This document shows, piece by piece, positions 1 to 42,403 of a stretch of DNA of 42,403 bases. The stretch covers positions 1-42,403 of the forward strand of contig JAAYPS010000187.1 of NCBI GenBank assembly GCA_012519655.1. Direction: 5' to 3'. This DNA is from Clostridiaceae bacterium. Lineage in GTDB: Bacteria; Bacillota; Clostridia; DSM-8532. The translations under genes were made by a program, and so were the position numbers. Under the pieces are notes generated by a model. That model had not been told where the DNA came from. It made no database searches and worked only from the letters and a program-made list of their open reading frames with translations. Position 1 is the stretch's first letter, and every line of letters starts with the position of its first letter.

Positions 1-2931
1 ACGCTCAGTAACGAGTTGAAGCAGATTGAAGTTGCACTTTATCTCGATAACATCGCAAAAAACAAAACTAAGATCGAAGAAATTGATACCCAGTTCAGGC
101 AGGTAGAAAAGAATATACAAGAAGAAAAATATATATTACAAAATAAAATGCAGGAAAACCGAGAGAAGAATGAAAAACTTGACAGACTGAAAAAGACTCT
201 GGAGAGTTTAAGATTTGAACTTGTTGAGATGGACAAGGGCATTGCTCAACTCAATAATGAAATAAAAATCGGTGAAGAGAAAATAAACCATATCGAATCC
301 AGTAACCTTGCTTCAAATCAAAGCATAGATGAATTAAAAGCAAGAATAGCCATAATAGTAGGCGATATTGATAAAAGAAATAACAGACTTAATGCTTTGA
401 GTCAAGACAGAAAAAAATACTCAGACTTTCTTAGTACAGCAGAAGAAAAATTATCAGAAATTCTATCCCGCCTTGATGAGAGCGAAAAGCGTATAGAGCT
501 AATGAAACAGGAAGTAATGGACGAATTAGATATTTTATCTGAAAGCCGTACAAGGTTAAATAGTCTAAAAAATGAAAAACAAGCTTTTATTGAACGAGAA
601 AGTAAGGTTGAGGATGAAGTCAAAAAGACTGTTCTGGAACGAGATAAGCAAAGCATGCTGCTTGAACAAGCACAGAATGGCTTACGAAAACAAAAGGAGA
701 CTCTTTTACTAAAAAAAGAAGAGTTAGCGCATATTGAACAGACTTTACAAAGCGGTAAGAAAGAATTGGAATTATTGCGTACAGAACAAAATAAATGTCT
801 GTCAGAGCTTCAAGCCACTAAATCTCGCAATAAAGTTTTAAAGGATATGGAAAACAGCCTTGAAGGCTACAACCATAGTGTAAGAGCAATTTTAAGAGAA
901 TGCCGCCAAAATTCTGGTTTTGGACAAGGGATTTATGGGGCATTAGCGCAATTAATCGCTGTTCGAGAGAATTTTGAAACCGCTGTTGAGGTATCATTGG
1001 GCAGTACCCTGCAGAATATAGTTACGCAGGACGAGTATACAGCGAAAAAAGCCATTAATTACCTTAAGGAAAAGCATCTAGGTCGTGCTACATTTTTACC
1101 TATCACTTCTATCAAGCCTAGGGTGTTGGATACTAATACCCAAAAAAGGCTCAGTGATGAGAATGGGTATTTAGGTGTTGCATCGGATATGGTGCAGTGC
1201 GACCCCAAGTTTAAAGACATTATTCATAATATTTTGGGTAGAACTGTTATAGTTGAAGATCTGGATGTTGGTATTGCCATTTCAAGAAAGTTCGGTTTTA
1301 GTTTTAGAGTTGTAACTATTGAGGGCGAAGTTTTAAATCAAGGCGGTTCTATGACTGGTGGAAGTCAACCTTCAAAATCTTCAAGCCTTTTATCAAGAAA
1401 CAGAATAATAAAAGAACTAGATGCAAAGTTATCTGTTCTGTCAAAACAATACCAAAAGCTTGAGAGAACTTGCATAGAAAAGGCTGAGGGCCTAAATGAG
1501 CTTGAAGAGCATATTAGCATTATTCAAAAAGAGCATCAGGATCTTGAACTTATAGTTATACGAGAGGAACAAAGGGTTCTTTCGATACAAGATACAATTG
1601 AAGAGTTAGGTTCTAAGCAGCAGATGTTATTGGCCGATAAGAATGAGTTGAGCAGGAATGTCCAAGCTCTGGAGGATGATATCCTTTTTGAAAGTAAAAA
1701 GCTTACTGAGATTGAGCAAAACATCGCTAGCCTTAAAGCCACTATTGAAGAACACCAATTGAAAAGCAAAGCTGAACAAGCTTCACGGGATGCCATTCAT
1801 ATGGATATTAATGATTATAAAGTCTCGGTAAATTCAGTACTTGAAAGCATGGAGCAAACCAGGGATTCAATTAGAAGCTTAAATGAAGAAAAGACTCTTT
1901 TGGAGAATAATATAGATAAACGCCTCCTGGATCAAGAAAAGAACAAAGAGCGTGTTGAAGTGTTGAAGGCTGAAATTGCTAGTCAAAAAGAAAAAATAAA
2001 GCAACAAAATGAATACAAATTAGGGAAAAACTTGAAACTAGAAGGTATAGCAGACGAAGTTGCTGCGCTCGAGGATGAAGTTTCTGGAATGCTTGAGGTA
2101 GTTTCATCCCATACCGATTCAATTAATATACTGCAAGATCAATACAATAAACTAGAAGTAAGAAAGGCGAAGTTAGAAACCGAACTTGAAGCAATACAAA
2201 ACCGTTTGTGGGATGAGTATGAATTAACATATGGAAATGCGGAAGAATATAGGACAGAAATAAGTAATATACGGCAGACCCAAACAAGAATAAATGAGTT
2301 GAAAGCTGAAATACGAGAAATGGGTCATGTAAATGTATCTGCTATTGAGGACTATAGTAAAACAAATGAAAGATATAATTTTTTGTTTAAACAAAAAAAT
2401 GACCTGGTTAAATCTAAAGAGAAGTTAAACCGGATTATTCAAGAAATGTTGGCAATAATGAAAAAACAGTTTCTCGAAGAATTCAAACGTATTAACAAAA
2501 ACTTTAACGAAGTATTTCGAGAGTTATTTGAAGGTGGAAGGGCAGAAATTGTACTTGCTGATCCACAAAATGTTCTAGAGTGCGATATTGATATTATTGC
2601 TCAACCGCCTGGGAAGAAGTTTCAGAACATGCTACTCTTATCTGGTGGAGAGAGGGCAATGACGGCAATAGCATTATTATTTGCAATACTAAAGCTTCGT
2701 CCTGCTCCGTTCTGCATCTTGGATGAAATAGAAGCTTCTTTGGATGATGCAAATGTATATAAATTTGCTGACTACCTGAAAAAGTTTTCTGATACCACTC
2801 AGTTTATTATTATTACTCATCGAAAGGGTACTATGGAATCCTGTGATGCACTATATGGCGTTACTATGCAGGAATATGGTATATCATCGGTGGTATCATT
2901 AAAGCTTAGCGATGTAGATAAAGCAGTGTAA
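1..2931 (+). CDS. smc: Chromosome segregation protein SMC, 5'-truncated by the window edge
   Basis: SMC ATPase that compacts and segregates the chromosome, normally with ScpA and ScpB. The reading frame is open from base 1, so the start and the N-terminal Walker A head lie outside; about 976 of roughly 1190 residues are visible. Order: coiled coil (to about residue 290), hinge domain (about 300-430, opening with GFGQGIYGALAQL and closing near GGSMTGGS), second coiled coil, then the C-terminal head with the ABC signature LLSGGERAM, the Walker B/D-loop stretch CILDEIEASLDDAN and the switch His in ITHRKGTME. A TTG at base 16 could pass for a start, but the upstream codons continue the same coiled coil, so it is not one. 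ftsY follows after 65 bp, as in many Firmicutes. Confidence 0.97.
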   Translation, partial: TLSNELKQIEVALYLDNIAKNKTKIEEIDTQFRQVEKNIQEEKYILQNKMQENREKNEKLDRLKKTLESLRFELVEMDKGIAQLNNEIKIGEEKINHIESSNLASNQSIDELKARIAIIVGDIDKRNNRLNALSQDRKKYSDFLSTAEEKLSEILSRLDESEKRIELMKQEVMDELDILSESRTRLNSLKNEKQAFIERESKVEDEVKKTVLERDKQSMLLEQAQNGLRKQKETLLLKKEELAHIEQTLQSGKKELELLRTEQNKCLSELQATKSRNKVLKDMENSLEGYNHSVRAILRECRQNSGFGQGIYGALAQLIAVRENFETAVEVSLGSTLQNIVTQDEYTAKKAINYLKEKHLGRATFLPITSIKPRVLDTNTQKRLSDENGYLGVASDMVQCDPKFKDIIHNILGRTVIVEDLDVGIAISRKFGFSFRVVTIEGEVLNQGGSMTGGSQPSKSSSLLSRNRIIKELDAKLSVLSKQYQKLERTCIEKAEGLNELEEHISIIQKEHQDLELIVIREEQRVLSIQDTIEELGSKQQMLLADKNELSRNVQALEDDILFESKKLTEIEQNIASLKATIEEHQLKSKAEQASRDAIHMDINDYKVSVNSVLESMEQTRDSIRSLNEEKTLLENNIDKRLLDQEKNKERVEVLKAEIASQKEKIKQQNEYKLGKNLKLEGIADEVAALEDEVSGMLEVVSSHTDSINILQDQYNKLEVRKAKLETELEAIQNRLWDEYELTYGNAEEYRTEISNIRQTQTRINELKAEIREMGHVNVSAIEDYSKTNERYNFLFKQKNDLVKSKEKLNRIIQEMLAIMKKQFLEEFKRINKNFNEVFRELFEGGRAEIVLADPQNVLECDIDIIAQPPGKKFQNMLLLSGGERAMTAIALLFAILKLRPAPFCILDEIEASLDDANVYKFADYLKKFSDTTQFIIITHRKGTMESCDALYGVTMQEYGISSVVSLKLSDVDKAV

Positions 2932-2996
2932 GATATTTCATTATTTATTTATCACAATACACATCAAGACATTCAATAGAAGGAGATTTGAAGATA

Positions 2997-3905
2997 ATGG
3001 CTTTTTTTAGTAAGTTAAAAGACGGACTTAAAAAAACAAGGGAAAGTATTACCCATAGAGTTGATCGGCTTCTTGTTTCAATGGGCAAGATAGATGAGGA
3101 GTTGTTTGAAGAACTCGAGGAAATATTAATAACCTCAGATGTTGGAGTAGATACAACTTTAAAAATAATTGAGAACCTAAAACAAAAGGTTAAAGACACG
3201 AAAGCAAAAGATCCTGTTCAAGTAAAAGAAATGCTAAAAGATGAGATTTCTTCAATTCTTAGTTCGGGAGAGAATCAATTAAAGCTTAACACAAAGCCAT
3301 CTGTGATTCTGGTAATTGGTGTAAATGGTGTTGGAAAGACAACATCAATTGGGAAAATGTGCAATGTACTCAAAAATCAAGGGAAGAAAGTATTAATGGC
3401 TGCTGGAGATACATTTAGAGCCGCAGCAATAGACCAGCTTGAAATATGGGCAAAAAGGGCAGAAGTAGATATTATTAAGCATTCTGAAGGTTCTGATCCA
3501 TCTGCTGTTGTTTTTGATGCTATTGCAGCAGCTAAAGCAAGAGCCTTTGATGTAATTGTCTGTGATACTGCTGGACGTTTGCATACTAAGAAAAACCTTA
3601 TGGAAGAACTGAAAAAAATCAATCGTATCATTAATAGAGAACTGCCAAATTCAGATGTTGAAACATTACTTGTACTAGATGCTACAACAGGGCAAAATGC
3701 AGTTTCACAAGCGAAGCATTTTACTGAAGCAGTTGGAGTGGACGGAATAGTACTAACAAAACTAGATGGAACAGCAAAGGGTGGCATAGTAGTATCGGTT
3801 AAATCAGAACTTAATATACCAGTGAAATTCATAGGCGTAGGCGAACAAATTGATGATCTTCAACCATTTAATCCTCAAGAATTTGTTGATGCTTTGTTCC
3901 AATAG
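2997..3905 (+). CDS. ftsY: Signal recognition particle receptor FtsY
   Basis: SRP-family GTPase that docks ribosome-SRP complexes at the membrane. The 302-residue protein has a short N domain (about 1-90) and the NG GTPase domain: G1 GVNGVGKTT near residue 109, the DTFRAAA insertion motif near 138, DTAGR near 190 and TKLDG near 254. The long acidic A domain of enterobacterial FtsY is absent, as is usual in Firmicutes. I chose ATG 2997 over the in-frame TTG at 2988: the AGAAGGAG ribosome site at 2978-2985 is 11 nt from the ATG but only 2 nt from the TTG, and MAFFSKLKDGLKKTR is the typical FtsY beginning. Probably co-transcribed with smc. The usual downstream ylxM-ffh genes are not present. Confidence 0.96.
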   Translation: MAFFSKLKDGLKKTRESITHRVDRLLVSMGKIDEELFEELEEILITSDVGVDTTLKIIENLKQKVKDTKAKDPVQVKEMLKDEISSILSSGENQLKLNTKPSVILVIGVNGVGKTTSIGKMCNVLKNQGKKVLMAAGDTFRAAAIDQLEIWAKRAEVDIIKHSEGSDPSAVVFDAIAAAKARAFDVIVCDTAGRLHTKKNLMEELKKINRIINRELPNSDVETLLVLDATTGQNAVSQAKHFTEAVGVDGIVLTKLDGTAKGGIVVSVKSELNIPVKFIGVGEQIDDLQPFNPQEFVDALFQ

Positions 3906-3981
3906 CATAAAGTCGGGTAAAATTAATATAATTGTTAAATTTATATTGACATAACTTATGGATAAATATTTTTAAAAATGT

Positions 3982-4010
3982 TTGACATTTTTAAAAAAGT
4001 TGTATAGAAT
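3982..4010 (+). promoter_or_regulatory. Sigma-A promoter for the IMP dehydrogenase gene
   Basis: TTGACA at 3982-3987, a 17-nt spacer and TAGAAT at 4005-4010. This is a near-consensus vegetative promoter and predicts a leader of about 160 nt before the ATG at 4179. I found no purine aptamer in that leader, and no convincing terminator after ftsY. Confidence 0.7.
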
Positions 4011-4178
4011 TGATAGAATTTATCGTGTAATTCAGAATATTAAGTACATTACAAACTCTTTTGCAGAGATTGGCATACTACTGATTAATACACTTAATTT
4101 ACTTAATATAATTAGTTTTTTGAGTTTAACAACCGTTGATGAAATAGTAAAATTGATGGGCGAAAAGGAGGAAATAAA

Positions 4179-5669
4179 ATGGCAATAATATATCCAGATG
4201 TATCCAGAACATTCAGTGAGTTTTTACTACTGCCAAATTTGACAACAAGAGATTGTACACCAACAAGTATTGATTTAACAACACCATTAGTTAAGTATTC
4301 ATCGGGCAACAAGCCTGGCCTTAAGTTAAATATTCCAATTGTAAGTGCTATCATGCAATCAGTATCAAATGATACTCTTGCTATTGCCTTAGCAAGAACG
4401 GGCGGACTTTCTTTTATATATGGTTCTCAATCAATACAAACACAAGCTGATATGGTTAGAAAAGTTAAAAAGCATAAATCAGGTTTTGTTGTAAGTGATT
4501 CGAATGTATCAATAAATCATACGCTTAAAGATGTTATTGCAATGAAAGAAAAAACAGGGCATTCTACAATTGCTGTCACTCATGATGGTACAGCGTCTGG
4601 TAAGCTACTTGGAATTGTTACAGGTCGAGATTACCGATTAAGCCGAGATCCATTAGATAAGAAAGTATCTGAATTTATGACACCTTTCGAGGAGCTTAGG
4701 GTCGGCCAACTTGGTATAACATTAAGCGAAGCTAATGATATCATATGGGAGTATAAGTTAAATAGTCTTCCAATAATAGATAAGGAGCAAAGACTTCATT
4801 ATCTTGTTTTTAGAAAGGACTATGACGATCATAAAGCTAATCCAGAACAACTACTTGATCCTCAAAAGAGACTTGTAGTTGGAGCGGGTATAAATACCAG
4901 GGATTATAAAGAAAGAGTGCCAGAATTAATAAACTCTGAAGTTGATGTACTATGTGTAGATTCTTCTGACGGGTTTACAGAATATCAAAGAGACACAATC
5001 AAATATATAAAAGAAAACCATGATATAAAAGTCGGTGGTGGAAATGTTGTAGACAAAGAAGGCTTTATGTATCTGGTTGAATCTGGTGCAGATTTTGTAA
5101 AGGTTGGAATTGGTGGAGGTTCTATATGTATTACCCGTGAACAGAAGGGAATAGGTCGAGGTCAGGCAAGCGCAGTTATAGAAGTGGCTAAAGCACGGGA
5201 TGAGTATTATGAAAAAACCGGTATTTACATTCCAATCTGCTCTGACGGTGGTATAGTACATGATTATCATATAGTGCTTGCTTTAGCAATGGGTGCAGAT
5301 TTTGTAATGATGGGACGTTATTTTGCAAGGTTTGACGAAAGCCCGAATAAGAAAGTAAAGCGCGGGAACAGCTATGTAAAAGAGTATTGGGGTGAAGGTT
5401 CAAATAGAGCAAGAAACTGGCAGAGGTATGATTTGGGTGAGAGCGCAAATCTGAAGTTTGAAGAAGGTGTTGACAGCTATGTACCCTACGCTGGTAAGCT
5501 AAAGGATAACTTAGATGTAACTTTATCGAAAATACGCTCCACAATGTCCAGTTGCGGTGCCAAATCAATAAAAGAACTTCAGGAAACTTCACGCATTACT
5601 GTAGTTTCTTCTACAAGTTTAATTGAAGGTGGGGCTCACGATGTCATTCTTAAGGAAAGTGAATACTAA
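4179..5669 (+). CDS. guaB: IMP dehydrogenase, Tritrichomonas foetus-type
   Basis: Oxidises IMP to XMP with NAD+, the committed step to guanine nucleotides. The 496-residue protein is a TIM barrel with an inserted CBS region (about residues 100-215). The catalytic Cys is C317 in [18 protein letters not shown], and the mobile-flap Arg-Tyr pair is R416-Y417 in NWQRYDLG. From memory, the T. foetus enzyme has the same motifs at Cys319 and Arg418-Tyr419, a constant offset of two. Classical bacterial GuaB instead has GPGSICTTR. The CBS insert and flap argue against GMP reductase. AAAGGAGG sits just upstream of ATG 4179. The gene is monocistronic, between its own promoter and a terminator. Confidence 0.92.
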
Positions 5670-5779
5670 AACATTTTGCTCCCCTGTAAAATAGAATGAG
5701 ATTACTCATTTCTATGGATATAATAAATAGATAGCTCAAGCACTAGACCATTAAAAATTTAACATTATACGTAATAATA

Positions 5780-5836
5780 AAAGGGTTAGCTCGATAATAT
5801 AAGTTTAAATTATCAAGCTAACCCTTTGCTTTTTTA
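5780..5836 (+). terminator. Intrinsic terminator after guaB
   Basis: A 19-bp stem (5780-5798 with 5809-5827, one mismatch) with a 10-nt loop, followed by GCTTTTTT. The spacer between the stop codon and this hairpin also holds a weaker A/T-rich stem at about 5691-5714 without a U-tract. Confidence 0.85.
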
Positions 5837-6130
5837 TACAAACCTCTTTCATGCATCAAATTATTATAAGCACAAAGGTTTAGAAGGTACAATGTGGATT
5901 TTAAATAATGCAGCCAAGGAAACATCAGAAAGTGTATCGCTTAGAAGGTACATATATATGAGGATTTTTATCCTTGATATTCATACTGATATGTTGTATA
6001 GATATTATCATTTTACGATGTTAAATACATAGGTAAAGCTGTACAACAAATATATCCAAAAATTATTATTAGAATATTTAGTTATGGATACGTAAATACT
6101 GAATTATGATATGTTAAGGAGGTTGTTTTA
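5837..6130 (+). other. Intergenic spacer with a repeat arm
   Basis: 294 bp without a convincing gene. The possible 68-codon frame here begins inside the guaB terminator and has no ribosome site. The segment at 6009-6047 matches the left arm of the palindromic repeat family described separately. The last bases hold the AAGGAGG ribosome site (6117-6123) of the next gene. I could not place a promoter with confidence. Confidence 0.5.
6009..6047 (+). repeat. Solo left arm of the palindromic intergenic repeat
   Basis: It starts CATTTTACGATGTTAAATAC and ends AGCTGTACAAC. It matches the left arm of the copy at 38863-38981 over almost 40 nt with a few mismatches and one indel. No matching right arm follows at the expected distance of about 110 nt, so this is a truncated copy or a chance remnant. 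Confidence 0.55.
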
Positions 6131-6862
6131 TTGAATTCAAAAGTTATGTTTGCCAAACAATCTGAAAACAAAGAAGAAACACATACTGAGAAAATTGACA
6201 ATATAAAAGAGCTGGGTACTGTTTCAGTTCAGGAAAAAGGCAGAAATATACACTGCCTGACCATAATAGGTCAGATTGAAGGACATATGGTGCTCCCACC
6301 GCAGAACAAAACAACAAAATATGAACATGTGATTCCGCAATTAGTAGCAATTGAAGATGATAATAAAATAGATGGATTGCTTCTCATACTTAATACCGTG
6401 GGAGGTGATGTAGAGGCAGGTCTTGCAATTGCAGAGATGATTGCATCCATGTCAAAACCTACAGTATCACTTGTGTTAGGTGGTGGACACAGTATCGGCG
6501 TACCAATGGCGGTTTCAACAAGGTATTCATTCATTGCGCCCTCTGCTACCATGACAATCCACCCTCTTCGCTTAAACGGTATGATAATTGGTGTTCCACA
6601 AACATTTGAATATTTTGACAGGATGCAGGAAAGAGTTGTTGATTTTGTTGCGAAAAACTCATCTATTTCAAAGGAGGATTTTCGTCAATTGATGCTAAAA
6701 ACTGGGGAGTTAGCAAATGATGTAGGGACAGTTCTCTTTGGTCAAGAAGCTGTTGATAAAGGTATTATAGATGAAGTTGGCGGTCTTGCTTCGTCTTTGG
6801 AAAAACTAGATGGCTTTATTAGAGAAAGCAGAAACACTCAGGAAGGTGAGCCTGTACAATGA
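6131..6862 (+). CDS. tepA: TepA/ClpP-like serine protease (SppA/ClpP fold)
   Basis: ClpP-fold peptidase of the B. subtilis TepA (YmfB) group, described as acting on signal peptides and secretion intermediates. It has 243 residues. The nucleophile is S121 in [11 protein letters not shown], the His is H144 in TIHPLR, and an Asp in LANDVG (D197) is placed like the third ClpP triad residue. [10 protein letters not shown] is the usual oxyanion and substrate-groove strand. The start is TTG 6131 with AAGGAGG 7 nt upstream. A charged 45-residue N-terminal extension precedes the fold. The stop overlaps the next ATG by 4 nt, so translation is coupled. In Bacillus the pair tepA-ylzJ precedes spoIIIE; here spoIIIE is absent. 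Confidence 0.85.
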
Positions 6863-7134
6863 TTTATTCAATAGTTCCATATCAGCAAATCTTATATAAT
6901 GAAGAAAACAAGCAAGAACGAATGGAGATGAGTATTAACGGAGAACAAGTTATTCTTCTGAAAAATGATAATAACACATATACAATTGAAAGACTACTCT
7001 CAACTAATCCAAAGTCATATTTGATCCCTGAGCTTATGCCAGGAACAGTGATTATGACCATTACAGCAAAAAAGGAGACACCAGAAGTGACATGGGAGAT
7101 ATTGAACAAGGGATTTCATATAAACAAAAACTAA
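6859..7134 (+). CDS. YlzJ-like protein
   Basis: Small soluble protein of 91 residues resembling the YlzJ-like family, whose function is unknown. It starts [13 protein letters not shown] and carries the typical core [20 protein letters not shown]. Family members are usually about 70 residues; this one has a longer C-terminus that overlaps the next gene by 43 nt in another frame. The ATGA overlap with tepA and the conserved tepA-ylzJ pairing in Firmicutes support it being a real gene. No metal or catalytic motif is visible. Confidence 0.75.
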
Positions 7135-7472
7135 AATTTGCTTTAGCTGGTTTTCTTGCAGGCTTAGTAAACGGCTTACTTGGTTCTGGGGGTGGGATAC
7201 TAATAGTTTTGTATCTAACAATAATAGCCAAAGAAGAAAGGAAGAAGGCACAAGCTACTGCCATAGCTATTATCCTCCCATTAACTATACTAAGCAGCGT
7301 CATTTATTTTAAGAGTGGATTTGTGGATTGGTCCTTGTTATGGAAGGTTTCTGTAGGAGGAGTTGCAGGAGCTATTCTAGGTGCTGTTCTATTAAACAAA
7401 TTGAGACCTAAACTTATTAAGAAGTTATTTGGAGTTTTTCTCGTTATTGCAGGTATTAGAATGCTTCTGTGA
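7092..7472 (+). CDS. Half-size TauE/SafE family membrane protein (first of pair)
   Basis: A 126-residue hydrophobic protein with four predicted membrane segments. The family motif GLVNGLLGSGGGILIV lies near residue 23, and a typical repeat end, GVFLVIAGIRMLL, closes the protein. Full TauE/SafE permeases are about 250 residues and eight helices built from two such repeats. Together with the next gene this gives one full transporter in two pieces, perhaps a heterodimer. The family exports sulfite, sulfoacetate or other organic anions; the substrate here is unknown. AAAGGAG at 7071-7077 is rather far (14 nt) from ATG 7092, and the start lies inside the ylzJ-like gene, suggesting coupled translation. 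Confidence 0.8.
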   Translation: MGDIEQGISYKQKLKFALAGFLAGLVNGLLGSGGGILIVLYLTIIAKEERKKAQATAIAIILPLTILSSVIYFKSGFVDWSLLWKVSVGGVAGAILGAVLLNKLRPKLIKKLFGVFLVIAGIRMLL

Positions 7473-7544
7473 GTTAGATTTAAATCCCGCGATAGCAATG
7501 TATATTGAATACGGTTTAAGTTTTTTAAAATAGAAGGAGAATTT

Positions 7545-7910
7545 ATGCTTGAAATTATTATTGGTTTTATATCAGGGACAGTGAGTGGTATGGGTATGGG
7601 TGGTGGTACATTGCTAATACCAGCTTTAGTAATATTAATGGAGATTGAGCAAAAAACTGCACAAGGTATCAATTTGCTGTATTTTCTGCCTTCATCTATT
7701 TCAGCGTTAATTATACATATAAAGAATAAACATATTAAAACAAATTTACTTACTGTTTTAATAGGCGCAGGATTGTTAGGCGCATTTTTGGGTTCATTTT
7801 TAGCCGTTAAAATTTCTAACGATTTACTGAAAAGGATATTTGCTATTTTTTTAACCATCATGGGTATATATGAGATATTTTGTAAGGAAAAAACCCAAAA
7901 GGATGTTTAA
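7545..7910 (+). CDS. Half-size TauE/SafE family membrane protein (second of pair)
   Basis: A 121-residue protein with about four membrane segments. It opens with the family motif FISGTVSGMGMGGGTLLIP and ends with a repeat-like IFAIFLTIMGIYEIF. AGAAGGAG lies 8-9 nt upstream of ATG 7545. It is 72 bp behind the first half-size protein and in the same orientation. The two are different in sequence, as the two halves of a single TauE are, rather than recent duplicates. Whether they pair with each other or form homodimers cannot be told from sequence. No binding partner or regulator is adjacent. Confidence 0.8.
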   Translation: MLEIIIGFISGTVSGMGMGGGTLLIPALVILMEIEQKTAQGINLLYFLPSSISALIIHIKNKHIKTNLLTVLIGAGLLGAFLGSFLAVKISNDLLKRIFAIFLTIMGIYEIFCKEKTQKDV

Positions 7911-7992
7911 AAGATATCTACTGCTAGTTTTAAAGAATATCCGAATAACTACTGGAATAATAAAGTTTGTCAAAATTTTAACACAGAAATGC

Positions 7993-8020
7993 TTGACTTT
8001 TAGTATTATAGTAATATAAT
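7993..8020 (+). promoter_or_regulatory. Sigma-A promoter for the glycine riboswitch-serA transcript
   Basis: TTGACT at 7993-7998, a 16-nt spacer and TATAAT at 8015-8020, placed about 45 nt before the first aptamer. The 80 bp between the previous stop codon and this promoter show nothing else. Confidence 0.75.
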
Positions 8021-8061
8021 AAAAACAATAACTTAGTGAAAAACTGAATAAAGCTGAATGA

Positions 8062-8207
8062 TGATTAAAGGAGAGAGGCTGTAAAGCACACCGAAGGAGT
8101 AAATCTCTCAGGTAAAAAGACTTTAATCGGACGGACCTCTGGAGAGACCAGTATGGCGCCGAAGGGGCAAACCCATCAGGGTGTATCTCTCAGGCAAAAG
8201 GACAGAG
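8062..8207 (+). ncRNA. Tandem glycine riboswitch (two aptamers)
   Basis: Two glycine aptamers joined by a short linker. Aptamer 1 is closed by a perfect 8-bp P1, GATTAAAG (8063-8070) with CTTTAATC (8121-8128). It contains the hallmark GGAGAG, a P3a arm and CTCTCAGG followed by the A-rich core. Aptamer 2 repeats the pattern: GGAGAGACC at about 8141, GGCGCCGAAGGGGC, then CTCTCAGGCAAAAGGACAG ending near 8205. Both ligand-binding cores look intact. The usual target is the glycine cleavage operon; here the next gene is serA. Confidence 0.95.
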
Positions 8208-8214
8208 TATATAA

Positions 8215-8295
8215 GGATTTTAGCACATTGCTGAAATCCCATATTCTTATATAATAATTTCAGTGGTCAAACAATTGGTTTGACTTATTTTTTTA
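8215..8295 (+). promoter_or_regulatory. Expression platform of the glycine riboswitch: alternative hairpins and terminator
   Basis: Three hairpins can form. A: 11 bp with a CAU loop (8215-8225 with 8229-8239). B: CTGAAAT (8231-8237) with ATTTCAG (8257-8263), which shares bases with A, so A and B exclude each other. C: GTCAAAC (8266-8272) with GTTTGAC (8278-8284), followed by TTATTTTTTT, a weak terminator ending at the serA ribosome site. This is a transcription-attenuation layout, but which state is ON with glycine cannot be decided by eye. Confidence 0.65.
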
Positions 8296-8307
8296 GGAGG
8301 GGTAATT

Positions 8308-9912
8308 TTGGCAAAGATTATTGTGACTGATAAAATGGCACCGGAAGGAATAGAGTATCTTAAAAGTAAAGGCTTCGAAGTTGATACACCATTTGGTATT
8401 TCTCATGAAGAGTTGCTCGAAGTAATAGAGGAATATGACGCTATTATAGTTCGAAGCGCAACAAAGGTAAGAAAAGACGTTATTGAGCGCGCTAAGAAGT
8501 TAAAGGTAGCTGGTAGAGCAGGAAATGGTATTGATAATATCGACGTGGAAGAATGTACTAAGAGGGGTATAGCTGTTGTAAATACACCTGAAGGCAATAT
8601 TATGGCAGCAGCCGAAATGGGCGTTGCAATGGCTTTTTCAATATTTAGAAATATTCCTCAAGCCCATTATGCAGCTAAGAATAAGGACTTTAGAAGAAAT
8701 CAATTCATAGGTGAAGAATTAGATGGTAAAGTAGCTGGAATTATCGGTCTAGGAAGGATTGGATCCATTGTTGCAAAAAAACTCCTTGGAGTAGGAATGA
8801 AGGTTGTTGGATATGATCCTTATGCTTCTGATGATAAATTTGCACAGTTAAGAATTAGTCGTTGCGAATCCTTAGAGGATTTATTGAAAGTGTCAGATCT
8901 AATAACATTGCATATACCAAAAAGCCCTCAAAACACAGGTTTGATTGGAGAAAAAGAACTAAAAATATGCAAAAAGGGTGTCCGTATCGTAAATGTGGCC
9001 AGAGGCGGAATGATCGATGAGAAAGCCTTATATGACGCAATTGTTAGTGGACAAGTTGCAGCAGCAGCCCTTGATGTTCAGGAAGTAGAACCTAACTTTA
9101 CCAAGAAACCTGAAGAACAGGATTACTGGAACCCACTACTTGATCTAGACAATGTTGTGTTTACTCCACACCTTGGGGCTTCCACAAAAGAGGCAAATTA
9201 CAACGTTAGTATAGGTGTTGCAAAATTAGTTGAAGGTGTCTTAAATAACGAGCTTGTACCTGCTGTAAATATGCCATCTGTTTCGGGCGACTTAACTCAG
9301 TTAAAACCATATATTGATTTAGCTGAGAAATTGGCAAGCATATACTATCAATCAGAAAAAGACAGAGTGACAAAGATTGAAGTAATATACAGCGGTGATG
9401 TTGCTCAAATGGAGACCAGGCCAATAACACTTTCTGCGATAAAGGGATTCCTAAATAGCGTTGGAGATTACGATGTCAATTATATAAATGCAGAGCTAAA
9501 GCTTAAAGAACTTGGAGTCAAATTGACAGAAAGTAAGAGCTCACATCTTGAAAAGTATGCTAACCTTATTACAGTTAAGTTTACAACAGCCAATAAATCA
9601 CAATCTGTATCAGGAACTGTATTTGCACAAGATGTGATTAGAATAGTTGACTTCTTCGGTTATAAGCTGGATTTTGAGCCCACACCACATGTAATTGCTC
9701 TTCAAAACATTGACGTTCCTGGTATTATCGGTAAAGTTGGAACATTGTTGGGTATGAATGGTATCAATATTGCTGCAATGCAATGGAGCCGCAACAGAAG
9801 GGGCGAGAAAGCAGTATCCTTCGTAAGTGTGGACGCAGATATTTCAAATAACATACTTGAAGAATTGTTAAAAATAGAAGGAATTTTAAAAGCATCAAGA
9901 CTACACCTATAA
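8308..9912 (+). CDS. serA: D-3-phosphoglycerate dehydrogenase
   Basis: Catalyses the first step of the phosphorylated serine pathway, 3-phosphoglycerate plus NAD+ to 3-phosphohydroxypyruvate. It has 534 residues, the long form. Substrate domain 1-100; Rossmann fold with GLGRIG at 148-153; ARGGMIDEKAL with R232; PHLGAST with catalytic H288; an intervening domain at about 320-450; and a C-terminal ACT domain (about 463-534, starting HVIALQNIDVPGIIGKVG) for amino-acid feedback. A small insertion (EPNFTKKPEEQDYWNP) follows the catalytic ALDV strand. TTG 8308 has AGGAGGGG 6 nt upstream. serC is not adjacent. Expression is likely controlled by the preceding glycine riboswitch. Confidence 0.95.
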   Translation: MAKIIVTDKMAPEGIEYLKSKGFEVDTPFGISHEELLEVIEEYDAIIVRSATKVRKDVIERAKKLKVAGRAGNGIDNIDVEECTKRGIAVVNTPEGNIMAAAEMGVAMAFSIFRNIPQAHYAAKNKDFRRNQFIGEELDGKVAGIIGLGRIGSIVAKKLLGVGMKVVGYDPYASDDKFAQLRISRCESLEDLLKVSDLITLHIPKSPQNTGLIGEKELKICKKGVRIVNVARGGMIDEKALYDAIVSGQVAAAALDVQEVEPNFTKKPEEQDYWNPLLDLDNVVFTPHLGASTKEANYNVSIGVAKLVEGVLNNELVPAVNMPSVSGDLTQLKPYIDLAEKLASIYYQSEKDRVTKIEVIYSGDVAQMETRPITLSAIKGFLNSVGDYDVNYINAELKLKELGVKLTESKSSHLEKYANLITVKFTTANKSQSVSGTVFAQDVIRIVDFFGYKLDFEPTPHVIALQNIDVPGIIGKVGTLLGMNGINIAAMQWSRNRRGEKAVSFVSVDADISNNILEELLKIEGILKASRLHL

Positions 9913-9999
9913 CTTAATTGTACTATTATCGACATACGAGGATATATATGTGTATAACTATAGTTAAATTTAGTATATAAGGTTAGATAATGTTAATGT

Positions 10000-10030
10000 A
10001 AAGGCGGCTTCGGTCGCCTTTTAATTTTTT
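10000..10030 (+). terminator. Intrinsic terminator after serA
   Basis: AAAGGCGGC (10000-10008) pairs with GTCGCCTTT (10013-10021) across a UUCG tetraloop closed by C-G, followed by TTAATTTTTT. The 87 bp between the stop codon and this hairpin are empty. Confidence 0.9.
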
Positions 10031-10064
10031 ATAGTGTATATATGTTGATGATATGGTAAGTTAA

Positions 10065-10092
10065 TTGACCAAACAGGTTTATATGGTATATT
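10065..10092 (+). promoter_or_regulatory. Probable sigma-A promoter for rimO-pgsA
   Basis: TTGACC (10065-10070), a 16-nt spacer and TATATT (10087-10092), about 70 nt before rimO and downstream of the serA terminator. Confidence 0.5.
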
Positions 10093-10161
10093 ATCTTATT
10101 AAGCTTAGAAACGTACATTCGATAGTTTTTATAAATAGGTTTTAGTTTTGGAGGACACTAT

Positions 10162-11496
10162 ATGCCGATTAAAGTAGGATGTATATCCCTTGGATGTTCA
10201 AAAAATCTTATTGATAGTGAAATTATGCTTGGAATGCTAGATAGAAACGAGTATGAAATTACTACTGATTTACAAAATGCCGATGTTATTATTGTTAATA
10301 CCTGCGCATTTATAGGTGATGCCAAAGAAGAGGCTGTTGATGCCATATTAAACACAGCTTTGTATAAAGAATCTGGGAAATTAAAAACTCTTATAGTTGC
10401 TGGTTGTTTAGCACAAAGGTATAAAGAAGAAATAATAAAGGAAATACCTGAAGTTGATGTAGTTATTGGAACAGGAAGTATTTCAGAGATAGAAAATGCA
10501 ATTTCTGAACATGTTGCCGGGAAAAAGCAAAGACTATATATTAATGATCCAACAGATATTGATTATCTTGACAATTCGAGGATGCTGTCTCAGACAGGCG
10601 CAACGCAGTATTTAAAAATTGGCGAAGGCTGTAGTAATTTCTGCACGTACTGTATAATTCCATCTTTGCGAGGCCCTTTCAGAAGTAGAACAATGGAAAG
10701 TATTGTTGATGAAGCGAAAAAGTTGGTGGGTGCAGGGGCGCGGGAAATTATTATTATTGCGCAAGATGTAAGTAAATATGGAGTTGACAGGTACTCAGAT
10801 TGTAAGTTGGTTGAACTAATTAGGAGATTGTCGGATATTGAAGATTTAAAGTGGATCAGACTGTTGTATTGCTATCCAGAAGGGATTACTGATGAGCTTA
10901 TTGACGAGTTTAAGAATAATCCTAAACTTATAAAGTACCTTGATATCCCCATCCAACATGCATCGGATAGCATTCTAAAAGCAATGGGGCGTAAAACAAA
11001 TAGGAATAATCTTGAGACACTTATTTCAAAATTGCGTCGTGAAGTACCGGATATTATACTAAGAACAACTCTAATAACTGGATTTCCGGGGGAGACTCAA
11101 GAAGATTTCGAAATACTTAAAGAATTTATCAAAGATAATAAATTTGATAGATTGGGTGTTTTCGCATATTCTCAAGAAGAAGGTACGCCAGCAGCAAGAA
11201 TGAAAAACCAGATTGAGGAATCTGTGAAACAACAGCGTAAAGACGAAATCTTGTTATTGCAAAATGAGATTGTTGAACCACTTGTAGAAAATAGGTTGAA
11301 TAAAACGTACGAGGTGGTAGTTGAAGGGGTAGCCGATGACGGTATTTTTTACTATGGTCGTTCATATGGTGAATCCCCAGAAATTGATCCTGCGATCTAT
11401 TTCACATCAAAAGAACCACTAGAGTTTGGAACCTTTGTAAAAGTAAAAATATTAAATATTGAAAAATTAGATCTTATCGGAGATGTTATAATTTAA
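10162..11496 (+). CDS. rimO: Ribosomal protein S12 methylthiotransferase RimO
   Basis: Radical SAM enzyme that adds a methylthio group to an Asp of ribosomal protein S12. It has 444 residues. The N-terminal UPF0004 domain carries the auxiliary-cluster Cys C12, C48 and C82. The radical SAM motif GEGCSNFCTYC has C157, C161 and C164. PSLRGPFRSR follows, as in RimO rather than MiaB, and a C-terminal TRAM domain spans about 375-444. TTTGGAGG lies 8 nt before ATG 10162. pgsA follows after 36 bp, a common clostridial pair, so the two are probably one operon. Confidence 0.95.
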   Translation: MPIKVGCISLGCSKNLIDSEIMLGMLDRNEYEITTDLQNADVIIVNTCAFIGDAKEEAVDAILNTALYKESGKLKTLIVAGCLAQRYKEEIIKEIPEVDVVIGTGSISEIENAISEHVAGKKQRLYINDPTDIDYLDNSRMLSQTGATQYLKIGEGCSNFCTYCIIPSLRGPFRSRTMESIVDEAKKLVGAGAREIIIIAQDVSKYGVDRYSDCKLVELIRRLSDIEDLKWIRLLYCYPEGITDELIDEFKNNPKLIKYLDIPIQHASDSILKAMGRKTNRNNLETLISKLRREVPDIILRTTLITGFPGETQEDFEILKEFIKDNKFDRLGVFAYSQEEGTPAARMKNQIEESVKQQRKDEILLLQNEIVEPLVENRLNKTYEVVVEGVADDGIFYYGRSYGESPEIDPAIYFTSKEPLEFGTFVKVKILNIEKLDLIGDVII

Positions 11497-11532
11497 TCAT
11501 GTTTATACAAACTATTATTAAGAGGTGTTTAT

Positions 11533-12102
11533 ATGAATCTGCCCAATAAACTAACTATTTTTAGGATAATACTTATACCGGTTTTCTTACTTATGTTACT
11601 GCCTGTTTATAGTGATATAACAATATTACCGATACCTACCGAAGTGGGCAGAAGGATTGCAGCATTTGTATTTTTAGTTGCATCTCTTACTGACTTTTTG
11701 GATGGCGTTATTGCCAGAAAGAACAATTGTGTTACTACTTTTGGAAAGTTCCTTGATCCCATTGCGGACAAGCTACTAGTTACATCTGCTTTAATGGCTC
11801 TTATCCAATTAGGCGATATTTCTGCTTGGCCTGCAATTATTATTATAGCCAGGGAGTTTATCGTTACAGGAATTCGTATCATTGCAAGTCAAGATGGTGT
11901 AGTAATAGCCGCAAGCTCTTTGGGGAAAGTGAAGACTTTTGTACAAATGTTTGCAATTTTCTTTATTTTGACTCGAAATTATCCCATATCTTTATTTACT
12001 AGCTTACCAGTAGGTAAATATCTGTTGTGGATTGCAGTTATTTTTACTATTTATTCAGGATATGATTATTTAAAATCAAACTGGGCAAAGATTATTAAGT
12101 AA
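11533..12102 (+). CDS. pgsA: CDP-diacylglycerol--glycerol-3-phosphate 3-phosphatidyltransferase
   Basis: Membrane enzyme that makes phosphatidylglycerol phosphate from CDP-diacylglycerol. The 189-residue protein has several hydrophobic helices and the CDP-alcohol phosphotransferase signature DG-x2-AR-x8-G-x3-D-x3-D, seen as DFLDGVIAR followed by FGKFLDPIADK. The start MNLPNKLTIFRI is typical of the family. Ribosome site AAGAGGTG is 7 nt upstream. Second gene of the rimO-pgsA unit, ended by a terminator. Confidence 0.95.
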   Translation: MNLPNKLTIFRIILIPVFLLMLLPVYSDITILPIPTEVGRRIAAFVFLVASLTDFLDGVIARKNNCVTTFGKFLDPIADKLLVTSALMALIQLGDISAWPAIIIIAREFIVTGIRIIASQDGVVIAASSLGKVKTFVQMFAIFFILTRNYPISLFTSLPVGKYLLWIAVIFTIYSGYDYLKSNWAKIIK

Positions 12103-12128
12103 TAATCGAAATTTGGCATTTGAATAAG

Positions 12129-12170
12129 TAGCAGAGATTTCAATCGTTAATCTTGAACTCTGCTATTTTT
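12129..12170 (+). terminator. Intrinsic terminator after pgsA
   Basis: TAGCAGAG (12129-12136) pairs with CTCTGCTA (12158-12165), followed by TTTTT. The loop is long and partly self-complementary. Confidence 0.8.
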
Positions 12171-12180
12171 ATGTTTGTTT

Positions 12181-12225
12181 GGTTTGCGATGTTATATGCT
12201 GTAAGCTAATAAAGTATCGCATTTC
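12181..12225 (+). repeat. Possible degenerate copy of the palindromic repeat
   Basis: GGTTTGCGATGTTATATGC followed by TGTAAGC resembles a shortened left arm of the repeat family (GCGATGTTA then GCTGTA). GTATCGCATTTC about 30 nt later may be a decayed opposite arm. Weaker than the other copies. Confidence 0.3.
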
Positions 12226-12255
12226 AGAGATTAATAGTTTGAGTTAAAAATATTA

Positions 12256-12316
12256 TTGCATTTCAATGGAAAATAGTATATACTCTTTATCAACAGGGAA
12301 TATTATCTGGTAATAA
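12256..12316 (+). promoter_or_regulatory. Promoter and probable FapR operator for the fab operon
   Basis: TTGCAT (12256-12261), a 17-nt spacer and TATACT (12279-12284) predict a start near 12291. Just downstream, 12300-12316 holds an imperfect inverted repeat, ATTA-TCTGG-TAAT, matching at about 13 of 17 positions the FapR-type site as I remember it (TTAGTACC..GGTACTAA-like). A repressor site right after +1 fits autoregulation released by malonyl-CoA. Confidence 0.45.
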
Positions 12317-12339
12317 AACATACATATACTTGGAAGCGG

Positions 12340-12927
12340 GTGTTATCATTGAATAAAAGTTCCAGAGCCAAGAAAGATAGACATAAACGACTTTTAGAGA
12401 AAATTAAAGAAGATCCGTTTATGACAGATGAGGATATTGCAGAGTATTTTGAAGTCAGCGTGCCAACTGTACGTTTGGACAGGTTGGAGCTCGGTATTCC
12501 AGAACTTCGTGAAAGAATTAAGGAAGTGGCTTCATCAAATCACCAAAAAGTTAGAGCTTTGCATGTAGATGAAATTATTGGTGAAATAGTAGAAATAAAT
12601 CTTGGTGAAAGTGGTATGTCAATTTTGGATACAACTGATCAAATGGTGTTTTCTCAATCCAAAATTGTAAGAGGTCATTATATTTATTCAATGGCTGAAT
12701 CATTGGCAATTTCGGTTATTGATGCAGAAGTAGCATTGGTAGGAGTTGCTAATATCAAATACAAGATTCCGGTTTATGCAGGCTCAAAATTAGTTGCAAA
12801 AGCAGCTGTTAAGAAAAAAAGACAAAGAAGCTTTATTGTATGGGTGTTTATTTACCATAAGCAAAAAGAAGTTTTTAGAGGTAAATTCATACTTGTATCT
12901 ATTGAACATAAGCAGTTAGAAAGTTAA
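12340..12927 (+). CDS. fapR: Fatty-acid synthesis repressor FapR
   Basis: Transcription repressor of lipid genes whose ligand is malonyl-CoA or malonyl-ACP. It has 195 residues. The N-terminal helix-turn-helix (about residues 12-60) contains [20 protein letters not shown] then [16 protein letters not shown], very close to B. subtilis FapR. The rest is the hotdog-fold ligand domain (about 75-190; [21 protein letters not shown]). GTG 12340 gives the longest form but is very close to the weak GGAAG site; TTG 12349 is spaced better, so the start is uncertain by three codons. It is the first gene of the lipid operon; the plsX that usually follows is missing. Confidence 0.93.
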
Positions 12928-12958
12928 GGAATTTTGCAAATATGGAGGTATATCACTA

Positions 12959-13945
12959 ATGACAGATCTTGGAGTGGGCATCCTTGGAACAGGCAGGTTT
13001 CTTCCAGATAAATTACTTACAAATCACGATCTAGAAAAAATGGTTGACACAACGGATGAATGGATCGTAAGAAGAACAGGCATGCAAGTTAGGCATATTC
13101 TTGATGAAGATACACCGTCGTATAAAATGGGCGCTGAGGCCTCAAAGCTGGCCATTAAAAATGCTGGGCTTACGTCCGCCGACATTGATTTGATAATTGT
13201 ATCTACTGAAACACCGGATTATCTTACTCCTTCTATGGCATGTTTAATCCAGAGAGATATAAAGGCTGAAAATGCAGCGGCTTTTGATGTAAATGGTGCT
13301 TGTACAGGTTTTATATATGCATTAACCATAGCAGAACAGTTCATACTAACAGGGTATTATGAAAATATCCTTGTTGTATCAAATGAAGGTTTAAGTCGCA
13401 TAGTAGACTGGGAAAACAGAAATAGTTGTGTATTATTTGGTGATGCTGCAGGCGCTGTTGTTTTAGGAAAAGTGGACAAAAAGCATGGAATAAAAGAAAG
13501 CTACCTTGCAGCCTTTGGTAACCTGGCTCATAATATAACAATTCCGTGTTGTTTCATTTCAGAAGAAGACAAAGAGAAAAGAAGAGCTGGTCATGAACGC
13601 GTTTTTTGGCAAGATGGTAGTGAAGTATTCACATTTGCAATCAGGTCAATGGTGGATTCTGTGAAAACTGTAGTTAAAAAGGCCGGTATGAAAATCCAAG
13701 ACGTTGATCTTATAGTACCTCATCAAGCAAATCTTAGAATAATAAATGGTGCTGCCAAAAGGTTGGGTCTTGGTGAAGAGAAATTTTCAATCATATTACA
13801 AGAAACGGGTAATATCTCTTCTGCGTCAGTTCCAGTTGCTTTAGATATGGAATGTGAAGCAGGAAGAATAAATAAGGGTGACACAATAGTACTTGTAGCC
13901 TTTGGTGGCGGTCTGTCTTGTGGTGCTATACTTATGAATTGGTGA
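12959..13945 (+). CDS. fabH: 3-oxoacyl-ACP synthase III (FabH)
   Basis: Condenses acetyl-CoA or branched acyl-CoA with malonyl-ACP to begin fatty-acid chains. The 328-residue thiolase-fold protein has the triad C115 (VNGACTGF), H255 (VPHQANLR) and N285 (ETGNISSAS). The acyl-primer signature TTDEWIVRRTGM lies near residue 31 and the glycine-rich VAFGGGLSCGAIL is C-terminal. TGGAGG lies 11 nt before ATG 12959. It is 31 bp behind fapR and 21 bp ahead of fabD, so one operon. Confidence 0.96.
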   Translation: MTDLGVGILGTGRFLPDKLLTNHDLEKMVDTTDEWIVRRTGMQVRHILDEDTPSYKMGAEASKLAIKNAGLTSADIDLIIVSTETPDYLTPSMACLIQRDIKAENAAAFDVNGACTGFIYALTIAEQFILTGYYENILVVSNEGLSRIVDWENRNSCVLFGDAAGAVVLGKVDKKHGIKESYLAAFGNLAHNITIPCCFISEEDKEKRRAGHERVFWQDGSEVFTFAIRSMVDSVKTVVKKAGMKIQDVDLIVPHQANLRIINGAAKRLGLGEEKFSIILQETGNISSASVPVALDMECEAGRINKGDTIVLVAFGGGLSCGAILMNW

Positions 13946-13966
13946 AAATAGTGTAGGAGGTATTAT

Positions 13967-14899
13967 ATGGGTAAAATTGCCTTTATTTTTCCTGGACAGG
14001 GAGCTCAATATGTAGGGATGGCTCAAGATATATGCCAACAGTATCCTGAATCAGCAGATGTGTTTAAAAACGCATCCCAAGCGCTTGACATTGATATGGA
14101 ACATATGGTGTTTAATGGAGATGAGGATACATTAAAAATTACTGAAAATACTCAACCTGCTATTGTAACTGCAAGTATTGCATGTCTACAACCACTTATT
14201 AGAAGAGGGATAAAAGCCGATTTTACTGCAGGGCTAAGCCTTGGGGAATATGCTGCTCATGTATACGCTGGAACATTCTCTTTTTCTGATGCTGTAAGGC
14301 TTTTGAAAAAACGTGGAGCATTCATGCAGGAAGCTGTACCAGTTGGAGAAGGGGCAATGGTGGCAATATTAGGACTTACCAGAGAACAGGTTCTTAATGC
14401 ATGTGCGGCAGCAAAGGATGCGGGTGTTGTTGAACCAGCAAACTTTAATTGTCCAGGGCAAATTGTATTATCTGGCCAGGTAAAGGCAGTCGAAAAGGCT
14501 AGTTCCATTGCTATAGAATTAGGTGCTAAAAGAGCCGTACCATTAGCTGTAAGCGCACCATTTCATTGCAGCCTCTTGGTTTCGGCAGGTGAAAAGTTAA
14601 AGGTGGAGTTGGATAAGGTTGAGATACAAGACATGGAGGTTCCTGTTCTTGCAAATGTTACAGGTGAAGTGGTTCCCTGTATTGGTCAAGTAAAAGATTC
14701 ATTGTTTAGACAAGTATCAAATCCAGTTTTGTGGGAGGATTGCGTAAAAACAATGATAGGAAAAGGCGTTGATACCTTTATTGAAATTGGACCTGGAAAA
14801 ACTCTTAGCGGTTTTATAAGGAAAACTGATAGAAGTGTGAAAACTTTAAATATAGAAGATTTGGCGTCACTGGAAAATACATTAAATGAGTTAACATAG
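13967..14899 (+). CDS. fabD: Malonyl-CoA:ACP transacylase (FabD)
   Basis: Transfers malonyl groups from CoA to acyl carrier protein. 310 residues, the usual length. FPGQGAQYVGM at the N-terminus, nucleophile S91 in GLSLGEYAA, and the partner H200 in SAPFHCSLL. GTAGGAGG lies 8 nt upstream of ATG 13967. Downstream the operon has a 161-bp gap before fabG that is filled by a palindromic repeat. Confidence 0.96.
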   Translation: MGKIAFIFPGQGAQYVGMAQDICQQYPESADVFKNASQALDIDMEHMVFNGDEDTLKITENTQPAIVTASIACLQPLIRRGIKADFTAGLSLGEYAAHVYAGTFSFSDAVRLLKKRGAFMQEAVPVGEGAMVAILGLTREQVLNACAAAKDAGVVEPANFNCPGQIVLSGQVKAVEKASSIAIELGAKRAVPLAVSAPFHCSLLVSAGEKLKVELDKVEIQDMEVPVLANVTGEVVPCIGQVKDSLFRQVSNPVLWEDCVKTMIGKGVDTFIEIGPGKTLSGFIRKTDRSVKTLNIEDLASLENTLNELT

Positions 14900-14908
14900 T
14901 GTGTTCTA

Positions 14909-15036
14909 TATATTGGGCATTTTGCAATGTGATATATTTTCAGTGTTATTGTAAAATACGTCGTGGTTATCTATGAAAGTCGTGACACCATATAGCACAG
15001 CTGAATTTCTAAGGTTACATCGCAAAAGCCTTATAT
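14909..15036 (+). repeat. Palindromic intergenic repeat, copy between fabD and fabG
   Basis: Left arm GGGCATTTTGCAATGTGA (from 14915) and right arm AAGGTTACATCGCAAAAGCC (15011-15030, then TT). The right arm extended to 15032 is an exact 22-nt reverse complement of 22471-22492. The outer A/T bases are also roughly complementary, and GCACAGCTGA before the right arm resembles the same position in the 38863 copy. It interrupts an otherwise tightly packed operon. Confidence 0.75.
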
Positions 15037-15060
15037 ACTAAATAAGGGGTGATATGAAAA

Positions 15061-15798
15061 GTGGATTTTACAGGAAAAACAGTTGTTGTCACTGGGTCAA
15101 GCCGGGGGCTTGGAAAAGAGATTGCAGAAAAGTATGCGCAATTAGATGCTAATGTTGTTATTAATGGTACTTCAAAGACTATTTTTGATACTGAGCAAGA
15201 ATTTATTGAAAAAGGGTATCGTGTTAAGGCTTATGAAGGTGATATAAGCAATGAAGAGCACGCAAAAGCCATTATTGACTTTGCTGTGAAAAGTTTTGGC
15301 ACTGTTGATGTACTTGTTAATAATGCAGGAATCATAAGGGACAAACTTTTAGTGAGAATGAATAATGAAGATTGGGATAGTGTTTTAGATATTAATCTAA
15401 AGAGCGTATTTTTATGTACAAGAGCTGTAGCAAAACTCATGATGAAAAAAAGAGCAGGCACTATAATTAATATTACATCCATAGTAGGTGTGACTGGCAA
15501 TGCAGGTCAAGCTAATTACGCGGCTTCAAAATCAGGAATGATTGGCTTTACAAAGTCTGTTGCAAAAGAATTAGGTTCATGGGGGATAACTTGTAATGCA
15601 GTTGCTCCAGGTTTTATAGAAACTGATATGTCAAACCAGTTGTCAGAAGATATTAAGGAAAAGTATATTACTGCAATTCCATTAAGGAGGGCAGGGACTC
15701 CTTCCGAAGTGGCTAATGTGGTTTGTTTCCTATCCTCTGATATGGCGAAATATATTACAGGACAGGTAATTCATATTGACGGTGGATTGGTAATGTAA
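15061..15798 (+). CDS. fabG: 3-oxoacyl-ACP reductase (FabG)
   Basis: NADPH-dependent reduction of 3-oxoacyl-ACP in fatty-acid elongation. The 245-residue short-chain dehydrogenase has a cofactor loop TGSSRGLG near residue 11, NNAG near 88, catalytic Ser in NITSIVG, YAASK with the Tyr and Lys, and PGFIETDM. The GTG start at 15061 follows AAGGGG (15044-15048) at 12 nt; the nearby ATG at 15054 is out of frame. The start follows the repeat element by only 25 bp, so the repeat lies in the fabG leader. Confidence 0.95.
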   Translation: MDFTGKTVVVTGSSRGLGKEIAEKYAQLDANVVINGTSKTIFDTEQEFIEKGYRVKAYEGDISNEEHAKAIIDFAVKSFGTVDVLVNNAGIIRDKLLVRMNNEDWDSVLDINLKSVFLCTRAVAKLMMKKRAGTIINITSIVGVTGNAGQANYAASKSGMIGFTKSVAKELGSWGITCNAVAPGFIETDMSNQLSEDIKEKYITAIPLRRAGTPSEVANVVCFLSSDMAKYITGQVIHIDGGLVM

Positions 15799-15867
15799 TA
15801 TTATCTTTAATGAAAGCAATAATAAATATATTATTATACGATTCTTGTCTGGAAGGGGGTGAGAAGT

Positions 15868-16095
15868 ATGGCATTTGATAAGGTGAAGGAAATAGTTGTA
15901 GAACAACTTGGCGTTGAAGAAAACGAAGTGACAATGGAGGCTTCCTTTATTGAAGATTTAGGAGCCGACTCACTTGACATTGTGGAGTTAATTATGGCTT
16001 TGGAAGAGGAATTTGATTTGGAAATACCAGACAAGGAAGCTGAAAAAATTGCGACGGTTGGAGATGCTGTAGAATATATTAAAGCGCATTCCTAG
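15868..16095 (+). CDS. acpP: Acyl carrier protein
   Basis: Carries growing acyl chains on a 4'-phosphopantetheine arm. It has 75 acidic residues; the attachment serine is S35 in [12 protein letters not shown] chose ATG 15868 because it gives the standard [10 protein letters not shown] start and sits 8-10 nt after a strong GGAAGGGGGTGA site; an in-frame GTG at 15859 overlaps that site. It is the last gene before an intrinsic terminator that separates it from fabF. Confidence 0.97.
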
Positions 16096-16111
16096 CTACG
16101 ATTAATAAGAA

Positions 16112-16138
16112 AAGTCCCGCAATAGTGGGGCTTTTTTT
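16112..16138 (+). terminator. Intrinsic terminator after acpP
   Basis: AAGTCCCGC pairs with GTGGGGCTT (two G-U pairs) over an AATA loop, followed by TTTTTTT. It divides the lipid cluster: fapR to acpP before, fabF and rnc after. Confidence 0.88.
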
Positions 16139-16161
16139 ATTAACAATATTATTTAGAGGTG

Positions 16162-16182
16162 TTTGTGATAAATTCTCACAAA
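16162..16182 (+). promoter_or_regulatory. Inverted repeat in the fabF leader region
   Basis: TTTGTGA (16162-16168) and TCACAAA (16176-16182) flank 7 nt, a perfect 7-bp inverted repeat about 100 bp before fabF. It could be an operator or a weak hairpin. I could not place a confident promoter between it and fabF; TAAAAT at 16236-16241 is a possible -10 without a clear -35. Confidence 0.3.
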
Positions 16183-16282
16183 TGCTGATTGAACAATAAG
16201 AAGTTTTCGAGTGGATCAAACTCTTTTATATACGTTAAAATAGATTGTTTCATTGCTTAATGAGGGTTAAGGAGGTTATCAG

Positions 16283-17518
16283 ATGAAAAGGCGAGTAGTT
16301 ATAACAGGAACGGGCGTAATCCATGCTCTTGGAAAAGATACAGAGACATTTTGGAGTGCGATAAAACAAGGAAAAAACGGAATAACAAGTGTTACTAAAT
16401 TCGATACGAGTAGAATAGACACAAAAGTGGCTTCGGAAGTTACTGATTTTGATCCTACATTGTATATGGATAAAAAGGAATCAAGACGTATGGACGAGTT
16501 TACTCAGTATGCAATAGCCGCTTCCTTATTAGCGATAGATGAATCGGGTTTAGATATATCTAAAGAAGATCCTTTTAGGGTTGGTGTGTTGGTAGGCTCG
16601 GGAATAGGTGGAATACAAACTTTGGAAGAACAAAAGCAAACTCTCTTAGAGAAAGGTCCTTCGCGTGTAAGTCCATTTTTTATCCCAATGATGATATCAA
16701 ATATGGCTTCAGGACAGATTGCTATCAGATTTGGTCTTTGTGGTTTTAATGAAAGTGTGACAACAGCATGTGCAACCGCTAACCATGCAATAGGAGATGC
16801 ATTTCATGCAATTAGGAATAATGTAGCGGATGTAATGATTACAGGTGGCGCAGAGGCTGCACTTACAGAACTTTCGTTTGCGGGATTTACTCAATCCAGG
16901 GCTATGTCAACAGATCCTAACCCTGAAACAGCTTGCAGACCATTTGATAAAAACCGTGATGGGTTTATTATGGGCGAAGGAGCAGGTATACTTGTTATTG
17001 AGGAGCTCCAACATGCTCTAGATAGAGGGGCAAACATTTTAGCAGAAATAGTGGGCTATGGAGCAACTTGTGATGCATATCATATCACTGCGCCACGGCC
17101 TGACGGATTAGGTGGTATAAAAGCTATGCAGTTTGCTATTAAAGATGCTGAAATACAATTTGAAGACATTGACTATATTAATGCTCATGGAACTTCCACA
17201 CCATTGAATGATGCATTTGAAACCAAAGTCATAAAGGATACTTTTGGTGAGCATGCTTATAAGCTTGCTGTAAGTTCTACAAAGTCAATGACAGGACATC
17301 TTTTAGGTGCTGCAGGTGGTATTGAAGCAATTATTACTACAATGGCGTTAATAGAAGGCTTTATCCCGCCGACAATACATTTAGAAAATCCTGATGAAGA
17401 ATGTGATTTGGATTATGTACCGAATGTAGGCAGAGATAGTAATATAAAATATGCTATTTCAAATGCTTTAGGATTTGGTGGGCATAATGCAGTTTTAGTA
17501 CTGAAAAAATATGGGTAA
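16283..17518 (+). CDS. fabF: 3-oxoacyl-ACP synthase II (FabF)
   Basis: Elongating condensing enzyme of fatty-acid synthesis. 411 residues with the Cys-His-His triad: Cys in [13 protein letters not shown] (near 163), His in [11 protein letters not shown] (near 303) and His in [13 protein letters not shown] (near 340). The C-terminal [11 protein letters not shown] is typical. The early [13 protein letters not shown] has HA where most relatives have SP or TP, a minor change. AAGGAGG lies 9 nt before ATG 16283. It is followed by a strong hairpin and rnc. Confidence 0.96.
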
Positions 17519-17532
17519 TATTAAAGTAGCAG

Positions 17533-17572
17533 CGTTTCCCTTTAGCACCCTTTAGTCTGCTGAAGGGAAACG
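17533..17572 (+). promoter_or_regulatory. Strong hairpin between fabF and rnc
   Basis: CGTTTCCCTTTAGCA (17533-17547) pairs over all 15 positions (one U-G) with TGCTGAAGGGAAACG (17558-17572) around a 10-nt loop. No U-tract follows on the plus strand, so it is a poor terminator. It lies 30 nt before the RNase III gene, where a double-stranded cleavage site could serve autoregulation. Confidence 0.6.
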
Positions 17573-17601
17573 GTGATTATTAAAAAAAGGAGGTAATTTA
17601 T

Positions 17602-18321
17602 TTGACAAACAAAGATTTAGAAAATATTAAACTACTTGAGAGCTGTATAGGCTATACTTATAAAGATAAGAGCTATGCATTGCAGGCTATTATACATAGC
17701 TCATATGCTTATGAACATCGTAGTGAAGGATTAAGTAGTAATGAGAGGTTGGAGTTTTTAGGTGATTCAGTCCTAAACTTTGTCATTACTGACAAACTGT
17801 TTAAAGAAGTTTCGGATATGCCTGAAGGAGAGATGTCTAGATTGCGAGCTTCAGTTGTATCCGAGGCATCTTTATCTAAGAGTGCAAGAAAAATAAATTT
17901 GGGGCAGGTCCTGCTTCTTGGCAAGGGCGAAGAAACAATGGGTGGCAGGAATCGTTCTTCACTTCTTGCCGATGCAATGGAAGCCATAATTGGTAGTATA
18001 TACCTTGACAATGGCTTAAGCGCAGCTGAGGGTTTCATCACAGCTTTTCTGAAGGATAATTACGAAAAAGCCATTCAAGGTAAGCTTTTTAAAGATCATA
18101 AGACAAGACTACAAGAAGTTGTTCAAAGGCGAAGTAACTTCAACATCAAGTATAATGTTATTGATGAAGAAGGACCTGATCATGATAAGGTGTTCACTGT
18201 TGCAGTTTATATAAACGGAGAACGAATGGGCGTTGGTAGCGGCAAGACTAAAAAAGAAGCCGAGCAGAAAGCAGCAGGGGATGCTTTGCATACTATATCT
18301 TCACAGGATACGGACTTATGA
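17602..18321 (+). CDS. rnc: Ribonuclease III
   Basis: Cleaves double-stranded RNA in rRNA and mRNA processing. 239 residues: catalytic domain at about 1-160 with the signature NERLEFLGDSVL (near 47) and the metal-binding ADAMEAIIGSIYLD (near 125); double-stranded RNA-binding domain at about 165-232 ending GSGKTKKEAEQKAAGDAL. TTG 17602 follows AAAGGAGG by 8 nt. The stop overlaps the next ATG by 4 nt. rnc then radical SAM gene is a standard clostridial order, but the smc-ftsY pair that usually follows is elsewhere, at the start of this window. Confidence 0.96.
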   Translation: MTNKDLENIKLLESCIGYTYKDKSYALQAIIHSSYAYEHRSEGLSSNERLEFLGDSVLNFVITDKLFKEVSDMPEGEMSRLRASVVSEASLSKSARKINLGQVLLLGKGEETMGGRNRSSLLADAMEAIIGSIYLDNGLSAAEGFITAFLKDNYEKAIQGKLFKDHKTRLQEVVQRRSNFNIKYNVIDEEGPDHDKVFTVAVYINGERMGVGSGKTKKEAEQKAAGDALHTISSQDTDL

Positions 18322-19331
18322 AACATATAAACATTCCAATATTCATTCCGCATGAGGGTTGTCCTAATGACTGTATATTTTGTAACCAAAGAAAAATAAG
18401 TGGCCATGTCAGAACACCTTCGGAAGCTGAAATGGTGAGTACAATTGAGGAACATTTGCAAACAGTTAATCCGGATGACCATTGTGAAATTGCTTTCTTT
18501 GGCGGCAGTTTTACAGGTCTTCCCGAACAACTTCAGAAACACTTTCTGAAAATTGTTCATCGTTATGTAATCGAAGGTAGGGTAAAGGGCATCAGATTAT
18601 CCACCAGACCGGATTATATAAATACTGCTGAATTAAACCTATTAAAGCAATACTCTGTTAAGGTTATAGAATTGGGCATTCAAAGTCTTGATGAAGAAGT
18701 ATTGAAGAAAAGCCTTAGAAATTATTCACCGCAGACAGCAATAGATGCCTGTCGCATGATAAAAGACAATGGCTTTTCTTTAGGTGTTCAAACAATGATT
18801 GGACTTCCGAAAGATACATTACAAAAGAGTATCGATACTGCCAAAAGGCTTATAGAGCTCGAACCTGAAATGGTTCGCATCTATCCTACATTGGTTATTA
18901 AAGACACTGAGCTTGCCCAACAGTATTTTAACAATAGGTATAAACCACTAACATTGGATGAAGCTGTTTTATGGTGCAGTCTATTGGTACCAATGTATGA
19001 AGAGGCGAATATACAGGTATTAAGAATAGGCCTACAAGACACCGTTGATTTACAGAAGGGAAATGAAGTTATTGCAGGCCCGGTACATCCTGCCTTTGGT
19101 GATCTTGTTTACTCTAAGATTTTATTGAATCACATTACTAATAAACTAGATAGTATGGATATAAGAGTAAAGAAAGTGACAATTCATGTCGCTCCCAGCC
19201 AGGTATCACTTGTAGTAGGTCAGCATCGACGGAATATTAACTTTCTAAAAGAGAAATATGGCTTTTCGCATATTAAGGTAAAAGCAGATCAGAAGTCTCA
19301 AAAATCTGTTCTGTTTGAGTTTCTGGATTAA
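18318..19331 (+). CDS. Elp3-like radical SAM protein
   Basis: 337-residue radical SAM enzyme of the group usually encoded between rnc and smc in Clostridia. Its substrate is not established; relatives are annotated as Elp3-like or coproporphyrinogen-oxidase-like, and the C-terminus has no acetyltransferase domain. The cluster motif is C15-x3-C19-x2-C22 (GCPNDCIFC), followed by FFGGSFTG (SAM glycine motif) near 59, STRPDYI near 95 and ELGIQSLDEEV near 118. Translation is coupled to rnc (ATGA overlap). The last 59 nt overlap the convergent gene on the other strand. A tRNA-modifying or RNA-linked role is an inference from the family name and position only. Confidence 0.85.
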   Translation: MKHINIPIFIPHEGCPNDCIFCNQRKISGHVRTPSEAEMVSTIEEHLQTVNPDDHCEIAFFGGSFTGLPEQLQKHFLKIVHRYVIEGRVKGIRLSTRPDYINTAELNLLKQYSVKVIELGIQSLDEEVLKKSLRNYSPQTAIDACRMIKDNGFSLGVQTMIGLPKDTLQKSIDTAKRLIELEPEMVRIYPTLVIKDTELAQQYFNNRYKPLTLDEAVLWCSLLVPMYEEANIQVLRIGLQDTVDLQKGNEVIAGPVHPAFGDLVYSKILLNHITNKLDSMDIRVKKVTIHVAPSQVSLVVGQHRRNINFLKEKYGFSHIKVKADQKSQKSVLFEFLD

Positions 19332-20553
19332 CCTTTTTGTTATTAGTCTTTCTCAAATGGAATGTGTACCAGGAACTATCGGGATAGTTAATTGATATCA
19401 CCACAGGTTCAAATGAAATCAGTCCTTCGGGAACAGTAGCTTGGTTTGCATAAAGGAAAAATTCACCCTGTGGTAGAATAAAACGAGCGTTACCTGATTT
19501 ATCGCTATGTGAGATAAATCTATCGGAGTAATCGGTTTTTATAAGGGTTAGTTGAACATCCGATACTGGGTTGTGGGTTTGTTCATCCTTTAGTTTAATG
19601 GTTAAAGAATGAACTGCACCCTCTTCTTTATCAAGGGTATGGACATTGTGTACAGTTTTATCAAGATAAACAGCTCTTGTGATATTATTTGATATTTCAT
19701 TCCTAAATAAAACAAAAATCAATCCTACAGAAATAAGAAGTATTAGTGCTAGGCGTTTTGAATTACCCTCAATAAGCTTGGCAACGAATTGTACTTTTGT
19801 GAGATAGGCAATTGCTAGAAAAAGCAAACTTATTTGCAATATTTTCTTAAAAAACAATGAGCATGTTTCTTGAATAAATGGTTTTATCAGATGACTGTTA
19901 ATGCCAAGTACATTAGATAAGGGATTTATTAATAAAGAATCATTAAATACAAATAGTAGTAAGCCAGTTAAACAAATGGCAATGCTATTTACTATTAATG
20001 CAATACGTAATTTTTTGCATGTTCTATTTGAAAATAGAATAATCAATAAACCAATAAAACATAGAACTGAGCTAAAAAAGCGATATATTGCATAGCCTTG
20101 CTTTAGTATATAGAGGTATTGATAAATAGAGTTTGAGTCTGGAACCAAATACGTGATAGCGAAGGGATGAATGCGTGAGATTTCAGGTATTTTGGTAGAT
20201 ATAGCATGGTTTTCAATTAAAGTCCCTGCATTTTGCGGAACAATATTTTCCTCAAAAGTAATATCTGACAATGTCATATCGCTTTGAGTTATAAAACGGA
20301 TAAGACCATCAATCAAGGGCAGCATATTATTGTTAATTGTATTAGCACTCATATTTATCGTAGTATTATACGAAAGAATCTGTGGTGCATCCGAAAGGGA
20401 GTAGGACACATTTTTATTTGATAACACTTCATTATAAAAAGCAGAGTTTAGCAGAGTACCAGATAAAACCCAGTACATCGAAATGAAATATAAAATCACA
20501 ATACATAAAATGATTGATGCAAAGCGTTTTTGTCTATCAATAAATTCTGTCAT
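19273..20553 (-). CDS. Unknown polytopic membrane protein with a C-terminal beta-sandwich-like domain
   Basis: Not recognised. 426 residues from ATG 20553. One membrane segment at about 13-33 (ASIILCIVILYFISMYWVLS), an external loop of about 130 polar residues, four more hydrophobic segments, then a C-terminal part of about 125 residues outside the membrane if the N-terminus is inside. Its VHSLTIKLKDEQTHNPVSDV region, then SGNARFILPQGEFFLY, reads like a CnaB or carboxypeptidase-regulatory beta sandwich. A longer GTG start at 20610 is possible, but TATAAT on this strand at about 20611-20616 looks like a -10 box there, which favours ATG 20553. The 3' end overlaps the radical SAM gene. Confidence 0.7.
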   Translation of the reverse strand: MTEFIDRQKRFASIILCIVILYFISMYWVLSGTLLNSAFYNEVLSNKNVSYSLSDAPQILSYNTTINMSANTINNNMLPLIDGLIRFITQSDMTLSDITFEENIVPQNAGTLIENHAISTKIPEISRIHPFAITYLVPDSNSIYQYLYILKQGYAIYRFFSSVLCFIGLLIILFSNRTCKKLRIALIVNSIAICLTGLLLFVFNDSLLINPLSNVLGINSHLIKPFIQETCSLFFKKILQISLLFLAIAYLTKVQFVAKLIEGNSKRLALILLISVGLIFVLFRNEISNNITRAVYLDKTVHNVHTLDKEEGAVHSLTIKLKDEQTHNPVSDVQLTLIKTDYSDRFISHSDKSGNARFILPQGEFFLYANQATVPEGLISFEPVVISINYPDSSWYTFHLRKTNNKKVNPETQTEQIFETSDLLLP

Positions 20554-20637
20554 GGATTCCCACCCGTTAAAATTGTATAATAAGATGCCTCTAAGATAAA
20601 ATTCAGACACTTATATTATAACAGGGAACCCCCAATC

Positions 20638-20695
20638 AACACAAGGGGACGGTTCTTTTGTGTTAAATCGCACAAAAGAACCGTCCCTCTGTGTT
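20638..20695. repeat. GGGGACGGTTCTTTTGTG-type palindromic repeat
   Basis: Two 25-nt arms (20638-20662 and 20671-20695) with two mismatches around an 8-nt TTAAATCG loop; the core is GGGACGGTTCTTTTGTG. It is followed by short TGTTATTTG direct repeats. I remember this sequence as a common dispersed palindrome in Clostridia and relatives, of the REP type mobilised by Y1 (RAYT) transposases. No transposase is present here. It lies between two minus-strand genes and can also act as a transcription barrier. Confidence 0.75.
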
Positions 20696-20723
20696 ATTTG
20701 TGTTATTTGTGTTCTTGTTTTGG

Positions 20724-21557
20724 TTACATTTCTGTATGATTACCACCGCTGGCATATACTATTGCTGCACCAAGTGCAGTTGCATATTCGGAATGTTCTG
20801 GAATGTGAAACTTTACAGAATGTATTTTAGTTAAGCCGTCGAAAATCTTCCGGGACTGTGGAACTTTTGTAAGGTTCCCTGTTAGAACAATGTCATCAGT
20901 GCCGTCTATTCGCGCTGCGAAAACCGACAAAACACCAATAGTCTGAAACACTAAATTGATAATTCCGAGAGCAACATCTGTTTTTGTTGCCAGGTCGCTA
21001 ATCTTACCGAAGTTAGAAGCTGTCGAATCGGCAGGGAGTCCAACTATTTCATCGTTAGTAATATCATTAATAAATAAATCAACATTTGATAGATCTCCGT
21101 CTTGTGCCATGCCAATGAGATCTTCAAATTCGCGCACATTAAGTATTTTATTAGATAGCCCTAGTAAAGTACCACCGCCAACACCACTTCCTCCTAGGTG
21201 TCTTGCCTTCCCTTCTTCAGCTTTTACAAATGCTGTGCCCGTTCCCATACTTACAATAACTGCATTGGAAAGATTTGAAAGGAAAAGACCACCCATGCCC
21301 GTGGCAAGGAATTCTTGTGTTTTGCCGGTTGGTAGGCCAAAAATGCGTTTTTTTACGTATGATGAGCCTACGCCTGTTACCATAACATAAGAAATATCCG
21401 ATAATTGCAATTTGTTTTCATTAAGAAATTTACCAAATGCTCCATATAATGATGAAATCGGGTCAGTGGCTCGTACAAGCATTGGGTTTATTACTTCATT
21501 GTTTAAAAAACCAGTTATTTTTGTTGTAGTGCCACCAATATCAATACCAAGAATCAT
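20724..21557 (-). CDS. coaW: Type II pantothenate kinase
   Basis: Phosphorylates pantothenate, the first step of coenzyme A synthesis. 277 residues in the acetate-kinase/hexokinase (ASKHA) fold: phosphate-1 loop GIDIGGTTTKI at the N-terminus, VSMGTGTAFV near 100, GGSGVGGGTLLGL near 120, and LTGNLTK with a closing ATALGAAIVYASGG. This matches the CoaW group rather than CoaA or CoaX. ATG 21557 follows AAAAGGAG by 9 nt; an upstream frame extension adds 19 unlikely residues. The neighbouring ECF-type membrane protein on the same strand suggests uptake followed by trapping of pantothenate. Confidence 0.88.
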   Translation of the reverse strand: MILGIDIGGTTTKITGFLNNEVINPMLVRATDPISSLYGAFGKFLNENKLQLSDISYVMVTGVGSSYVKKRIFGLPTGKTQEFLATGMGGLFLSNLSNAVIVSMGTGTAFVKAEEGKARHLGGSGVGGGTLLGLSNKILNVREFEDLIGMAQDGDLSNVDLFINDITNDEIVGLPADSTASNFGKISDLATKTDVALGIINLVFQTIGVLSVFAARIDGTDDIVLTGNLTKVPQSRKIFDGLTKIHSVKFHIPEHSEYATALGAAIVYASGGNHTEM

Positions 21558-21716
21558 TGTGTTTACACTCCTTTTATCTGTTAGCTTATAAGTAAAACTT
21601 ATATAATCAAACACTACTTCATATTGAACTGTTTAGTTTATCTTGTGTGTAGTGGGGTGATTAACTCACATTATAATAGAAAACTATACATTGTATATTA
21701 TGATATTTTTCGATAA

Positions 21717-22331
21717 TTAATTGCGTATTTTACGGACTGCAAGCACGATTGGAATACACAACAAAATAGAGGCAACAATCTCTGCAATATAATTAGGGAC
21801 AGCAGACAAAAAAATGTATGCAGGGGAAGTTGTTTCGGGTAATCCGAGTAAAGTTATTAATGCACTGATATATTTTTTAGCATAGATAATGTAAATGGTA
21901 CCTAGAACCCCCAAAGTGTTGGTTGTTGTAGCCAAAACAGCTGATGTGCCAATTGATATTGCATCACGTTTTTTGCCCATAACTTTGCTTAGCCAATAGT
22001 AAACATAATAAGCAACTATACCGATAAGAATTCTTGGTAAAACTGAAACCAACGGGTTACGAAAAGCAAAGGCTGTTGGCATCGGTGATGTAAAGGCAGT
22101 ATAAAAGCTTGAAAGACCGAAGACAAGACCAATAAATGCCCCAGCCGCAGGCCCTTCTAGTATAGCGCCAATTATTACAGGTATGTGCATAAGAGTCACT
22201 TGAATGGATAGACCTGGGATCATAATAAAGCCTAACGTTGTAAAATTTAGAACAATTGACAGTGCGGACAGGATACCAGTAACGGCAATCTTCCTGACGT
22301 TGAATTTTGATTTAACATTCTCACTATTCAT
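21717..22331 (-). CDS. ECF transporter substrate-binding (S) component, probably for pantothenate
   Basis: 204-residue membrane protein with about six hydrophobic segments. The N-terminal KIAVTGILSALSIVL is the typical S-component start that contacts the shared T component, and GPAAGAFIGLVFGLSSF is a typical glycine-rich second section. The energising EcfA/EcfT subunits are not nearby, so it would use a shared module. Substrate assignment rests on the adjacent coaW and resemblance to the PanT-like group; other vitamins are possible. GGAGG lies 8 nt before ATG 22331. The 159-bp gap to coaW holds A/T-rich sequence and possible promoter elements (TATAAT on this strand) that I cannot assign firmly. 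Confidence 0.72.
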   Translation of the reverse strand: MNSENVKSKFNVRKIAVTGILSALSIVLNFTTLGFIMIPGLSIQVTLMHIPVIIGAILEGPAAGAFIGLVFGLSSFYTAFTSPMPTAFAFRNPLVSVLPRILIGIVAYYVYYWLSKVMGKKRDAISIGTSAVLATTTNTLGVLGTIYIIYAKKYISALITLLGLPETTSPAYIFLSAVPNYIAEIVASILLCIPIVLAVRKIRN

Positions 22332-22470
22332 TTGAATCCTCCGTTCTCATTCCAAAATGGATATAAGTCGAAATTAGAATGATACATAATAAATTTTGTC
22401 CAGTTTCTAATAAGAATACCGGCATTTTTATAATAGTACCATTATCTGCTTTTTATTTCAATAATTAATT

Positions 22471-22590
22471 AAGGCTTTTGCGATGTAACCTTAACAAATA
22501 TTTGTTGTAAAAAATGTGGTGAAAAACTCGAATGCGTACCATAATATATTGTATAGTTGTATGCGAAAATGTAACATCGCAAAATGCTCA
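22471..22590 (-). repeat. Palindromic intergenic repeat, copy upstream of fumarase
   Basis: Reverse-oriented copy. AAGGCTTTTGCGATGTAACC (22471-22490) is its right arm, exact to the copy at 15011-15032 over 22 nt. On the minus strand the left arm reads GAGCATTTTGCGATGTTAC from 22589. Total about 120 bp, the same size as the fabD-fabG copy, with a diverged middle. It lies between divergent genes. Confidence 0.75.
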
Positions 22591-22648
22591 TTACATATGG
22601 ATATATATAACAAGAGCAAGCCTTTTAATAAATATAGAGGTAGTTAGC

Positions 22649-22717
22649 ATGAAGGACTCCTTTAGTTTGATTTTACCAGTTTCGTTATGTATAATTATAC
22701 TGATAATTGACAAGTAA
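22649..22717 (+). CDS. Possible 22-residue hydrophobic peptide
   Basis: ATG 22649 with AGAGG 8 nt upstream encodes MKDSFSLILPVSLCIIILII plus DK, a single membrane-helix-like peptide, in the 474-bp spacer between the ECF gene and the fumarase gene. Short hydrophobic frames arise by chance in A/T-rich DNA, so support is thin. The rest of that spacer holds the repeat element and no other gene. Confidence 0.25.
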   Translation: MKDSFSLILPVSLCIIILIIDK

Positions 22718-22805
22718 TTATAGTAAGCATAGAAATCTGATAAGAGTATTAGAGACCACAGAAATGAAGCTATCCCACATTATTACTTTTGAAAGGTAAG
22801 GGCTT

Positions 22806-23651
22806 ATGAAACAAATACATATTAACAGGATTATACAGTGCGTTGAAAAACTTTGCATGGATTCAAATTATTATCTTAACTGTGATATTTACAACGCAAT
22901 AGAAGCATCTATTAAAGACGAAACATCTGAAAATGGTAGAATGGTATTAGATATATTATTAAAAAATGCGGATATTGCAAAAAAAGAAAAGATTGCTATT
23001 TGCCAGGATACAGGTATGGTTGTTGTGTTTTTACAAGTGGGACAGGACGTACATATCATTGGCGGAAGCTTAAATGAAGCTATAAATGAAGGAGTTCGAC
23101 GAGGATACAAAAAAGGATATTTAAGATCATCGGTGGTAAAGCACCCACTTAACCGTGTGAACACCGGCGATAACACACCAGCTATAATATACACTGAAAT
23201 TGTAGGCGGAGATAAAATTAAAATAGAAATTGCTCCTAAAGGGTTTGGAAGCGAAAATATGAGTGCACTGGCGATGCTAAAGCCATCTGATGGTGTGGAA
23301 GGTGTTAAAGAATTTATTATTAAAACAGTTAGCCAGGCTGGAGCTAACCCATGTCCGCCTATTATTGTAGGAGTTGGAATAGGTGGAACGATGGATAAAG
23401 CAGCCGTTCTTGCTAAAAAAGCCCTACTTAGACCAATTGGAACGAAATCATGTGATGAGTATATTGCTCAACTTGAATTCGAGGTTTTGGAACAGCTAAA
23501 TAAGTTGGGTATCGGTCCTGCAGGTCTTGGTGGTAAAACCACTGCCCTTTGTGTGAATATTGAATTCTATCCCACGCATATAGCGGGTCTACCTGTTGCA
23601 GTAAACATTGGATGCCATGCAACAAGGCATGCTTGCGCCATTATTGAATAA
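22806..23651 (+). CDS. Class I fumarate hydratase, alpha subunit
   Basis: Iron-sulfur fumarase or tartrate dehydratase alpha subunit (TtdA/FumA N-terminal family) for reversible hydration of fumarate to malate. 281 residues. The 4Fe-4S ligands are likely the Cys in ICQDTGM (near 67), in GANPCPP (near 184) and in NIGCHATRHA (near 272). GVGIGGTMDKA is a conserved glycine loop. Two-subunit enzymes need a beta subunit, which is usually the next gene; here only 176 bp without a gene follow, then rsmI. The ribosome site GAAAGG is 10 nt upstream of ATG 22806. Confidence 0.9.
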   Translation: MKQIHINRIIQCVEKLCMDSNYYLNCDIYNAIEASIKDETSENGRMVLDILLKNADIAKKEKIAICQDTGMVVVFLQVGQDVHIIGGSLNEAINEGVRRGYKKGYLRSSVVKHPLNRVNTGDNTPAIIYTEIVGGDKIKIEIAPKGFGSENMSALAMLKPSDGVEGVKEFIIKTVSQAGANPCPPIIVGVGIGGTMDKAAVLAKKALLRPIGTKSCDEYIAQLEFEVLEQLNKLGIGPAGLGGKTTALCVNIEFYPTHIAGLPVAVNIGCHATRHACAIIE

Positions 23652-23827
23652 ATGTAATCATTTAGATATTACTCGTCTACAGATATAAGAATGTCAATAC
23701 TTGTGATATAACGCCATAATAACTGGTGTAACCATATTACTATTGAATAAAAAGGGTAGAGCTAGCCGTACTGAATAAAACGGAAAACCGTATAATTATA
23801 TCACCATTTTATGAAAGGAATGTCAGA

Positions 23828-24676
23828 ATGGAAGAAAAAGGGACACTTTATCTTGTGTCCACACCGATAGGTAACCTTGAAGATATAACCTTTAGGGCGA
23901 TAAAGACACTGCAAGAAGTGGATTTGATTGCCGCTGAGGATACAAGGCATTCACTTAAGTTATTGAATCATTATGAAATAAAGAAACCGCTCATAAGTTA
24001 TTTCGAGCACAACAAAATACAACGTGGTGTAGAACTTATTAATCGTTTGTTAAGTGGCGAGAGTGTTGCCCTTATTACCGACGCGGGAACTCCAGGTATT
24101 TCAGATCCAGGAGAGCAAATGGTAAAATTGGCTATAGAAGAAAACATAAATGTTACTATGATACCGGGTTGTACTGCGTCCATCATGGCTTTGGTATTAT
24201 CAGGCCTTCCGTGTAAAACATTTTGTTTTGAAGGCTTTTTATCTCATAGTAAAAGAGAGAGAAGGGCTCAATTAGAGAGGATTTGTTACGAAGAGAGAAC
24301 AATAATTTTCTACGTATCACCACACAATTGTTTAGATATATTAAATGAAATGAAGAACATCTTAGGAGACAGGAAGGTTGCTCTATGCAGAGAGCTTACT
24401 AAGAAATTTGAAGAAATAATAAGGGGTCAATTAACTGAAATAATTGAACAATTAAAATTACGTGAAAAAATCAAAGGTGAAATAGTACTTGTTATTGAAG
24501 GTAGTACAAATACTAATAATAATGAAGATAAGCAATGGCATTCATTAAGCATAGAAGAGCATATGGAACATTATCTTAGTCAGAATATAGAGAGAAAAGA
24601 AGCCATGAAAATGGTTGCAAAAGACAGGGGACTAACAAAAAGAGAAGTGTATTCAATGTATATGAAAAAAACATAA
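23828..24676 (+). CDS. rsmI: 16S rRNA 2'-O-methyltransferase RsmI
   Basis: Methylates the ribose of C1402 in 16S rRNA. 282 residues of the tetrapyrrole-methylase fold: LYLVSTPIGNLEDITFRA at the N-terminus, AAEDTRHS near 37, ITDAGTPGISDPGEQ near 79 (SAM site) and IPGCTASIMAL near 115, then FEGFLSH. A C-terminal helical segment (about 240-282) is the usual RsmI tail. GAAAGGAATG lies directly upstream of ATG 23828. It is followed by a bidirectional hairpin and the convergent abrB-like gene. Confidence 0.95.
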   Translation: MEEKGTLYLVSTPIGNLEDITFRAIKTLQEVDLIAAEDTRHSLKLLNHYEIKKPLISYFEHNKIQRGVELINRLLSGESVALITDAGTPGISDPGEQMVKLAIEENINVTMIPGCTASIMALVLSGLPCKTFCFEGFLSHSKRERRAQLERICYEERTIIFYVSPHNCLDILNEMKNILGDRKVALCRELTKKFEEIIRGQLTEIIEQLKLREKIKGEIVLVIEGSTNTNNNEDKQWHSLSIEEHMEHYLSQNIERKEAMKMVAKDRGLTKREVYSMYMKKT

Positions 24677-24696
24677 AATCCGACTAAGTCGGATTT
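24676..24696 (-). terminator. Bidirectional hairpin between rsmI and abrB-like gene
   Basis: AAATCCGAC (24676-24684) pairs perfectly with GTCGGATTT (24688-24696). On the minus strand it is followed by TATGTTTTTTT, so it works best as the terminator of the abrB-like gene. It starts at the last base of the rsmI stop codon. Confidence 0.7.
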
Positions 24697-24741
24697 CATG
24701 TTTATAGTGTAAAAAAAGATTATTCTTTACTCAATTCCTAC

Positions 24742-24984
24742 TTATACATTTTTTAAACCGTCAAGACAAGTTGGACAAATATTTTTGCCTTTAAATACAG
24801 TTATGTCTTTTGCATTATCGCAAAAAATGCAAGCAGGTTCATACTTCTTTAGAATGATTGACTCTTCATCAACATAAATCTCTAGTGCATCTTTCTCTGC
24901 GATGTCAAGAGTTCTTCTTAACTCGATGGGCAATACAACCCTTCCAAGCTCGTCAACCTTTCTAACTATGCCTGTAGACTTCAT
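24742..24984 (-). CDS. AbrB/SpoVT-type transition-state regulator with a C-terminal zinc-ribbon-like tail
   Basis: DNA-binding regulator of 80 residues. The first 50 residues are the AbrB swapped-hairpin fold: STGIVRKVDELGRVVLPIEL then RRTLDIAEKDALEIYVD. Residues 52-75 add CIFC and CPTC pairs (ACIFCDNAKD, NICPTCLDGL), a likely zinc-binding ribbon replacing the B. subtilis AbrB C-terminal domain. GGGGGGTGG lies 8 nt before ATG 24984. Targets are unknown; the divergent neighbour is the sporulation pair spmAB. Confidence 0.9.
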   Translation of the reverse strand: MKSTGIVRKVDELGRVVLPIELRRTLDIAEKDALEIYVDEESIILKKYEPACIFCDNAKDITVFKGKNICPTCLDGLKNV

Positions 24985-25041
24985 TATAGTTCCACCCCCC
25001 TGAATATAAATTAGTCATTGTTCGACATATTTCTGATTCTT

Positions 25042-25070
25042 ATAGTACCATAAATACCAATAAACGTCAA
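25042..25070 (-). promoter_or_regulatory. Sigma-A promoter of the abrB-like gene
   Basis: Reading on the minus strand: TTGACG (25070-25065), a 17-nt spacer and TACTAT (25047-25042). This gives a leader of about 50 nt. Confidence 0.7.
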
Positions 25071-25232
25071 TGACTTTGCATGTTCCATTACCTACTAACT
25101 ACTAACGAATTTCAACTTTTCTAATATTATAGCTTGTCCTGTTTTAGGTTATTAAGAAAATGATTAGATGTAGTATTTAGTATATATTTAACCTAATTAT
25201 GTATTTTAAAACATAAAATTATAAAAAAAATA

Positions 25233-25259
25233 ATATTTACTGGACATGTTTCATATACT
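25233..25259 (+). promoter_or_regulatory. Sigma-E-like promoter for spmAB
   Basis: AATATT around 25232-25237, a 14-nt spacer and CATATACT (25252-25259) match the sporulation sigma-E pattern (ATATT, then CATACA-T) at 7 of 8 positions in the -10. The predicted start near 25266 gives a short leader to ATG 25288. In Bacillus spmAB is also transcribed by sigma-E. Confidence 0.5.
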
Positions 25260-25287
25260 TTAGAAAATGAAAATACAGGTGCTTTTT

Positions 25288-25878
25288 ATGCTTAATTATA
25301 TTTGGGTTGTAATGATTCTTTTAGGTGTTTTTTGGGGATTAGCAACAGGAAGGCTTGAAAATGTAACCGAAGCAGTAATATCTAGCTCGGAAGAGGGTGT
25401 GCAACTTGCCTTCGTTCTACTCGGGGTTATGTGTCTATGGTCAGGTCTTATGCAGGTTGCTCAGAAAAGCGGTTTAATAAAAAGTATTACAAAGTTAACA
25501 AAGGATTTTTTTGCAGGGTTATTCAATGTTCCAGATAACCATCCCGCAATTGGAGCTATTGTTTTGTCATTTGCATCGAATTTTTTTGGGCTTGGAAATG
25601 CGGCTACACCACTTGGAATAAAAGCAATGGAATCTCTTCAGACATTAAATGACAAAAAGGATACAGCATCTAACGACATGATCCTTTTTATGGTAATAAA
25701 TGCGTCGTGTATTCAATTCATACCGACAAATGTCATAGCATTAAGAGATGCGGCAGGTTCCTTAGATGCAACAGGTATATTACCACATGTGTGGATTTCT
25801 TCATTTATTTCAACAGCAACAGCAATTATATTTAATTTTATTTTTAGAAACATTGCTAAAAAGCGAGGTATTAAATGA
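25288..25878 (+). CDS. spmA: Spore maturation protein A
   Basis: Nucleoside-recognition (gate) domain membrane protein needed with SpmB for spore-core dehydration. 196 residues, several hydrophobic helices. GVMCLWSGLMQVAQKSGLI near 60, ASNFFGLGNAATPLGIKAM near 105 and MVINASCIQFIPTNVIALR near 140 are typical of SpmA. I chose ATG 25288 (AGGTG 7 nt upstream) over ATG 25267, which has no ribosome site and falls at the predicted transcription start. It overlaps spmB by 4 nt. The dacB gene that precedes spmAB in Bacillus is absent. Confidence 0.93.
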   Translation: MLNYIWVVMILLGVFWGLATGRLENVTEAVISSSEEGVQLAFVLLGVMCLWSGLMQVAQKSGLIKSITKLTKDFFAGLFNVPDNHPAIGAIVLSFASNFFGLGNAATPLGIKAMESLQTLNDKKDTASNDMILFMVINASCIQFIPTNVIALRDAAGSLDATGILPHVWISSFISTATAIIFNFIFRNIAKKRGIK

Positions 25879-26402
25879 CTTATATTATGAATTGGCTTTC
25901 AAAAGCAGCTATACCAGGGCTTATAGCCATAATACTGATTTTTGGGGTTGTCAAGAAAACACCTGTATTTGATACCTTTATTGAAGGAGCAAAGGAAGGT
26001 CTTTATACTACGATTAAAATCCTACCAGTCATAGTAGGCATTATGCTAGGAATAAATGTACTAAATGCATCAGGAGCTCTTGACATGATAGTTTCATTAT
26101 TAAAACCAATTGCGAGTTTATTTGGAATTCCCGAACAAGTTCTTCCCATGGCCATTTTAAGACCTATATCTGGTAGTGCTTCCCTGGGTCTTCTGAGTAG
26201 ACAACTAAAGGAATATGGACCGGACACTCAAATAGGAAGAATATTATCTGTTATGATGGGGTCAACAGAAACAATTTTCTATACAATTACAGTTTATTAT
26301 GGTGCTGTTGGGGTTAAAAAAACGAGATATACTCTTTGGGTCTCACTAATCGCCGGTCTTGCTGGTTTTATTTCTGCAATTCTTGTTTGTCGCATTCTTT
26401 GA
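25875..26402 (+). CDS. spmB: Spore maturation protein B
   Basis: Partner of SpmA. 175 residues with about five hydrophobic helices and the conserved MAILRPISGSASLGLLS then GSTETIFYTITVYYGAVGVKKTRYT. Start ATG 25875 overlaps the spmA stop (ATGA), so the two are translationally coupled. A solo arm of the palindromic repeat family begins at its stop codon. Confidence 0.95.
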   Translation: MTYIMNWLSKAAIPGLIAIILIFGVVKKTPVFDTFIEGAKEGLYTTIKILPVIVGIMLGINVLNASGALDMIVSLLKPIASLFGIPEQVLPMAILRPISGSASLGLLSRQLKEYGPDTQIGRILSVMMGSTETIFYTITVYYGAVGVKKTRYTLWVSLIAGLAGFISAILVCRIL

Positions 26403-26423
26403 GGTTGCATCGCATAAGCCTTA
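26402..26423 (+). repeat. Solo right arm of the palindromic repeat at the spmB stop codon
   Basis: AGGTTGCATCGCATAAGCCT then TA differs from the copy at 15012-15033 at two positions. The opposite arm would fall inside spmB and is not there. The following 110 bp to the response regulator hold no other recognisable feature. Confidence 0.55.
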
Positions 26424-26532
26424 AATAGTTTTTCTTGCAATTTGTAATAAGTTCATGGATAATATAATTACTAAATTCAAATATCTGGATTCAAAAAAGT
26501 ATATAGATTATTGTTTATTTATAGAGGTTGTT

Positions 26533-27219
26533 ATGAGTAAAAAAATAAAAATTCTTATAGTAGATGATGACACCAATATTTGTGAGCTACTAAAATTGTA
26601 TCTTGACAAAGAGGGTTTTGAGAATACCGCTGTGCATGATGGAAAACAAGCGCTTGAAGCTTTTCGGAATTTTACACCCAACCTCGTTGTATTGGACATT
26701 ATGTTACCTGGCATGGATGGATGGCAAGTTTGCAGAGAAATCCGTAAGTTTAGCAGTATACCTATTATTATGCTTTCAGCGAGGGATGAAACATTTGACA
26801 AAGTTCTTGGACTCGAACTAGGTGCAGACGATTATGTTTCGAAACCTTTTGAGCCTAAAGAGCTTATTGCTAGGATTAAAGCTGTATTAAGACGATATGA
26901 GCGAAGGGATACAGATCAAGAACAGCTAATATTTCCAGGGTTGGTTGTGAATAAATCAAATTATACTATTCGTGTTCAAGGTAAAGAAATGGAAATACCA
27001 CCTAAGGAGTTGGAGTTACTTTATTTTTTGGCATCAAATCCAAATAAGGTTTTTACTAGAGAGCAATTATTAGAAAATGTGTGGGGGTTTGATTTTTACG
27101 GTGACACGAGAACAGTTGATGTACATGTAAAGCGTCTTAGAGAGAAACTTGATCCATCAGATCCGCATTGGCAGTTAAAAACCGTTTGGGGTGTGGGCTA
27201 TAAGTTTGAGGTGAAATAA
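26533..27219 (+). CDS. OmpR-family response regulator
   Basis: 228 residues: receiver domain (1-120) with acidic pocket D11/D12, phosphorylation site D55 (VVLDIMLPG), T/S switch in MLSARDE and K104 in YVSKPFEPKE; winged-helix DNA-binding domain (about 130-228) ending VWGVGYKFEVK. I chose ATG 26533 because MSKKIKILIVDDD is the family start and AGAGG precedes it; the frame is open 26 codons further upstream without support. It overlaps the histidine kinase gene by one base. Target genes cannot be inferred. Confidence 0.92.
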   Translation: MSKKIKILIVDDDTNICELLKLYLDKEGFENTAVHDGKQALEAFRNFTPNLVVLDIMLPGMDGWQVCREIRKFSSIPIIMLSARDETFDKVLGLELGADDYVSKPFEPKELIARIKAVLRRYERRDTDQEQLIFPGLVVNKSNYTIRVQGKEMEIPPKELELLYFLASNPNKVFTREQLLENVWGFDFYGDTRTVDVHVKRLREKLDPSDPHWQLKTVWGVGYKFEVK

Positions 27220-28688
27220 TGTCACACTCTGTATTTCATAAAATTATGGCCATATTTATTATGGCACTGTTGCTATGTTTTACTCTAACAGCAATTTTTT
27301 TTCATATTTCGATTAGCAACTACGTTGTTGAACAGCGTACAGATGCTTTAAGAGTATACGGTGAAAGAATAATATCAGCTCTTGATTTTATACTGGATAA
27401 TCCTTTAGATGCAAATTCATCGTATTTATTTCAGAGTTTATTAGAGACTTTTGCATATAACACCTCTTCACTGATCTGGATTGCGGATGACGAGGGTTAT
27501 CTTTTTGCGTATTCTTCTGTACCCAATCAGCTTATAGATAAACTTAATAAAGTTAATGGTGTATATCGGCTTCCTCACTATAAGCAGTATACCATTAGCG
27601 AATCATATACTATGGAAAGCGAAATTGGTAATTTCTATGGTTTATTCGATGAAACAGGAGTTCAATGGCTAACTATAAAGTTTCCATTTTATTATTCTGA
27701 TTTCATAGTAGATGGTCAAGAATTTAGGGGCAATGTTTTAATGCATACAACTGTACCTGAAATACAAAAAACCAGTTCCACAATATTAAAGTTACTTTTG
27801 CCTTCTATTTTTATTTCTCTATTTTTCTCGTTTTTTCTTGTATATTTCCTATCAAAGAGAATAACAAACCCACTAAAACAAATAACTGAAGCAGCTGGAA
27901 CCATATCATCTGGCAACTGGAATTCAAGACTCCACTTCAAAGGAAAAGATGAGATTGCCGTTTTGGCTGAAAGCTTCAATCAGATGGCAGACGATCTGGA
28001 AAAACTTGAGACAAGACGTAGAGATTTTATTGCAAACATTTCACATGAACTTAGAACACCAATGACTTCAATAAATGGCTTTATAGAAGGTATTATAGAT
28101 GGCACTATACCTGAAGATAAACATGAATATTATTTAAATATAGTCAAAGAAGAAGTTAAACGACTACAACGTTTAGTAAATGATTTACTCGACATTGAAA
28201 GAATGGAGTCAGGTGAAACACAGTTACACATTATGTCCTTTGATATATGTGAAATTATTCGGTTAAGTGTTATTCAACTTCAGAAGATAATAGAGGACAA
28301 GGATATTATTTTTAGAGCAAGTTTTGAGCAGGAATCAATGATTGTTAGTGCCGATAGGGATGCAATACAAAGGGTTCTGATAAATCTTTTGCATAACGCA
28401 ATTAAATTTACCCCTGAAGAGGGGAATATATCAGTATCGGTGTTTAATGTAAAAGGAAAGGCCGAGATAACTATATCAGATTCTGGGCCTGGTATACCGG
28501 AGGAAGACATTCCATTTATATTTGACCGTTTTCATAAGGTTGATAAATCAAGAGGTAAGGATAAAACCAGCGTTGGTTTAGGTCTATATATTGTTAAGAA
28601 TATTATCAATGCTCATAACGAAGCAATAACTGTGCAAAGTCAATCTGGAAATGGTACGTCATTTAAGTTTCAGCTTCCCATGGAATGA
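27219..28688 (+). CDS. Membrane sensor histidine kinase
   Basis: 489 residues. TM1 at about 9-31, an extracytoplasmic sensor of about 150 residues without a recognised motif, TM2 at about 190-212 (LLLPSIFISLFFSFFLVYFL), HAMP (213-265), dimerisation domain with H276 in FIANISHELRTPM, and a catalytic ATP domain with NLLHNAIKFTP (N box), ISDSGPGIPEEDI, DRFHKVDKSR and GLGLYIVKNI. It is translated with the preceding regulator (TAATG overlap). Architecture resembles PhoR/ResE/WalK-type kinases; the signal is unknown. Confidence 0.93.
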   Translation: MSHSVFHKIMAIFIMALLLCFTLTAIFFHISISNYVVEQRTDALRVYGERIISALDFILDNPLDANSSYLFQSLLETFAYNTSSLIWIADDEGYLFAYSSVPNQLIDKLNKVNGVYRLPHYKQYTISESYTMESEIGNFYGLFDETGVQWLTIKFPFYYSDFIVDGQEFRGNVLMHTTVPEIQKTSSTILKLLLPSIFISLFFSFFLVYFLSKRITNPLKQITEAAGTISSGNWNSRLHFKGKDEIAVLAESFNQMADDLEKLETRRRDFIANISHELRTPMTSINGFIEGIIDGTIPEDKHEYYLNIVKEEVKRLQRLVNDLLDIERMESGETQLHIMSFDICEIIRLSVIQLQKIIEDKDIIFRASFEQESMIVSADRDAIQRVLINLLHNAIKFTPEEGNISVSVFNVKGKAEITISDSGPGIPEEDIPFIFDRFHKVDKSRGKDKTSVGLGLYIVKNIINAHNEAITVQSQSGNGTSFKFQLPME

Positions 28689-28747
28689 TATTGATGTTTA
28701 AATGAAGGTTTCTAATTGAGCAACGAAAGGCGTGTAGATGTAGCACA

Positions 28748-29866
28748 ATGAAAAACATAATTGATTATGTGGCACAAGAAAAGGATAATTTCTTGGATAA
28801 AGCATTTAATTCAGTGGATAGTTTAGTGTTATCGCAGTTTTCATATCTTAATCTGAATGGCCTGGTGCCAGATATGTCGGGTGTAGTAAAACCTGTCAGT
28901 ATAGGTGAGATAACGCATAAACTAAACCATAATACACTAACTAACAGGGTTCGGGACAGTGAAAGCAATCTAAAGCTTTTACATGCTCTTGCAAATAGTC
29001 CAAGGTTTAGTAATACTAAGATAACTTTTTATGTGGAAAAAATTGATTTTCAAACAGAGAAGCAATTTTCAGCCACTACATATTTACTGGAAGATGGGAC
29101 TGCATATATAGCTTTTCGTGGAACTGATGCTTCTTTTGTTGGATGGAAAGAAGACTTTAATATGGCTTTTATCAGTCCAATACCATCCCAAGAAGAGGGA
29201 GTAAAGTATGTAAGAGCTGTTGGTGGGATCCTTTCATGCGATTTAAGAATAGGTGGACATTCCAAGGGTGGTAATATTGCGGTTTATTCTGCTATAAAAT
29301 GTGATATGTCAATTAAAAACAGGATTACTCATATTTTTAGCCATGATGGTCCAGGATTTAGTGATGAGATCTTTTTAAGTCAAGATTATTTGAGTGTGAA
29401 GGAACGGATACATAAAACAATACCTCAATCATCCATCATTGGAATGCTTATGCAAAATCAGGAGAACTATATTGTAGTGAAGAGCAATCGTTTCTGGTTT
29501 ATGCAGCATGATCCCTTTTCGTGGTTAGTGGATGGGGATAAGTTCCAATATGTCAAAACTGTAAATAGCAGTGCGCTTTTTATGAATAAAACTTTGAATA
29601 ATTGGATTAGTTCCATAGATGACAGCAAGCGGGAGTTGTTTGTTGATACTCTTTATCATGTTATCAAATCATCGGGTGCCACATCATTTTATGATTTAAC
29701 AGGTGACTGGTTTAAGAAAGCTGTCGCTATACTAGGAGCCATCAAAGATATTGATGATGAAACAAGGAGTTTTATCTTTAAAACCATAGGTTCTCTTTTT
29801 GTTTTAGCAGTTAAGAATTTGAGGGTTACTCGCTTGGAAAATCAACGGGAATTGATGATTAAGTAA
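28748..29866 (+). CDS. Mbeg1-like (DUF2974) alpha/beta-hydrolase
   Basis: 372-residue lipase-like protein of the DUF2974/Mbeg1-like family, of unknown substrate. AYIAFRGTDASFVGWKEDFN near 119 is the family hallmark. The nucleophile elbow is GGHSKGGN with S172, an Asp follows in FSHDGPGF, and a His in FMQHDPFSW may complete the triad. No signal peptide is visible, so it is probably cytoplasmic. The ATG start has only a weak upstream purine stretch (AACGAAAGG further up). It may be read through from the two-component genes 59 bp upstream. Confidence 0.85.
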   Translation: MKNIIDYVAQEKDNFLDKAFNSVDSLVLSQFSYLNLNGLVPDMSGVVKPVSIGEITHKLNHNTLTNRVRDSESNLKLLHALANSPRFSNTKITFYVEKIDFQTEKQFSATTYLLEDGTAYIAFRGTDASFVGWKEDFNMAFISPIPSQEEGVKYVRAVGGILSCDLRIGGHSKGGNIAVYSAIKCDMSIKNRITHIFSHDGPGFSDEIFLSQDYLSVKERIHKTIPQSSIIGMLMQNQENYIVVKSNRFWFMQHDPFSWLVDGDKFQYVKTVNSSALFMNKTLNNWISSIDDSKRELFVDTLYHVIKSSGATSFYDLTGDWFKKAVAILGAIKDIDDETRSFIFKTIGSLFVLAVKNLRVTRLENQRELMIK

Positions 29867-29915
29867 CTAAACTTTTCATGAATTACTTTATAGAATGTAC
29901 TATTGGAAAATAGCA

Positions 29916-29941
29916 GGTGACTAGATTATTATCTAGTCACC
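29916..29941. terminator. Hairpin between convergent genes
   Basis: GGTGACTAGAT (29916-29926) pairs perfectly with ATCTAGTCACC (29931-29941) around a TATT loop. The tail is GCGTTTTAT on the plus strand and TGCTATTTTCC on the minus strand, so termination may be partial in both directions. Confidence 0.65.
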
Positions 29942-29976
29942 CGCGTTTTATAGATATAACAATAATTTAAATAATA

Positions 29977-30747
29977 TTAATATACATAAACCATTTTGCC
30001 AGATCTAAGTGCAAGAGGTTTTGACCATAGCCATTTGTTTGTTGCGCTATCATCAAAAAAGTATAATGCACCTTTTGTAGGATCTGCACCATTAAGCGCT
30101 TCATAAGCTGCTTTTGTTGCTTCAGACGATGCTTTTTTGTTTATCATCCCATTTTCTACAGGAGTAAATTGGTAATATCCGTATGATTTCTCATAAATTA
30201 CTCCACTAATACTATTAGGAAAGCGAGAATCCTTTACACGGTTTACAACAACGGCTCCAACTGCTACCTTAGCTGTATATGGTTGGTTTTCTGCTTCTGC
30301 TGTTATAAGCCTTGCAAGAAGGTCAAGGTCACTTTGGGTATAGGGTATTACAGCTTTACTGGTGATAGTGGTATTTGTAGAAGCTGTATTACCAAAGGAT
30401 TTAGGGATTATAAGACTCTGACCTGTATAAATCATATCATCCCATTTACCATTTGCTTTTCTTAGGGAGTTAAGTGAAATACCGAATTTTTTTGAAATGA
30501 GGTATAAGCTATCACCTCTTTGTACAGTATATACATCTGCGTTAATGTTAAGTTTCTGTCCTGGATAGATCATTGTATTATTTAAACCATTCTGATTCAT
30601 TATTGCACTTGCAGATGTACCGAAAAGTTGTCCTATATTGTAAAGAGAATCACCCTTAACAACGGTATATGATGCTGCATTGGCAAAGTTCGGTATCAAT
30701 GATGATAATGCTACTAGCGCTATGAAAAGTTTTATTTTTCTTTTCAT
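29977..30747 (-). CDS. Secreted LysM / SleB-type cell-wall hydrolase
   Basis: 256 residues. Signal peptide 1-24 (lysine-rich start, hydrophobic core, ANA cut site), two LysM peptidoglycan-binding repeats (about 26-69 and 72-115, each with GDSLY and YPGQ or YTGQ), then a hydrolase_2 (SleB/CwlJ-like) domain (about 140-256) with the likely catalytic E151 in LITAEAEN, VAVGAVVVNRV and YYQFTPVENG. SleB-type enzymes lyse spore cortex, but vegetative homologues exist. AAGGAGG lies 7 nt before ATG 30747. The leader carries a c-di-AMP riboswitch, which fits control of wall turnover. Confidence 0.93.
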   Translation of the reverse strand: MKRKIKLFIALVALSSLIPNFANAASYTVVKGDSLYNIGQLFGTSASAIMNQNGLNNTMIYPGQKLNINADVYTVQRGDSLYLISKKFGISLNSLRKANGKWDDMIYTGQSLIIPKSFGNTASTNTTITSKAVIPYTQSDLDLLARLITAEAENQPYTAKVAVGAVVVNRVKDSRFPNSISGVIYEKSYGYYQFTPVENGMINKKASSEATKAAYEALNGADPTKGALYFFDDSATNKWLWSKPLALRSGKMVYVY

Positions 30748-30759
30748 GTTTGTCCTCCT

Positions 30760-30898
30760 TTTAGCCTCCGAGGTTAGTTGACGGGTTTGGGCAAGAGGTG
30801 CCCATTTCTATAAAAAAATTCACCCCAATTAAAATATCCCCCGTATTCCTATGTGGAAATTCGGCATTTGTTTTATGCCGACCATTCTAACAGAGGGC
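30760..30898 (-). ncRNA. c-di-AMP riboswitch (ydaO/yuaA type)
   Basis: Read on the minus strand: GTCGGCATAAAACAAATGCC then GAATTTCC, a GGGGGAT section, AATTGGGGTGAA, a GGGCACC-TCTT-GCCC arm and the diagnostic 3' core CCCGTCAACTAACCTCGGAG followed by GC. These are the conserved blocks of the ydaO aptamer. The GGAGGC end is followed after four A/T bases by the AAGGAGG ribosome site, leaving no room for a separate terminator. The class is generally an OFF switch for wall hydrolase and osmolyte genes. Confidence 0.88.
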
Positions 30899-31012
30899 TT
30901 GAGTTATGTAAACATGTAAAATATGGAGGACTGTTGTAATGTGTGAGCATGATACGAGTAACACATAATGCTTATGGATGTAAAAAGATTTCCCAAGAAA
31001 GCAAATAACAAG

Positions 31013-31045
31013 GTAGATACTGAAGCAAATGTGGTTCATATCTAC
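31013..31045 (+). other. Hairpin in the spacer before htrA
   Basis: GTAGATA (31013-31019) with TATCTAC (31039-31045), extended by TGAA with TTCA across a bulged C, around a 10-nt loop. The 285-bp spacer (30899-31183) holds no gene. A TTTATAAT near 31137 may be the htrA -10 box, without a clear -35. The hairpin could be an operator or a leader structure. Confidence 0.35.
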
Positions 31046-31183
31046 AAATTAACAAATTGTTCATATTGATGTAAAAAATCATGGATAAAATATAAATATA
31101 TTCTGAAAGGAATAACGTAAATTGAAATTAGTAAACTTTATAATAAATATTAATTTAGATTAATTTCGAAAGGAGAGATTATT

Positions 31184-32530
31184 GTGAGTGAATTCAAAAA
31201 TTATGAAAATAACAACCCATATTCATACCAGGGATATTCAAATGAACAACAAAATAATCCCGCTCCATATTACAGCTATTATACTACTCAGAATCAAAAT
31301 GATTCTGATGATTTAAAAACATCCTCCTTTTACTCAGAACGTTACAAAAAACCACGTAAGAGTAAAGTTAGAGAAATGATATTGCCTCTTTTAATAGTTG
31401 CTCTTTTAAGCTCTGTAATAGGAGGTGGATTGGTTGGAGCATGGTTTCAATTCGGTGCCCCTGCTGTTGCAGAAAAGAACCAGCTACCAAATAGTAATAC
31501 TCAAACACAGCCAACGAAGCAAATTGAGATAATAAATAATACTGAGTCTCCTGCAACAGCTATTGCAGAAAAAGTCAGCCCTTCAATAGTTGGAATACAG
31601 GTTAATTATGTTACTAGTAATATGTGGTTCGGTTCCCAACAAGCCAGTGGTTCGGGATCAGGTATTATTATTGAAAGTGACGGATATATTCTTACGAACA
31701 ACCATGTTATTGAAGCAGCAATAGATACTGGCAATAAAATTTCACAAGGAGCTTCAATAAAAATCATACTACCCAACCAAATGGATAAATCTTATGATGC
31801 AACTATTGTTGGAAGGGACGAAAGAACTGATATTGCTATTCTTAAAGTAAATTTGTCTGAGCTGCCCGCAGTTGATATAGGAAATTCAGATGATGTTAAG
31901 GTGGGAGAGTTGGCTATAGCAATAGGCAATCCCGCAGGACTTGAATTAATGGGCTCTGTTACACAAGGAATAATAAGCGGTGTAAACCGTGAAATTCAGG
32001 TTGTAAGTGGTCAGCCACTGAAGGTTATTCAGACAGACGCAGCAATTAACCCTGGAAATAGTGGTGGTGCTTTAGTTAACTCAAAAGGTGAAGTTATTGG
32101 GGTTAATACAGTGAAAATCGGAGGTTCAAATTATGAAGGTTTAGGGTTTGCAATTCCTATCAATACAGCAATGGAAATAGCAAACAACCTAATATCCGAT
32201 GGTTATGTTAAAGGACGTCCTCAACTAGGTGTATCAATCGATACCCGATTTAATCAAGAGTGGGCCGATCAATTAGGAGTTCCTATGGGCTTATTAGTGG
32301 GTGATGTATTTCCATTAACTGCAGCATATAATGGTGGTGTGAAGACTGGCGATATAATAACCGAATTCAATGGGGTACCAGTTGCATCTTTCGACGAATT
32401 GGAAACAGAAAAGAATAAATATAAGGCCGGGGACACTATAATCTTGAAAGTATATCGTATAGAAGGCACAGATGTTACTAATGGAAAGTATTTGGAGTTA
32501 GAGCTTGTTCTTGGAGAAGATAGAGGATAA
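31184..32530 (+). CDS. Membrane-anchored HtrA/DegP-type serine protease
   Basis: 448 residues. A Tyr/Asn/Gln-rich cytoplasmic N-terminus (1-60), one membrane helix (about 65-90), a linker, a trypsin-like domain (about 120-330) with H174 (TNNHVIEA), D216 (ERTDIAIL) and S293 (NPGNSGGAL), and one PDZ domain (about 345-445). This is the Firmicute HtrA/YkdA architecture, a surface protein quality-control protease. AAAGGAGAG lies about 8 nt before the GTG at 31184. No CssRS-like pair is adjacent. The gene is followed by its own terminator. Confidence 0.94.
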   Translation: MSEFKNYENNNPYSYQGYSNEQQNNPAPYYSYYTTQNQNDSDDLKTSSFYSERYKKPRKSKVREMILPLLIVALLSSVIGGGLVGAWFQFGAPAVAEKNQLPNSNTQTQPTKQIEIINNTESPATAIAEKVSPSIVGIQVNYVTSNMWFGSQQASGSGSGIIIESDGYILTNNHVIEAAIDTGNKISQGASIKIILPNQMDKSYDATIVGRDERTDIAILKVNLSELPAVDIGNSDDVKVGELAIAIGNPAGLELMGSVTQGIISGVNREIQVVSGQPLKVIQTDAAINPGNSGGALVNSKGEVIGVNTVKIGGSNYEGLGFAIPINTAMEIANNLISDGYVKGRPQLGVSIDTRFNQEWADQLGVPMGLLVGDVFPLTAAYNGGVKTGDIITEFNGVPVASFDELETEKNKYKAGDTIILKVYRIEGTDVTNGKYLELELVLGEDRG

Positions 32531-32550
32531 TTTGTAGATTTTAAACGAAG

Positions 32551-32588
32551 AAAACTGCTTCTAAATTGTTATTAGGAGCAGTTTTTTG
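32551..32588 (+). terminator. Intrinsic terminator after htrA
   Basis: AAAACTGCTTCTAA (32551-32564) pairs with TTAGGAGCAGTTTT (one U-G pair), followed by a T-run. Confidence 0.88.
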
Positions 32589-33003
32589 TTGGTTTCATTA
32601 TTCATTTGCAAATTATTAGCTCAACTCCCATTATGATAAATATGCTAAAGTTCAGTAACTATAATAAAAGCAGAGAAAAGTAGGCCTAGTATAAAATTCA
32701 TTATTTCAATTATTGATTAGAAAGAATTTATTGAACTGTTAAAAAATATATGATAAATTAGTTGTAAATAATTCCTTTATAACACTTATTTAATCCCTAT
32801 AAGAACCTTTTTATCTTATAAAAATATAGAAAATTTAGTAAATTACTTTATTTTTGTGTGTTATAATTGAATCCCAATCATTAACGCGATTTTCGATTGG
32901 GTGCTAAAAGTAAGCTTTTTGTTATCAATATTCGAATAAATACTTTTTTAAAGAGTAATTATTTGATAGTTAAAGCAAGTTTCGATAGAAAAGAGGAATT
33001 TAA
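32589..33003 (+). other. A/T-rich spacer before purL
   Basis: 415 bp without a gene. TATAAT at 32862-32867 may be a -10 box, with no good -35. CCCAATC (32873-32879) pairs with GATTGGG (32895-32901), a 7-bp hairpin in the presumed leader. I looked for a purine riboswitch core and for a PurR-type direct repeat and did not see either. GAAAAGAGG precedes the purL start. Confidence 0.4.
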
Positions 33004-36000
33004 ATGCCAGTCAGAAGAATTTATGTTGAAAAAAAGCCGCAATTTAATATTAAGGCTAAAAAAATGAAGAAAGAAATTATGGAAGACATTGGTATAAAGT
33101 CTATAAGTAATATCAGGGTTCTTAATCGATACGATGTGGAGGGTATGACAGATAAGGATTACGAAAAAGCAAAACATTCTGTTTTTGCAGAGCCCCTAGT
33201 TGATTATTTATTTGAAGAAGATTTTCCTGTTAATAACAACGAGCATTTTTTTGCATTTGAACTACTGTCAGGTCAATATGACCAACAGGAAGACAGTTTT
33301 GCTCAGTGTATTCAACTAATATCGGGTGCACAAAAGCCAGAAGTTCAAGCAGCAACTGTAGTCGTTATTGAAGGAGATTTAACAGATGATGAGCTAGAGA
33401 AAATTAAGAATTTTTATATCAATCCAGTTGAGAGTAAATTGGCTGATTTTGATAAACCTAACACTCTTCGTGAGCAATATCCAGAACCTAAAAGTGTTAA
33501 TACAGTAAAAGGTTTCATCAATAGTGATGATAATGAGCTTAAAAAGTTATCTTCTGACTTCGGTTTTGCTATGTCTGATGAAGATCTTATTTTCTGCAGG
33601 GATTATTTTAAGAATATTGAAAAAAGAGATCCCTCAATTACTGAGTTAAAAGTAATAGATACTTACTGGTCTGATCATTGTAGGCATACTACATTTTCAA
33701 CAGAGATAACAGATGTTACATTTGATAATGAGCCGGTTTCACAAAAAATATCCGAGATTTATCAATTATACCTTGATACTCGTAAGAATGTTTATAAGGA
33801 AAAAGAAAAATCAATTACATTAATGGATTTGGCAACGCTTGGTATGAAAGAGTTAAAGCGTACTGGACATCTACAGGATTTGGATGAATCTGACGAGATT
33901 AATGCCTGTAGCATAGTAGTAGATGTTGATGTAGATGGTAAAAAAGAGCCATACCTCATAATGTTTAAAAATGAAACCCATAATCATCCTACAGAAATTG
34001 AGCCATTTGGAGGTGCATCAACATGTCTTGGTGGAGCTATACGTGACCCGCTATCTGGAAGATCGTATGTTTACCAGGCAATGAGAATTACAGGTAGTGG
34101 TGATCCAAGAAGACCACTTGATCAAACGTTACCAGGAAAACTTCCCCAAAGAGTTATAACTACTAAAGCAGCAGAGGGATATAGTTCATATGGAAACCAG
34201 ATAGGTATAACAGCTGGTCAGGTAAATGAAATATATCACGAAGGTTATGTAGCAAAACGAATGGAATTAGGTGCTGTAATTGCTGCTGCTCCAAAAGCTA
34301 ATGTTAGAAGAGAAAAACCAGAAGCAGGCGATGTGATCATTTTGCTTGGAGGAAAAACTGGACGTGACGGATGCGGTGGGGCAACTGGTTCGTCAAAGGA
34401 GCATACAGAAGATTCATTAACCGAATGCGGCGCAGAAGTACAAAAAGGGAACCCACCAATCGAGAGGTATATACAACGTTTATTTAGAGATCCCGAAGTT
34501 ACAAAGTTGATTAAGAAATGTAATGACTTTGGTGCTGGTGGGGTTTCTGTGGCCATTGGAGAACTAGCAGATGGTTTGGAAATTAATTTGGATGTAGTAC
34601 CAACAAAATATGATGGTCTTGATGGCACAGAGCTTGCAATATCTGAATCTCAGGAAAGAATGGCTGTAGTTGTTGCAAAAAAAGATGCCAAGAAGTTTAT
34701 AGAACTATCAAATATTGAAAACCTGGAGGCTACTGTTGTTGCAGATGTTACAGACACCAATCGCTTAGTAATGAAATGGCGCGGTGAAGAAATAGTTAAT
34801 ATTAGTAGGGACTTTTTAAATACCAACGGTGTACAACAAAAGATTAGTGTAGCTGTAAAAGAGCCATCCATGGATTCCGCATCTGATGAAAAGAATGAAA
34901 CGAATTTTACAACGAGTTTTAAGAAAAACCTTGAGAGCCTTAATGTATGCAGTCAAAAAGGACTTGTCCAAAGGTTTGATAGCACGATAGGTGCAAATAC
35001 CGTTCTAATGCCTTTAGGTGGCAAGAATCAGCTTACTCCTGCTGAAGGAATGGCTGCGAAGGTGCCAGTTGAAAACGGTGAAACTAAAACAGCAACACTA
35101 ATGTCCTTTGGTTTTAATCCAGATATTTCAACCAAGAGTCCTTTCCATAGCGCAATCTACGCCGTAGTTGAATCGGTTGCGAAAATAGTCGCAATGGGAG
35201 GAAATCATAAGAAAATACGTTTAACTTTTCAGGAATACTTTGAGAAGTTGGGAAAAGATCCAGTTAAATGGGGTAAACCTTTTAGTGCACTGCTGGGCGC
35301 TTTTTATGCTCAGATGAAAATGAAAATACCTTCAATAGGTGGAAAAGACAGCATGTCGGGTACATTTAACGACTTAGATGTACCACCTACACTTGTATCT
35401 TTTGCAGTATGTACCACAGATGTTACAAAGGTTTTGTCGCCAGAATTTAAGAAAGAAGATAGCACAGTTGTGCTTTTGAAAATTAAGAAAGATAACTTAT
35501 TACTTCCTGATTTTGAACATTTAAATAAGACATATTCTAAAGTTCATCAATTAATATCAGAAAATGAAGTCTTATCTGCATGTTCTGTGAAGTATGGCGG
35601 TATAGCCGAGGCAATAAGCGAAATGGCATTCGGTAATGATATTGGTTTTAAGTCATCAACAGATATGCCTTCAACAGATTGGTTTAAAGTACAATATGGA
35701 AACATAATTTTAGAAATACCTGTAAATATGAACATTGAAGAACTACTTAGTGGGTTGGATTATGAAGTTTTAGGGCATACAAGTAAAGAGGCGAGTATTA
35801 CGATTAAAGGTGAAACAATGAGTCTTAGCGAATTAAAGGCTTTGTGGGAGTCACCATTAGAAGATATTTTCCCAACTAAAGTAGAAAAAGAACCACTTAA
35901 CCCACGCAGTATTATTTATGATAAAATGAAGCCTATACATCACAGTAATTCATTTGCTATGCCTCGCGTGTTCATTCCGGTTTTTCCAGGGACAAACAAC

Positions 36001-36756
36001 GAATATGACATTAAGAGAGCATTTGAAGAAGCAGGAGCAGTTACAGATATTTATGTTATGAAGAACATGACTTCTGCAGATATTGAGCAATCAATAAATG
36101 TGATAAATGAAAAAATTCAAAAAAGCCAGATAATTGTTATTCCGGATGGCTTAAGCTCGGGTGATGAACCAGGTGGTTCTGGAAAGTTCATTGCTAATGT
36201 ATTTCGAAACCCTAAATTAGTAGAATCAATAATGGAGTTTATAAAAGTGCGCGATGGACTGATGCTCGGTATCGGTAGTGGTTTCCAGACATTACTCAAA
36301 TTGGGCTTATTACCGTATGGAGAAATTCGTGAAATGGGTGAAAATGACCCAACATTAACATTTAATACAATAGGCAGACATACATCTACTCTTGTAAAAA
36401 CTAAGGTTGTATCTTCATTATCACCATGGTTATCAAAGAGCATACCAGGCGATGTCCATACAATAGCTGTATCCCATGGAGAGGGTAGATTTGTTGCAAA
36501 TGATGATACATTTGATTATTTATTTAAAAATGCCCAAATAGCTACCCAGTATGTAGATTTTGAGGGCAATCCAACATATGATATACGCTTTAATGCCTTT
36601 GGATCTATGCATGCTGTAGAAGGAATTACAAGCCCAGATGGCAGAATTTTTGGTAAAATGGGTCATAGTGAGCGTTATTCGGTTAATACATTTAAAAATA
36701 TTCCTGGGAACATGGAGCAGAAAATATTTGAATCAGGTGTAGAGTATTATAAATAA
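33004..36756 (+). CDS. purL: Phosphoribosylformylglycinamidine synthase (large PurL) with a degenerate glutaminase site
   Basis: Converts FGAR to FGAM in purine synthesis. 1250 residues, a single-chain enzyme: N-terminal domain and linker, TYWSDHCRHTTF near 220, the synthase half with NETHNHPTEIEPFGGAS near 325, a second AIRS-like half, and a C-terminal class I glutaminase (about 990-1250). In that domain the usual GICNGFQ nucleophile motif reads GIGSGFQ, with Gly1091 in place of Cys, and the usual GGFSGGDEP reads DGLSSGDEP. The later His and Glu (MGHSER) are still present. Ammonia-dependent synthesis, or dependence on another glutaminase, would follow. No other pur gene is nearby. ATG 33004 follows AAAGAGG by 7 nt. 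Confidence 0.9.
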   Translation: MPVRRIYVEKKPQFNIKAKKMKKEIMEDIGIKSISNIRVLNRYDVEGMTDKDYEKAKHSVFAEPLVDYLFEEDFPVNNNEHFFAFELLSGQYDQQEDSFAQCIQLISGAQKPEVQAATVVVIEGDLTDDELEKIKNFYINPVESKLADFDKPNTLREQYPEPKSVNTVKGFINSDDNELKKLSSDFGFAMSDEDLIFCRDYFKNIEKRDPSITELKVIDTYWSDHCRHTTFSTEITDVTFDNEPVSQKISEIYQLYLDTRKNVYKEKEKSITLMDLATLGMKELKRTGHLQDLDESDEINACSIVVDVDVDGKKEPYLIMFKNETHNHPTEIEPFGGASTCLGGAIRDPLSGRSYVYQAMRITGSGDPRRPLDQTLPGKLPQRVITTKAAEGYSSYGNQIGITAGQVNEIYHEGYVAKRMELGAVIAAAPKANVRREKPEAGDVIILLGGKTGRDGCGGATGSSKEHTEDSLTECGAEVQKGNPPIERYIQRLFRDPEVTKLIKKCNDFGAGGVSVAIGELADGLEINLDVVPTKYDGLDGTELAISESQERMAVVVAKKDAKKFIELSNIENLEATVVADVTDTNRLVMKWRGEEIVNISRDFLNTNGVQQKISVAVKEPSMDSASDEKNETNFTTSFKKNLESLNVCSQKGLVQRFDSTIGANTVLMPLGGKNQLTPAEGMAAKVPVENGETKTATLMSFGFNPDISTKSPFHSAIYAVVESVAKIVAMGGNHKKIRLTFQEYFEKLGKDPVKWGKPFSALLGAFYAQMKMKIPSIGGKDSMSGTFNDLDVPPTLVSFAVCTTDVTKVLSPEFKKEDSTVVLLKIKKDNLLLPDFEHLNKTYSKVHQLISENEVLSACSVKYGGIAEAISEMAFGNDIGFKSSTDMPSTDWFKVQYGNIILEIPVNMNIEELLSGLDYEVLGHTSKEASITIKGETMSLSELKALWESPLEDIFPTKVEKEPLNPRSIIYDKMKPIHHSNSFAMPRVFIPVFPGTNNEYDIKRAFEEAGAVTDIYVMKNMTSADIEQSINVINEKIQKSQIIVIPDGLSSGDEPGGSGKFIANVFRNPKLVESIMEFIKVRDGLMLGIGSGFQTLLKLGLLPYGEIREMGENDPTLTFNTIGRHTSTLVKTKVVSSLSPWLSKSIPGDVHTIAVSHGEGRFVANDDTFDYLFKNAQIATQYVDFEGNPTYDIRFNAFGSMHAVEGITSPDGRIFGKMGHSERYSVNTFKNIPGNMEQKIFESGVEYYK

Positions 36757-36806
36757 AATAGCATAAAATATTTTAATATTCCAATGAAGTACAAAACTGT
36801 ATCAAT

Positions 36807-36863
36807 AATCATCGCCTTTAGCATAGAATATAATGAACAATTTGCATAGGCGATGATTTTTGT
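36807..36863 (+). terminator. Probable terminator after purL
   Basis: AATCATCGCCT (36807-36817) pairs perfectly with AGGCGATGATT (36848-36858) across a 30-nt loop, followed by TTTGTG; the T-run begins within the stem. The possible ATG of the next gene lies inside the right arm. Confidence 0.6.
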
Positions 36864-37467
36864 GTTATTAATTAATAAACCTACTGATATAATAGTACGT
36901 GTTTATCGAAGACCGAACATTTCAATGCTTTATCCACAAGTGGCAGGACATGAAAATGTTAATGCTAATATGTTAATGAATGTTACAATTAGAAATGCTG
37001 TTATGGATTTAGCTAAATCACTTCAACACCTTGATTTACCCACAACAATAGATGGGTCATTTGAAATTAAGAATAATCAGAGGGGAATACTTAGCTTAAT
37101 ATTAACAGGTCTTGCAGAGTTTGGGGGAGCACACCCTATGACAATGGCTAAGTCACTAACCATGGATACAAAAACGGGTGAGAGTTTTTCTTTAAATCAA
37201 CTTTTTCTTCCCGGATATATGGAAATCATTAATAATGAAATACGCCACCAGATCAAAATAAGAGACATACCGGTTATAGATAGTCTTAACGGGATCAGTC
37301 CCGACCAAGACTATTATATCGCAGATCACACTCTCATAGTATATTATCAGCTTTATGAGTTGTCACCTTATTATGCAGGTTTCCCGTACTTCGTAATACC
37401 ATTATATATGCTAAGTAGTGTAATTCCGCAAAACGGAATATTGGAAAGGCTAAACTATTTTATATAG
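36853..37467 (+). CDS. DUF3298-domain protein (RsiV C-terminal-like)
   Basis: 204 residues at most. The C-terminal half matches the DUF3298 pattern seen in RsiV-like and other envelope proteins (TGESFSLNQLFLPGYMEIIN near 115; YYIADHTLIVYYQLYELSPYYAG near 156). Unlike most relatives it shows no signal peptide or membrane anchor. The start is uncertain: ATG 36853 lies in the purL terminator stem and no candidate has a clear ribosome site; GTG 36862 and ATG 36925 are alternatives. Function unknown. Confidence 0.65.
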   Translation: MIFVLLINKPTDIIVRVYRRPNISMLYPQVAGHENVNANMLMNVTIRNAVMDLAKSLQHLDLPTTIDGSFEIKNNQRGILSLILTGLAEFGGAHPMTMAKSLTMDTKTGESFSLNQLFLPGYMEIINNEIRHQIKIRDIPVIDSLNGISPDQDYYIADHTLIVYYQLYELSPYYAGFPYFVIPLYMLSSVIPQNGILERLNYFI

Positions 37468-37478
37468 TATTTTTTGCG

Positions 37479-37496
37479 TATCTCAAAAGCCTTATA
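37479..37496 (+). repeat. Possible solo right arm of the palindromic repeat
   Basis: TATCTCAAAAGCCTTATA matches the 15019-15036 copy at about 15 of 18 positions, 12 bp after the DUF3298 stop codon. No opposite arm. Confidence 0.35.
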
Positions 37497-37576
37497 AGAT
37501 TTTTACCAAGCTGCCACTGTTTGCATATTTTCAGTCAATTAAGCAGATAATATAATTGAATTTTTAGTGGCAGGTG

Positions 37577-37795
37577 ATGATTTTGGAAGAAGCAAATGAA
37601 GTAAAGATTACTTCCTATGACAGGCTTATGAGAGCGTGGGAAAATTCAATGGAACTAACCCGGGATTTTGAAGTATACTCAAAAAAGGTAGATGATGAAG
37701 AATTAAAAGATGTATTTAAAAAATTTGCAGAAGAAGAGGGATTTCACGCATCTAAGCTAAGAGAATTACTTTTGGAACGTCAGAAGAAAAATTGA
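37577..37795 (+). CDS. Small ferritin-like/rubrerythrin-like helical protein
   Basis: About 72 residues, two long charged helices. The second ends FKKFAEEEGFHASKLRELL, which resembles the E-x-x-H helix of rubrerythrins (EEEGFHASKL), and an earlier helix has ENSMELTRDFEVYSKK. A single chain has half of a ferritin-like four-helix bundle, so a dimer would be needed to build a diiron site. This is inference from helix pattern. Three starts are possible: GTG 37574, ATG 37577 and TTG 37583; AGGTGA at 37572-37577 is best spaced for TTG 37583. It is the first of three iron-type genes in the next 3 kb. Confidence 0.6.
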   Translation: MILEEANEVKITSYDRLMRAWENSMELTRDFEVYSKKVDDEELKDVFKKFAEEEGFHASKLRELLLERQKKN

Positions 37796-37822
37796 AAATA
37801 GCGTTGTTTCAATACATTAATG

Positions 37823-37855
37823 TGGGTGGATAATTAATCCCCCCATTTTTGTTTG
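37823..37855 (+). terminator. Probable terminator after the small ferritin-like gene
   Basis: TGGGTGGAT pairs with ATCCCCCCA apart from one T-C mismatch, followed by TTTTTGTTTG. It lies between convergent genes. Confidence 0.6.
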
Positions 37856-37890
37856 TAGAAGCGCTTTTTACTCTTTTGCTTGTACATTCA

Positions 37891-38532
37891 TCATTCTGAC
37901 TTTTTATTTAGTGTGACGTGTATCTCATCTTCAGAAACAGTTATTAATATTTCGATGGGGTACTTCTTTGTATTTTTAAAGCGCATATCTTTTGAACCAT
38001 ATACAACAGCCGCATCTTTCCCTTCTGGTACATAAGATACTTCCTTTGAATGACTGTGTCGTTCTAATATTTCTAAATCTGCATCAACAGCGGCATTGTA
38101 TAAAGTAGTGCTTACCTGGCATACTCCACCGCCAGTTCCTTTGCTTTTTTCACCACTAACTAGTATAGGTGCTTCCTCATACCCTTTCTCCTTAGTTCTT
38201 TTTCCTACGGTTTCGTTAAAAGAAAAAACCTCACCAGCTTCAATCACAGTATGATTTAAATCTTCTGCCGCAATTTTAATATTATTAACTCTATGTTCAT
38301 TTTTATCATAGATAGTGGTTGCGTAGCTACTAATTTCATTAGGGTTTTTAGGCTTATCCGTAGGTGTAGGCTCAGCTGTCGGCATTGGTGTATCTATAAT
38401 CGTAACAGTAAGTGTAATATGGTCATTATCAGGTGTTTTTTCTACTTCCTCTTTGACCTCATTCACAGAACATCCGACAAAAATCATAGTTACCAAAATA
38501 TATATTAAAGTTATCTCCGCTTTTTTCCACAT
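37891..38532 (-). CDS. VanW-like lipoprotein
   Basis: 213 residues. N-terminal lipobox (MIFVGCS, Cys near 20) for lipid anchoring outside the membrane, a Pro/Thr-rich linker (about 35-65), then the VanW domain: AGEVFSFNETVGKRTKEKGY near 100, GGGVCQVSTTLYNAA near 135 and LEILERHSHSKEVSYVPEG. Domain function is not settled; the family was named from vancomycin-resistance clusters but is widespread. I chose ATG 38532 (GGGTGA 5 nt upstream) over an ATG five codons earlier. No van genes are present. Confidence 0.87.
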   Translation of the reverse strand: MWKKAEITLIYILVTMIFVGCSVNEVKEEVEKTPDNDHITLTVTIIDTPMPTAEPTPTDKPKNPNEISSYATTIYDKNEHRVNNIKIAAEDLNHTVIEAGEVFSFNETVGKRTKEKGYEEAPILVSGEKSKGTGGGVCQVSTTLYNAAVDADLEILERHSHSKEVSYVPEGKDAAVVYGSKDMRFKNTKKYPIEILITVSEDEIHVTLNKKSE

Positions 38533-38862
38533 TTTTATCACCCACATATAGTCTTTGATAAATAATAATTAAAATTCAAGCATTTAATAGTATTTAATAC
38601 ATATTTCATAAGTGAATAACATAAAGCACATAAAATGTAAAAAAGAATGTGGATAAAATAGGCACATAAAATTGATAGTCTAATAAATATGTTTTCTATG
38701 CTATAGAACCTAAATGGATAATGTAAGTGATTTCCAGTAATATTAATCTTGGTCTTGAACTAAAAGCAAAACTTCTGTATTGTAGTAATATATTGTTGTA
38801 TTTATGAATATTTTGTTATTTGAAAGACTACAATGGGTATGTAATAAAGAGGCTAAAAAGTT
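38533..38862. other. A/T-rich spacer upstream of the rubredoxin-type gene
   Basis: About 330 bp without a gene or clear structure. Several TATAAT-like strings occur on both strands, which I cannot resolve into a promoter. Confidence 0.4.
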
Positions 38863-38981
38863 TTTAGGCATTTTGTGATGTTAAATACTTGAGTTTGCTG
38901 TACAATGTGGTTTTGTTCTTTATTAAAAATATCACTATATTGCACAGCTAACTTTTTGTTTAGGTTTCGCAAAAGCCTAAA
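38863..38981 (+). repeat. Palindromic intergenic repeat, best-formed copy
   Basis: About 119 bp ending in TTTAGGC (38863) and GCCTAAA (38981). The arms of about 47 nt are inverted repeats of each other: after the termini, TTTTG and CAAAA align, and further in GCTGTACAAT (about 38897-38906) pairs with ATTGCACAGC (38939-38948). The arms have the same length between these blocks. It lies directly in front of the rubredoxin-type gene, 32 bp before its start. Confidence 0.8.
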
Positions 38982-39013
38982 TTATTCTTTCTCTAGTAAG
39001 GGGGTTAACTGTT

Positions 39014-39688
39014 TTGAAGAAATATGTATGTTTAGTGTGCGGATATGTTTACGATGAAGCAAAGGGTATTTCAGAAGCGGGAATTGAACCTGGTACTTCA
39101 TGGGACGATCTGCCAGAGGATTGGGTTTGTCCTCTATGTGGTGCAACAAAAGGCGAATTTGAAGTACAAGGTGCACCAGATACATCCAAGAAGACAAGAA
39201 CTGTACTCGAAGCACCTACAGATATGAAAGAGATGACAGCACTAGAAGTAAGTGCTCTTTGCTTTAATTTGGCTCTTGCATGCGAAAAGCAGTATAAAAA
39301 GGAAGAATCTGAGTTGTTTTCTGAGCTTGCCGACTATTTCAAATCTGCGGCAGCACCTGCTAAAGATCCAAGCTGGGACAAGCTTATTAGTTTAATTGAC
39401 AAGGATCTAAACGAAGGTTTTCCAAGTGTAAAAGCCACAGCAACAGAAGCTAAAGATCGAGGAGCATTACGGTCTCTGGTATGGGCTGAAAAAGTTACTC
39501 GTATACTAAACTCAATACTAGTAAGGTATCAAAAAGAAGGCGAGGCTATGCTTGAGAACACCGGTGTTTATATTTGTACCATATGTGGTTTTGTGTACAT
39601 AGGGGATACACCACCAGAACTTTGCCCAGTTTGTAAGGTGCCAAACTGGAAGTTTGAAAAAGTTGAAGGGGGTAATATTAATGGCTAA
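39014..39688 (+). CDS. Double-rubredoxin protein with a central helical domain
   Basis: 224 residues. An N-terminal rubredoxin binds iron through C6, C9, C39 and C42 ([20 protein letters not shown]). A central helical region (about 75-180) looks ferritin-like in length and charge but contains no His and no E-x-x-H motif, so the usual diiron site is missing. A short rubredoxin-like domain ends the protein with C188, C191, C204 and C207. Electron transfer in oxygen or peroxide defence is the likely theme. TTG 39014 follows AAGGGGG by 9 nt. The end overlaps the next gene by 8 nt. Confidence 0.82.
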
Positions 39689-40838
39689 GAAATTTGCAGT
39701 ACGTAACTTGCGTTTGTGTACAAAGGACTGCTTATGTCTCCATGTCTGTCCTACAGGCGCAACAGATACCGAGAATAGTATCATTGATATTGATAAGTGT
39801 ACAGGATGTGGGGATTGTGCAGATGCTTGTCCATCGGGCGCAATATCTATGGTACCTGTAGAATATCCACCTCAACAGCCTAAAACCCAAGAAGTTGTTG
39901 GCCAAATGAGAGCACTTATGCGAAGCAAGAACGAACAAGAGAATATTGCTGCAGGGTTAACAGGTAAACTAGCTGCTGCAATCGAAAAATCAAATCGTAT
40001 TATGGCGTCCGAACTAATTCGTGAGTCCGGATATATGCTTCCACAAAGTCAAAACACTAAAGACTTTTTACAATCGTTAGTTGACGGGAAATACCCCGAA
40101 GATTTTCCGATAGAAACAGCAAAAAAACTATTGAATATTTTTAGTAAAAACAATGAATCTAAGGAGGACGAAAAAATGATTAAATATCGTTGTAATATTT
40201 GTGGTTACATTCATGAAGGAGAGATTACAGAAGACTTTATATGCCCCCGTTGTAAGCAGCCTGCTTCTGTGTTTGTATTAGTTGAGGAAAAAGCAGAATC
40301 AGTTAACAAATATGCTGGAACAAAGACAGAAAAGAACCTCATGGAGGCTTTTTCTGGTGAAAGCCAGGCAAGAAATAAATATACGTATTTTGCACATATA
40401 GCTCAACGGGAAGGTTATGAGCAAATTTCAGAACTCTTCTTGAAAACAGCAAGAAATGAACAAGAGCATGCCCGTATATGGTTTGAAGAGCTAGGCAATT
40501 TAGGGAATACAGCACAGAACCTATTACAAGCCGCAGAAGGTGAAAACTACGAATGGACCGACATGTATGATCGTTTCGCAAAGGACGCAGAAGAAGAGGG
40601 CTTTAATGAATTAGCCGAAAAGTTTCGTAAAGTTGGTGAGATTGAAAAAGCTCACGAAGAACGTTATCGTGCATTACTAAAAAATGTTCAAATGCAGCAA
40701 GTCTTCGAAAAGGGCGAGCAAGCTATATGGGAATGCCGCATTTGTGGACATCTTGTAATGGGGAAAAAGGCTCCTGAAGTATGTCCAGTTTGTAAATATG
40801 CTCAATCATATTTCGAAGTACATGCAAAAAATTACTAA
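39681..40838 (+). CDS. Ferredoxin-rubredoxin-rubrerythrin fusion
   Basis: 385 residues with four metal modules: a two-cluster ferredoxin (C13, C17, C19, C23; C40, C43, C46, C50), a helical linker (65-160), a rubredoxin-like knuckle (C171, C174, C188, C191), a rubrerythrin diiron bundle (about 215-340; [33 protein letters not shown]) and a C-terminal rubredoxin (C352, C355, C368, C371). Rubrerythrins reduce hydrogen peroxide in anaerobes; the ferredoxin could feed electrons within the chain. ATG 39681 follows AAGGGGG by 9 nt. A second strong start lies inside at 40176 and would give the rubrerythrin part alone (220 residues). The first Cys set has spacing x3-x-x3 instead of x2-x2-x3. Confidence 0.88.
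40161..40178 (+). promoter_or_regulatory. Internal ribosome binding site and in-frame ATG
   Basis: AAGGAGG (40161-40167), 8 nt, then ATG (40176-40178), in frame with the fusion gene and exactly at the junction between the ferredoxin-linker part and the first rubredoxin knuckle ([16 protein letters not shown]). It is a better site than that of most complete genes in this window. Confidence 0.65.
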
Positions 40839-40880
40839 TATCATTAGTCTCAATTCAATATATTTAAAACACTAATTATT

Positions 40881-40903
40881 GGGCGGTATTGACCGCCCTT
40901 TTT
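40881..40903 (+). terminator. Intrinsic terminator after the rubrerythrin gene
   Basis: GGGCGGT (40881-40887) pairs with ACCGCCC (40892-40898) around ATTG, followed by TTTTT. Confidence 0.92.
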
Positions 40904-41001
40904 ACATTTCACTCTTTTCTATAGATTTTTAATAAATATAATCTTTCTAACATATAGTTATTAGTACGAATAATTAATATTTGCTCTTGGTAGGGGATTT
41001 T

Positions 41002-42129
41002 ATGTTCGTTGTTATTAGAGCAAAGCATTTTACTATTGTGTTATCTTTGCTTATTGTTATAATTTTGTTCTTACTATTTATTTCAGAAAATAATGAACAT
41101 GATATTTTTTGGGATGAATCTTTTCCAGTGAACAACGAGCTTACCGAAGAGTTTACGCCATATTTAGAAGACATATTGAATATTCGCAATAAAGCTATGC
41201 TTGACAATGATGTTGAGACATCAAAGGCATTGTATAATGTAAAAGTAAAACTTGGACTTTATGCTTTTGAACATGAAAAAAAGAAAATAACTTACTTGCA
41301 TGACTGGGCGGAAAAACAAGGTGTTGTTTTTCTAGATATTGATACCTTTTTTAAAGTTAGATGGGTGAAGGATGAGGGCAAGAAAATATGTATAAATTTT
41401 TCGGCCATTACAGAGTACACATATGAGTATGAAAACATGCCAGATACTAAAAACAAATTCAGGATTGCTACATATCATGTCCTTGATCTTGTAGAAGAAT
41501 CAGAAAATTGGCTTATAACTAAGGAATGGTACACTGATCCTTTTGCTGATTCTTTAAATGCTGAAAATTTGAAAGTCGATGACAATAGAGCATTTATTCT
41601 AAGTCAAAGCCCTAGGGACTTTACGAATTTGAATGAAAGACGAATAAAAGCAGTTGAATATGCGGACCTTTATTGTGGAGCAAGTGATAATGAAGAGTAC
41701 TATTTCCGTTATAATAAAGATTATAAAAACTATAATTCCATTGGTGGTGATTGTGCAAATTTTGCTTCACAGGCATTGCACGAGGGAGGATTTAAAAAAA
41801 CAGGTGGATGGAATTATCAAAAGGATGGAAATAGAGCTTGGGTTAATGCTCAAGGGTTTAAGGACTACTTGATTTATAGTGGACGTGGATCATTAATTGT
41901 TCATGGAACATACGATAAGGTACTACGACTTTCATATAAGCTATTGCCCGGTGATATAGTAGCTTATGAAAAAAAGGGAAAGGTTGTTCACATATCAATA
42001 GTATCAGGAGCAGATTCAAGAGGGTACTCATTAGTAAACTGCCACAACACTGATAGATTCAAAGTACCGTGGGATCTAGGATGGAGCGATAAGGGTATAA
42101 AGTTTTGGTTGATTAGAGTCAACTATTAG
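41002..42129 (+). CDS. Membrane-anchored protein with a putative amidase (Amidase_6) domain
   Basis: 375 residues from ATG 41002 (AGGGGAT about 6 nt upstream; a TTG seven codons earlier is less likely). One N-terminal membrane helix (about 9-28) leaves the rest outside. A middle region of about 190 residues has no recognised motif. The C-terminal part (about 215-375) matches the putative amidase domain: Cys in GGDCANFASQALHEGG, His in KVVHISIVSG, and a closing NCHNTDRF, the likely Cys/His catalytic site of a CHAP-like fold. A cell-wall role is plausible but not shown. Followed by a perfect bidirectional terminator. Confidence 0.82.
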   Translation: MFVVIRAKHFTIVLSLLIVIILFLLFISENNEHDIFWDESFPVNNELTEEFTPYLEDILNIRNKAMLDNDVETSKALYNVKVKLGLYAFEHEKKKITYLHDWAEKQGVVFLDIDTFFKVRWVKDEGKKICINFSAITEYTYEYENMPDTKNKFRIATYHVLDLVEESENWLITKEWYTDPFADSLNAENLKVDDNRAFILSQSPRDFTNLNERRIKAVEYADLYCGASDNEEYYFRYNKDYKNYNSIGGDCANFASQALHEGGFKKTGGWNYQKDGNRAWVNAQGFKDYLIYSGRGSLIVHGTYDKVLRLSYKLLPGDIVAYEKKGKVVHISIVSGADSRGYSLVNCHNTDRFKVPWDLGWSDKGIKFWLIRVNY

Positions 42130-42195
42130 AATTATTTTGACCTTTTGATTTATTAAGTTACGACCTAAGCAATAATAAGATTATGGAAAGATTAA

Positions 42196-42232
42196 GCATA
42201 AAAAAGGACTGCATTGCAGTCCTTTTTTATGC
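42196..42232. terminator. Bidirectional terminator between the amidase and HEAT genes
   Basis: A perfect 18-bp palindrome: GCATAAAAAAGGACTGCA and TGCAGTCCTTTTTTATGC around one T. It has a T-run on both strands, so it serves both convergent genes. It overlaps the HEAT gene stop codon. Confidence 0.93.
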
Positions 42233-42403
42233 ATTTTCTTCTAGTTCAACTTTTTCTCTAATGCTAACTAAAGCTTTTTTGCCTGCTTCAACCACCTTGT
42301 CATCCTCTTCTTTTTCTAGCATAAACCTAATAAATTCTGTCGCCTTGCCAGAGCCAATCTCTCCAAGGGTTTGTACAGCTGTAAGGCGAATCTCGGAGTT
42401 GGG
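42227..42403 (-). CDS. HEAT-repeat protein, C-terminal fragment
   Basis: The frame is open on the minus strand from the window edge for 58 codons and then stops at 42229-42227. The sequence contains a HEAT/PBS-lyase type repeat, RLTAVQTLGEIGSGKATEFI, and the start of a second helix pair (DDKVVEAGKKALVSI). The start and most of the protein lie beyond the window, so length and partners are unknown. HEAT repeats are protein-binding scaffolds. Confidence 0.8.
   Translation of the reverse strand, partial: PNSEIRLTAVQTLGEIGSGKATEFIRFMLEKEEDDKVVEAGKKALVSIREKVELEENA

Follow-up and report, generated by a model that had tools for sequence, protein, structure and literature searches.

Glycine riboswitches before serC and serA, and a predicted OFF logic, are already published. 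Sun et al. 2013 (PMC3766115) report both genes under a glycine riboswitch in one Clostridium species, a glycine riboswitch precedes serC in metagenomes (PMC2211319), and a glycine riboswitch with a T-box(Ser), or ZTP with glycine, precedes serine genes in leaders predicted to be OFF switches (PMC9481103). OFF glycine riboswitches are also described at Na+/alanine-glycine symporters of Vibrio cholerae and Streptococcus pyogenes (PMC5829553, PMC11477304), ON logic is reported for gcv genes (PMC11477304, PMC6944388), and the general OFF scheme has long been known (PMC2258182).

Here we analyze a serA leader within 42,403 nucleotides of DNA from a Clostridiaceae bacterium (contig JAAYPS010000187.1 of assembly GCA_012519655.1; hereafter, the window). 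Its aptamer class and pathway are those of the Clostridium and metagenomic cases. In the window serA alone is targeted, an arrangement kept through an order, whereas the extracts of PMC3766115 and PMC2211319 available to us give no switching mechanism. Two full aptamers, a serine-synthesis target and predicted OFF logic are shared with the T-box(Ser)-glycine leaders as the extract of PMC9481103 presents them; unlike in those leaders, neither a T-box nor a ZTP riboswitch was detected by Rfam in the window, and relative to that extract the OFF wiring is spelled out here. At the symporters glycine represses the gene, as we propose for serA, but the target is a transporter, and the extracts of PMC5829553 and PMC11477304 do not describe for the S. 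pyogenes switch the exchange of helix P1b and terminator that we report below. The generic OFF transcription riboswitch, as outlined in the extract of PMC2258182, resembles our proposal in that the ligand disrupts an antiterminator holding terminator bases; ligand and target differ. In the extracts of these open-access papers, to which the search was confined, we found no description of this P1b exchange at serA.

The serA leader and its distribution

The leader comprises the following features, all on the forward strand.

7993-8020, +: promoter-like site, TTGACT-16-TATAAT, 11 of 12 matches, about 40 bases 5' of aptamer 1
8058-8133, +: glycine aptamer 1 (RF00504, 58.6 bits, E 1e-9)
8063-8070/8121-8128, +: P1a of aptamer 1
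8134-8141, +: switch strand GACCUCUG, made up of the linker end and the P1b 5' strand (CUCUG, 8137-8141); conserved in relatives
8137-8207, +: glycine aptamer 2 (RF00504, 52.6 bits, E 4e-8), with P1b formed by 8137-8141 and 8203-8207
8215-8239, +: spacer hairpin (A of the original prediction); position common, sequence conserved in the nearest relatives only
8259-8268, +: putative antiterminator partner UUCAGUGGUC, pairing with 8134-8137 and 8139-8143; relatives' consensus CAGAGGUC
8265-8294, +: intrinsic terminator GGUCAAAC-AAUUG-GUUUGACU plus U-run, hairpin 8265-8285; relatives have conserved GUCAAAC/GUUUGRC
8295-8302, +: ribosome-binding site AGGAGGGG, immediately 3' of the U-run, read from the sequence
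8308-9912, +: serA, 3-phosphoglycerate dehydrogenase (TTG start, 534 amino acids; TIGR01327, 597 bits against a cut-off of 454)

The original prediction placed tandem glycine aptamers and a terminator in front of serA, and both elements were recovered. The two aptamers exceed the RF00504 gathering score of 32 and are the sole matches to that family in the whole genome by Rfam search, and the open reading frame behind them is SerA by TIGR01327. They are joined by a short linker and share a single expression platform, one terminator adjoining the gene. A scan of 7700-8400 returned two terminator-like sites where shuffles gave 0.4: the conserved hairpin 8265-8285 with its T-run, and the spacer hairpin. 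A transcription start 3' of the aptamers had been named as the case that would undo the prediction; the promoter-like site instead lies upstream of both, and like sites lie 5' of the aptamers in most relatives. Between that site and the start of the window, 7092-7472 and 7545-7910 (+) encode two half-size membrane proteins, TauE/SafE-like by eye, which correspond to the two halves of the model NF007909 in reversed order, the first protein to its C-terminal and the second to its N-terminal half. At two other loci (L053, L062) a gene like the NF007909-type membrane proteins also sits 5' of the riboswitch.

RF00504 was present in 42 of 61 genomes, counting the window's own and its relatives. At 31 loci, the window among them, the riboswitch is immediately followed by SerA; the downstream gene was tested by tblastn, and L053 and L062, which are cut by contig ends, were left out of this count. 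In the order examined the riboswitch directly precedes serA in 30 of 33 genomes. The other three comprise one in which the riboswitch is at a contig end (G006) and two without an RF00504 match (G011, G015); the 31st locus, L049, comes from outside this order. The order's serA group has Thermoclostridium caenicola (L077) among its named members. At further loci, including those of Ruminiclostridium papyrosolvens (L098), R. sufflavum (L106) and Anaerobacterium chartisolvens (L094), serA begins about 1.2-1.5 kb 3' of the aptamers, in a set of 80 loci of which 40 were run through Rfam. An aminotransferase gene intervenes in the Ruminiclostridium-type relatives, giving a riboswitch followed by an aminotransferase-serA operon. 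Among the loci compared, the L098 aminotransferase has homologues at L106, L116 and L031 (78-85%) and remote ones at L131 and L094 (35%). The extract of PMC9026213 describes serA in one operon with a serC-type gene. At one further serA leader (L058, genome G005) the second glycine aptamer is truncated and no terminator is recognizable; this is probably a decayed switch.

Competing partners of the P1b 5' strand

Comparison of the leaders shows that in most of them the terminator reads GUCAAAC/GUUUGRC with CAGAG(G) just 5' of it. The terminator's 5' flank, CAGAGGUC or nearly so in most leaders, complements GACCUCUG, the last linker bases together with the P1b 5' strand. CAGAG is also the sequence of the P1b 3' strand, which gives the P1b 5' strand a choice of two same-lettered partners. 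Pairing with the P1b 3' strand leaves the terminator free, whereas pairing with the terminator base hides the terminator's 5' arm, and the logic is therefore OFF. In the window an intrinsic terminator (8265-8294) precedes the gene, and the putative antiterminator overlaps P1b at 8137-8141 and the terminator at 8265-8268 and would exclude both, although the window's copy carries a mismatch.

We propose that bound glycine would lock P1b of aptamer 2 (8137-8141/8203-8207), that the terminator at 8265-8294 would then be free to form, and that transcription would end before serA. Without glycine, 8259-8268, which lies below and inside the terminator's 5' arm, would capture the P1b 5' strand and the adjoining linker; this capture would act as the antiterminator and allow serA to be read. 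The aptamers, target, promoter-like site, terminator, conserved competing complement and computed folding form the basis on which we consider it very likely that this tandem glycine riboswitch turns serA off at the level of transcription, with a predicted response to glycine. We infer that glycine binds, that P1b is stabilized in the living cell and that the kinetics permit read-through.

To compare observed with expected pairing, the 10-base switch strand was matched against the first 110 bases after P1b in 41 of 42 leaders (L058 omitted). A helix of at least 7 contiguous pairs was found in 27 of the 41, against 8.1 expected from dinucleotide shuffles, and one of at least 8 pairs in 22, against 2.9. 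In the canonical register, 195 of 216 cells paired across 27 distinct leaders without genus g7, falling to at most 107 when the strands were slid by 1-4 bases either way; with genus g7 included, the figures were 221 of 256 and at most 123. At L041 and L009 the partner has shifted register yet still pairs, over 9 and 12 contiguous pairs. The register and ensemble tests omit L058, five leaders in which the pattern found no GUCAAA-type site (L049, L091, L093, L099, L116) and L094, where the site found was spurious.

The original prediction had suggested a search for covariation in related serA leaders. The canonical register showed no two-sided covariation of the antiterminator. Changes are one-sided, and strands from the same leader pair no better than strands from different leaders (0.896 each), which implies conservation without covariation; the leaders compared are related rather than independent.

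Computed ensembles of these leaders followed the proposed exchange. In ligand-free transcripts ending just past the flank, the antiterminator exceeded 0.5 in 29 of 35 leaders and P1b did so in 2 of 35. When P1b was forced, the medians were 0.00 for the antiterminator and 0.99 for the terminator, the latter being at least 0.79 in 30 of the 35. A stepwise energy bonus on P1b raised the terminator and lowered the antiterminator in five of seven leaders (the window, L027, L020, L028 and L098); in the other two (L029, L011) even -8 kcal/mol had no effect. Pairing of the P1b 5' strand as antiterminator was absent from five leaders of genus g7 (L035, L019, L021, L024, L030), which combine the same aptamers with a different platform. 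The genus of Thermoclostridium caenicola, a cultured member of the order, has the diverged platform. In one of the five g7 leaders, L024, we noticed by eye that GUUUGAACCUGCAGGUCAAAC could form another, self-contained hairpin as a putative antiterminator.

The original prediction assigned switching to two other hairpins, A (8215-8224/8230-8239) and B (3' end at 8263), which would exclude each other and relay the state of the aptamers to the terminator. Their overlap at 8231-8237 exists as pairing potential, both can form in the window and in L027, and B could help termination by covering UUUCAG, a segment of the antiterminator partner. We nevertheless give this model very little credence. B occurs in the window's register in 2 of 35 leaders (the window and L027), and A is one of many unrelated hairpins in a variable spacer, its sequence differing between genera. 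Neither has bases in common with P1b or the terminator stem and hence neither could couple glycine binding to termination; as B does not overlap that stem, it could not directly prevent termination. A and B were rejected as the switch. The conserved alternative is the pairing of the P1b 5' strand with the terminator's 5' flank, in which they take no part beyond the masking of some of the flank by B. The further inference that feedback on serA needs an OFF switch is supported by this P1b/terminator wiring and not by the hairpins proposed for it.

The window's copy is imperfect. Its partner, CAGUGGUC, places U8138 opposite U8264, a single U-U mismatch, and the remaining pairs are GACC 8134-8137 with GGUC 8265-8268 and CUGGA 8139-8143 with UUCAG 8259-8263. 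The longest contiguous helix in the window has only 6 pairs and is at another site. Duplex energies of single leaders, compared with shuffles, mostly gave modest z-scores (-1.4 for the window, a value equaled or bettered by 7 of 100 shuffles); it is therefore the leaders taken together, and no single one, that carry the argument. In the complete window transcript the terminator is favored at equilibrium whether P1b is free (0.93) or forced (0.97), which implies that read-through in the window would depend on co-transcriptional kinetics.

The mismatch and the strong equilibrium terminator with P1b free would both fit a degraded switch, one in which termination in the window's genome occurs mostly regardless of glycine. 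We consider such decay unlikely, because in a transcript ending at 8269, once RNA polymerase has passed the flank, the antiterminator still belongs to the unforced minimum-energy fold and makes up 0.74 of the ensemble. Several relatives with a perfect complement likewise show a strong equilibrium terminator, and the promoter-like site, both aptamers and serA are all intact in the window. Given the mismatch and the dominant equilibrium terminator, the dynamic range of the predicted switch in the window is uncertain.

Opposite wiring at gcvT

Leaders of gcvT, taken from relatives, have tandem aptamers and a single platform, as the serA leader does, but differ in the strand of P1b that is used. 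At gcvT the P1b 3' strand (CAGAG or CAGGG) continues without a break into the terminator stem and forms its base; at serA the P1b 5' strand forms the predicted antiterminator. Of 14 gcvT leaders, 7 were folded with a complete terminator, and in these the downstream pairing of the P1b 3' strand dropped from 0.54-0.79 to 0.00 once P1b was forced; of the others, L057, L060 and L061 were not parsed and L007, L038, L048 and L051 end short of the terminator's end. Because forced P1b abolishes terminator pairing, the logic at gcvT is ON.

Alternatively, glycine might switch serA on, for example to move carbon by way of serine under an ample supply of glycine and one-carbon units. The extracts of PMC6944388 and PMC11477304 regard the glycine riboswitches of glycine-cleavage genes as ON switches, and in the window forcing P1b barely alters the equilibrium terminator. 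This reading is nonetheless highly unlikely, as the serA terminator, unlike that of gcvT, does not include the P1b 3' strand, and locking P1b leaves the terminator prevailing in most serA leaders. ON logic for serA was thus rejected on wiring, the gcvT-type terminator base being absent from the serA leaders.

serA catalyzes the first committed step in the synthesis of serine and, through SHMT, of glycine. Since glycine is formed from serine by SHMT, repression of serA by glycine would be ordinary end-product feedback. The window's genome has one SHMT, one serC (TIGR01364, 503 bits), one SerA plus a 37% relative, and one gcvT (L152, C123 17238-17990). We looked for a glycine riboswitch at this gcvT and detected none, whereas many relatives' gcvT genes have one, which implies that in this genome the predicted glycine control acts on serA and does not extend to the cleavage system. 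The puzzle of the original prediction, a glycine sensor before a serine gene, thus finds an answer in feedback repression, and the wiring indicates how it could work. Paired gcvT (ON) and serA (OFF) leaders in related genomes offer a natural comparison in which the sign is reversed by the expression platform alone.

A wider interpretation, which we advance tentatively and rate slightly below an even chance, is that in this order serine synthesis is gated by glycine and not by serine or tRNA-Ser. The same aptamer pair would be wired ON where the terminator borrows the P1b 3' strand and OFF where the terminator imitates that strand and competes for pairing with the 5' strand. The OFF wiring would descend from an aminotransferase-serA operon that has since lost its first gene at this locus.

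Other glycine leaders and RNA motifs

Among symporter leaders, serA-like pairing was clearly above shuffles in 2 of 9 tried (L026, L044). At L006 (G053) a glycine aptamer is followed by a terminator flank, CCGGAGGU, that could pair with the P1b 5' strand over 8 pairs, a number not above shuffles. The downstream open reading frame resembles homoserine dehydrogenase by eye; it would be unusual for threonine synthesis to be under a glycine switch.

The window contains two further RNA motifs, both on the reverse strand. A c-di-AMP riboswitch (RF00379, 82 bits; 30748-30876, -) lies directly before ORF 29977-30747 (-), an ordinary context; inspected by eye, the product combines LysM repeats with a cell-wall hydrolase domain. 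A pan motif (RF01749, 42 bits; 22338-22425, -) precedes ORF 21717-22331 (-), which by eye is like a vitamin-transporter membrane subunit and is followed by 20724-21614 (-), type II pantothenate kinase-like by eye.

Follow-up and report, generated by a model that had tools for sequence, protein, structure and literature searches.

The purL gene in the stretch of DNA analysed here (42,403 nucleotides, called 'the window') encodes a full-length FGAM synthase whose glutaminase domain has lost its catalytic cysteine, the residue with which this purine-biosynthetic enzyme normally releases nitrogen from glutamine. Glutamine is the textbook nitrogen carrier in biosynthesis, free ammonia being assumed scarce. 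From comparison of sequences, we judge it quite probable that the window PurL is a functional FGAM synthase running on free NH3, with a dead glutaminase (GATase) domain kept structurally, and that it forms part of a repeated, genome-wide shift in a clostridial family (family f1).

The purL gene of the window and its glutaminase site

The following features of the window were used in the analysis:
33004 to 36756, + strand: purL, single-chain FGAM synthase of the TIGR01857 (clade II) type, 1250 aa, full length, identified by profile match
33004 to 35958, + strand: linker and synthase part of PurL, residues 1-985, intact (5/249 invariant sites changed)
35962 to 36753, + strand: class I glutaminase (GATase_5) domain, residues 987-1250, nucleophile lost, domain kept
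36145 to 36171, + strand: oxyanion segment DGLSSGDEP (GGFSAGDEP in relatives retaining the cysteine)
36268 to 36288, + strand: nucleophile elbow GIGSGFQ, residues 1089-1095, with Gly1091 for the catalytic Cys and Ser1092 for Asn
36658 to 36675, + strand: MGHSER with the triad His and Glu, intact
4179 to 5669, + strand: guaB (IMP dehydrogenase; PF00478, 362.9 bits), which makes XMP, the substrate of GuaA

The protein matched TIGR01857 over the entire profile (1-1239 of 1239) with 1836.8 bits (cut-off 1057.05), and the GATase_5 match spanned residues 987-1248. An earlier reading of the window, made from the sequence only, had reported a change from GICNGFQ to GIGSGFQ, and Gly1091 does lie at the nucleophile position; the nearest relative with the cysteine (G001, 72% identical) has GICNGFQ with the codons TGC AAT, where the window has GGT AGT. 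The altered oxyanion segment described in that reading was confirmed, with GGFSAGDEP as the family form, and the His-Glu pair and synthase half were intact as it had stated, MGHSER (and also SHGEGRF) being unchanged and 244 of the 249 synthase sites invariant in 39 Cys-containing PurLs being kept. In the GATase domain, 4 of 74 sites invariant in the same reference set differed (G1048D, C1091G, N1092S and G1177A). Relative to the glutaminase site of EC 6.3.5.3 the window PurL thus has Gly1091 for the nucleophile and retains the triad His and Glu. An AlphaFold model of the GATase domain reached a pLDDT of 55 and was set aside.

PurL was the sole PF13507 match in the genome to which the window belongs (G000; 2.63 Mb, 97.6% complete), so that neither a purQ nor a second purL is present, and a separate PurQ glutaminase of the three-subunit PurL/PurQ/PurS system was likewise not found with this profile. 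The suggestion that the gene might be a second PurL copy with a shifted role was consequently rejected. Within the window purL stands alone, as had been proposed, between genes for an HtrA-type protease and a DUF3298 protein, though guaB lies on the same stretch, and the GMP branch is therefore kept. Elsewhere in the window, tandem half-size TauE/SafE proteins were observed (7092-7472 and 7545-7910), the first corresponding to the C-terminal half and the second to the N-terminal half of that family.

Recurrence of the cysteine loss

A Cys-less PurL was found in seven scorable genomes of family f1, namely G000 and 6 of 29 relatives, with the motifs GISGG (G002 and G003), GIGTG (G004), GIGDG (G015), GISSG (G014) and GIGGG (G018). 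A class-wide pattern scan detected at least eight further cases outside the family (G042, G051, G067, G216, G241, G291, G298 and G395). When the synthase halves were placed on a tree (topology from FastTree, branch lengths from IQ-TREE), the losses occupied at least 12 separate positions, at least four of them within family f1, assuming that the cysteine was never regained. Since independent genomes lost the same position with different residues, the loss is beyond chance, and it is not an assembly effect, as G298 is a single-contig genome of 3.6 Mb. The same recurrence rules out a sequencing error as the source of Gly1091, which the sequence-only reading had considered unlikely. Other active-site motifs also decay in the Cys-less PurLs.

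The genomic setting of the loss varied. G241 encodes two full-length PurLs (L352 and L353), one Cys-less (GIGNGFH) and one with the cysteine. In G042 and G291 the Cys-less PurL occurs beside an intact PurQ-type system and an intact GuaA, and simple redundancy suffices to explain it there. Among 80 named PurL loci three were Cys-less (L072, L082 and L127), and L072 and L082 carry names in the style of biogas-reactor MAGs (naming scheme in PMC7038595); a plant sampled in that study contained 4.2 g/L total ammonia (PMC7038595), and ammonia in such settings can rise to grams per litre.

Glutaminase sites of GuaA, TrpG and CarA

In GuaA (GMP synthase) of G000 the catalytic cysteine is replaced by Gly (PVLGVGYGMQ), as it is in G002 and G004, and the catalytic His is replaced by Gln in G002 and G003. 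The GATase of G015 GuaA has undergone an in-frame collapse, and GuaA of G018 and G020 consists of a 314-aa ATP-PPase only, with no GATase remnant upstream. The ATP-PPase half was intact throughout family f1, even where the GATase had been cleanly deleted. The NCBIfam models name a GATase-less 314-aa GuaA of this kind (L166:1504-2448) a glutamine-hydrolyzing GMP synthase, and such losses are hidden by annotation because of this naming.

GuaA was dead in all 6 genomes with a dead PurL and in 2 of 17 with an intact PurL (6, 0, 2 and 15 genomes for both, PurL only, GuaA only and neither; Fisher p = 2.8e-4, a value somewhat inflated by counting related species as independent). The two exceptions, G012 and G016, combine a shrunken, dead GATase in GuaA with an intact PurL and count against a shift to ammonia, as does TrpG of G000, which keeps its cysteine but in which further motifs are gone (Q to L, PGPG to SGSG, HPE to HPD). 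The TrpG cysteine was lost in G002, G003, G004, G014 and G020, and CarA has Ser for Cys together with Cys for His in G004, and Gln for His in G014. Outside the family, GuaA of G216 has Gly in place of Cys, that of G067 has Tyr in place of His and that of G298 has a degraded oxyanion segment, while in TrpG of G241 the Cys is replaced by Gly. GatD, the cell-wall glutaminase, kept its cysteine in every genome read, and GlmS was intact wherever read.

An alternative is that a separate glutaminase acts in trans, so that PurL would still be supplied with glutamine-derived ammonia. G000 does make glutamine, by a GSIII-type synthetase, but the PF13507 and PF00117 searches gave no candidate enzyme: there is no PurQ, and the genome has three PF00117 proteins only, these being TrpG, GuaA and GatD. 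The parallel losses in GuaA, TrpG and CarA would moreover need one donor serving all of these enzymes, for which free ammonia is simpler, and we regard supply in trans as unlikely.

Isozymes of PurF and AsnB and the glutamine-type gene cluster

PurF occurs in two forms, a canonical one with the cysteine and a divergent one, starting with MGG(L/I/V)FGV, which has neither the cysteine nor the RYSTTG loop but retains the PRTase site (loci L297, L298-L306, L310 and L316, the last from a Monoglobus MAG). The divergent form was the only one detected in G000, G002, G003, G007, G008, G016 and G017, and both forms are present in G001, G006, G013 and G021; the divergent PurF of G000 (L297) scored 189 bits against TIGR01134, below the cut-off of 350. 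A subfamily of AsnB without Cys1, which is replaced by Pro, Ser or Ala (MPG, MSG or MAG before IAG; L251, L252, L253, L254, L259 and L377-L387), occurs in genera g2 and g7, and several genomes also have an AsnB with the cysteine. The AsnB loss was initially counted in the PurL-linked set and was withdrawn from it, the Cys-less subfamily being present also in genomes whose PurL retains the cysteine.

Cys-containing AsnB and PyrG were found clustered with GOGAT pieces, GlnA and an ANTAR response regulator, GSIII being divergent (L369 in G002, L367 in G001 and L368 in G009). In G009 a GuaA with the cysteine also belongs to this cluster, and a second GuaA, without a GATase, is located elsewhere. 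The cluster resembles a regulon for low-ammonium conditions in which the glutamine-type enzymes are grouped.

Selection on Cys-less PurL

The ratio of GATase to synthase branch lengths had a median of 1.54 in Cys-less PurLs versus 0.79 in those with the cysteine (p = 7e-7), the window PurL being at 1.15; measured against its own synthase half, the evolutionary rate of the GATase domain is thus roughly doubled in Cys-less proteins. Synonymous sites approach saturation in the more divergent pairs; with this limitation, dN/dS was 0.06-0.10 (GATase) and 0.07-0.11 (synthase) in Cys-less pairs, and 0.03-0.06 and 0.07-0.09, respectively, in pairs with the cysteine. Most Cys-less PurLs had changes at 5-15% of invariant GATase sites and 1-4% of invariant synthase sites (reference of 39 Cys-containing proteins), with G216 as an outlier (26% and 16%, respectively). 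The window PurL thus combines a lost nucleophile with purifying selection on the protein, as would be expected of an ammonia-only amidotransferase. Glutaminase function thus no longer constrains the domain, which is still needed, presumably for structure.

These data bear on a further explanation, decay towards loss of the pathway, in which purines would come from salvage, purL would be under relaxed selection and the dead site would mark early pseudogenisation. In family f1, PyrG was recovered from no more than 15 of 32 genomes, and the CTP synthetase N-domain (PF06418) was not found in 17 of the 32, including G000, 12 of these 17 being at least 90% complete. PyrG, CarA and HisH, as well as a PF13522 protein, were not found in G000, where draft gaps may hide some of them. 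On these grounds some nucleotide and amino-acid genes appear to be in the process of being lost. Against decay, the glutaminase halves alone are affected, as the contrast between GATase and synthase sites indicates. The Cys-less PurLs are not pseudogenes, since purifying selection persists (dN/dS of about 0.1 in both halves), and their frames of 1250 aa are open. The ATP-PPase of GuaA has been kept despite a clean deletion of its GATase, and guaB is kept in the window. Decay is accordingly a distinctly improbable explanation. That the domain has taken on a new function, such as regulatory sensing of glutamine or of a different ligand, is very improbable, for although it remains under purifying selection after loss of the cysteine, its faster evolution and lineage-specific substitutions look like structural retention and not like a shared new role.

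Free ammonia as the probable nitrogen donor

Under the preferred explanation, use of free ammonia by an otherwise functional synthase, the C-terminal domain of the window PurL would be catalytically dead and kept as a structural part, and FGAR would be aminated with free cellular NH3, no longer with NH3 that is channelled from glutamine. The same shift would encompass GuaA and, in several of the relatives, TrpG and CarA, which have lost the nucleophile, the His or the whole glutaminase half with the synthetase halves intact. PurF and AsnB occur as glutamine-type (with Cys) and ammonia-type (Cys-less) isozymes, the former not found in G000. The likely driver would be chronically high ammonium, under which glutamine as donor, costing one extra ATP per transfer, would be unnecessary. 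The sequence-only reading had called for either free ammonia or another glutaminase; the related losses in GuaA, TrpG, CarA, PurF and AsnB support the first part, and the second found no counterpart in a PurQ-like subunit.

PurL of E. coli works poorly with NH4+. Most glutamine amidotransferases accept external ammonia in vitro (PMC3376133; PMC10526850), and Cys mutants of E. coli PurF retain NH3 activity (PMC3261824). The Km of GMP synthetase for NH4+ is high, at 103 mM in E. coli and 174 mM in human (PMC10526850). This high Km and the poor performance of E. coli PurL weigh against the explanation unless ammonium levels are high or the synthases have adapted. The parallel losses, taken together with the published ammonia use of related enzymes, suggest that the synthase would take free NH3 in vivo, and for the species of the window we infer absent glutaminase activity, NH3 as the donor in vivo and a high-ammonium habitat.

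Relation to known systems and meaning

The known ammonia-only relatives of glutamine amidotransferases are isolated cases. Carbamoyl phosphate synthetase I (CPS I) retains a glutaminase-like domain without the nucleophile cysteine. It uses ammonia only (PMC6022934) and, like the enzymes described here, is an ammonia-only amidotransferase descended from glutamine-dependent forms; in contrast, it is one enzyme, of the animal urea cycle and with an N-acetylglutamate switch, while here the change extends to several bacterial enzymes per genome and has recurred. Single-domain NAD synthetase is likewise a bacterial amidating enzyme that uses free ammonia in vivo, but it never had a glutaminase domain, this being the proposed ancestral state (PMC3376133). 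The Crenarchaeota have a Cys-less PurF paralogue, PurF', suggested to be ammonia dependent (PMC3261824), which resembles the divergent PurF here; it is archaeal and always occurs beside a PurF with the cysteine, unlike in G000, where only the Cys-less form was found. Herpesvirus v-FGAM synthases (TIGR01739) are PurL-like proteins named pseudo-amidotransferases, but they are viral tegument proteins, and the window PurL scored 26.6 bits against TIGR01739 versus 1836.8 against TIGR01857 and has kept its synthase sites. A survey of about 800 genomes listed no glutaminase-less GuaA, PurL, AsnB, CarAB, TrpDE or PyrG, NAD synthetase being the sole departure (PMC3376133), and no earlier report of several amidotransferases jointly losing their glutaminases was found in the open-access literature.

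On balance, and with somewhat less assurance than for PurL itself, a lineage of Clostridia appears to have dismantled glutamine-dependent amidation in the synthesis of purines, GMP, tryptophan and carbamoyl phosphate. It would live on free ammonia and use Cys-less forms of PurF and AsnB, glutamine being kept for protein and GatD. This would be a two-tier system, in which the glutamine-type enzymes go with GOGAT, glutamine synthetase and the ANTAR regulator and are lost in ammonia-only species. Within the same genomes, glutaminase sites have disappeared from several unrelated amidotransferases on many occasions, and standard annotation still describes these enzymes as glutamine-hydrolysing. These lineages may serve as natural replicates for the change from a two-site channelled enzyme to a one-site enzyme, and they predict which enzymes are able to dispense with glutamine and which are not, GatD being kept and GlmS intact where found. 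The pattern would also offer a genomic mark of high-ammonium life.
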